IMG/VR virus record: IMGVR_UViG_3300010293_000025
Span: 1 to 31,312 of that record
Source of the DNA: a virus
Direction: 5' to 3' (one strand)
Length of the DNA: 31,312 bases
The translations under genes were made by a program, and so were the position numbers. Below the pieces are notes generated by a model. The model made no database searches, was not told where the DNA came from, and saw only the letters and a list, made by a program, of their open reading frames with translations. Positions 1 through 31,312 of this stretch are shown here, piece after piece (positions within the stretch are counted from its first letter, which is position 1; each line of letters begins with the position of its first letter).

Positions 1-2
1 GG

Positions 3-494
3 GTAATAAAACAAAATAAAGATACAGTTATTGCAAAGACAGATATATCTTCTATTGTTAATGAACCAGAAAAAACAATAACAAAGAAACAAAGAACGCC
101 CCCTGTAGAAAAACAAGTTTCTAACCCTACAGATTATGCAAACGATATAGTTTTAAATTATATAAATAATATAGATTGGCCCTCTTCATATAATGATCAA
201 GATAAAATTGATATATATATGGCATTACCCCATGATTGGTGTATAGTGGGTTCAGGAAAACATCTTTCTGAAATATCTGTTAAAACCCCGGTTAAAACAC
301 CGTTTTATGGTTTAGCCTTAGGCCCGTCTCATCATGTGATTCCAACCATTGATACATTAGATTTTGATGATCTTGCTGGTGTGAAATATACAATAAAAGG
401 GGAAAAGTTATATCTTTGTAAAATAAAAGACATGATACTAAATGGTATTAATGACCCATCACAGGTTATTTCAAATTACAATATAAAACTATGA
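3..494 (+). CDS. Unknown protein, 5'-truncated by the window edge
   Basis: The reading frame is open from base 3 to the stop at 494, so at least 163 codons are present and the true start lies upstream of the window. An internal ATG at 219 is possible but has no ribosome binding site or promoter box, and the frame before it is clearly open. The upstream part is rich in Lys, Thr and Asn and looks like a linker. The part from about residue 73 is a compact domain with a LPHDWCIVGSGKH stretch and Cys, His and Asp residues. I do not recognise the family. The stop overlaps the next start (ATGA), so the two genes are probably translated together. Confidence 0.6.
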   Translation, partial: VIKQNKDTVIAKTDISSIVNEPEKTITKKQRTPPVEKQVSNPTDYANDIVLNYINNIDWPSSYNDQDKIDIYMALPHDWCIVGSGKHLSEISVKTPVKTPFYGLALGPSHHVIPTIDTLDFDDLAGVKYTIKGEKLYLCKIKDMILNGINDPSQVISNYNIKL

Positions 495-1108
495 TAACAC
501 GTAAAGATATATTTTCATTAAATGAAGCATACCGCCAAGGAATGTTTGGAAAGGTGTGGGAACCAGATGATGTACCACAAAAGGGAACGCCTTGGAAAAC
601 AGATAAATTAACTCCGCAAGACATATATTCGTTTTATTATTGTGAATTTTTACCAGAACATGAAATTAAATCTGAATTTCTCAATGATTTGAAAAATAAA
701 TATATTACTATTTTTACAAAAACAGTACAAGAACAACTTGAAAAATATTATCAAAGAAGACGCATTGATAGCGATTTTGATTCTAGTTGGATTAAATCAG
801 CAGATACATCAGTTTTAGATAATGCAATGAAAAAAACATTTAGGTCTGATATGAAACGTCGAAATGATAATTGGAACTTTTTAACTGAATATCTTAATGC
901 ATTGAATAAATCAAATACAGTAAAAAATATAATTTTTTATGTTGATCGTATTAATAACACAATACACAATACAGGGGAAGGAATGTTATCGAAAGTTCCA
1001 AACGGTTATGAGTTACTAACTGCATTTAATGTTGCTGCAGAAGCAAAATTACCATTCTTAAGAACGAAAGCTTACAAAGATTTAAGAGATATTGAAAATG
1101 TTATTTAG
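491..1108 (+). CDS. Unknown soluble protein, 205 aa
   Basis: This is a 205-residue protein rich in charged and aromatic residues, with no signal peptide or membrane segment. The middle (about residues 60-150) looks mostly helical and contains a basic stretch with several Arg. Its ATG overlaps the stop of the preceding gene by four bases, indicating translational coupling. It ends 8 bases inside the convergent lipoprotein gene on the other strand. I do not recognise the family and can assign no function. Confidence 0.6.
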   Translation: MITRKDIFSLNEAYRQGMFGKVWEPDDVPQKGTPWKTDKLTPQDIYSFYYCEFLPEHEIKSEFLNDLKNKYITIFTKTVQEQLEKYYQRRRIDSDFDSSWIKSADTSVLDNAMKKTFRSDMKRRNDNWNFLTEYLNALNKSNTVKNIIFYVDRINNTIHNTGEGMLSKVPNGYELLTAFNVAAEAKLPFLRTKAYKDLRDIENVI

Positions 1109-1349
1109 AGTAAAGCAATCTTTCCAAACTTCTAAATCTTTTATCACTGTGCCAAATTTCTCTTGTTTGGGGTGTATAAGTTCCTTCTTCAGTTTGTATT
1201 TCAACGTCCGGATTAAGAATCAGAGTACTTGGTTGATATATGTTCAATTGACTTAACGAATGCACGCTCTTCGAGTAATTGTTGCTGCAAGAAGTCTGCC
1301 CTATCAGCATCAGCGCTAGTACCAGTGTCGCGAAGTTTTTCAATTTCAT
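1101..1349 (-). CDS. Small lipoprotein, possible outer-membrane spanin-like protein
   Basis: The 82-residue product begins with a lipoprotein-like signal: MKLKN, a hydrophobic core (FATLVLALMLIG) and QTSC, so Cys21 would be the lipidated residue. The -3 residue is Gln, which is off the usual lipobox. The gene starts inside the preceding coiled-coil gene in another frame (137-nt overlap) and runs past its end. Lambda Rz1, an outer-membrane lipoprotein that helps disrupt the envelope at lysis, overlaps Rz in a similar way. The location beside a holin-like gene and an amidase supports a lysis role, but there is no proline-rich Rz1-type tail, so the spanin call is an inference. Confidence 0.5.
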   Translation of the reverse strand: MKLKNFATLVLALMLIGQTSCSNNYSKSVHSLSQLNIYQPSTLILNPDVEIQTEEGTYTPQTREIWHSDKRFRSLERLLYSK

Positions 1350-1470
1350 TAATTAATTCTAACTGGGTTTTTTTAGATTTCAAGTAAGAATCTCTAAAAA
1401 AAGATTTGGATTTATATTCAAAATATTCTGCTAAAGCTTTTAATAGAAAGGTTATTGCTTGCTCATACAT
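1213..1470 (-). CDS. Small charged coiled-coil protein in the lysis region
   Basis: This is an 85-residue, strongly helical, charged protein. The N-terminal part (about residues 4-20, AITFLLKALAEYFEYK) is amphipathic rather than a clear membrane segment, and it is followed by Lys/Glu-rich helices suited to a coiled coil. It starts 4 nt after the upstream lipoprotein gene ends, and its 3' part overlaps the downstream lipoprotein gene in a different frame. Position suggests a member of the lysis cassette, perhaps a partner of that lipoprotein. A true inner-membrane spanin should have an N-terminal transmembrane helix, which I cannot see. Confidence 0.5.
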   Translation of the reverse strand: MYEQAITFLLKALAEYFEYKSKSFFRDSYLKSKKTQLELINEIEKLRDTGTSADADRADFLQQQLLEERAFVKSIEHISTKYSDS

Positions 1471-1474
1471 TTAA

Positions 1475-1840
1475 TTACATTGATTTGACGTTGTATGGTT
1501 GCAATTTACCATCAGCACTTACAATATAAATGTAAATTTCACCTTTATCATCTGTAGTGACACGATAAATTAAATTGGAATCTGAACTTGTAAATTCATA
1601 TCCACCAGGAATAGCTTTTACATGCCCACCTTCTCCTTCAAGTTTAATTTCAAATCCACCTTTTGTACCTGTTACAACAACAAGATAAAGATTATCTTCA
1701 AGTTGATATTTAATGCCAAAATGTATAGGCGATGTAATTCCGGGAATTTTTAACCAACCATCTTCAAACCAACCGCAAGAAGTAATCCCACAAAACATAA
1801 ATGCTAATGGAGCTATTAATAGTAAAAATTGTTTTTTCAT
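1475..1840 (-). CDS. Predicted lipoprotein, 121 aa
   Basis: The start at 1840 gives MKKQFLLLIAPLAFMFCG followed by ITSCGWF, a typical lipoprotein signal with Cys at about residue 22. A longer frame begins at 1894 but adds a polar stretch that would bury the signal peptide and would overlap the upstream gene. The mature part is about 100 residues, rich in Gly and beta-prone (alternating hydrophobic residues in NLYLVVV and EIYIYIV), probably a small beta domain anchored to the envelope. It lies between a holin-like gene and a coiled-coil gene. A lysis, spanin or superinfection-exclusion role is possible; none is shown by the sequence. Confidence 0.6.
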   Translation of the reverse strand: MKKQFLLLIAPLAFMFCGITSCGWFEDGWLKIPGITSPIHFGIKYQLEDNLYLVVVTGTKGGFEIKLEGEGGHVKAIPGGYEFTSSDSNLIYRVTTDDKGEIYIYIVSADGKLQPYNVKSM

Positions 1841-1847
1841 AATATTA

Positions 1848-2069
1848 TTATTCTGGTTTTTTAACCGTTGGGGGTTCTCCGGTTTCTTTTGCATGCCTCA
1901 CATTAAGTGCAAGCCAATCAATTATGGCAAATAATTTACTTAAAAAAGTACCAGGTGGTGGAGTGGGGACTAGTGCTGCAACAGCAGAAGACGCAGTCAC
2001 AACTATTGCAATAACAGCAACAGTTGTATCCCAATTATTTTGCAACCATGTGACTATTTCCTCATTCAT
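1848..2069 (-). CDS. Small membrane protein, probable holin
   Basis: The 73-residue product has a short polar N terminus (MNEEIVTWLQNNWD), one hydrophobic segment at about residues 16-35 (VAVIAIVVTASSAVAALV), a PTPPPG turn, and an amphipathic, basic C-terminal half. Size, topology and position directly beside the amidase gene (divergent, 23 nt apart) fit a holin or holin-like pore protein that releases the endolysin. A full TATAAATA box lies 6 nt upstream of the ATG. The family is recalled as a common small phage protein but is not certain, so holin is a contextual call. Confidence 0.55.
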   Translation of the reverse strand: MNEEIVTWLQNNWDTTVAVIAIVVTASSAVAALVPTPPPGTFLSKLFAIIDWLALNVRHAKETGEPPTVKKPE

Positions 2070-2075
2070 AATAAA

Positions 2076-2081
2076 TATTTA
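2076..2081 (-). promoter_or_regulatory. TAAATA box before the holin-like gene
   Basis: On the minus strand this reads TATAAATA, an exact match to the T4 late promoter core, 6 nt before the ATG. The sequence is palindromic, so TAAATA is also present on the plus strand, 15 nt before the endolysin ATG. Confidence 0.5.
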
Positions 2082-2092
2082 TATCAAATATT

Positions 2093-2860
2093 ATGACAAT
2101 CCAACAAAAAATAGAAAAAATTCAATCTTATAAAGATGTTAAAACAAAAGTAGATGGTATCTGGGGACCAAATACAGCACGTGCAGTAGCAACTGTTTTA
2201 GGAGCGAGCTTTGATGCTTACACAATGTTGTCAACTGTTAATAAACAAATTCAACGCAAATTGAATGTGCATGTCGATGGTATTGTTGGTCATATTACAT
2301 GTGACGCGATTATTGAAAATCTTTATCCAAAAGAAAAAGAAATAGTCACAAACGATGGATTTATTGAACAAAAAAAAGGTTCATATGATGAGACATTTCA
2401 ACAAACACCGAATTATACGAAAGGGGCAACAATTAATCCTATAGGTATAGTGCTTCATCATTCATGTGGTTCATTTACAGGTTCTGTTAGTTGGTGCCTT
2501 GATACTAAATCTGCTGTATCATATCATTGTATGATTAATTTAGATGGTTCTAGATTTCAATTAGCAAAAGATAATCAAAGAGCTTGGCATGCGGGTAAAT
2601 CTTCTTTTAATGGTAAATCCGACTGTAACGGATTTATGTTAGGATTATCATTTTCAGGAGATACAAATAAAAGAACATTAACAAAAGATGAAGTAGCATC
2701 TGCTGTTGAATGGATTATTGAACGTATTGAAAAGTATGATTGGCCAAAAAATCTTTCTACAATTACAACACATCGTGCTGTTTCTCCTGGTAGAAAAGAT
2801 GATGTTGACGAACGAGCAGAAAAAGCAATTCTCGATGCATTAAAGAAAAAAATTAAATAA
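2093..2860 (+). CDS. Endolysin: N-acetylmuramoyl-L-alanine amidase with peptidoglycan-binding domain
   Basis: The protein cleaves the bond between N-acetylmuramic acid and the L-alanine of the peptide stem during host lysis. Residues 1-80 look like a peptidoglycan-binding domain, with the VDGIWGPNTARAV and VDGIVGHIT signatures. Residues 115-250 are an Amidase_2 (T7 lysozyme-type) zinc domain: LHH at 121-123, WHAG at 165-168 and THRAVSPGRKDD at 226-237 supply the usual metal and catalytic positions. At 255 residues it is a normal length for a two-domain phage endolysin. There is no signal peptide, so release needs a holin; the holin-like gene is divergent and adjacent. Confidence 0.9.
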   Translation: MTIQQKIEKIQSYKDVKTKVDGIWGPNTARAVATVLGASFDAYTMLSTVNKQIQRKLNVHVDGIVGHITCDAIIENLYPKEKEIVTNDGFIEQKKGSYDETFQQTPNYTKGATINPIGIVLHHSCGSFTGSVSWCLDTKSAVSYHCMINLDGSRFQLAKDNQRAWHAGKSSFNGKSDCNGFMLGLSFSGDTNKRTLTKDEVASAVEWIIERIEKYDWPKNLSTITTHRAVSPGRKDDVDERAEKAILDALKKKIK

Positions 2861-2863
2861 ATA
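2858..2863 (+). promoter_or_regulatory. TAAATA box before the small Cys protein gene
   Basis: TAAATA lies exactly 5 nt before the ATG at 2869, partly inside the end of the endolysin gene. It belongs to the recurrent start-proximal box of this genome. Confidence 0.5.
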
Positions 2864-2868
2864 ATTTT

Positions 2869-3069
2869 ATGATTAAAATGTTAGATACAAACACTGTTCA
2901 ATTATGTTGCCGGGGTAAAGGTTGCCCTGTTGTTACTAAAATTGATGAAGATACATATGAAGTAACTGACGATAATGGAAATAAAATTCGCATCTCAGGT
3001 GCGGAGTTAAAGTTAATGTCTGATGCAGCAAATCGGTTTGAAGGGGAACAGCAATTAATTTGTGGTTAA
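2869..3069 (+). CDS. Small Cys-containing protein, 66 aa
   Basis: This is a 66-residue protein with a CCRGKGC motif near residues 13-19, followed by a beta-hairpin-like segment (TKIDEDTYEVTDDNGNKI) and a short helix. The ATG at 2869 is chosen because TAAATA precedes it by 5 nt; an in-frame ATG at 2878 is possible. Its end overlaps the GTG start of the next gene by 8 nt. The function is unknown. The Cys cluster could bind a metal, but a complete zinc-finger pattern is not visible. Confidence 0.6.
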   Translation: MIKMLDTNTVQLCCRGKGCPVVTKIDEDTYEVTDDNGNKIRISGAELKLMSDAANRFEGEQQLICG

Positions 3070-3337
3070 TTTATTGTTATATAGTGGTAGTTGTATAGGG
3101 TTATGTTTTATTTTAATGTATGGTAAAATATTTAATTTTATCCGTATACCATTAATAAGAATCAATTTCTTTAAGCAATTACTAGGTTGTGCTATGTGCA
3201 CAGGATTTTGGAGCGGTTTATGTATTGGGATTATATCACCATATAATCCGTTTTTATTTGCATTATATTCTTCATTTATTTGTTTAATGTTTGACTATAT
3301 TGCAAAAGTTTTAGAAGATATTTTATTTATGAAATAG
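3062..3337 (+). CDS. Small integral membrane protein (DUF1360-like)
   Basis: The 91-residue protein has about three hydrophobic segments (near residues 3-22, 36-58 and 62-82) and the motif LLGCAMCTGFWSGL. That motif resembles the CxxCxGFW signature of the DUF1360 family of small membrane proteins found in bacteria and phages. The start codon is GTG at 3062, overlapping the previous stop by 8 nt. The 3' end overlaps a convergent gene by 11 nt. The family has no assigned biochemical function; a role in the membrane is all that can be inferred. Confidence 0.55.
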   Translation: MVNLLLYSGSCIGLCFILMYGKIFNFIRIPLIRINFFKQLLGCAMCTGFWSGLCIGIISPYNPFLFALYSSFICLMFDYIAKVLEDILFMK

Positions 3338-3692
3338 CCTTTTTTAATAGATTCAACGCATGTGATACTGCACTGTGTATTTGATCTGAATTATTGTTTA
3401 AACTTCTATCATGGATATTATCTATAATTTCTATTAATTTTTCTATACTAATTTCCCCTTTTGGAATTGATTCTTCCATTTCGCCAGCTGGTATACCAGC
3501 TGTTCCAAATGAACGTATTCCCGCACTTGATCCTGCTGCAACACTAGGTTCTGCAATACCAATAGTAGATCGTACTTGAAGTTTTGGATGTGCTTGTTGT
3601 GCTACATTTAGATTTGCTGGTAGAATTGAACGTGTATCAGTTGATAATCCTCTATAGCTTTCAAATATTTTTTCAATATCACTTGAAGTCAT
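3327..3692 (-). CDS. Unknown protein, 121 aa, structural-like
   Basis: The start is placed at 3692 (MTSSDIEKIFESYRG) because TAAATA lies 5 nt upstream; a longer frame to 3743 would run through that box and into the opposite promoter. The first 15 residues form a short helix, the middle is rich in Ala, Gly, Ser and Pro (a flexible linker around AEPSVAAGSSAGI), and the C-terminal 35 residues form a helix (SAVSHALNLLKKAI). I do not recognise it. Its lone minus orientation among plus-strand genes, together with its late-type box, suggests late expression. Confidence 0.5.
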   Translation of the reverse strand: MTSSDIEKIFESYRGLSTDTRSILPANLNVAQQAHPKLQVRSTIGIAEPSVAAGSSAGIRSFGTAGIPAGEMEESIPKGEISIEKLIEIIDNIHDRSLNNNSDQIHSAVSHALNLLKKAIS

Positions 3693-3710
3693 AAAATTAT
3701 TTAATATAAT
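3683..3710 (+). promoter_or_regulatory. Sigma70-type promoter for the phosphoribosyltransferase gene
   Basis: TTGAAG (3683-3688), a 16-nt spacer and TATAAT (3705-3710) precede the ATG at 3716 by only 5 nt. The expected transcription start falls on or just after the A of the ATG, so the transcript would be leaderless or the annotated start slightly late. Confidence 0.5.
3698..3703 (-). promoter_or_regulatory. TAAATA box before the 121-aa minus-strand gene
   Basis: On the minus strand TAAATA lies 5 nt before the ATG at 3692. It sits inside the spacer of the opposite sigma70-type promoter, so the two transcription starts would compete. Confidence 0.45.
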
Positions 3711-3715
3711 TAAGC

Positions 3716-4138
3716 ATGGAAACGATGTATGTTTCTTTATCAATTATAGGAGAATTAATTAGCAAATTGAAATTCCATTCTTTTGATTGTGTTATAGGGG
3801 TTTCAAGAGGGGGTTTAGTTCCCGCAACATGGATATCCCATGCATTAGATAAACCATTGTACACAGTTAATTTAAAGAGTTATAATGATAAACAACAAGA
3901 TAAGATTATATGGAACCAAAAATTTGATTTAAAGAAACAAACAAAAAATAAAAATATCTTAATTGTTGATGATATTTGTGATACAGGCAATACATTAGTG
4001 GAACTAGTACATAAATTTCCCAAAGCTAATAATATCAAAATAGCTGTTTTGGTGGACAAACAACAAACAATATTAGATTGCATACATATCATAACAGGGA
4101 AAAAGGATGTATGGTATGTATTTCCATGGGAACTTTAA
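3716..4138 (+). CDS. Phosphoribosyltransferase-like protein
   Basis: This is a type I phosphoribosyltransferase fold protein of 140 residues. The PRPP-binding loop is clear at residues 81-94 (ILIVDDICDTGNTL), with two consecutive Asp and the TGNT loop. An earlier GVSRGGLVPA segment (28-37) is the pyrophosphate loop common to hypoxanthine/xanthine enzymes. Such proteins join a base to phosphoribosyl pyrophosphate in nucleotide salvage. The base specificity (hood) region is short, so the substrate cannot be named. It begins a run of four genes that leads into the ribonucleotide reductase, consistent with a nucleotide-metabolism role. A sigma70-like promoter directly precedes the ATG. Confidence 0.8.
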   Translation: METMYVSLSIIGELISKLKFHSFDCVIGVSRGGLVPATWISHALDKPLYTVNLKSYNDKQQDKIIWNQKFDLKKQTKNKNILIVDDICDTGNTLVELVHKFPKANNIKIAVLVDKQQTILDCIHIITGKKDVWYVFPWEL

Positions 4139-4139
4139 C

Positions 4140-4490
4140 ATGAAACCGAAGCGAATTGTTTGTGCTATAACAGGTAAAACATATCTTTTTAATAAAGATT
4201 ATTATGGAAAAAAGGTTCAAGAATATAATGATGAAGAACAACTTTTAAAGTTCTTTATCACTAAAAAAGCTAAAACTTTTTTGGAACGAGGATATAGCAT
4301 AAGAGAAATACGCAATATGCTTGAAGTTGAAGAAGGGGAACTCCTTGATGAAGATAGTGTTGAAATGAAAGAAATTATTGGCTTTCATAAATTAAAATTT
4401 AACATTAATAAACGCACAGCAAAAATTAATTTGATAGCACATAAGTCGGATAGTGATGTAATTGAATTCATAAATAATTTAAGGAAATAA
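4140..4490 (+). CDS. Unknown basic protein, 116 aa
   Basis: The start at 4140 (MKPKRIVCAITGK) is one base after the stop of the phosphoribosyltransferase gene; a longer frame from 4107 would overlap that gene and add a non-conserved-looking leader. The protein is basic, with a short beta segment then helices, including a GYSIREIRNMLEVEEG segment that looks like a small helix-turn-helix. The C-terminal 35 residues are beta-rich. The family is not recognised. It is tightly spaced with its neighbours (1 nt on each side), so it is probably co-transcribed with them. Confidence 0.55.
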   Translation: MKPKRIVCAITGKTYLFNKDYYGKKVQEYNDEEQLLKFFITKKAKTFLERGYSIREIRNMLEVEEGELLDEDSVEMKEIIGFHKLKFNINKRTAKINLIAHKSDSDVIEFINNLRK

Positions 4491-4491
4491 T

Positions 4492-4722
4492 ATGAATAAC
4501 CGAAAATTTATACCTACACCATATGGTACAAGAACTATTAGGGTTTTTGATGCCGCAACAGGTCAATTATATAAAATTATAAATACTGGTGGCAATATTA
4601 GTGGACAACCCATTTGTAATGAAAAGGAAATGTATGTCCAAGTTGAAAAAGCAGGAAAACAATTTCTTGAATATTATAAACTACCAACGGTTAGTTTGTC
4701 TCGTGTAATTGCTATAAACTAA
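4492..4722 (+). CDS. Small beta-rich protein, 76 aa, unknown
   Basis: This is a 76-residue protein predicted to be mostly beta strands (TIRVFDAATGQLYKII, then EMYVQVEKAGKQFLEYY). AAGGA lies 7 nt before the ATG, one of the few Shine-Dalgarno-like sequences in the window. It ends 14 nt before the ribonucleotide reductase start. I do not recognise the family. Its place in the same run suggests co-expression with nucleotide-metabolism genes. Confidence 0.55.
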   Translation: MNNRKFIPTPYGTRTIRVFDAATGQLYKIINTGGNISGQPICNEKEMYVQVEKAGKQFLEYYKLPTVSLSRVIAIN

Positions 4723-4736
4723 TCTAATATTAATAT

Positions 4737-5774
4737 ATGAGTATCCAACCCCTTTCGGACTATACATTTTATTCGCGATATTCAAAATACATTCCCGAAA
4801 AACAACGAAGGGAAACATGGCATGAGACTGTTGATAGAGTCTTTGACATGCATAAAATAAAATTTGCGGATATATTAGAAACAAATTCAGAATTTAAAGA
4901 TTTATTTAAATTTGCAAAGTCAATGGTTCATAAAAAAGTTGTATTGGGATCACAGAGAGCCTTACAATTTGGTGGTGAACCAATTCTTAGAAAAAATGAA
5001 AAACTATATAATTGTTCTGCAACATATATTGATAGACCAAGAGCTTTTCAAGAAATAATGTATTTATTATTATGTGGTTGTGGGGTAGGATTTTCTGTTC
5101 AAAATTTACACATTAATCAATTACCCAATATTCAACCTTTAATAAATGGTGAAAAGACATATGTAGTAGAAGATAGTATTGAAGGGTGGGCTAATGCGGC
5201 GGGTGTTTTAGTTAATTCATATTTTGAAACACCACATGAAGAATGGGTTGAATATAAAGGATGCAAAATTAATTTTGATACAAGTTTAATTAGACCTCAA
5301 GGAGCACCAATTTCTGGAGGATTCAAAGCGCCTGGTCCTGTTGGATTAAGTAATGCTCTTGAAAAAATTCGTAATTTAATCGAGAAACAATTAGAAAAAG
5401 GCAACACAAAATTAAGACCTATTGATGCATATGATATTATTATGCATTGTTCTGATGCTGTTTTGTCGGGCGGAGTAAGAAGATGTTTGCCGGGATATTA
5501 TTCCGTATTAATGAAAAACGGTATATGGAAGCCTATAAAAAATATTGAAATTGGTGATGAAATATTATATCAAAATAAAACGTATCCTGTTACTAATGTA
5601 TTTGTAAATGGTGTCCAAGAATTATTGAAAATAAATACAAAAGACGGTTATCACGTTTCAACACCAAATCATAGATGGCTCGTCTATAATATACAAACAA
5701 AAAAAATATATTGGGAAGAAGCACAATATATTAATCCAAAAATACATAAATTTGTCAAAGAAAAAGATAAATAA
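4737..5774 (+). CDS. nrdJ: Class II ribonucleotide reductase N-terminal half fused to N-terminal split intein
   Basis: Residues 1-249 are the N-terminal part of an adenosylcobalamin-dependent ribonucleoside-triphosphate reductase, which makes deoxynucleotides for phage DNA. Recognisable parts are the RRETWHETVDRV start, LYNCSATYID with Cys93 (equivalent to the redox Cys119 of the Lactobacillus enzyme), GCGVGFSVQ, and SGGVRR at the insertion point. Residues 250-345 are an N-intein: Cys250 (codon at 5484) is the catalytic first residue, block A is CLPGYYSVLMKNG, and block B contains TPNH, the TxxH signature. The gene then stops at TAA 5772-5774. The rest of the enzyme is encoded at 6971-8590, so activity requires protein trans-splicing. 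Confidence 0.9.
   Translation: MSIQPLSDYTFYSRYSKYIPEKQRRETWHETVDRVFDMHKIKFADILETNSEFKDLFKFAKSMVHKKVVLGSQRALQFGGEPILRKNEKLYNCSATYIDRPRAFQEIMYLLLCGCGVGFSVQNLHINQLPNIQPLINGEKTYVVEDSIEGWANAAGVLVNSYFETPHEEWVEYKGCKINFDTSLIRPQGAPISGGFKAPGPVGLSNALEKIRNLIEKQLEKGNTKLRPIDAYDIIMHCSDAVLSGGVRRCLPGYYSVLMKNGIWKPIKNIEIGDEILYQNKTYPVTNVFVNGVQELLKINTKDGYHVSTPNHRWLVYNIQTKKIYWEEAQYINPKIHKFVKEKDK
5484..5771 (+). other. N-terminal split intein (IntN, 96 aa)
   Basis: The segment runs from Cys1 to the last residue before the stop. Block A (Cys1 start), block B with Thr-x-x-His (TPNH) and HRWLVYN match Hint-domain N halves. The extein residue before it is Arg (GVRR). At 96 residues it is typical of naturally split N-inteins without an endonuclease domain. 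Confidence 0.9.
5768..5773 (+). promoter_or_regulatory. TAAATA box before the homing endonuclease
   Basis: TAAATA lies 7 nt before the endonuclease ATG and overlaps the TAA stop of the upstream reductase/intein gene. It would give the endonuclease its own late-type promoter. Confidence 0.4.
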
Positions 5775-5780
5775 TATTAT

Positions 5781-6965
5781 ATGGTGAATATAATACCTCC
5801 AGAAAAAACCCCTAAATATAATAAAATTTTAGGAACACACGAAACAAAGAAAAGCTGGATTAAACTATCTTGCGCAAACGAAAATTGTAATAATGTTTGT
5901 TATAAACATTGGTCATTAATTGATAAATATTCTGTTTTCAGTTGTTCATGGAAATGTAAAAAGAGCCAATGTGTAAAATGCAAATTAGCCACAATAGCTA
6001 CACAAAAAGGCAATATCAACCCATTTAAAACAAAAGAAGGCCAAGAAAAGGCAAAAAAAACAATACAAGAAAAATATGGTGTAGATAATGTTTTTAAAAG
6101 TGATATTATTAAACACAAAATAAAAACTACAATGGTGGAAAAATATGGTGAAGATTCACCTATGAAGGTTCCAGAAATTCGCCAAAAGGCAATGATTACA
6201 AGATTAGTAAAATATGGTGAAGAAAACTTAACAGGAGTGTGCCCCACAATAAAAACAAAACAAACAAATCTAGATAAATATGGGAATGAGTGGTTTTTTG
6301 GATCAGTACAAGGTTACATGTCAAAACAGAATTTAATAGAAAATTATAATTATTCAGAAGAAGAAGTTGAAGAAATGTTTAAACGAAAAGGCATAACAAT
6401 TAAAAATTTAACAAGAAAATATGGAGATAAACAAATAGCAACAGAAATGTATGAAAAGTGGAAAATGGCTTGTGCAAATACATTGGAAAATTTTATTAAA
6501 AGACATGGTGTTTTAGATGGTAGAGCTAAATATGATGAATATAATAAAAAACGTCAATTGCAGCTTAAACAACCGTTTTCGAAAATATCGAAAGAATGTT
6601 TTAATGAAATATGTTATAATTTAACAGAAACCAACCAACAAAAATGTTTTTACGGAAAAAATGAACACGTGATTTGTGTTCAAGATATTAATAAAGATTT
6701 GCAGGTGTTTTTTGTTGATTTTAAATTGGATAATAAAATTATTGAATTTTATGGAGATTTTTGGCATGGTAATCCCGATGTATTTGATGGAAAAGAAATT
6801 CACCCCATAATACAAATTCCATATTTTGAAATAACCAAAAAAGATGAAATTCGTATTAATCTTATTAAATCACTGGGTTATGATATATTCATTATATGGG
6901 AACAAAAATATCGTAATAATAAAGAACAAGTAATTGAAGAAGCAATAAAATTTTTAACAACATAA
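5781..6965 (+). CDS. Free-standing homing endonuclease, Vsr-like EDxHD family
   Basis: The 394-residue product lies between the two intein halves. The N-terminal 75 residues are Cys-rich (CANENCNNVC, CSWKCKKSQCVKC) and could bind zinc. Residues about 75-175 hold three or four repeats of a KYG-(V/E)-(D/E)-x-(V/S/L) motif with flanking basic helices, a DNA-binding repeat common in phage homing nucleases. The C-terminal domain (about residues 310-394) carries VDFKLDNKIIEFYGDFWHGN and later IWEQKYRNN, as in very-short-patch-repair (Vsr)-like EDxHD nucleases. It is in the same frame as the N-half, separated by one stop codon and two codons. It probably cuts intein-less nrdJ alleles, driving spread of the whole insertion. 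Confidence 0.85.
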   Translation: MVNIIPPEKTPKYNKILGTHETKKSWIKLSCANENCNNVCYKHWSLIDKYSVFSCSWKCKKSQCVKCKLATIATQKGNINPFKTKEGQEKAKKTIQEKYGVDNVFKSDIIKHKIKTTMVEKYGEDSPMKVPEIRQKAMITRLVKYGEENLTGVCPTIKTKQTNLDKYGNEWFFGSVQGYMSKQNLIENYNYSEEEVEEMFKRKGITIKNLTRKYGDKQIATEMYEKWKMACANTLENFIKRHGVLDGRAKYDEYNKKRQLQLKQPFSKISKECFNEICYNLTETNQQKCFYGKNEHVICVQDINKDLQVFFVDFKLDNKIIEFYGDFWHGNPDVFDGKEIHPIIQIPYFEITKKDEIRINLIKSLGYDIFIIWEQKYRNNKEQVIEEAIKFLTT

Positions 6966-6970
6966 AATAT

Positions 6971-7123
6971 ATGGAAGAATATAATATAGAAGATTTTGAA
7001 TTTATTGATATAGAATCTATCGAAGAATACGGGTGGGACAATGTTTACGATATTGAAGTTTCTGAAATTCATTTATTTAATGCAAAAAATGAACAAAGTG
7101 GTACAACTTCTATATCACACAAT
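6971..7123 (+). other. C-terminal split intein (IntC, 51 aa)
   Basis: Residues 1-51 of the downstream gene form the C-intein. Block F is NVYDIEVSEIHLFNA, and block G ends in SISHN with the conserved penultimate His and terminal Asn. The first extein residue is Ser (codon at 7124), a proper +1 nucleophile. Confidence 0.9.
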
Positions 7124-8590
7124 TCTGCTACAATTTGCCTTTTCTCTCCTGAAGATGAGGAAATGCTTAAAGCAAAAACTGGTAATTGGTATAATGAAAA
7201 TCCACAACGAGCACGATCAAATAATTCTGTATTATTAGTAAGATCGAAAACAACAAAAGAAGATTTTGCAAAATTAATGCATTTTGTAAAAGAATTTGGT
7301 GAGCCGGGATTCATTTGGGCTGAATCAGAATATGTTTTATTTAATCCCTGTGCAGAAATCGTGTTCATTCCTGCATTGTTTAATGATAAAAATGAGGTCG
7401 TTGCTACGGGTGTTCAGCATTGTAATCTTTGCGAAATAAATGCACGTAAATGTAAAACAGCAAAAGATTTTTATGAAGCATGTATCGCAGCAGCATTTAT
7501 TGGTACAATGCAAGCATTTTATACAACTTTTCCGTATATAGGAAAAGTTACAGAAGAAATTGTACGAAAAGAAGCTTTGCTCGGGTGTTCCATTACTGGT
7601 ATGATGGATGCTCCTGATATTGTTTTCGATACAAAGGTTCAACGAAAAGGCGCAAAGATTATTAGAGATATTAATAAAAAAGTTGCTAAGTGGTTGAATA
7701 TAAATCCCGCTGCAAGAACCACATGTATTAAACCCAGTGGTAGTGCAGCTTGTATTTTAGGAACATCAAGTGGTATTCACCCACATCATGCAAAGAGATA
7801 TATTCGGCGTGTTCAAGCAAATAAGTTAGAGTTTTCTTTGCAAAAATTTTATGAAGTAAATCCTTTAGCTGTTGAAGAATCTGTTTGGTCGGCAAATAAT
7901 ACAGATATGGTTATTTCATTTTTATGTGAAGTACCAATAGGTTCAATTGTAAAGAACCAATTATCAGCTATTGACTTATTGGAAAAGGTTAAACTGACAC
8001 AACAAAATTGGGTTGAAGCGGGTACTAATGTTGAATTATGTACACAACCATACCTTCGTCATAATGTATCAAATACAATTACAGTGAGACCACACGAATG
8101 GGACGATGTGACAAATTACATTTATAAAAATCGAAATTGGTTTGCGGGTGTTTCTCTATTACCTGCAAGTGGGGATAAAGATTATCCGCAAGCCCCTTTT
8201 ACAACAGTTTATACACCCCAAGAGATTGTAAAAGAATATGGGGATGCTTCTGTTTTTGCATCGGGATTAATTGTTGACGGTTTAAGATTTTTTAATAATA
8301 ATTTATGGGCTGCTTGTGATATTGTTCTCTATAATAACAAAGAATTAACCGAAGAACAAACAGATTGGATTAGAAGAGCAAATCAATTTGCAAATCGTTA
8401 TTTTGAAGATGATATTCGCAAAATGACATATTGTTTAAAGGATGTTTATAATTGGAAAACTTGGTGTGATTTACAAAGAGAATATAAAGAAATTGATTGG
8501 TCCAAAGTTATAGAATTACAAGAGACACCTGTTAATATTGATACACTTGGTGCTATTGCTTGTTCTGGGGGAACGTGTGAAATTCTTTAA
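6971..8590 (+). CDS. nrdJ: C-terminal split intein fused to class II ribonucleotide reductase C-terminal part
   Basis: After the 51-residue C-intein, residues 52-539 are the catalytic part of the reductase. The first residues after Asn51, SATICLFSPEDEEM, directly continue GVRR of the N-half. Active-site features are FNPCAEI (Asn125, Cys127, Glu129; the thiyl-radical Cys408 site of the Lactobacillus enzyme), HCNLCEIN (Cys151/154), KPSGSAACILGTSSGIHP in the nucleotide-binding barrel, and the C-terminal redox pair in CSGGTCEIL (CxxxxC). The spliced enzyme would be 249+488=737 residues, close to the known class II monomeric enzymes. No second subunit is needed, but vitamin B12 is. Confidence 0.9.
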   Translation: MEEYNIEDFEFIDIESIEEYGWDNVYDIEVSEIHLFNAKNEQSGTTSISHNSATICLFSPEDEEMLKAKTGNWYNENPQRARSNNSVLLVRSKTTKEDFAKLMHFVKEFGEPGFIWAESEYVLFNPCAEIVFIPALFNDKNEVVATGVQHCNLCEINARKCKTAKDFYEACIAAAFIGTMQAFYTTFPYIGKVTEEIVRKEALLGCSITGMMDAPDIVFDTKVQRKGAKIIRDINKKVAKWLNINPAARTTCIKPSGSAACILGTSSGIHPHHAKRYIRRVQANKLEFSLQKFYEVNPLAVEESVWSANNTDMVISFLCEVPIGSIVKNQLSAIDLLEKVKLTQQNWVEAGTNVELCTQPYLRHNVSNTITVRPHEWDDVTNYIYKNRNWFAGVSLLPASGDKDYPQAPFTTVYTPQEIVKEYGDASVFASGLIVDGLRFFNNNLWAACDIVLYNNKELTEEQTDWIRRANQFANRYFEDDIRKMTYCLKDVYNWKTWCDLQREYKEIDWSKVIELQETPVNIDTLGAIACSGGTCEIL

Positions 8591-8618
8591 GAAATATAAG
8601 GAAAATCCTCACTTTTCT

Positions 8619-8624
8619 TAAATA
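8619..8624 (+). promoter_or_regulatory. TAAATA box before the membrane coiled-coil gene
   Basis: TAAATA lies 6 nt before the ATG at 8631. Just upstream, AAGGAAAA and TTTTCTT (about 8598-8619) could form a weak hairpin after the reductase stop. Confidence 0.45.
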
Positions 8625-8630
8625 ATTAAA

Positions 8631-9059
8631 ATGCATATTCTATTAGATGCTATATCAGGAACTAGTAATGATTTGTCTGTAGTTCATCCTCTCTTACCTT
8701 ACTTTTCTTCATTTGGATTGGGTGTAGTTGTAATGGCTATATTTTTACTTTATATGGGTAAACTTTACAAATATGAAAGAACAACTAATCGCCAATTAAC
8801 AAAAGATTTTATTTCTTTAGCCCAAGAAACATTAGTAACCCTTAAAGATTTAGCGCATATTATTGATTCTCTTGGACCCAATATACAGAGCATGACTGTA
8901 GAAACAAAGACACAAATTATAAATGAAATAACATCTCTTAAAACCCATTTAAATCTTCAAACAGAAACCTTAAAACATGCTATTAATGAAATCAAGCCTT
9001 ATTTGATAAATAATAAACGTAAGAAACCGGGTATAAATGAAAGAAATCAAGGAACTTAA
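8631..9059 (+). CDS. Membrane-anchored coiled-coil protein, 142 aa
   Basis: The protein has one hydrophobic segment at about residues 25-43 (FSSFGLGVVVMAIFLLYMG), then a long helical region (about 50-125) with heptad-like hydrophobic spacing, and a basic C-terminal tail. This topology resembles holin/BhlA-like proteins and inner-membrane spanins, but the gene is about 6.5 kb from the lysis region and next to a cupin gene. No sequence signature settles it. Its last 23 bases overlap the cupin gene in another frame, so the two are probably coupled. Confidence 0.55.
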   Translation: MHILLDAISGTSNDLSVVHPLLPYFSSFGLGVVVMAIFLLYMGKLYKYERTTNRQLTKDFISLAQETLVTLKDLAHIIDSLGPNIQSMTVETKTQIINEITSLKTHLNLQTETLKHAINEIKPYLINNKRKKPGINERNQGT

Positions 9060-9507
9060 AAATCAAATTTGTTTATATCAAAACAAGATTAAAAAACTTG
9101 CTGCAGATTTTTCTATATTTGTACCAGAAAGTGATACAAATATATTGTCAAATAATACAGAATTAAAAATTGTAATTGATAATAAACATTTTGAAAAAAT
9201 TTCTCATGGTGTATATTTAAGCTTATGCTCATTAAACAATCTTGAACATTTGAATATTACTATTAGTAATGAAATTTTTGAACCCAACGGAAGATTAGAA
9301 CCCCATTACCATGATAGACATGAAAGGGTTCATATTATTCATGGGGAATTAACTGAACTTATAACAAATAAAACATATAAAGAAGGGGATTCTATATTTA
9401 CCCCTGCAAAACAATTACATGGTTTTGAAAGTAAAAATGGTTGTTTATTAACTATAACATGGCAACCTGCATTTCCAATGGAAGCAATAGAAAACGAAAT
9501 TAAATAG
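9037..9507 (+). CDS. Cupin-domain protein
   Basis: The 156-residue protein starts with a helix (about 1-30) and continues as a small beta-barrel cupin. The first cupin motif is HYHDRHERVHIIHGELTE, giving the HxH and Glu metal ligands; the second, about 30 residues later, is GDSIFTPAKQLHGFES with a further His. Single-domain cupins bind a metal and act as isomerases, dioxygenases or sugar binders; the substrate is not evident. It overlaps the previous gene by 23 nt and is convergent with the spike gene (8-nt overlap). A role in modifying sugars or a structural protein is speculative. Confidence 0.75.
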   Translation: MKEIKELKNQICLYQNKIKKLAADFSIFVPESDTNILSNNTELKIVIDNKHFEKISHGVYLSLCSLNNLEHLNITISNEIFEPNGRLEPHYHDRHERVHIIHGELTELITNKTYKEGDSIFTPAKQLHGFESKNGCLLTITWQPAFPMEAIENEIK

Positions 9508-11113
9508 CTCTTTTGCCTTTGTGTTCGTGTTGTTGTTCTCTTGAGACATTTATTACATTGTGTTTATTGATGTTTTCTGCTTGTGCAATTTCTCTTACTT
9601 GTTTATTAGAATCAAGAAGTCTTAACGGTACATTATTAAAATGATGACTATGGGGATAGTTTTGTATTAAATTATTATCTTTAATTGCAAAAACAGGATA
9701 ATATGTTCCGCCAATTAAAGCTTCGCCAATAAGCAAAGATCTATTTGTTGTTGTATTAAATTTACCATACAATAAAGTATTTTCTGTTTCTTGAACTTCA
9801 GTTGGCGCGGTTATGTGGTTTACATAAACTTCTCCTTCAACAAACAATCCACCACCTATAATAACATTATTTTTTACACCTAATGAATTTTCAACCAATA
9901 CTTGTCTATCACATCTTAATTGTATAGATTTTGGTGATGCTATTTCAACGTGACTATCACTTGCAATGGTTGTCCCATATTTGGAATGCAAGTGAGTTTT
10001 ATGTGATCCAATTTTAAGCATTGTTGTTCCAATTTCAATTGTTCCTGAGGTTTTAATCTGAATTCCACCAGAACCAACTAAAACGTTCCATTTATTCCCA
10101 ACACTTAAAGAATAATCCCCACATGGAAAATTATTACTATTATTGATTTCTTCAACATGTGGTATATAGTCGTGATTTTTAAATACACTTGTTTTTCCAA
10201 CCACCATTTCAAAAGGTTGCGAACGTCCTTTTGGATCAACACGCAATGAAGGGTAATCATTTTCTGTAGCGCCTATTATTTCAATTTTATGCCTTTTTAC
10301 AAATTCAATATCATCCCCACCATTACCCATTTGTTGTTCCAGAGTGTTTAATTCATTTTCTTGTTTATTAAGAATTTTTTGTGGTAGTGTAATTATATTA
10401 TCATTGATTAACCAATCACCATTTTCTGTTGCGGGAGATAATTCACCCCCAAATTCAACAACCCCAGGAGCTGAAGAACCAGTAAGCCCACATGCTGGTT
10501 TAATATCATCATTAAGTGTGACATTTTTATTTTGTGCAGTTGTTGTTTTACCTCTATCTGTAACTTTATTATAATTTAAAACTTCATTATTAGCTGAATT
10601 AACAAGTGGTATACCTTTATAACCATTAAATGTATTTTCCACAGACTGTACAGATGAACCAATAACAGGATTTACTCCTCGCGTTCCGGTTATTGGTGTA
10701 ATAATAGTATTGGGAATTGATGCACCCCCACGAAGAAGTTTAAATTGGCTATTTACATTTGCAATGTCCCTATAAGATTCTTTCCATTGATTATATGCAT
10801 CGATTTGTGATTGGTTGCTTATACCTTTTAATTCGAAATTATTTTCTTCAACCCGAATATTACGATCTTTGCCAACATAAGTGTTCAGATTGTTTTTTAC
10901 AGTTTTAAATTCATCTCTTAAAACTATTGTTTGTTTATTGTTTGTTGCGAGTTCAGAATTGGTAGCATTATTAAGAGAAATATTAGAGCCTGAATGTTGT
11001 GAAATTTTTATTTCTTCTCGGTTGGTAGAGTTGTTGATTTCAATAGAGCCGCCTCTTTGATTGATAACTGATTTATTACGATATTCGTAAACTTCTTCGT
11101 TTTTAGCTTTCAT
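9500..11113 (-). CDS. Baseplate central spike, beta-helix part (gp5 C-terminal-like)
   Basis: The 537-residue protein is low-complexity and Asn/Thr-rich in its first 220 residues. From about residue 310 it has repeated short beta strands (GGIQIKTSGTIEIG, TMLKIGSHKTHLH, SHVEIASPKSIQLRCDRQVLVEN, GGLFVEGEVYVNHI). This is the pattern of the triple-stranded beta-helix that forms the membrane-piercing needle of contractile tails. The C terminus is His-rich (NYPHSHHFNNVP; a HEHKG tail), which could bind metal. Its ATG lies inside the end of the OB-fold gene (11-nt overlap). In T4 gp5 the OB domain, a lysozyme domain and the needle are one chain; here the OB and needle parts are separate and no lysozyme is seen. 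Confidence 0.7.
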   Translation of the reverse strand: MKAKNEEVYEYRNKSVINQRGGSIEINNSTNREEIKISQHSGSNISLNNATNSELATNNKQTIVLRDEFKTVKNNLNTYVGKDRNIRVEENNFELKGISNQSQIDAYNQWKESYRDIANVNSQFKLLRGGASIPNTIITPITGTRGVNPVIGSSVQSVENTFNGYKGIPLVNSANNEVLNYNKVTDRGKTTTAQNKNVTLNDDIKPACGLTGSSAPGVVEFGGELSPATENGDWLINDNIITLPQKILNKQENELNTLEQQMGNGGDDIEFVKRHKIEIIGATENDYPSLRVDPKGRSQPFEMVVGKTSVFKNHDYIPHVEEINNSNNFPCGDYSLSVGNKWNVLVGSGGIQIKTSGTIEIGTTMLKIGSHKTHLHSKYGTTIASDSHVEIASPKSIQLRCDRQVLVENSLGVKNNVIIGGGLFVEGEVYVNHITAPTEVQETENTLLYGKFNTTTNRSLLIGEALIGGTYYPVFAIKDNNLIQNYPHSHHFNNVPLRLLDSNKQVREIAQAENINKHNVINVSREQQHEHKGKRAI

Positions 11114-11843
11114 TTAATTTTTGATTTTCAAATATAGTTGGATAGTCCAAAGATTTAAATTTACTATTTAAATCAGCATTAGTAATCAATACATTTTCTC
11201 TAAAATTATGACGAGATCCAAAATATACAGGAAAGTTTGGATCCCCATTATAATGAAACACCCAAACTTGGCTTCCTACACTTGGAATTGAGAAAATACC
11301 CTTTCCTTTATTTACATGGTTAGAAGGTCTTGACAAGTAAGCAAATGGATTGTTCTCTTTTGCAAAATTTTCAATTGGTGATACAAAAGCATCACCTAAC
11401 ATGTAATTATAATTTTCAAAAAAGTAAGAAGGCCCATAAGAACCTTTTTGATCGGTTGGAGGTTCTTCATCTATAGTTTGATACCCTTCATAATAATTTG
11501 TATCCGCCATTACTGCGAGTTCTTCGTTAAAATTATAAGTAGCGCTACTTGCTTCACCAATCAATGGAAAACAAGGTTCTGCCCATGGTAAATTTTCAGC
11601 AATAGCCGCAAATATTTTTGTATCAGACCAAACATCTTGTTTGTTGTTTTTACCGGGAAATTTCATTTGCATTTTTCTATATTCATGCCACCATCCCTCA
11701 AGAGGTTGATTTGAAAGTTCTGGTATGAATACTTTAACACGATATTGCATTAGAGGATCATTATTCTTGACAACAATTGCTTTATAAATTGTTTGATCGT
11801 TTCGTTTGTATTCTTCTGCTTTTGTATCTCCTCTAATAAACAT
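11103..11843 (-). CDS. Baseplate hub OB-fold protein (gp5 N-terminal-like)
   Basis: The 246-residue protein matches the N-terminal OB-fold of T4 gp5-type spike proteins. IYKAIVVKNNDPLMQYRVKV is the first strand pair, WAEPCFPLIG follows, and GKGIFSIPSVGSQVWVFHY plus GDPNFPVYFGSRH is the family's closing signature. This domain sits under the tail tube and holds the needle. It starts 3 nt after the repeat-protein gene and its end overlaps the needle gene by 11 nt, so the three genes form one transcription unit and the two spike parts are probably made in matched amounts. Confidence 0.75.
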   Translation of the reverse strand: MFIRGDTKAEEYKRNDQTIYKAIVVKNNDPLMQYRVKVFIPELSNQPLEGWWHEYRKMQMKFPGKNNKQDVWSDTKIFAAIAENLPWAEPCFPLIGEASSATYNFNEELAVMADTNYYEGYQTIDEEPPTDQKGSYGPSYFFENYNYMLGDAFVSPIENFAKENNPFAYLSRPSNHVNKGKGIFSIPSVGSQVWVFHYNGDPNFPVYFGSRHNFRENVLITNADLNSKFKSLDYPTIFENQKLNES

Positions 11844-11846
11844 ATT

Positions 11847-13577
11847 TTAATTAATTTTTTTCCACAAATTTTTATCTAGCAAATCTATACACATATAATT
11901 TTCCCTTTTAAGAAGGTTTTTTCTTGATTGTTTCATTGCATCGTAAAAATCCTTTTTTGAAAAATTTTTAGGCTGGTATAATTCATCTTTAACTATTTCT
12001 GGTGCGCCTTCCAATGATTTAACAATAGTATCACGACAAAAAAAGCTTCCAACCATTCTCGGCCCACCTTTTAATGTTTGAAGTGGATTTTTTGCACAAT
12101 AGAAAGATCCGTCAACCGTGTGTGGTGCACCTTCTAATGTTTGTAAAGAATTTCCACAACAACTAAAATTTCCATTAATTTTTTGTGGTGCCCCCTCTAA
12201 TGTTTGAAGTGAATTATTATCGCAATAGAAAGATCCGCCAACCGTGTGTGGTGCACCTTCTAATGTTTGAAGTGAATTATTATGGCAATGAAACTCTCTT
12301 CCAACATTTTGGGGTGCACCTTCTAATGTTGGAAGTAAATTGTGGGAACACATAAAGTTGCCATTTATTATTTTCTGCGGTGCTCCTTTTAATGAATAAA
12401 GAGAATTATCGTTACAATTATAATGGCCCCCTACTGTATGTGGACCACCTTCTAGTGTCTGAAGATTATTATGATCACAAAAAAACGATTTTTCAATTAT
12501 TTGAGGTGCACCTTCTAATGTTTGAAGAAGACAACGGGCACAATTAAAAATTCCTTCTATTTTTTTTATAAATTTAAATTTAATTAATGAATTGAAATAT
12601 GTTGGTACTTCAATATTCCAAGGATATACACCGTTTTTTGTTTCTTTTTTTATTTTTGCAATAAATTTATTTTGCATATTTTCAATTTCTTCTTGCGTTG
12701 GTGTGTTTAAAACATTAAAAATAGTATTATGTTTTTTATCCATTTGTTTTTTATGAATTTCGTATATGTCCTGAATTAATGAAACAAAAGAAGGAGAATG
12801 CTGAGCAAAATATTGGTTAAATGTGGAATCTTTTTTATCTAGTAAATCCCCATTTGAATCGAGCATGGCATATAATGTTTTTTTACCTTTTCCATAATAA
12901 TCCTTCAAATCATTACCAATGTTTTTCAAAAACCAATACTGTGTATAATTTTTACCTGAAGAATATTCATCCCAGTGTGATTTGCCACTTGTACAATACG
13001 GGCAAAGGTCATTATTATAAGCATTTGCACCATAGGCGCCAAGATTTGATGTTCCGCGCATTTTTGGCCAAAGAATGCGAATGAATTCTAATGTTGCTTC
13101 GTAAGTTCTTGTAGTAAAAACAATTAAGTCTGATGTTTCTGCAAAAAGTTTAATATTTGTGTTTATTTCTTTTTGGCTAAAATGTGTTTCTGCTTTTTTT
13201 GCAGTCAAATTGTTGAGATATTGATTCAATAACTTTTCAAACGTTTCAAATTGAAAAAAGTGCCTTGGATTTGAAAGGTCTTTTTTGACTGTACCTTTAG
13301 GTGTCTGCACAGTTACATATGTTCCAGGTTTTAATGTATTATTTGATAAATTTTTATTTAATACCTTTAATATGTCTCTTATATGATTAGTTTCATCAAA
13401 TGATATGTCTGTATTTGTTCTTTTTAGAGCTGTCCTATACCATTGAAGCAAAGCATCTGTAAAATCTCTAATTCCCGCTGCATTATTTATAGTGACAAGA
13501 CGGTCATAGGCTTTTTGTTCTTCTGGTGAGGGAGTTATTTGCCCTTCAAAAAGAAAATTTTTAAAACATAAATCCAT
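11847..13577 (-). CDS. Leucine-rich-repeat-like protein with capsid-targeting-like leader
   Basis: The 576-residue protein begins MDLCFKNFLFEG, which resembles the T4 capsid-targeting leader and has a gp21-type cleavage site (LFE before G). Residues about 15-330 form a globular region with a CPYCTSGKSHW motif and a FLKNI...YAML segment seen in other phage repeat proteins. From about residue 344 to 534 there are nine tandem units of 20-22 residues, each starting with Cys and containing LQTLEGAP-like cores. Such repeats usually bind proteins. It is the first gene of a unit with the two spike genes, which instead suggests a tail role; head or tail location is unresolved. Confidence 0.7.
   Translation of the reverse strand: MDLCFKNFLFEGQITPSPEEQKAYDRLVTINNAAGIRDFTDALLQWYRTALKRTNTDISFDETNHIRDILKVLNKNLSNNTLKPGTYVTVQTPKGTVKKDLSNPRHFFQFETFEKLLNQYLNNLTAKKAETHFSQKEINTNIKLFAETSDLIVFTTRTYEATLEFIRILWPKMRGTSNLGAYGANAYNNDLCPYCTSGKSHWDEYSSGKNYTQYWFLKNIGNDLKDYYGKGKKTLYAMLDSNGDLLDKKDSTFNQYFAQHSPSFVSLIQDIYEIHKKQMDKKHNTIFNVLNTPTQEEIENMQNKFIAKIKKETKNGVYPWNIEVPTYFNSLIKFKFIKKIEGIFNCARCLLQTLEGAPQIIEKSFFCDHNNLQTLEGGPHTVGGHYNCNDNSLYSLKGAPQKIINGNFMCSHNLLPTLEGAPQNVGREFHCHNNSLQTLEGAPHTVGGSFYCDNNSLQTLEGAPQKINGNFSCCGNSLQTLEGAPHTVDGSFYCAKNPLQTLKGGPRMVGSFFCRDTIVKSLEGAPEIVKDELYQPKNFSKKDFYDAMKQSRKNLLKRENYMCIDLLDKNLWKKIN
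11975..12546 (-). repeat. Nine tandem 60-66-bp coding repeats
   Basis: Each unit encodes about 21 residues of the form C-x-x-N-x-L-Q-T-L-E-G-A-P. Some units are almost identical at DNA level, for example the sequences around 12102-12140 and 12222-12260, which points to recent duplication or unequal exchange. Units 8 and 9 are the most degenerate. Confidence 0.85.
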
Positions 13578-13582
13578 AAAAA

Positions 13583-13588
13583 TATTTA
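13583..13588 (-). promoter_or_regulatory. TAAATA box before the repeat-protein/spike unit
   Basis: On the minus strand TAAATA precedes the ATG at 13577 by exactly 5 nt. It would drive the repeat protein, OB-fold and needle genes together. Confidence 0.5.
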
Positions 13589-13605
13589 GTATAATAACAA
13601 TTAAC

Positions 13606-13634
13606 TTGAAAACAAAAAGGAACCACGCTATAAT
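13606..13634 (+). promoter_or_regulatory. Consensus sigma70 promoter
   Basis: TTGAAA (13606-13611), a 17-nt spacer and TATAAT (13629-13634) form a near-perfect vegetative promoter. The ATG at 13642 begins 8 nt after the last base of the -10 box, so transcription would start at or next to the start codon. Confidence 0.75.
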
Positions 13635-13641
13635 AAATCAT

Positions 13642-14508
13642 ATGCAACGAAAGATACTTGTAAGTCACGAGACACCAACTGCTTATTTGAGTTTATTTGC
13701 AAAAAATGCAGAAGAACATCATTATTATTCATGTCACTGGAATGATTATGAATATTGTTTAGTACACCTTTTTGAAGATAATCCGGATTATTACAATTAT
13801 TATAAAGAAGCTGTTGATCGTGGTGTTGAAGTTGTATTGGATAATTCAATTTTTGAATTGGGTAAATCTTTTGACGAGAACAAGTATCTTGAATGGATAG
13901 GAAAATTGCAACCAACTTGGTACATTATACCAGATGTAATGGATAATAAATTTGCAACAGTATCTAATTTCAAAAATTGGATTGAAAAAACAAAAGCGGT
14001 TGATTCAATGAGAATGGGTGTTGTTCATGGTACAATATATGATGAAATTGTTGATTGTTATAAATATATGGTTGATAATGCGGATTATATTGCATTCTCT
14101 TATGTTGAAAAATATTTTGAAATGACTGGATGGAATAAATGGGATAAAGCTGGTCTTATTGAATCTAAAAGACAAAGGCAAGCATCGGGAAGACAAGCAT
14201 TAATTGCAAGATTAATTGATGATAATATTTGGAATGAAAATAAGCCACATCATTTACTGGGTTGCGCTCTTGCGAGAGAATTTTCCTATTATGTAGAACA
14301 AAAAATAAAGGGTATCCGCAGTATCGATACTGCTGATCCTATTATGGCAGCGATAAATGGTCTACAATATATAACAGATATAGGATTAAATGCAAAACCG
14401 AACGGTCTTCTTGCAGATCATGTCGATTTTCCATATGATATTGATACATCAATATTAATGTTACACAATACACAAATGTTTAAAAGAATATTGAGCCCTA
14501 CCCGATAA
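13642..14508 (+). CDS. TIM-barrel protein resembling tRNA-guanine transglycosylase/DpdA
   Basis: The start is placed at 13642 (MQRKILVSHETPTAYL) because a consensus sigma70 promoter occupies 13606-13634; a TTG at 13606 would lie in the -35 box. The 288-residue product has successive beta/alpha units: VVLDNSIFELGKSFDENK, TWYIIPDVMDN, RMGVVHGTIYDE, DYIAFSY, HHLLGCALAREFSYY and IRSIDTADPIMAA. This order resembles TIM-barrel enzymes related to queuine tRNA-ribosyltransferase and the phage DpdA proteins that insert 7-deazaguanines into DNA. No 7-deazaguanine synthesis gene is in the window, and the family call rests on motif memory only. Confidence 0.5.
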   Translation: MQRKILVSHETPTAYLSLFAKNAEEHHYYSCHWNDYEYCLVHLFEDNPDYYNYYKEAVDRGVEVVLDNSIFELGKSFDENKYLEWIGKLQPTWYIIPDVMDNKFATVSNFKNWIEKTKAVDSMRMGVVHGTIYDEIVDCYKYMVDNADYIAFSYVEKYFEMTGWNKWDKAGLIESKRQRQASGRQALIARLIDDNIWNENKPHHLLGCALAREFSYYVEQKIKGIRSIDTADPIMAAINGLQYITDIGLNAKPNGLLADHVDFPYDIDTSILMLHNTQMFKRILSPTR

Positions 14509-14512
14509 GATT

Positions 14513-15106
14513 ATGCTAATCGGATTTTCAGGAACACAATGTTGTGGTAAATCGACTCTTTTAAAAATTCTAAAAGAGAAGAACCCAGGCTGGAATATTA
14601 TTCTCGGTGAGGAAGGGGTAGTAAGAAAACTTCGATCTGATTATGATATAAAAATTAATGAAAAGGGCGATGTAATTACACAAACAATGATTATGTCACA
14701 ACATATTCGTAATATTTTTGATAATAAAGACAAGAATGCAATGTTTGATCGTTGTGTTTTAGATAGTTTTGTTTATAGTACATATGTAGCTTGTATTGGA
14801 AAAATTGAAGGAAATGATTTTGATGATGTGATGCTTGCATATAAAATTTCAGAGCACATTTTTCGAAAGTTCTGGAATAAATACGATTTAATTTTTATTT
14901 TAGATCCTGCTGATGTAGAATTAAAAGAAGACGGTGTTCGTAGTACAGATGAAAAATTTCGTAGAGCAATTCATGAATTATTTTTAATGGCTATAGAACA
15001 TTTCAATATGGAAAATGTTGTTTTGGTAAATGGAACTATTGAAGAACGGCTTGAGATAATAAAACAACATATTGATAAAATTGGGGATATTAATTTGATT
15101 ATTTAG
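14513..15106 (+). CDS. P-loop nucleotide kinase-like ATPase
   Basis: The 197-residue protein opens with a Walker A loop, GTQCCGKST (7-15), in a LIGFSGT context typical of AAA_28/thymidylate-kinase-like phage proteins. FDRCVLDSFVYSTY (about 79-92) supplies the DR and Asp positions of a nucleotide kinase, and DLIFILDP is a Walker B-like strand. A lid with Arg residues follows (GVRSTDEKFRR). The likely reaction is phosphorylation of a nucleotide or similar small molecule. It starts 4 nt after the TIM-barrel gene and shares its promoter. It is convergent with the methyltransferase gene, overlapping by 4 nt. Confidence 0.75.
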   Translation: MLIGFSGTQCCGKSTLLKILKEKNPGWNIILGEEGVVRKLRSDYDIKINEKGDVITQTMIMSQHIRNIFDNKDKNAMFDRCVLDSFVYSTYVACIGKIEGNDFDDVMLAYKISEHIFRKFWNKYDLIFILDPADVELKEDGVRSTDEKFRRAIHELFLMAIEHFNMENVVLVNGTIEERLEIIKQHIDKIGDINLII

Positions 15107-16092
15107 AATGTAAATTCTAATTGTTCTTCTTTACAAGTTCTTTCGAATACTAATAGTATTTCTTGTTTTGTGGTATTTTCTTTTCCTGTCAAAGGCGATA
15201 CTAATTTTGTAGAGCCTAATTGAATTTCTTTTCTTAGCCGGAAATCTTCCGGAATGTTTTTTTCCACAGCTTCTTTGTATTTATCGTTAATAACAATACC
15301 AATAATATTAACGCAAGGTTTGATGCACGCATTAAACATATTGTGCAAGAATTTATGATAATCTAATGTTGTTTCAAATGGTGGTTGATTATAAATTTCT
15401 GTGTTATAATAAGGTGGACATGTGAATATACAATCGTAATCTTCTTGAGGTGTAAATGTTGTACAATCATTATTGTAAAAACTTCCTTTTGTATAATTGA
15501 TCAATCTTGCTATTTTCAAAACACCATTATATGTTTGTGTCCAAATATCATTATAGATATAAGATATATCACAACTTGCTACACCTAATAAACGATGTCC
15601 CCAGCCACCACATGGATCATAAATTACACGGGGATTATAATTCTGTATAAATTTCTTAATCCAATATGGTGAAAAATGTGAATAACCAATATGAATACCA
15701 GATATCTTAAACCCTCTTAATAATTCTTTATCAGAAAGCTTTGTTTTGTTGAGATATTTTTTACGATTTTCAATTAAATTTTTTCTTATACTTTTGTTTT
15801 GAAATAATTTATTTTCTTGTTTGAAGAAATGAGGTTGATATGTTAAAACGATTCGATTGGTATTAGGGCCTCTATCATAAGATGGATTACAATTACACCA
15901 AAGTATATCCCATTCTTTTAAACATTCTTGTCTTGTGTATTTATAATATAATGTTTTTTGCTTATTTTCATTTATCCATTTATAGATTGTTGATTGGCAA
16001 ACAATTCCGTCATATAATGCAACACATTCAGGAATGCATTTACATTGACTATAATAAGACAATATTGTTTCTTTAATTTCTTTTTCAATCAT
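15103..16092 (-). CDS. DNA N6-adenine/N4-cytosine methyltransferase with N-terminal HTH
   Basis: The 329-residue protein has an S-adenosylmethionine site (motif I) YDPCGGWGHRLLG at about 158-170 and catalytic motif IV TCPPYYN at 224-230. The order I then IV and the PPY sequence fit amino-methyltransferases acting on adenine N6 or cytosine N4. The first 45 residues look like a small helix-turn-helix (VCQSTIYKWINENK). Its ATG overlaps the stop of the upstream HNH gene (ATGA). No restriction partner is evident apart from that HNH protein. It could protect phage DNA from host restriction or mark its own DNA; the target sequence is unknown. Confidence 0.8.
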   Translation of the reverse strand: MIEKEIKETILSYYSQCKCIPECVALYDGIVCQSTIYKWINENKQKTLYYKYTRQECLKEWDILWCNCNPSYDRGPNTNRIVLTYQPHFFKQENKLFQNKSIRKNLIENRKKYLNKTKLSDKELLRGFKISGIHIGYSHFSPYWIKKFIQNYNPRVIYDPCGGWGHRLLGVASCDISYIYNDIWTQTYNGVLKIARLINYTKGSFYNNDCTTFTPQEDYDCIFTCPPYYNTEIYNQPPFETTLDYHKFLHNMFNACIKPCVNIIGIVINDKYKEAVEKNIPEDFRLRKEIQLGSTKLVSPLTGKENTTKQEILLVFERTCKEEQLEFTF

Positions 16093-16844
16093 AATTTATC
16101 TTGTTTTTCTAAGTTATCTTTTTCCCACAGTGGCTGATAATTTGTATAATGACAGATTTTTTTAATTGTTTCTAAATCTGAAGATTCTTTTAATAATGAT
16201 AATGGTTTTATATGATCTAAATGCCAACAATTTTCACCACGTGAATGATTATCCCATGTCATTCCATCTTGAAATTGCATTTCAATGTGTTTTTTAAATT
16301 CATCAACAGTGCAACCAAGATATTTAATAGATGGCCAATCTTTATGAATTTCTGCATATTTCAAAGCACGGCGAACACCTTCCCGAATGGTATGTTTTAA
16401 TTTTTGTATAGGGTGGCTTCTTCTTTCTTTTAAAATTCCTTGTGCTTTTTCTTTTTCATATTTTGCTTTTGATCTTTGTTTATAATGATCAATATTATCA
16501 AGGCGATGCTGTTTAATTGTTTCCCGTCTTCTTGTTTGTTCTTTTTTTGATAATGAATTCCACCATTTTAAATAACATTCATGGGCTTCTCCTGATTTCT
16601 TTCTTGCTAAAGCATATTCTTTGCATCTCTTTTGATAATGTGGGTCATTTTTTAATTTTTCTTTGTATATTTTTTTGTTTTTAATTGTTGCTTTTTTTCT
16701 TATTTCAGGATACATCCAATATTTGATAGCTTCAATTCCAACATTAAATTTTCTACTAGCAGTATATACTGAATGTTTTTTTGCATAGTTAATTATTTCT
16801 TGTTTTTCTTCTGTGGAGCGCTTTTTATTTGTTTTAAATTCCAT
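16089..16844 (-). CDS. HNH-family endonuclease with N-terminal HTH
   Basis: The 251-residue protein has a helix-turn-helix-like N terminus (SVYTASRKFNVGIEAIKYWM, about 25-44), a long basic helical middle (about 50-140), and a C-terminal HNH-type nuclease domain. That domain reads YLGCTVDEFKKHIEMQF, GMTWDN, WHLDHIKPLSL, HYTNYQPLWEKDNLEKQDK. Proteins with this C-terminal pattern are frequent in phages as homing or site-specific nucleases. It is directly coupled to a DNA methyltransferase, which also has an N-terminal HTH, so the pair could act as a mobile or restriction-modification-like unit. Whether it cuts DNA at a specific site is not shown. Confidence 0.75.
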   Translation of the reverse strand: MEFKTNKKRSTEEKQEIINYAKKHSVYTASRKFNVGIEAIKYWMYPEIRKKATIKNKKIYKEKLKNDPHYQKRCKEYALARKKSGEAHECYLKWWNSLSKKEQTRRRETIKQHRLDNIDHYKQRSKAKYEKEKAQGILKERRSHPIQKLKHTIREGVRRALKYAEIHKDWPSIKYLGCTVDEFKKHIEMQFQDGMTWDNHSRGENCWHLDHIKPLSLLKESSDLETIKKICHYTNYQPLWEKDNLEKQDKL

Positions 16845-16849
16845 ATTAA

Positions 16850-16855
16850 TATTTA
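16850..16855 (-). promoter_or_regulatory. TAAATA box before the HNH/methyltransferase pair
   Basis: On the minus strand TAAATA precedes the ATG at 16844 by exactly 5 nt. The following 16856-16970 is AT-rich and holds no gene that I can see. Confidence 0.5.
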
Positions 16856-16972
16856 ATATTAACCCAAAATAAAAGCAAGTAAAAACAGAATTTTTCCTTT
16901 TCTTTTTTTGAAAAATAGAAAATTTTAATTTCTAAAAATTATAGATAGTCTTTTTGATTAAAATCAATTAGA

Positions 16973-17010
16973 TAAAAAAAACCCGCGGAATCTTCGGCTC
17001 CCGCGGGTTT
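16973..17010 (-). terminator. Rho-independent terminator after the capsid gene
   Basis: The arms AAACCCGCGG (16979-16988) and CCGCGGGTTT (17001-17010) pair perfectly over 10 bp around a 12-nt loop, followed on the minus strand by a run of T. It lies 24 nt after the major capsid stop and closes the head operon. Confidence 0.9.
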
Positions 17011-17033
17011 ATAATCCGTTCATTTCCAATGGA

Positions 17034-18506
17034 TTAGAAGTATACTGATTGTGAAGCAGGCGTAAACGCTGTTCCTAAGCCCTGAACAATGATGGTATGA
17101 TAATACAAGTTGCTACCAAAAATGTTGTCGACTACACCGTATCGGGTAAGTAACCCAACACGAGGCGCGAAATCATTCGGACCAATTGTACGTTGTACCA
17201 TAATCGGGATGTACGGGCAGTAGATGATACCGGTATCGTAGAACTCAGGGCCTTTATAGCCTAAGAGTGCGTATTCAATGCCTGTTGAGCCGCCAGTGTA
17301 CTGGCTATTGGCATAAACAGAGCTGTTCTGCACTTCTGTACGAGTATCACGGTATACACTGAACCGACCTCCAACGGCGCCAACCTTAGCAATACCTACT
17401 GGTTGTGTGTTGACATCACCTTGAACAGGTACCCACTGGAATTCAGGGAGCATCTCAAGGATAGCACAAACACGTGGAGTTGCAACTACGAAGTTAGCAG
17501 CACCGCGACGATTACGTACAGCGATTCTGTTTGCTTCGATGATGATTCTTTGATAAAAATCACGGTTGCGTTCCACTAACCAGCGGCCATCAGCTGATTG
17601 CGGCGACCAAATGGAGAAACCAGGACCAAATCCAGCGTTGAGCGAGGCTTGAATCATGCGGATGATCATTTCACGGTCGATTTCAGCTTGGATCTCATAG
17701 CTCATGGCATTTGTGATCTCGGCGTCAATGTCAATACCGTTCATGTTCTTAATATCCTGCTCTAATTCAATGCTCCAACGAGCACCAAGACGACGAGTAC
17801 CAGCTTCAACCGCAGTTTTTTCGAAGCGAACTTCGACTTGCGGAATACGACCAGTAATTTCGAATGCAGACAGAATCTGTGCTACACCTTGGTCTTGATT
17901 AGCAAATGTCCAATAAGCATTACCAGACAACGAAGCACTGGACGCACCAGTGAAACGTGTATCAATAGTTTGATACCCTAATTCATCGTTTGGTAAACCA
18001 TTAGAGCCACCGTATGCTGCAGGGTAGTTACCAGGCGGAACACCCCCACCGCGGGCAGCGCCTGTTTTACCATCAATGTCAACATCACTAAGTGTGCTTG
18101 ATTGATATGCATAACGCAATGCGAACGCAAGACCAACCGGACCACTCATTGGCTGGACACCTACAATCTCGTTAGAAATCAACTCAGGAAACGTACGACG
18201 AATCATCGGAATCAAGATTTTTGGAAGACGTGCATCTTGTGGGGCATAGGTATCACCAGAGGTAATTTGACCAGTAGGATTATAAATCCCACCAGAACCA
18301 CCAGCAGCACCAAATACACCACCACCATATGCATTAGACTCAAAACACCATTGTTCTTGGTTCTCAAGGACAATAGCAGTATTCAATCTCGAATTTTCAT
18401 TATTGATAGCTTTGATACCATCAGATGTATAATCCAAGACAGGAGCCCACTTCTCCAGAAGTGCATCCGCTCTGTTTCGATTGATATATGAAGTATGTTG
18501 TTTCAT
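17034..18506 (-). CDS. 23: Major capsid protein (gp23-like)
   Basis: The 490-residue protein matches T4 gp23. The early ALLEKWAPVLD helix, VLENQEQW, IPMIRRTFPELISNEIVGVQ and QPMSGPVGLAFALRYAY are in the expected order, and the rest is Gly/Ala/aromatic-rich with RRGAANFVVATPRVCAILE typical of the HK97-fold family. It builds the capsid shell after scaffold assembly and gp21 processing of its N terminus. Base composition is visibly higher in G+C than flanking genes (29 of 60 bases in 17461-17520), consistent with codon choice for very high expression. Unlike most genes here it has no TAAATA box at the ATG but a 70-nt leader with a hairpin. Confidence 0.95.
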   Translation of the reverse strand: MKQHTSYINRNRADALLEKWAPVLDYTSDGIKAINNENSRLNTAIVLENQEQWCFESNAYGGGVFGAAGGSGGIYNPTGQITSGDTYAPQDARLPKILIPMIRRTFPELISNEIVGVQPMSGPVGLAFALRYAYQSSTLSDVDIDGKTGAARGGGVPPGNYPAAYGGSNGLPNDELGYQTIDTRFTGASSASLSGNAYWTFANQDQGVAQILSAFEITGRIPQVEVRFEKTAVEAGTRRLGARWSIELEQDIKNMNGIDIDAEITNAMSYEIQAEIDREMIIRMIQASLNAGFGPGFSIWSPQSADGRWLVERNRDFYQRIIIEANRIAVRNRRGAANFVVATPRVCAILEMLPEFQWVPVQGDVNTQPVGIAKVGAVGGRFSVYRDTRTEVQNSSVYANSQYTGGSTGIEYALLGYKGPEFYDTGIIYCPYIPIMVQRTIGPNDFAPRVGLLTRYGVVDNIFGSNLYYHTIIVQGLGTAFTPASQSVYF

Positions 18507-18537
18507 TTTGGCTGTGTCTTTCTCTTTTGTAGTGTTC

Positions 18538-18561
18538 AGGTTATTCCGTATGGGACAACCT
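18538..18561 (-). promoter_or_regulatory. Hairpin in the capsid gene leader
   Basis: On the minus strand AGGTTGTCC, loop CATAC, and GGAATAACCT pair with one bulged A. No T-run follows, so it is not a terminator. It ends 31 nt before the capsid ATG and could stabilise the mRNA or mark a processing site. Confidence 0.4.
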
Positions 18562-18576
18562 CATGTTCAGGGTAAG

Positions 18577-19449
18577 TTATCTAACACGCCTTAACTCGTT
18601 GAGATAAGATGATGTTAGAGGATTTAAGTTATTATTATTTACCGTTTCTGAATTCTCTTTGATAATAACTGTATCAGTTTTTACCTTGCGTTTTGCAAAT
18701 GCTTCTTCTTTAAGCGTTTCTAAACGATCAGTTTCTTTCTTATCAAAGAGCTTTGCAGTGTAATCAAAGTTTTCCTTAATAAATGAGAAGGATTTATCAC
18801 TTAGTGCCTTTTGCAGAAATTCGCGTTTCTTCTCAGGCATATCAATTGTTTTACGTTCAAGGAAGAGTTCAGTTTGAAGTCTGTTATATGCTTGCTTGAT
18901 AGCTGCATTTTCCTTTGTAAGTTTATTATTTGTTGATTGGGCATCATCAAGCCGTTGCTTACCTTCCATAACTGCTTCTTTAACAGAGCCTTTCATTAAG
19001 ACGCTATCAACAGCTAAGACTTTGCGAAGGTTTTCAAGAACATGCAACGCTGTCTTATTCTTTGTAGCTTGTTCAATATCTTTCTTTGGTACTGCATTTT
19101 CAAGATATAAGTCAAGATAATCTGACACAGATGAAATAATTTCATCTTTAAACGAGGCAGCTTCTTTAGTAATCATTCTATCAGCTTTACGAATAACATT
19201 GCGCAATTTCTTTGTTGTGTTTTCATCAATTTTGCGAATGATTTGTGCAATTTTTGTTGTATAAGATTTATCTTGTGCTTCAAGCAATTGAACCAGTTTC
19301 TTCGAATACAAGTCATCTTGTTTGATAAGTGCAGCCTCTACATTAAGGTTGATTTTATCCTTAATTGTTTTTTCTAGAGCATTAAGAGTATCTTCTGTTA
19401 GAAGTTCTTGCACTTGTCCTGTGAATATGTTTTTGATGTCTTTTTTCAT
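18577..19449 (-). CDS. 22: Prohead core scaffolding protein (gp22-like)
   Basis: The 290-residue protein is almost entirely charged helix with long coiled-coil stretches (about residues 20-120 and 150-250) and lies directly upstream of the capsid gene, as gene 22 does in T4. It would form the internal core that shapes the prohead and is then degraded by the protease. Possible gp21-type cut sites (L/I-x-E before A, G or S) are visible, such as QLLE followed by A near residue 57. It starts 1 nt after the small core gene ends, so they share one transcript. Confidence 0.8.
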   Translation of the reverse strand: MKKDIKNIFTGQVQELLTEDTLNALEKTIKDKINLNVEAALIKQDDLYSKKLVQLLEAQDKSYTTKIAQIIRKIDENTTKKLRNVIRKADRMITKEAASFKDEIISSVSDYLDLYLENAVPKKDIEQATKNKTALHVLENLRKVLAVDSVLMKGSVKEAVMEGKQRLDDAQSTNNKLTKENAAIKQAYNRLQTELFLERKTIDMPEKKREFLQKALSDKSFSFIKENFDYTAKLFDKKETDRLETLKEEAFAKRKVKTDTVIIKENSETVNNNNLNPLTSSYLNELRRVR

Positions 19450-19450
19450 A

Positions 19451-19723
19451 TTAAAAGAGTGGTTTGTTCAAAGAATTACCTATTTGTTTGCGAATTTTAT
19501 CTTCAACAACCATTGATAAATATTTATTCGCTTTTGCATAATTTTTCCGAGTTAGGCAACTAATAAAGTTAGATATATGATTTGTGGAATGTTCTTTTAC
19601 AATTTTTTTAGTTTCTTTTTTGCCTTTTTGGCGTGCAACTTTATTGGCTGTACGCTTACCATCTTTTCGAAGATGTTTTGCCCACTCACCTTTTTTGCTT
19701 TCTTTTTTTACAGTACTTGACAT
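19451..19723 (-). CDS. Small basic prohead core protein (gp68-like position)
   Basis: The 90-residue protein has a very Lys/Arg-rich first half (about residues 5-45) and a helical second half, ISNFISCLTRKNYAKANKYLSMVVEDKIRKQIG, which resembles small core proteins in T4-type head operons. It lies between the protease and the scaffold genes; T4 has genes 67 and 68 just before 21, so the position is shifted. The basic part could bind DNA or the acidic core protein. The gp68 comparison is an inference from size, helix content and location. Confidence 0.55.
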   Translation of the reverse strand: MSSTVKKESKKGEWAKHLRKDGKRTANKVARQKGKKETKKIVKEHSTNHISNFISCLTRKNYAKANKYLSMVVEDKIRKQIGNSLNKPLF

Positions 19724-19728
19724 ATAAA

Positions 19729-19734
19729 TATTTA
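19729..19734 (-). promoter_or_regulatory. TAAATA box before the small core protein gene
   Basis: On the minus strand TAAATA lies 5 nt before the ATG at 19723, overlapping the last codons of the protease gene. Confidence 0.5.
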
Positions 19735-20397
19735 CAGATTTTGAATAAATTTAATGATTTGTGTTCTCAGATATTGATCAATATCTTGTTTTGGTAGTGT
19801 AGATATTGATTTTTCAAAATTGTCAAAACACTCTTCCAAATGTCCGTCTTGTTCAACAATCCATTTTTTAGATTCAAGAATACCATTTACAAAAGCTTTT
19901 GGAAAAGAAGGATCCGCAACACAATCAATAGCAATAAGTCTCATATTGCGAACTAAACTACAATCAGCTTGCTCTTCAAGTGTTCCTAATGCTCTGGTTG
20001 ACATACCAACTTTTACACCATCATTAATAAGGCTTCTAAGTAAAAGCCCTTTTGGTGTTGTTAAAACTTTTGAACGACCTTCCCAAATGTTACGATCTCT
20101 TGTTAATTCAACAACAATATGGCATGCTCTTTCTAAATCAACATCTGCTGATGCGGGGTGGTTTAATTCACCCATAGCTCGTCCAGGTATAACCATTTCT
20201 TGAATGTAGCGATTTACTTCAGGTTCAATTTCACTAGTAACATATTTGCGCTTATTGCGATTTACAATATCAGCACCAATGTAAGGGCCCTTAATAAATA
20301 ATTTCGAAGGTTCGTTGCGATTAGTTTCTTCGAAAATATATTCGTAATCATCAACGTTGTCGGGTTTCTCAACAACTAGATTAAGTTTTAATGCCAT
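19732..20397 (-). CDS. 21: Prohead core protease (gp21-like)
   Basis: The 221-residue serine protease cuts the scaffold, capsid N termini and targeting leaders during head maturation. The catalytic residues can be placed at His80 (GELNHP), Ser133 (VGMSTRALG) and an Asp in AIDCVADPSFPKAF (158 or 162), in the order known for T4 gp21 and related herpesvirus-like assemblins. The length is close to T4 gp21. It stands just upstream of the core and capsid genes. Substrate sites of its expected type (LFE, FIE, LYE before a small residue) occur at the N termini of three other proteins encoded here. Confidence 0.9.
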   Translation of the reverse strand: MALKLNLVVEKPDNVDDYEYIFEETNRNEPSKLFIKGPYIGADIVNRNKRKYVTSEIEPEVNRYIQEMVIPGRAMGELNHPASADVDLERACHIVVELTRDRNIWEGRSKVLTTPKGLLLRSLINDGVKVGMSTRALGTLEEQADCSLVRNMRLIAIDCVADPSFPKAFVNGILESKKWIVEQDGHLEECFDNFEKSISTLPKQDIDQYLRTQIIKFIQNL

Positions 20398-20402
20398 GAA
20401 AA

Positions 20403-20408
20403 TATTTA
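20403..20408 (-). promoter_or_regulatory. TAAATA box before the protease gene
   Basis: On the minus strand TAAATA lies 5 nt before the ATG at 20397, in the 12-nt gap after the head completion gene. Confidence 0.5.
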
Positions 20409-20409
20409 A

Positions 20410-20853
20410 CTATTTTAAACTTTTTTCCGTTAAAATTAGAAATTCCAAATCCTTTTTTTTGCAAAATTCACGCGCAGAAGCCCATTTTGCTTGGTTTTTT
20501 ACATACGTTGCATGTTCATATAACATATGAAGTTTGTTTTTATACTTTGTAGATGGGGGTTGTGTTTGTCTTGAAGGTTTTATTTCAATTAGATATTTTT
20601 TAATTTTATTCCCTTCTTTTATGACAACAAAATTATCAACATAATATCGATGTGTTCTTCCATCAAAAGGTGAAATATATGGTACAATAACATTTTCGCT
20701 TCCCCATTTTAATACATTGGGATTATTATCACAGAATCTCATGAACTTAAGTTCAAGACCCGATCTATAAATGGCTTGTTCACCAATAAACTTATCTTTG
20801 TTTTTCGGTTTAAAAATACCCTGTTTGTACTTCTTGATGTGTTTCTTTCTCAT
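20410..20853 (-). CDS. 4: Head completion protein (gp4-like, TnsA-like nuclease fold)
   Basis: The 147-residue protein closely follows T4 gp4: GIFKPKNKDKFIG, YRSGLELKFMRFCDNNPNVLKW, IVPYISPFDGRTHRYYVDNFV, KKYLIEIKPSRQTQPP, NQAKWASAREFCKKKDLEFLILTE. The Glu of SGLELK, the Asp of YVDNF and the E-x-K of IEIKP form the active-site pattern of TnsA-like/PD-(D/E)xK nucleases. In T4 the protein finishes filled heads before tail joining. Its first 44 bases overlap the upstream metallopeptidase gene, an unusually long overlap that suggests coupling. Confidence 0.85.
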   Translation of the reverse strand: MRKKHIKKYKQGIFKPKNKDKFIGEQAIYRSGLELKFMRFCDNNPNVLKWGSENVIVPYISPFDGRTHRYYVDNFVVIKEGNKIKKYLIEIKPSRQTQPPSTKYKNKLHMLYEHATYVKNQAKWASAREFCKKKDLEFLILTEKSLK

Positions 20854-21643
20854 CTATCAAACGTTGATATGTTAATTTGAAAAGTTTTTTGATAATTGGG
20901 GTATTACGGCCGAAGTGTTCAAGATAATGATCAATAGGTGTTTTTATTGGTAATGGATTTTTATAATATTGTTTAAGCAACTTTAATGCTTTATTAACAT
21001 CATTATTTGTATAATAAAGAAGATAATGTTTCAAATCATTACTAAATGCTGATATTTCATCTTCATGCCCATAGTATCTTATATTTTCTTTTGTTGCATC
21101 TGGTAATTTTGATCTTCTCATTTTTCGTGACATCTTCTTTTTCATTAACTCACGAATTTCCTCATCAGTCATTTTAGAAATTTTTTCATTGTTTCTTCTT
21201 TTGTGTTTGTACATTGCAAGTTCTTCTTTATAATCTCTTTTATCTGCCTGTGTAAAATGTATAAATTCGTGTTCAAGTGTTGTTTTAAGTTCTCTTAATA
21301 GTTTAGGTAACCAATCACGTTTAATAATCTTAGTTTTTGGATTTGCAAAAACATTTACCTTTACACTTGGAAATCCTAATTTGGCCCATAACATATGAAA
21401 TTCACCCTCAAATCCAAGAGCACCAACAGGAGCTTCTTGGCAGCCATCACAATCGGTAATAAGATTTACTGTGGCGTGATCTGATATAGGAGCTAATGCA
21501 ATTTCAATTAAATTAACAAAATCTTGTATTTTTAATTTTGATGGCATTTCACCCAGAATATATTGTATAACATCATCAATATCTTCTTGAGAAATATAAG
21601 GTTTAACAATACCTTCAATAAAAAAATGTTTAAAAGATTTCAT
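20810..21643 (-). CDS. HExxH zinc metallopeptidase-like protein with capsid-targeting-like leader
   Basis: The 277-residue protein begins MKSFKHFFIEG, close to the T4 capsid-targeting leader (MKTYQEFIAEA in internal protein III), with a possible gp21 cut after Glu10. HEFIH at residues 125-129 is a zinc-peptidase motif, and EDEISAF near 194-200 could give the third ligand in the gluzincin manner. A CDGC motif lies near 65-68. The last third is basic. It sits in the head operon between the neck and head completion genes. The leader and location suggest an enzyme packaged in the capsid, either delivered to the host or used in assembly; proteolysis itself is not proven. Confidence 0.65.
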   Translation of the reverse strand: MKSFKHFFIEGIVKPYISQEDIDDVIQYILGEMPSKLKIQDFVNLIEIALAPISDHATVNLITDCDGCQEAPVGALGFEGEFHMLWAKLGFPSVKVNVFANPKTKIIKRDWLPKLLRELKTTLEHEFIHFTQADKRDYKEELAMYKHKRRNNEKISKMTDEEIRELMKKKMSRKMRRSKLPDATKENIRYYGHEDEISAFSNDLKHYLLYYTNNDVNKALKLLKQYYKNPLPIKTPIDHYLEHFGRNTPIIKKLFKLTYQRLIDEKETHQEVQTGYF

Positions 21644-21657
21644 TGTTTTAATTGATA

Positions 21658-22806
21658 TTACCCAACAGCAAACATTGCAGGGTAAGAATCACCCATTCCT
21701 GGAGTAGCACCTTCATAAAGCATTTTTTCAAGTGCTTCTTTTTCTCTTAACCCTTCTTGAAGAAGATCATTATAATTATAAGATCCTCCTCCCAATAAGC
21801 TAACATTTGTGAATTTTCCATAAATTCTCCCCAATGCTATCTTACTCAATGCTAAACTATATTGAAAACACCATTGTTCTTTGATAATATCTCTTAATGG
21901 TCTTTCTACATAACATGAAATTACACCATAAAATCTACTATTACGTGGTTGTGGATATAATTGCATATATTGTGTCCGTTCATCAAATTTAATATCTCTT
22001 CTAATGGCTAAGAGTTTTTCACGTGTTTCCATCCATTCTTTTAATGCATACCAAGATAACAAATCAAACCCATAATTACCAAGAGCATAAGAAAAATATG
22101 TTTGTTGTGCTAATGTTTGTTCTAGAGTAAACAGTGTATTAATACCTGTTGTTGAACCTTCTTCGAAATCTGTTATTGAAATAACTTTGCGATAATCCAT
22201 TACATCATAGTCAAACATATTACTATAAGATGTAACAGGTTCTAGTGATTCACATTGTTTTGATAGTGATTTATCTTTCGTCTTTTCAAAATTGGTCGAT
22301 AGTATTGGATTAAATTCGATAATACTGTTATATGTTTCTTCGTTTAGAATATCAAACTTATCAATATCTTGTGTGAATATGGCAGAGAGAGAAGAAGATG
22401 TTGCGAATTCAGTTGTTTCCACATCATTAATACAAACATAAGAACTACTAGGATTTGTGATATAATAATCCGGACCGGCGGAATATTGTGTTTGATTTAC
22501 AATATTAGTTTGGGATAATAGTGAATTATAAACAGAAAATAGTGTATCTAATCTTATACCTTTGTTTTGTTCATATAGGTTAGAATCAAACACAAGGTAT
22601 TCTTGTGTATATCCTGCAAACTTGGTAAACATCTCACAAGCAATAGAAATGTTTTCATAAATTGTATCTGGGTGTAATTCAATATTAATTGTTGGATATC
22701 CAAGAGATCTTAATATACGATCTTTTAATCTATCAAAACATTCAATTTTTGAATTAAGATTAGTTGATAGAAAAGCGGAAATTGGAGTTATTTCACATGT
22801 GGCCAT
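21658..22806 (-). CDS. 13: Neck protein (gp13-like)
   Basis: The 382-residue protein has an N-terminal region like T4-type gp13 (RLKDRILRSLGYPTINIELHPDTIYENISIACEMF) and a conserved C-terminal part: LKEWMETREKLLAIRRDIKF, LYPQPRNSRFYGVISCYVERPL, KIALGRIYGKFTNVSLLGGGSYNYNDLLQEG. The middle (about 100-200) is variable and acidic. Gp13 and gp14 form the neck that closes the filled head and accepts the tail. A gp14-like gene lies nearby at 23526-24371, supporting the call. A variant box, TAAGTA, lies 7 nt before the ATG. Confidence 0.65.
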   Translation of the reverse strand: MATCEITPISAFLSTNLNSKIECFDRLKDRILRSLGYPTINIELHPDTIYENISIACEMFTKFAGYTQEYLVFDSNLYEQNKGIRLDTLFSVYNSLLSQTNIVNQTQYSAGPDYYITNPSSSYVCINDVETTEFATSSSLSAIFTQDIDKFDILNEETYNSIIEFNPILSTNFEKTKDKSLSKQCESLEPVTSYSNMFDYDVMDYRKVISITDFEEGSTTGINTLFTLEQTLAQQTYFSYALGNYGFDLLSWYALKEWMETREKLLAIRRDIKFDERTQYMQLYPQPRNSRFYGVISCYVERPLRDIIKEQWCFQYSLALSKIALGRIYGKFTNVSLLGGGSYNYNDLLQEGLREKEALEKMLYEGATPGMGDSYPAMFAVG

Positions 22807-22829
22807 TTAATAATACTTAGTGAAATGAA

Positions 22830-22835
22830 TAAATA
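22830..22835 (+). promoter_or_regulatory. TAAATA box before the 109-aa protein gene
   Basis: TAAATA precedes the ATG at 22841 by 5 nt. Confidence 0.5.
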
Positions 22836-22840
22836 ATTTT

Positions 22841-23170
22841 ATGGCTACTCCATTTACAGATAATAATGGTACAACTTTCTATAATATAAATCAATGTAGA
22901 TCATTTAATCAACCATTGTCTACTACATTAGTTGCTCTTACTGCAAATCAACCATGTTCTGAAGTTATTATTATTAATAAAACGGGCAATCCAATTTATA
23001 TTTATGACTCTGATTATTCCAGCGCAGCAAATCGGCTTTTACTAAGTGAAAATGAAACTATAACATTACGTGGAATAACAAATTCCCTACAAGTAAGTTC
23101 ACAAACAATTTCTGGTGAGGGAATGCTTTATTATCGTACGCAATTTTTTAGTTTCTTACCACAAAGGTAA
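22841..23170 (+). CDS. Small beta-rich structural protein, 109 aa
   Basis: The 109-residue protein is Ser/Thr/Asn-rich with alternating hydrophobic residues (EVIIINKTGNPIYIYD, ETITLRGI), as in small beta-sandwich virion proteins. It lies between the two neck genes on the opposite strand and has its own late-type box. It could be a head decoration or fibre-attachment protein. I do not recognise a family, so this is a contextual inference. Confidence 0.6.
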   Translation: MATPFTDNNGTTFYNINQCRSFNQPLSTTLVALTANQPCSEVIIINKTGNPIYIYDSDYSSAANRLLLSENETITLRGITNSLQVSSQTISGEGMLYYRTQFFSFLPQR

Positions 23171-23179
23171 TTATTTGAA

Positions 23180-23185
23180 TAAATA
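23180..23185 (+). promoter_or_regulatory. TAAATA box before the 112-aa protein gene
   Basis: TAAATA precedes the ATG at 23191 by 5 nt. The surrounding GAATAAATAATT is nearly identical to the box at 22830. Confidence 0.5.
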
Positions 23186-23190
23186 ATTAT

Positions 23191-23529
23191 ATGAGCAAAC
23201 TACTTGACAATTTCGTTGTACCCGCTGCAGAACCTACTCCCCGTGAAGTTCTTTTGGCAAATGCTATTACAAATAATATTCAAAACCTTCCTAAAGAATT
23301 AGCAGAAAAAGCTATTCAATTGCATAGAATGTTTTGGAGCAGTGGTTCAGAACCGCAAGCAGTAGCCGATGAATTGGGATTTGCTAGAACCGCCTCATTG
23401 TTTTTGTTAAATAATGCTCTTGCAGAATTTCTTGCTACATATACAAATTATGAATTACCAGGTGTTCCTGAAGGTTATAGTGTTGATTTTGATGAAAAAG
23501 CCCAAACAGTAACGATTACTAAAGTTTAA
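23191..23529 (+). CDS. Small helical protein, 112 aa, unknown
   Basis: The protein is mainly helical from about residue 15 to 85 (EVLLANAITNNIQNLPKELAEKAI and following helices) and ends in a short beta hairpin (YSVDFDEKAQTVTITKV). No signal or membrane segment is seen. It is convergent with the gp14-like gene, overlapping by 4 nt. The late-type box and virion-gene neighbours suggest a structural or assembly protein; the family is not recognised. Confidence 0.55.
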   Translation: MSKLLDNFVVPAAEPTPREVLLANAITNNIQNLPKELAEKAIQLHRMFWSSGSEPQAVADELGFARTASLFLLNNALAEFLATYTNYELPGVPEGYSVDFDEKAQTVTITKV

Positions 23530-24371
23530 TAGTAGTCACCATATATATCGTTATTGTTGACATCCATATTGAATACCTTTTCTTGACTTTCTTGATTGAT
23601 ATCCCAATCATATGATTTTGGTTCAGATGTAACTGGTGGAATTAATGTTGTCATTTCTTTACCAGAGAAAGCATTATCAAATACTTGTTCATCACCATCT
23701 TCACGAGGTGCATTAGGTTCGAATGAATGTTCATATCTCTTGGCTTTCAATCTCCAAACATAGTGCCCCATAAGTGGATTTATACTAGACACATCTTGAT
23801 CCATTCTTTCAGAAATTTCAAATACCTTTGCACTACGACCCCATGGCCTGTCACAACCTAATGGTGTTACAACAACTAAATCTCCTGCTTTTGGTTCAAT
23901 TCTTTGATTGAACAAATCAAACACATTTACATTATTTGTTATATATGAACCATCTTCTGATGTAAGAAATTCGCCTTCTTCTGAAACTAAATTTTGTCCT
24001 CGAACAGACATTGTTTCAACAAATGTATCTATGTGTAGATATCCTGTAAAACTATCTTCTGAAACAATACCATATTGTGCATAAGAAAAAGAAGGTTCTT
24101 CTAATTCAATATACATTTTTATTGATGTCGGGCCAACAAAAGGAGCAGTCGGTTCTTCACCATAAAGTAAATCTGCAGTTTCTGTATTAAATGAATGAAC
24201 ATAGTAATCTACCCATATCCCGCGACTATTTATAATTTCTTTAAACCCAGTATCAAATAAGAGTTGCTCATATTGAAAATTTGCAGGATTAAAAATATCT
24301 GTACATAGAGGATTAGCAGCCCCGGCAAATACTACATTAGGGTCACATGTTCGTTTTTCATTGCAATCCAT
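23526..24371 (-). CDS. 14: Neck protein (gp14-like)
   Basis: The 281-residue protein shows the pattern of T4-type gp14. FQYEQLLFDTGFKEIINSRG precedes VDYYVHSF, then LLYGEEPTAPF, IKMYIELEEPSFSYAQYGI and TGYLHIDTF. A late segment, RIEPKAGDLVVVTPLGCDRPW followed by GHYVWRLKAKRYEHSFE, is the usual beta-rich core. It would bind gp13 at the neck. The C-terminal 60 residues are acidic and disordered-looking. It is transcribed divergently from the fibre genes, with a mirrored promoter box between them. Confidence 0.65.
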   Translation of the reverse strand: MDCNEKRTCDPNVVFAGAANPLCTDIFNPANFQYEQLLFDTGFKEIINSRGIWVDYYVHSFNTETADLLYGEEPTAPFVGPTSIKMYIELEEPSFSYAQYGIVSEDSFTGYLHIDTFVETMSVRGQNLVSEEGEFLTSEDGSYITNNVNVFDLFNQRIEPKAGDLVVVTPLGCDRPWGRSAKVFEISERMDQDVSSINPLMGHYVWRLKAKRYEHSFEPNAPREDGDEQVFDNAFSGKEMTTLIPPVTSEPKSYDWDINQESQEKVFNMDVNNNDIYGDYY

Positions 24372-24411
24372 TTAATAATATTTAGCAAATTATCCTAAAT
24401 ATTATTAAATG
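24369..24411. promoter_or_regulatory. Mirrored start boxes: perfect 17-nt inverted repeat
   Basis: Arms at 24369-24385 and 24395-24411 are perfect reverse complements separated by 9 nt. Each arm carries TAAATA (24379-24384 minus; 24396-24401 plus) and ends in a start codon, with 7 nt between. This is a two-way promoter for the gp14-like and fibre genes. Confidence 0.65.
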
Positions 24412-24858
24412 TCCGCTACTGTTAAAATCTCCGAATTTACCTATACAGATAATATCAGCAGCAATGCTGAGTTTCCTATTGTTCAAAATAGTACCAATTA
24501 TACAACGTCAATTAGTTCTATTAGAACACATATGGGAATTACACCTTATGATTTAACTACTAACATATATTCAACTAGTGCTATAGAATTACTATTGACA
24601 GATTCGTTTAGAGGTTATTTTATTTTAATGACATCGGATAATATTGAAGAATCGTCTTATGTTTCAATACCATCTGGATTAGCAACTGGGTTTCATTGTA
24701 GTGTAATGCAAGATGGTACGGCAACAGTTAATTTATCGACGGGTTCGGGTGTTTCTTATAAACCATCTATTGCTTCACAAATAGATGGGCAATATAAAGC
24801 TATTTCTATTATCCAAACAAGTACAGATAATTATAGAATTGTAGGTTCAATAATATAA
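24409..24858 (+). CDS. Short fibre-like structural protein, 149 aa
   Basis: The 149-residue protein begins KISEFTYTDNISSNAEFPIVQNSTNYTTSI, a phrase common at the N terminus of phage tail-fibre and tip proteins where it binds the partner protein. The rest is Ser/Thr-rich and beta-prone (ATVNLSTGSGVSY, YKAISIIQTSTDNYRIVGSI). It starts a three-gene plus-strand run that ends with a beta-helix spike, spaced by 1 nt from the next gene. It is probably part of a receptor-binding appendage or head fibre. Confidence 0.6.
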   Translation: MSATVKISEFTYTDNISSNAEFPIVQNSTNYTTSISSIRTHMGITPYDLTTNIYSTSAIELLLTDSFRGYFILMTSDNIEESSYVSIPSGLATGFHCSVMQDGTATVNLSTGSGVSYKPSIASQIDGQYKAISIIQTSTDNYRIVGSII

Positions 24859-24859
24859 A

Positions 24860-25285
24860 ATGATTATACCAACCACATTAATACAAGAACAGAAATTTTT
24901 TAATTCTGTGTTCACCCCATCTCTTATAACTGAAGGGGCAAAACCCGTATTAACAGCACCTGAAAATGTTATTGAAGATTGTGCAACAGAACAAAAAAGT
25001 TTTTACAATATTCCGAGAGTTATAACAACAATATCAACAGGTATTGCATATTTGGTAGTTTCAAAATCATCAACAATACCAACTGTTTCACAAATTTTAC
25101 AAAAAGTCGATGGGGATAATACTGCAGCAGTGTATTATGCTTTTGTATATATTGATAAAGTTGGTTCTGTTAATAGTTTTTATCCTACTTATATATCCCA
25201 ACGTTATCCGACATTAAATGATAGTCCAATAGAAGGGGGGGATTATTATTCATATAAAACTTTCTATAGAAAATTACATGCCTGA
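24860..25285 (+). CDS. Fibre/spike N-terminal module, possibly frameshift-fused to the beta-helix gene
   Basis: The 141-residue protein has a short N-terminal helix, an extended proline-containing stretch and beta strands (RVITTISTGIAYLVVS, AVYYAFVYIDKVG). It ends 8 nt inside the beta-helix gene. A run of seven G at 25235-25241 lies 41-50 nt before its stop; reading six G instead would join it in frame to the beta-helix gene as a 519-residue protein. Alone it would be a linker or adaptor. I do not recognise the family. Confidence 0.5.
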   Translation: MIIPTTLIQEQKFFNSVFTPSLITEGAKPVLTAPENVIEDCATEQKSFYNIPRVITTISTGIAYLVVSKSSTIPTVSQILQKVDGDNTAAVYYAFVYIDKVGSVNSFYPTYISQRYPTLNDSPIEGGDYYSYKTFYRKLHA

Positions 25286-26420
25286 AGATTCAATAGGTAT
25301 TGATGAAGCTCTTGTAATTGATGTAAACGGTAGGAAAAGAATCCGTACACAGATGTGTCGCATTACCGGTAGAAGTGTTGATGAGTCGATAACAATTGAT
25401 CCGCCGGCCCATTACGATATGCCGCTTTCTCTTTTACTAAAAGCATATTCAGGAACAATTCAAGCTTCTTTGGTTGGTGTTGAAGATTTAGCTATTTCGG
25501 GAGCTATAAATACCTGGGCAGCACGAATGAGCCAGGCTTATGCATGTTGGTGGTATAATGTCAAAATAAATGATTCTTATAATAATCATTTGTTCATTAG
25601 AGATAGTGTTAATTGTGAAGTGCGTAAATGTAAATTTGAAAATACAATTGCAACATCAATAGATCCAAATGCTGGTGTTCTTTTAGATGGATGTTCTAGT
25701 TGTATAGTAATGGATAACATTATTACAAAAACACATAATCACATTCAAATTAATTCTGGTTCTAGTGGTAATGTTATTGCCTATAACTATTTGTATGATT
25801 CAAAAATAGGAAATTATAATAGAGGTTCTATTTTTGCTAATTATAATGGGCATAATTCATTTAATTTGTTTGAAGGCAATATAGGCCCAAGTTTTCAAGA
25901 TTCGGGAATGTGGGGTTCATCTTCAGAATCGGTACTATATCGAAATTGGTTTCATGGTACTAATCCTGATATCACTGTATCGCCTTATACTTTTACAATA
26001 AATCTTAATAGATTTAGTCGTAAATATGTTATAGTTAATAATGTATTAGGTGAACAAAATGTTAATAACAGCAATATTTGGGTTGGATTCCCCAATTATT
26101 ATAATTTTACATTTTATAACTTGGCTTCAGCCTCAGGAGGAATTTGGTGGAGTGATTATCCAAATGCAACTGGTCGCGCAGGATACCAAGAATTAGATCA
26201 AGACGTTATAACAAGCACAACTTTATATAATAACTTTAAAGCAGAAGACCCGGGAATCGTATTAGATACAACTAGTGTATTTGCTAATTCATTGTTCTTA
26301 TCTGAAAAGCCAACATGGTTCGGATCATTAGAATGGCCAGCAATTGATCCAAGCAATCCAAGAACAGCTTATACTATAATCCCTGCAGGATATAGATATG
26401 CCTATGGTGTTGATCCTTAA
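25278..26420 (+). CDS. Right-handed beta-helix tail spike/fibre protein
   Basis: The 380-residue protein has the repeating short-strand pattern of pectate-lyase-like beta helices: VGVEDLAISGAINTW, CWWYNVKINDSYNNHLFIRDSVNCEVRKCKF, GVLLDGCSSCIVMDNIIT, NHIQINSGSSGNVIAYNYLYDS, SFNLFEGNIG, VLYRNWFHG, KYVIVNNVLG. Such spikes bind and often cut surface polysaccharide. The annotated ATG overlaps the previous stop by 8 nt, but the frame is open back to 25233, and the upstream residues (IIIHIKLSIENYMPEDS) look like an additional strand entering the fold, so the start may be a frameshift product instead. Confidence 0.75.
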   Translation: MPEDSIGIDEALVIDVNGRKRIRTQMCRITGRSVDESITIDPPAHYDMPLSLLLKAYSGTIQASLVGVEDLAISGAINTWAARMSQAYACWWYNVKINDSYNNHLFIRDSVNCEVRKCKFENTIATSIDPNAGVLLDGCSSCIVMDNIITKTHNHIQINSGSSGNVIAYNYLYDSKIGNYNRGSIFANYNGHNSFNLFEGNIGPSFQDSGMWGSSSESVLYRNWFHGTNPDITVSPYTFTINLNRFSRKYVIVNNVLGEQNVNNSNIWVGFPNYYNFTFYNLASASGGIWWSDYPNATGRAGYQELDQDVITSTTLYNNFKAEDPGIVLDTTSVFANSLFLSEKPTWFGSLEWPAIDPSNPRTAYTIIPAGYRYAYGVDP

Positions 26421-26436
26421 AGTTTAATTTAACTTT

Positions 26437-27054
26437 TTATAGAAACCCCAATTGCACTAAACGGCGTACTTCTGGTACTGAATCTTGAGTTGCAGAACTC
26501 AACCCTTGACTTGCTGTCTGAGCTTTTGAAACAGTAGCTGTAAATGGAACAGTTGTCCTGTTTTGAAGAATAAACGCCATTTCATCACCATCATATGCAT
26601 TGTTTACAGTGAATTTAACCCCACTATATGCACTCAGAGAAGTAGTATTATAATTCAATGCATCAATGCTATCTGCAAGTTTATTAAAAGCAATACCATA
26701 AACATTTTGCCCATTGATTGTACCAGCAGAAACAAAATTAACATGCGTTACACCACCAGTTGCAGATAGGAAAAATTGTTGTGTTGGATATGTGATTGTA
26801 TGAACACCTGCTGCTGTAAACCCTGATGTAGTTGGCATCGCAACACAAATTGTTGTAAATGCGCCAGCAGTTATATTTGTATTAGCGGGGATGCCTGCAG
26901 TTGCATATGGGGTTGTCGAAAGTGAGGTATTTTTTGTAAAATTATAAGAAGATAATACAGATGTACTTGTATAAAATGTAGTGCCGTAATTAACACTGCT
27001 TGGTACATGTGTTGCTAAACTAGCATTGAGAACATTGGTATCGAAGATATTCAT
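26437..27054 (-). CDS. Ser/Thr-rich beta protein, probable virion or adhesion protein
   Basis: The 205-residue protein is rich in Ser, Thr, Ala and Asn with few charges and alternating hydrophobic residues, as in beta-sandwich virion proteins or fibre domains. The start MNIFDTNVLNASLATHVPSSV has no signal peptide. It is convergent with the beta-helix spike gene (16-nt gap). It could be an accessory fibre or head protein; the family is not recognised. Confidence 0.55.
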   Translation of the reverse strand: MNIFDTNVLNASLATHVPSSVNYGTTFYTSTSVLSSYNFTKNTSLSTTPYATAGIPANTNITAGAFTTICVAMPTTSGFTAAGVHTITYPTQQFFLSATGGVTHVNFVSAGTINGQNVYGIAFNKLADSIDALNYNTTSLSAYSGVKFTVNNAYDGDEMAFILQNRTTVPFTATVSKAQTASQGLSSATQDSVPEVRRLVQLGFL

Positions 27055-27059
27055 GTAAT

Positions 27060-27065
27060 TATTTA
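27060..27065 (-). promoter_or_regulatory. TAAATA box before the 205-aa gene
   Basis: On the minus strand TAAATA lies 5 nt before the ATG at 27054 and overlaps the stop region of the upstream gene. Confidence 0.5.
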
Positions 27066-27401
27066 TGGCTTTTCAATTAATTTTCCGCAAGGTGTCCCCA
27101 AATTATTCATAAACATCTGTAATACAAGATGTGAGTTACCAAGTGTTTTAGTTATATTTGGTGAAAAATCTATTTTATATTGTTTTAATAAATTGTCTAA
27201 TTGTGGCCCGCTTATTGTTGTACCGGCTTTTAGGTTTTGCCCTTCTATTTGTGTATTAGGTTTTGCTATTGTGTTTACATGTTTTCGTGTATGAACACGA
27301 TTGGGATTTTTTCCATTATTAGCATTTGGATTCATTATATCAGGCAATCCAAATTCATCATTATGTCTATATTCAAAAAACATTTTAAAAGACTTAAACA
27401 T
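27063..27401 (-). CDS. Small basic protein with capsid-targeting-like leader, 112 aa
   Basis: The protein starts MFKSFKMFFEYRH, similar to the leaders of two other proteins here (FKxF(F/L)xE), although the residue after Glu is Tyr, which is not ideal for gp21. The middle (about 25-60) is Asn/Lys/His-rich and looks disordered; the last 45 residues form a small domain (SGPQLDNLLKQYKIDF and later). The function is unknown. The leader and position beside the acidic core and terminase genes suggest an internal head protein. Confidence 0.5.
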   Translation of the reverse strand: MFKSFKMFFEYRHNDEFGLPDIMNPNANNGKNPNRVHTRKHVNTIAKPNTQIEGQNLKAGTTISGPQLDNLLKQYKIDFSPNITKTLGNSHLVLQMFMNNLGTPCGKLIEKP

Positions 27402-27407
27402 TTAAAA

Positions 27408-27413
27408 TATTTA
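27408..27413 (-). promoter_or_regulatory. TAAATA box before the 112-aa gene
   Basis: On the minus strand TAAATA lies 6 nt before the ATG at 27401, directly after the terminator of the upstream gene. Confidence 0.5.
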
Positions 27414-27415
27414 AT

Positions 27416-27446
27416 AAAAAAGGCTATTCACCTTAGGTGAATAGCC
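27416..27446 (-). terminator. Rho-independent terminator after the acidic core gene
   Basis: GGCTATTCACC (27422-27432) and GGTGAATAGCC (27436-27446) pair over 11 bp with a 3-nt loop, followed on the minus strand by six T. It lies 24 nt after the stop of the acidic protein. Confidence 0.9.
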
Positions 27447-27470
27447 CTGTTTTATAATATTTGCAATTGA

Positions 27471-28433
27471 TTACTTGAACGCGCCTTGACCGGGCTTCAA
27501 ATTACCAACTTTATTATTTTTACCCATGTTCGGCTGTTTTGCACCAGCTAATGGGTGACCCCATTCACCAGCTTTGCCGTCGACTGTATCTGTATAAGCT
27601 GAAGAAGCTTTACCGCCCGCAGGTTTTACTTCAGCGCCACCAATTTTGTTGTTTTTGCCAGTTAGAGCCGAAGGGACATTACCAGTTACTGCGGTTCCAA
27701 GTGTTTCTTCATCTTCTTCGAAGTCATCACCACCAAAATCGCTTTCACCACCAAGATCTTCATCTCCCCCGTCTTCAAAGTCAAGTTCTGTGTCGTCATC
27801 TTCACCACCTAATACACCTTGAAGTAGATCACACAATTGCTGGGCAAGTGCTTTATCAATAGTAAGTGTAACTTGATCTTCGCCGCCTTCGCCAAGATCA
27901 TCTTCACCACCATCATCAAATTCACTGAAATCATCTTCACCACCATCACCAATACCTAATGCATCAAGATCTTCAGCATCTTCACCCGGCGCCATAAATG
28001 ATTCGTAAAGTTTTTCAAACGCAGATTTTTTCTTCATGAAATTATTTATGTTTTCTGTGACATTTTTCTCTGTTTTTTCTTCATCTTCTTCCTTTTCTTC
28101 CCCTTCTTCACCTTCTATATCTTCTTCCTCTTCTATGTTTTCTTCATCTTCTTCACCATATGATAGTGCATTAATATTATATGCATTTTCTTCCTTTTCT
28201 TTATCTGAGAGGGTTTTCAAATCAACTGACTTAGGATTAAATCCACCCTTTTCTGTTGGACCACCATCTAATAGCTCTGCAGCATCTTTATCATTAAGTT
28301 CTTTGTCACCAGGACCCTTTGATGCTTTCAGATTTGTTTTGGCTTCTTTAATAATATTGTGTTTGGCTTTATTCAACATGTTGCCATATATTGTACCAAT
28401 ATTGTTAATGTCGGTCTTTTTGTTATTTGCCAT
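27471..28433 (-). CDS. Acidic prohead-core-like protein with internal start
   Basis: The 320-residue protein is very acidic. Residues about 90-130 are a run of Glu/Asp, and about 160-270 are Gly/Asp/Glu repeats (DDGGEDD, EDGGDEDLGG) broken by a single helix (TLTIDKALAQQLCDLLQGVLGG). The tail repeats GKNNKxG twice. The start at 28433 is chosen because TAAATA precedes it by 5 nt; a longer frame to 28523 would cross the divergent terminase start. Strong acidity matches prohead core proteins such as T4 gp67. A second ATG at 28037 with its own box would give a shorter product. Confidence 0.6.
   Translation of the reverse strand: MANNKKTDINNIGTIYGNMLNKAKHNIIKEAKTNLKASKGPGDKELNDKDAAELLDGGPTEKGGFNPKSVDLKTLSDKEKEENAYNINALSYGEEDEENIEEEEDIEGEEGEEKEEDEEKTEKNVTENINNFMKKKSAFEKLYESFMAPGEDAEDLDALGIGDGGEDDFSEFDDGGEDDLGEGGEDQVTLTIDKALAQQLCDLLQGVLGGEDDDTELDFEDGGDEDLGGESDFGGDDFEEDEETLGTAVTGNVPSALTGKNNKIGGAEVKPAGGKASSAYTDTVDGKAGEWGHPLAGAKQPNMGKNNKVGNLKPGQGAFK
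28043..28048 (-). promoter_or_regulatory. Internal TAAATA box and start inside the acidic gene
   Basis: On the minus strand TAAATA lies 5 nt before an in-frame ATG at 28037. The nested product would be 188 residues starting MKKKSAFEKLYES, which looks like a capsid-targeting leader with LYE before S. Confidence 0.45.
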
Positions 28434-28438
28434 ATAAG

Positions 28439-28444
28439 TATTTA
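28439..28444 (-). promoter_or_regulatory. TAAATA box before the acidic core gene
   Basis: On the minus strand TAAATA lies 5 nt before the ATG at 28433, in the 17-nt gap to the divergent terminase gene. Confidence 0.5.
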
Positions 28445-28450
28445 TTGTAA

Positions 28451-30151
28451 ATGGCACAAAAAGGGAAATATTATATGGGTGATCCAAACCTGCCTTCACT
28501 TGGCGCAGAGTTTGAATATACACCTGAAATGATAAAGGAAATCACGAAATGTAAAAATGATGTTTTACATTTCGCGGCAAAATATTTTTATATTATTGAT
28601 CCAGATAAGGGACGTTCAATTATTGATTTATATAAATTCCAAAAAAGAATTTTAAAAGCCTTTACAAAACATCGATATAATATTTTAATCGCATCCCGCC
28701 AAGCATCTAAAACAACTCTTTTTACAATTTTTGCTTTATGGGTTGCATGTTTTAATTCTGATCAAAATATTGTTGTTGTTGCAAACAAAGAAGCAACAGC
28801 AAAAGAAATCTTTAGACGAATAAAACTGGCTTATGAAGAATTGCCAGAATGGCTAAAGCCAGCTGTTAAAGAATATGCCCAAACATCAGCAACATTTGCT
28901 AATGGTACAAGAATTTCTATTTCAACTACGACTGGTTCTGCTGCTCGTGGTAGTACAGTCAACTTGCTCATAATTGATGAATGTGCATGGGTTGAACCGG
29001 ATTCTATTCTTGAAGACTTTTGGAGATCTGTTTGGCCAACAATTTCTAGATCTACAAAATCAAGATGTTTAGTTGCATCAACACCTAATGGCACAGGTAA
29101 TTTGTTTCACCGGTTATATACAGATGCAGAAAAGGGAGAAAATGGGTTTCACATGGAAAAAATAATGTGGGACGAAATACCCGGTAGAGGTGAAAAATTC
29201 AAACAAGAACAAATTAAAGCTCTTGGTTCTTTTGAATCTTGGCTTCAGGAATTTTGTTGCGTTTTCCTTAATACTGGAGATTCATCAATTGATGATGCAT
29301 TGTTTGAAGAAATGAAACAAAAATGCGAATCTCCAAAAATTTTATTAGATGATGGTCATTATAAAATTTGGGAAGAATATGATGAAGAAAAAACATATGT
29401 AGCCGGTGTTGATACAGGAGAAGGTGTAGGCCAAGACTATTCTGTAATTCAAATTATGGATATAACAGATTTAGCTGATATAAAACAAGTAGCAACATAT
29501 CGTAATAATGAAATTCCACCAGCAGAATTTTCTACTAAATGTTATAATATTTTAAAAAATTGGGGTTCTCCATTAGCTTTAGTTGAAAGAAATAATTGTG
29601 GAGCACAAGTTGTAGACCGTTTAATATATGATTTTGGTTATGAAAGAATGGTTAATTATGGTATGCAAAGATCACATAGACGCAAAGCTATGTTAGGCGT
29701 TGTTTCACATACAAATGTAAAATATAAAGCTGTTCTTAATGAAAGATATTGGATAAATGATATTCGTGTTGTCACAATTAAAGATATTCAGTGTTTGAAA
29801 GAATTCAAAGACTTCATGAGATACACAAATGGTATCTGGAAAGCAGCGCCTGGCAAAAATGATGATATGGTAATGGCAATGATTTTTGCTTTATTAATTC
29901 TTGAAAGAGAGTTAACAGAAAATTATTTTGAAATTCTTGAATTAGATGATAATGGTAAACCAAAAGTTATTGAACAACATGATTTAGGATTACCGCCACC
30001 AGAGCCTGCAACTTCTATCTATACAGACAACGAAGTAGTGGGTGTAAATAATAATATACTTCTTCCTGTTTATTTTGGTGAAAGCACAGAACAAATAACA
30101 GAAATGGAAGATTTAAGAGCCCAAGGATACGAAATATATGGAGCATTCTAA
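28451..30151 (+). CDS. 17: Terminase large subunit (gp17-like)
   Basis: The 566-residue motor protein packages DNA into the prohead and cuts it. ATPase parts: the adenine-motif-like YKFQKRIL (61-68), Walker A ASRQASKTT (81-89), Walker B NLLIIDE (171-177) and the coupling motif ASTPNGTGN (209-217). Nuclease parts: GVDTGEGVGQDYS with Asp321, LVERNNCG with Glu379, and KNDDMVMAM with Asp471/472, matching the Asp-Glu-Asp triad of T4 gp17. The glycine normally preceding the Walker A lysine is Ser86, which is unusual. No intein interrupts it. Its end overlaps the tube gene by 14 nt. Confidence 0.95.
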   Translation: MAQKGKYYMGDPNLPSLGAEFEYTPEMIKEITKCKNDVLHFAAKYFYIIDPDKGRSIIDLYKFQKRILKAFTKHRYNILIASRQASKTTLFTIFALWVACFNSDQNIVVVANKEATAKEIFRRIKLAYEELPEWLKPAVKEYAQTSATFANGTRISISTTTGSAARGSTVNLLIIDECAWVEPDSILEDFWRSVWPTISRSTKSRCLVASTPNGTGNLFHRLYTDAEKGENGFHMEKIMWDEIPGRGEKFKQEQIKALGSFESWLQEFCCVFLNTGDSSIDDALFEEMKQKCESPKILLDDGHYKIWEEYDEEKTYVAGVDTGEGVGQDYSVIQIMDITDLADIKQVATYRNNEIPPAEFSTKCYNILKNWGSPLALVERNNCGAQVVDRLIYDFGYERMVNYGMQRSHRRKAMLGVVSHTNVKYKAVLNERYWINDIRVVTIKDIQCLKEFKDFMRYTNGIWKAAPGKNDDMVMAMIFALLILERELTENYFEILELDDNGKPKVIEQHDLGLPPPEPATSIYTDNEVVGVNNNILLPVYFGESTEQITEMEDLRAQGYEIYGAF

Positions 30152-30719
30152 CATCAATTTTCAATCAGCAACAAATAGAAGCCGCGCTGACAAGTTTTTA
30201 CTTGTTTTTGATTTACCACCTATTCTAAGAGGCAATTTGGAAAAGAAAATAACAAGAGATATTAATAATGTAAACATTGAAAGTGTTCAATTTTCAATAT
30301 ATGGAACTATAGTTCCTGAAATAACAGTACCAGCAGCAGAAACAAGACATGCGGGTAGTACATTATATGTTTCAACTCATAGCAAAAATTCATATCCACC
30401 AATTACTATTGATTTCAAAATTGATAATGAATATAAAAATTACTGGACAATTTATAGCTGGCTAAATTTATTACACAGTCAATATGAAGGTCGTTATAAT
30501 GAAGCTGGGTTAATGCCAGTTGATGAAAATTTTAATGATTATATGACCAATTTAACAATATATGGCAAAGATGAATTTAATAATAATCGTATAAAATTTA
30601 CATATGTTAAAGCATTTCCCGTATCAATTAAAGATGTAACATATAATTATCAAGAAGAAAATGAATTGGTATCAGGATTCACGATATGTTACGCTCAATT
30701 GCATATAGATCTTTTGTAA
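30138..30719 (+). CDS. 19: Tail tube protein (gp19-like)
   Basis: The 193-residue protein has the strand order of contractile-tail tube proteins: DKFLLVFDLPPIL, INNVNIESVQFSIYG, ITVPAAETRHAGSTLYVST, PPITIDFKIDNEYKNYWTIYSWLN, NLTIYGK, IKFTYVKAFPVSIKDVTYNYQ, SGFTICYAQLHIDLL. It follows the terminase gene with a 14-nt overlap; in T4 the order is 17, 18 (sheath), 19 (tube), so the sheath gene is missing from this position. A tube-terminator or baseplate tube-like protein is an alternative. Confidence 0.6.
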   Translation: MEHSNINFQSATNRSRADKFLLVFDLPPILRGNLEKKITRDINNVNIESVQFSIYGTIVPEITVPAAETRHAGSTLYVSTHSKNSYPPITIDFKIDNEYKNYWTIYSWLNLLHSQYEGRYNEAGLMPVDENFNDYMTNLTIYGKDEFNNNRIKFTYVKAFPVSIKDVTYNYQEENELVSGFTICYAQLHIDLL

Positions 30720-30788
30720 AGCACTGTTTTTCAAAGAATACATTTTGAAATTCCAATATGTTACTGAAAAATAGTAAATATTAGGGGC

Positions 30789-31312
30789 CTAATATCCTAA
30801 TTTTTGTAGTTCTAATACTGTGCCAACCGGATAATTGTGTTTCGTAAAATTTAAACGTTTTTTGACTATTTTCACGCCTGTTTTTTTAAGCTGTTTTAAG
30901 GAGGAGTATTCAAATTTCGTTTCTTTGAAAAATATTGATTCGGAATCAAATATCTTCTGTTCTGTTTTGCCATTTGGGTATGTAAATTTTACATACATAG
31001 GTTGATATTTTTTATGGTTTTTAATATTTTCTATATAAGTTTTTATTTTGTTAGTCATCCAGATATCTTTTATTTTTTGTGGGGTGTTTTTAAGTGTTTC
31101 TTTGTGTTTTTTATTGCGCATTTTTTGTTTTAATGGTGGTAAATGTGTTCTATTGTAATCGATTTGCATCAATTCGTTTTTTGTTTTACACTTTCTCCAA
31201 GATGAACCACCTAAGTAATCTTCGGATAAATTCATGCAATATTTTCCATATTTTTCTTTGTATCTTTTAATATATTTTGGTTCTAATTTTTCTAGTTCTG
31301 TTTCTGAATTAC
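30789..31312 (-). CDS. Unknown basic protein, N terminus outside the window
   Basis: The frame is open from the right edge of the window to the stop at 30789, so at least 174 codons are present and the start lies beyond 31312; the ATG at 31235 is internal. The protein is very Lys-rich. A middle helical part (about 75 residues before the end) is followed by YVKFTYPNGKTEQKIFDSES and FFKETKFEYSSLKQLKKTG. That segment resembles the NUMOD-type DNA-binding modules at the ends of phage homing nucleases, but no nuclease domain is visible in the part we have. The function is unassigned. Confidence 0.55.
   Translation of the reverse strand, partial: NSETELEKLEPKYIKRYKEKYGKYCMNLSEDYLGGSSWRKCKTKNELMQIDYNRTHLPPLKQKMRNKKHKETLKNTPQKIKDIWMTNKIKTYIENIKNHKKYQPMYVKFTYPNGKTEQKIFDSESIFFKETKFEYSSLKQLKKTGVKIVKKRLNFTKHNYPVGTVLELQKLGY

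What the first reader, a model, noticed from the sequence alone, without database searches (positions are those of the whole stretch)
4737..8590. Ribonucleotide reductase gene broken by a split intein with a free-standing EDxHD endonuclease between the halves
Seen: nrdJ stops after a complete N-intein (Cys250 start, TPNH block B), an endonuclease gene follows, then a C-intein (SISHN, then Ser) continues the reductase. The extein halves sum to 737 residues, a full class II enzyme, and all catalytic cysteines are present. Known: 'fractured genes' with split inteins and Vsr-like endonucleases were described from marine metagenomes by Dassa and colleagues. Inference: trans-splicing makes deoxynucleotide synthesis depend on the mobile element, which therefore cannot be lost easily. 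These intein halves are not identical to the NrdJ-1 sequences I remember, so this may be a new split intein.
Basis: partly seen in the sequence, partly recalled or inferred. Interest (0 to 1): 0.85.

Follow-up and report, generated by a model that had tools for sequence, protein, structure and literature searches.

The report
Phage ribonucleotide reductase in two halves
A T4-like phage carries its ribonucleotide reductase gene as two separate pieces, with a selfish DNA-cutting enzyme gene between them; the two proteins almost certainly rejoin themselves by protein trans-splicing, a known arrangement for which related phages here show successive stages of insertion, decay and apparent repair at one and the same site.

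Summary
nrdJ is broken exactly after residue 249 (SGGVRR) by a 96-residue N-intein; a 394-residue endonuclease ORF follows; a 51-residue C-intein (ending SISHN) then leads into Ser and the remaining 488 reductase residues. The joined 737-residue protein aligns without a gap to intein-free relatives at this site. It is not NrdJ-1, which sits at another site (NPC|SEI) and shows no sequence match. The break is not an assembly error: at least five other phage contigs carry split inteins of the same family at the same site, with EDxHD-type endonucleases at different stages (intact, truncated remnant, gone). Three more carry seamless cis mini-inteins of the same clade; one is the well-supported sister of a split one, so split and fused states have interconverted. 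One relative (L152) has nrdJ in four pieces with three split inteins. Verdict: a new member of a known kind. Its added value is a same-site series that makes the origin, decay and possible re-fusion of split inteins testable. Splicing and cleavage are inferred from sequence, not shown.

The parts
4737..5483 (+). nrdJ N-extein, 249 aa, ends ...DAVLSGGVRR
   Evidence: PHROG 367 positions 31-283; 47-60% identity to the closest intein-free phage NrdJ
5484..5774 (+). N-intein, 96 aa (CLPGYYSV...STPNHRWLVY...KEKDK) plus stop TAA
   Evidence: block A Cys1 and block B T..H invariant in same-site relatives; 34% identity to the same-site cis-intein of Thermus phage phiLo
5768..5773 (+). TAAATA element 7 nt upstream of the endonuclease start, of the kind seen upstream of many genes of this phage
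   Evidence: TAAATA lies within 30 nt upstream of 15 of 33 genes, 2.9 expected from AT-matched background; function inferred
5781..6965 (+). free-standing homing endonuclease ORF, 394 aa: KYG-repeat (DUF7487) N-terminal part, EDxHD/Vsr-like catalytic C-terminal part (IIEFYGDFWHGNP)
   Evidence: Pfam DUF7487 4.7e-13; PHROG homing endonucleases; Foldseek I-Bth0305I 3r3p probability 1.00, target TM 0.70, and Vsr 1vsr probability 0.94
6971..7123 (+). C-intein, 51 aa (MEEYNIEDFEFIDIESIEEYGWDNVYDIEVSEIHLFNAKNEQSGTTSISHN)
   Evidence: block F D/H and terminal SHN invariant in the clade
7124..8590 (+). nrdJ C-extein, 488 aa, begins Ser-Ala-Thr-Ile (Ser+1), plus stop
   Evidence: 50-60% identity to the closest intein-free NrdJ

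Best explanation
The phage's class II ribonucleotide reductase is made as two polypeptides. The first carries an N-intein at its C-terminus, the second a C-intein at its N-terminus. The halves associate into one HINT fold and splice in trans (Cys1 thioester, Ser+1 branching, Asn cyclisation) to give a native 737-residue NrdJ. The ORF between the halves is a homing endonuclease with an EDxHD/Vsr-type catalytic domain, which most likely cleaves intein-free nrdJ at or near the SGGVRR|S codons. Repair of the break from the carrier copies the whole N-intein/endonuclease/C-intein block. Shown: anatomy, empty-site alleles, same-site relatives, conserved intein residues, predicted HINT fold of a same-site cis relative. 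Inferred: trans-splicing, cleavage, homing.
For: Exact anatomy. Gap-free empty-site alleles in 79 viral loci and 7 phages. The same three-ORF arrangement at the same site in L120 and L137 and L148, and partly in L091 and L138, which are cut by contig ends. Splicing residues invariant. A same-site cis relative (L122) is modelled at pLDDT 93.7 and matches solved inteins (Prp8 TM 0.84, NpuDnaB, gp41-1). The N-intein, C-intein and extein codons all change least at position 2 and, when each is compared with L135, most at position 3, as under purifying selection. Endonuclease fold: I-Bth0305I and Vsr are the best plausible matches, and Vsr entries plus 3r3p dominate the weak profile hits. No Rfam match, so no recognised intron, in the window. 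Relatives that keep intact intein halves after losing the endonuclease (L135, L136, L152) imply that splicing, not the endonuclease, is what is retained.
Against: No expression or splicing data. In the window, N-intein and endonuclease are in the same frame, separated by a TAA and two codons, so readthrough to a fused protein cannot be excluded from this locus alone (the C-intein is in another frame, and in L120 all three are in different frames). The endonuclease model is of low confidence overall (pLDDT 61.6), its fold match is above the usual E cut-off (0.067), and its sequence-profile matches to Vsr are not significant (E about 0.35). The target site is not shown.
Confidence: 0.88

Rival explanations
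1. Assembly or sequencing error: one continuous gene with an ordinary intein-endonuclease fusion, broken by false stops.
For: In the window only a TAA and two codons separate N-intein and endonuclease, in the same frame. In L091 the N-intein has an apparent frameshift next to a short repeat.
Against: Independent contigs with only 39-53% intein identity and 25-38% endonuclease identity have the same three ORFs with different frame relations and overlaps, each piece with its own start codon. C-intein and endonuclease are in different frames in every locus tested.
Confidence: 0.03
2. Dead gene: nrdJ was inactivated by insertion and the halves no longer splice.
For: Some phage nrdA genes with inteins have been proposed to be degenerating (PMC3653736).
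Against: No stop or frameshift in 737 extein codons; all splicing residues kept; codon-position pattern of purifying selection in both intein halves and both exteins; split halves kept intact even where the endonuclease has decayed.
Confidence: 0.05
3. Genes-in-pieces without splicing: the two polypeptides associate non-covalently into an active reductase, as reported for the Aeh1 phage nrdA.
For: Such a reductase is known (Friedrich 2007, cited in PMC3653736; not read here). The intein part could then be only an assembly handle.
Against: Full set of splicing residues conserved; cis versions at the same site must splice to give a continuous enzyme; the intein halves would be left inside a conserved RNR motif.
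Confidence: 0.04

Closest known systems
'Fractured genes' of Dassa et al. 2009 (NAR 37:2560), split inteins with a free-standing, often Vsr-like, endonuclease between the halves
   Same: Conserved DNA-metabolism enzyme broken by a split intein, endonuclease ORF between, phage source, Vsr-like endonuclease. According to PMC3653736 two nrdJ cases were in that set.
   Different: The paper itself is not in the library, so whether one of its nrdJ cases is at this site could not be checked; its content is taken from memory and from citing papers. Here the site is SGGVRR|S, and endonuclease-less split and cis relatives at the same site are also found.
NrdJ-1 split intein
   Same: Split intein in a ribonucleotide reductase (NrdJ), Cys1 and Ser+1, HINT fold.
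   Different: Native flanks NPC / SEI (PMC13123727) instead of SGGVRR / SAT; no sequence match of the window N-intein to 8UBS and none of the same-site profile; longer stretch between the block F His and the terminal SHN.
Cis-intein of Thermus phage phiLo nrdJ (MH673673) and LAGLIDADG cis-inteins of other phages
   Same: Exactly the same insertion site (RR|C...HN|S).
   Different: Continuous, with an endonuclease domain inside in the phage-contig examples; separate clade with 100/99 support.
EDxHD homing endonuclease I-Bth0305I (PDB 3r3p) and Vsr endonuclease
   Same: Predicted catalytic-domain fold; conserved D...E-x-x-G-x-x-x-H pattern within the window's own set.
   Different: Not significant by sequence; N-terminal region of DUF7487 repeats; free-standing between intein halves, whereas 3r3p is recorded as a mobile intron protein.

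Membership tests
Fractured gene (Dassa type) | One conserved enzyme gene broken in two adjacent ORFs whose exteins sum to one full enzyme | tested here: met
   249 + 488 aa, gap-free to intein-free NrdJ
Fractured gene (Dassa type) | N- and C-intein halves at the break with the splicing residues | tested here: met
   predicted HINT fold of a same-site cis relative
Fractured gene (Dassa type) | Free-standing endonuclease gene between the halves | tested here: met
   5781-6965; homing endonuclease families in PHROGs
Fractured gene (Dassa type) | Trans-splicing activity | not testable with these tools
   needs co-expression
EDxHD / Vsr-like homing endonuclease | Vsr-like catalytic fold | tested here: inconclusive
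   3r3p probability 1.00, target TM 0.70; 1vsr probability 0.94; but E 0.067 and 0.12 on a weak model
EDxHD / Vsr-like homing endonuclease | Significant sequence similarity to a proven member | tested here: inconclusive
   Vsr 0.35, 3r3p 0.8; significant to PHROGs named homing endonuclease
EDxHD / Vsr-like homing endonuclease | Cuts the intein-free allele near the insertion site | not testable with these tools
   needs a cleavage assay
NrdJ-1 intein | Insertion at NPC|SEI | tested here: not met
   site is SGGVRR|SAT; NrdJ-1 flanks from PMC13123727
NrdJ-1 intein | Sequence similarity to 8UBS | tested here: not met
   no hit for the N-intein at E 10 nor for the same-site profile at E 1
Class II ribonucleotide reductase (NrdJ) | Profile match and cysteine motifs | tested here: met
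   PHROG 367 8.5e-46 and 3.1e-49; RTPR model 1.1e-31 and 1.6e-22 but below its whole-protein cut-off per half; YNCSA, NPCAEI, CNLCEIN, CSGGTC present

The most novel reading that the evidence does not exclude
The SGGVRR|S site of phage nrdJ carries one family of inteins that moves reversibly between split and fused states: an EDxHD endonuclease gene breaks a mini-intein, later decays, leaving an endonuclease-less split intein, which may fuse again into a seamless cis mini-intein. In some phages this has been repeated at several sites, so that one reductase is assembled from up to four polypeptides by three different split inteins (L152).
Probability: 0.5. Interest if true: 0.75.

Novelty: new member of a known kind. 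Interest (0 to 1): 0.6.

Why it matters
How split inteins arise, and what happens to them after their endonuclease is lost, has been argued from scattered cases in different genes. Here one insertion site gives empty, LAGLIDADG cis, mini cis, split with intact endonuclease, split with truncated endonuclease, and split without endonuclease alleles, so the order of events can be tested by phylogeny and by biochemistry. The halves are also a new set of candidate split inteins with Cys1 and Ser+1 at a site other than that of NrdJ-1, and the three intein pairs in L152 must be mutually orthogonal if that reductase works.

Tried and rejected
Plain-protein scan with the whole C-ORF gave nothing, because the patterns chosen were not conserved; the alignment query and junction DNA patterns worked. 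KLEP7 (L002), first taken as a second split intein because it has two RNR ORFs, is intein-free at this site; it is interrupted further down by intron-like sequence. L090, the only hit of the N-intein scan, is another intein-like frame outside nrdJ. The genome contigs pattern scan gave only GC-rich chance matches. A C-intein pattern found unrelated inteins, plus one in an nrdJ (L165) outside this clade. No Rfam family and no tRNA in the window. The intein tree is mostly unresolved; only the L136/L122 sister pair and the separation of the LAGLIDADG inteins are well supported.

Full report
Observation. Cutting at Cys 5484 and before Ser 7124 gives an N-extein of 249 aa ending SGGVRR, an N-intein of 96 aa, a C-intein of 51 aa ending SISHN and a C-extein of 488 aa beginning SATI; the joined protein is 737 aa and 83.8 kDa. 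The PHROG ribonucleotide reductase profile is matched to position 283 by the first half and from 284 by the second.

Empty sites. An alignment-based scan of the viral contigs kept 80 close relatives. In 79 of them, and in seven phage genomes (KLEP7, RHph_I1_18, Mel-JY01, VPs20, PD0307, JG054, ct2os315), residue 249 is followed directly by the C-extein serine; in the last, L066, the N-extein lies off the stretch. The insert is therefore exact to the codon. This ranking says nothing about how common inteins are, because only the best 80 matches were kept.

Same-site relatives. DNA patterns across the two splice junctions found other inteins at exactly this site. With an EDxHD-type endonuclease ORF between the halves: L120, L137 and L148; L138 has endonuclease and C-half but its contig starts inside the endonuclease, and L091 has an N-half with an apparent frameshift, the endonuclease and the start of a C-half at the contig end. 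Split with only a remnant of the endonuclease: L136 (120 aa, keeping ELHGDYWHANP) and L135 (about 58 aa of the C-terminal end). Split with no endonuclease, about 40 nt between the ORFs: L152. Continuous mini-inteins of the same clade: L119, L121, L122. LAGLIDADG cis-inteins at the same site form a separate clade (100/99), and Thermus phage phiLo has a cis-intein there too.

Intein. Across seven split and three cis members, Cys1, the T and H of TPNH, block F D and H, and the terminal S-H-N are invariant. The cis member L122 is modelled at pLDDT 93.7 and matches solved inteins over its length. Its fusion point, between strands 90-95 and 98-101, is where the others are split. A well-supported pair (99/98) joins the split L136 with the cis L122, so at least two changes of state are forced on the tree; the direction is not resolved.

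Endonuclease. The window ORF shares with those of L120, L137, L091 and L148 an N-terminal DUF7487 match and, in the aligned set, a C-terminal region with invariant D...E-x-x-G-x-x-x-H...KD...G...W. Fold comparison of a weak model puts I-Bth0305I (probability 1.00, target TM 0.70) and Vsr among the best matches; sequence profiles give the same names without significance. I file it as EDxHD/Vsr-like with moderate confidence. EDxHD enzymes are known as long-target, multi-domain phage homing endonucleases (PMC3943268).

Expression. This phage shows almost no Shine-Dalgarno sequences; TAAATA lies upstream of 15 of 33 genes against 2.9 expected, including the endonuclease. The endonuclease start thus resembles other gene starts of this phage. 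Codon-position differences against L135 are lowest at position 2 and highest at position 3 in both exteins and both intein halves. gp23-type capsid and T4-type terminase genes place the window in a T4-like phage.

How it works. Most likely trans-splicing restores NrdJ, and the endonuclease spreads the block into intein-free nrdJ. Retention of intact halves in L135, L136 and L152 after loss or decay of the endonuclease fits the idea that the split state persists because the reductase needs the splicing, while the endonuclease is dispensable. Splicing, cleavage and homing are inferred.

Comparison. The arrangement is the fractured-gene type of Dassa 2009, known here only from memory and through citing papers (PMC3653736 reports two nrdJ cases in that set).

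Beyond the finding. L152 encodes its reductase in four pieces with three split inteins; the four extein pieces join to 756 aa without a gap at any junction. The ORFs or remnants in its three breaks differ: none left at the first, a PD-(D/E)xK-like ORF (by eye; Pfam only weak) at the second, a short GIY-YIG-like remnant (by eye) at the third.

Noticed in passing
L152:650-5140 (IMGVR_UViG_3300008255_001543): nrdJ in four pieces broken by three split inteins (SGGIRR|S, NP|C, KPSGSA|S); joined extein 756 aa aligns gap-free to intein-free NrdJ. Second break holds a PD-(D/E)xK-like ORF, third a GIY-YIG-like remnant.
   Followed up: partly
L138:652-3726 (IMGVR_UViG_3300005915_002084): nrdJ split at the site of the window and again at NP|C; the second split intein resembles NrdJ-1 (8UBS, 1.9e-29).
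   Followed up: partly
L148:4940-8063 (IMGVR_UViG_3300035661_000107): Same-site split intein with a 406-aa open frame for the endonuclease, and a second split at KPSGNA; contig ends inside the last piece.
   Followed up: partly
L028:4330-7449 and L029: Continuous intein of about 0.9 kb in nrdJ at YN|C, the first redox cysteine, in relatives that are intein-free at the window's site.
   Followed up: no
L118:1-2766 (reverse strand): A T4 UvsW-like helicase gene looks split by an intein within its DEC|HKA motif, with a 285-aa ORF between the halves.
   Followed up: no
L120:7037-8689 (reverse strand): DNA polymerase III alpha-like gene that ends in intein-like sequence, possibly another break in the same phage.
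   Followed up: no
L002:1145-1416 (KLEP7, OM654377): nrdJ of an isolated phage, annotated as two genes, is interrupted by about 270 nt that look like group I intron sequence by eye; not an intein.
   Followed up: no
window, upstream of 15 of 33 genes: TAAATA within 30 nt upstream of gene starts (15 observed, 2.9 expected), with hardly any Shine-Dalgarno sequences.
   Followed up: partly
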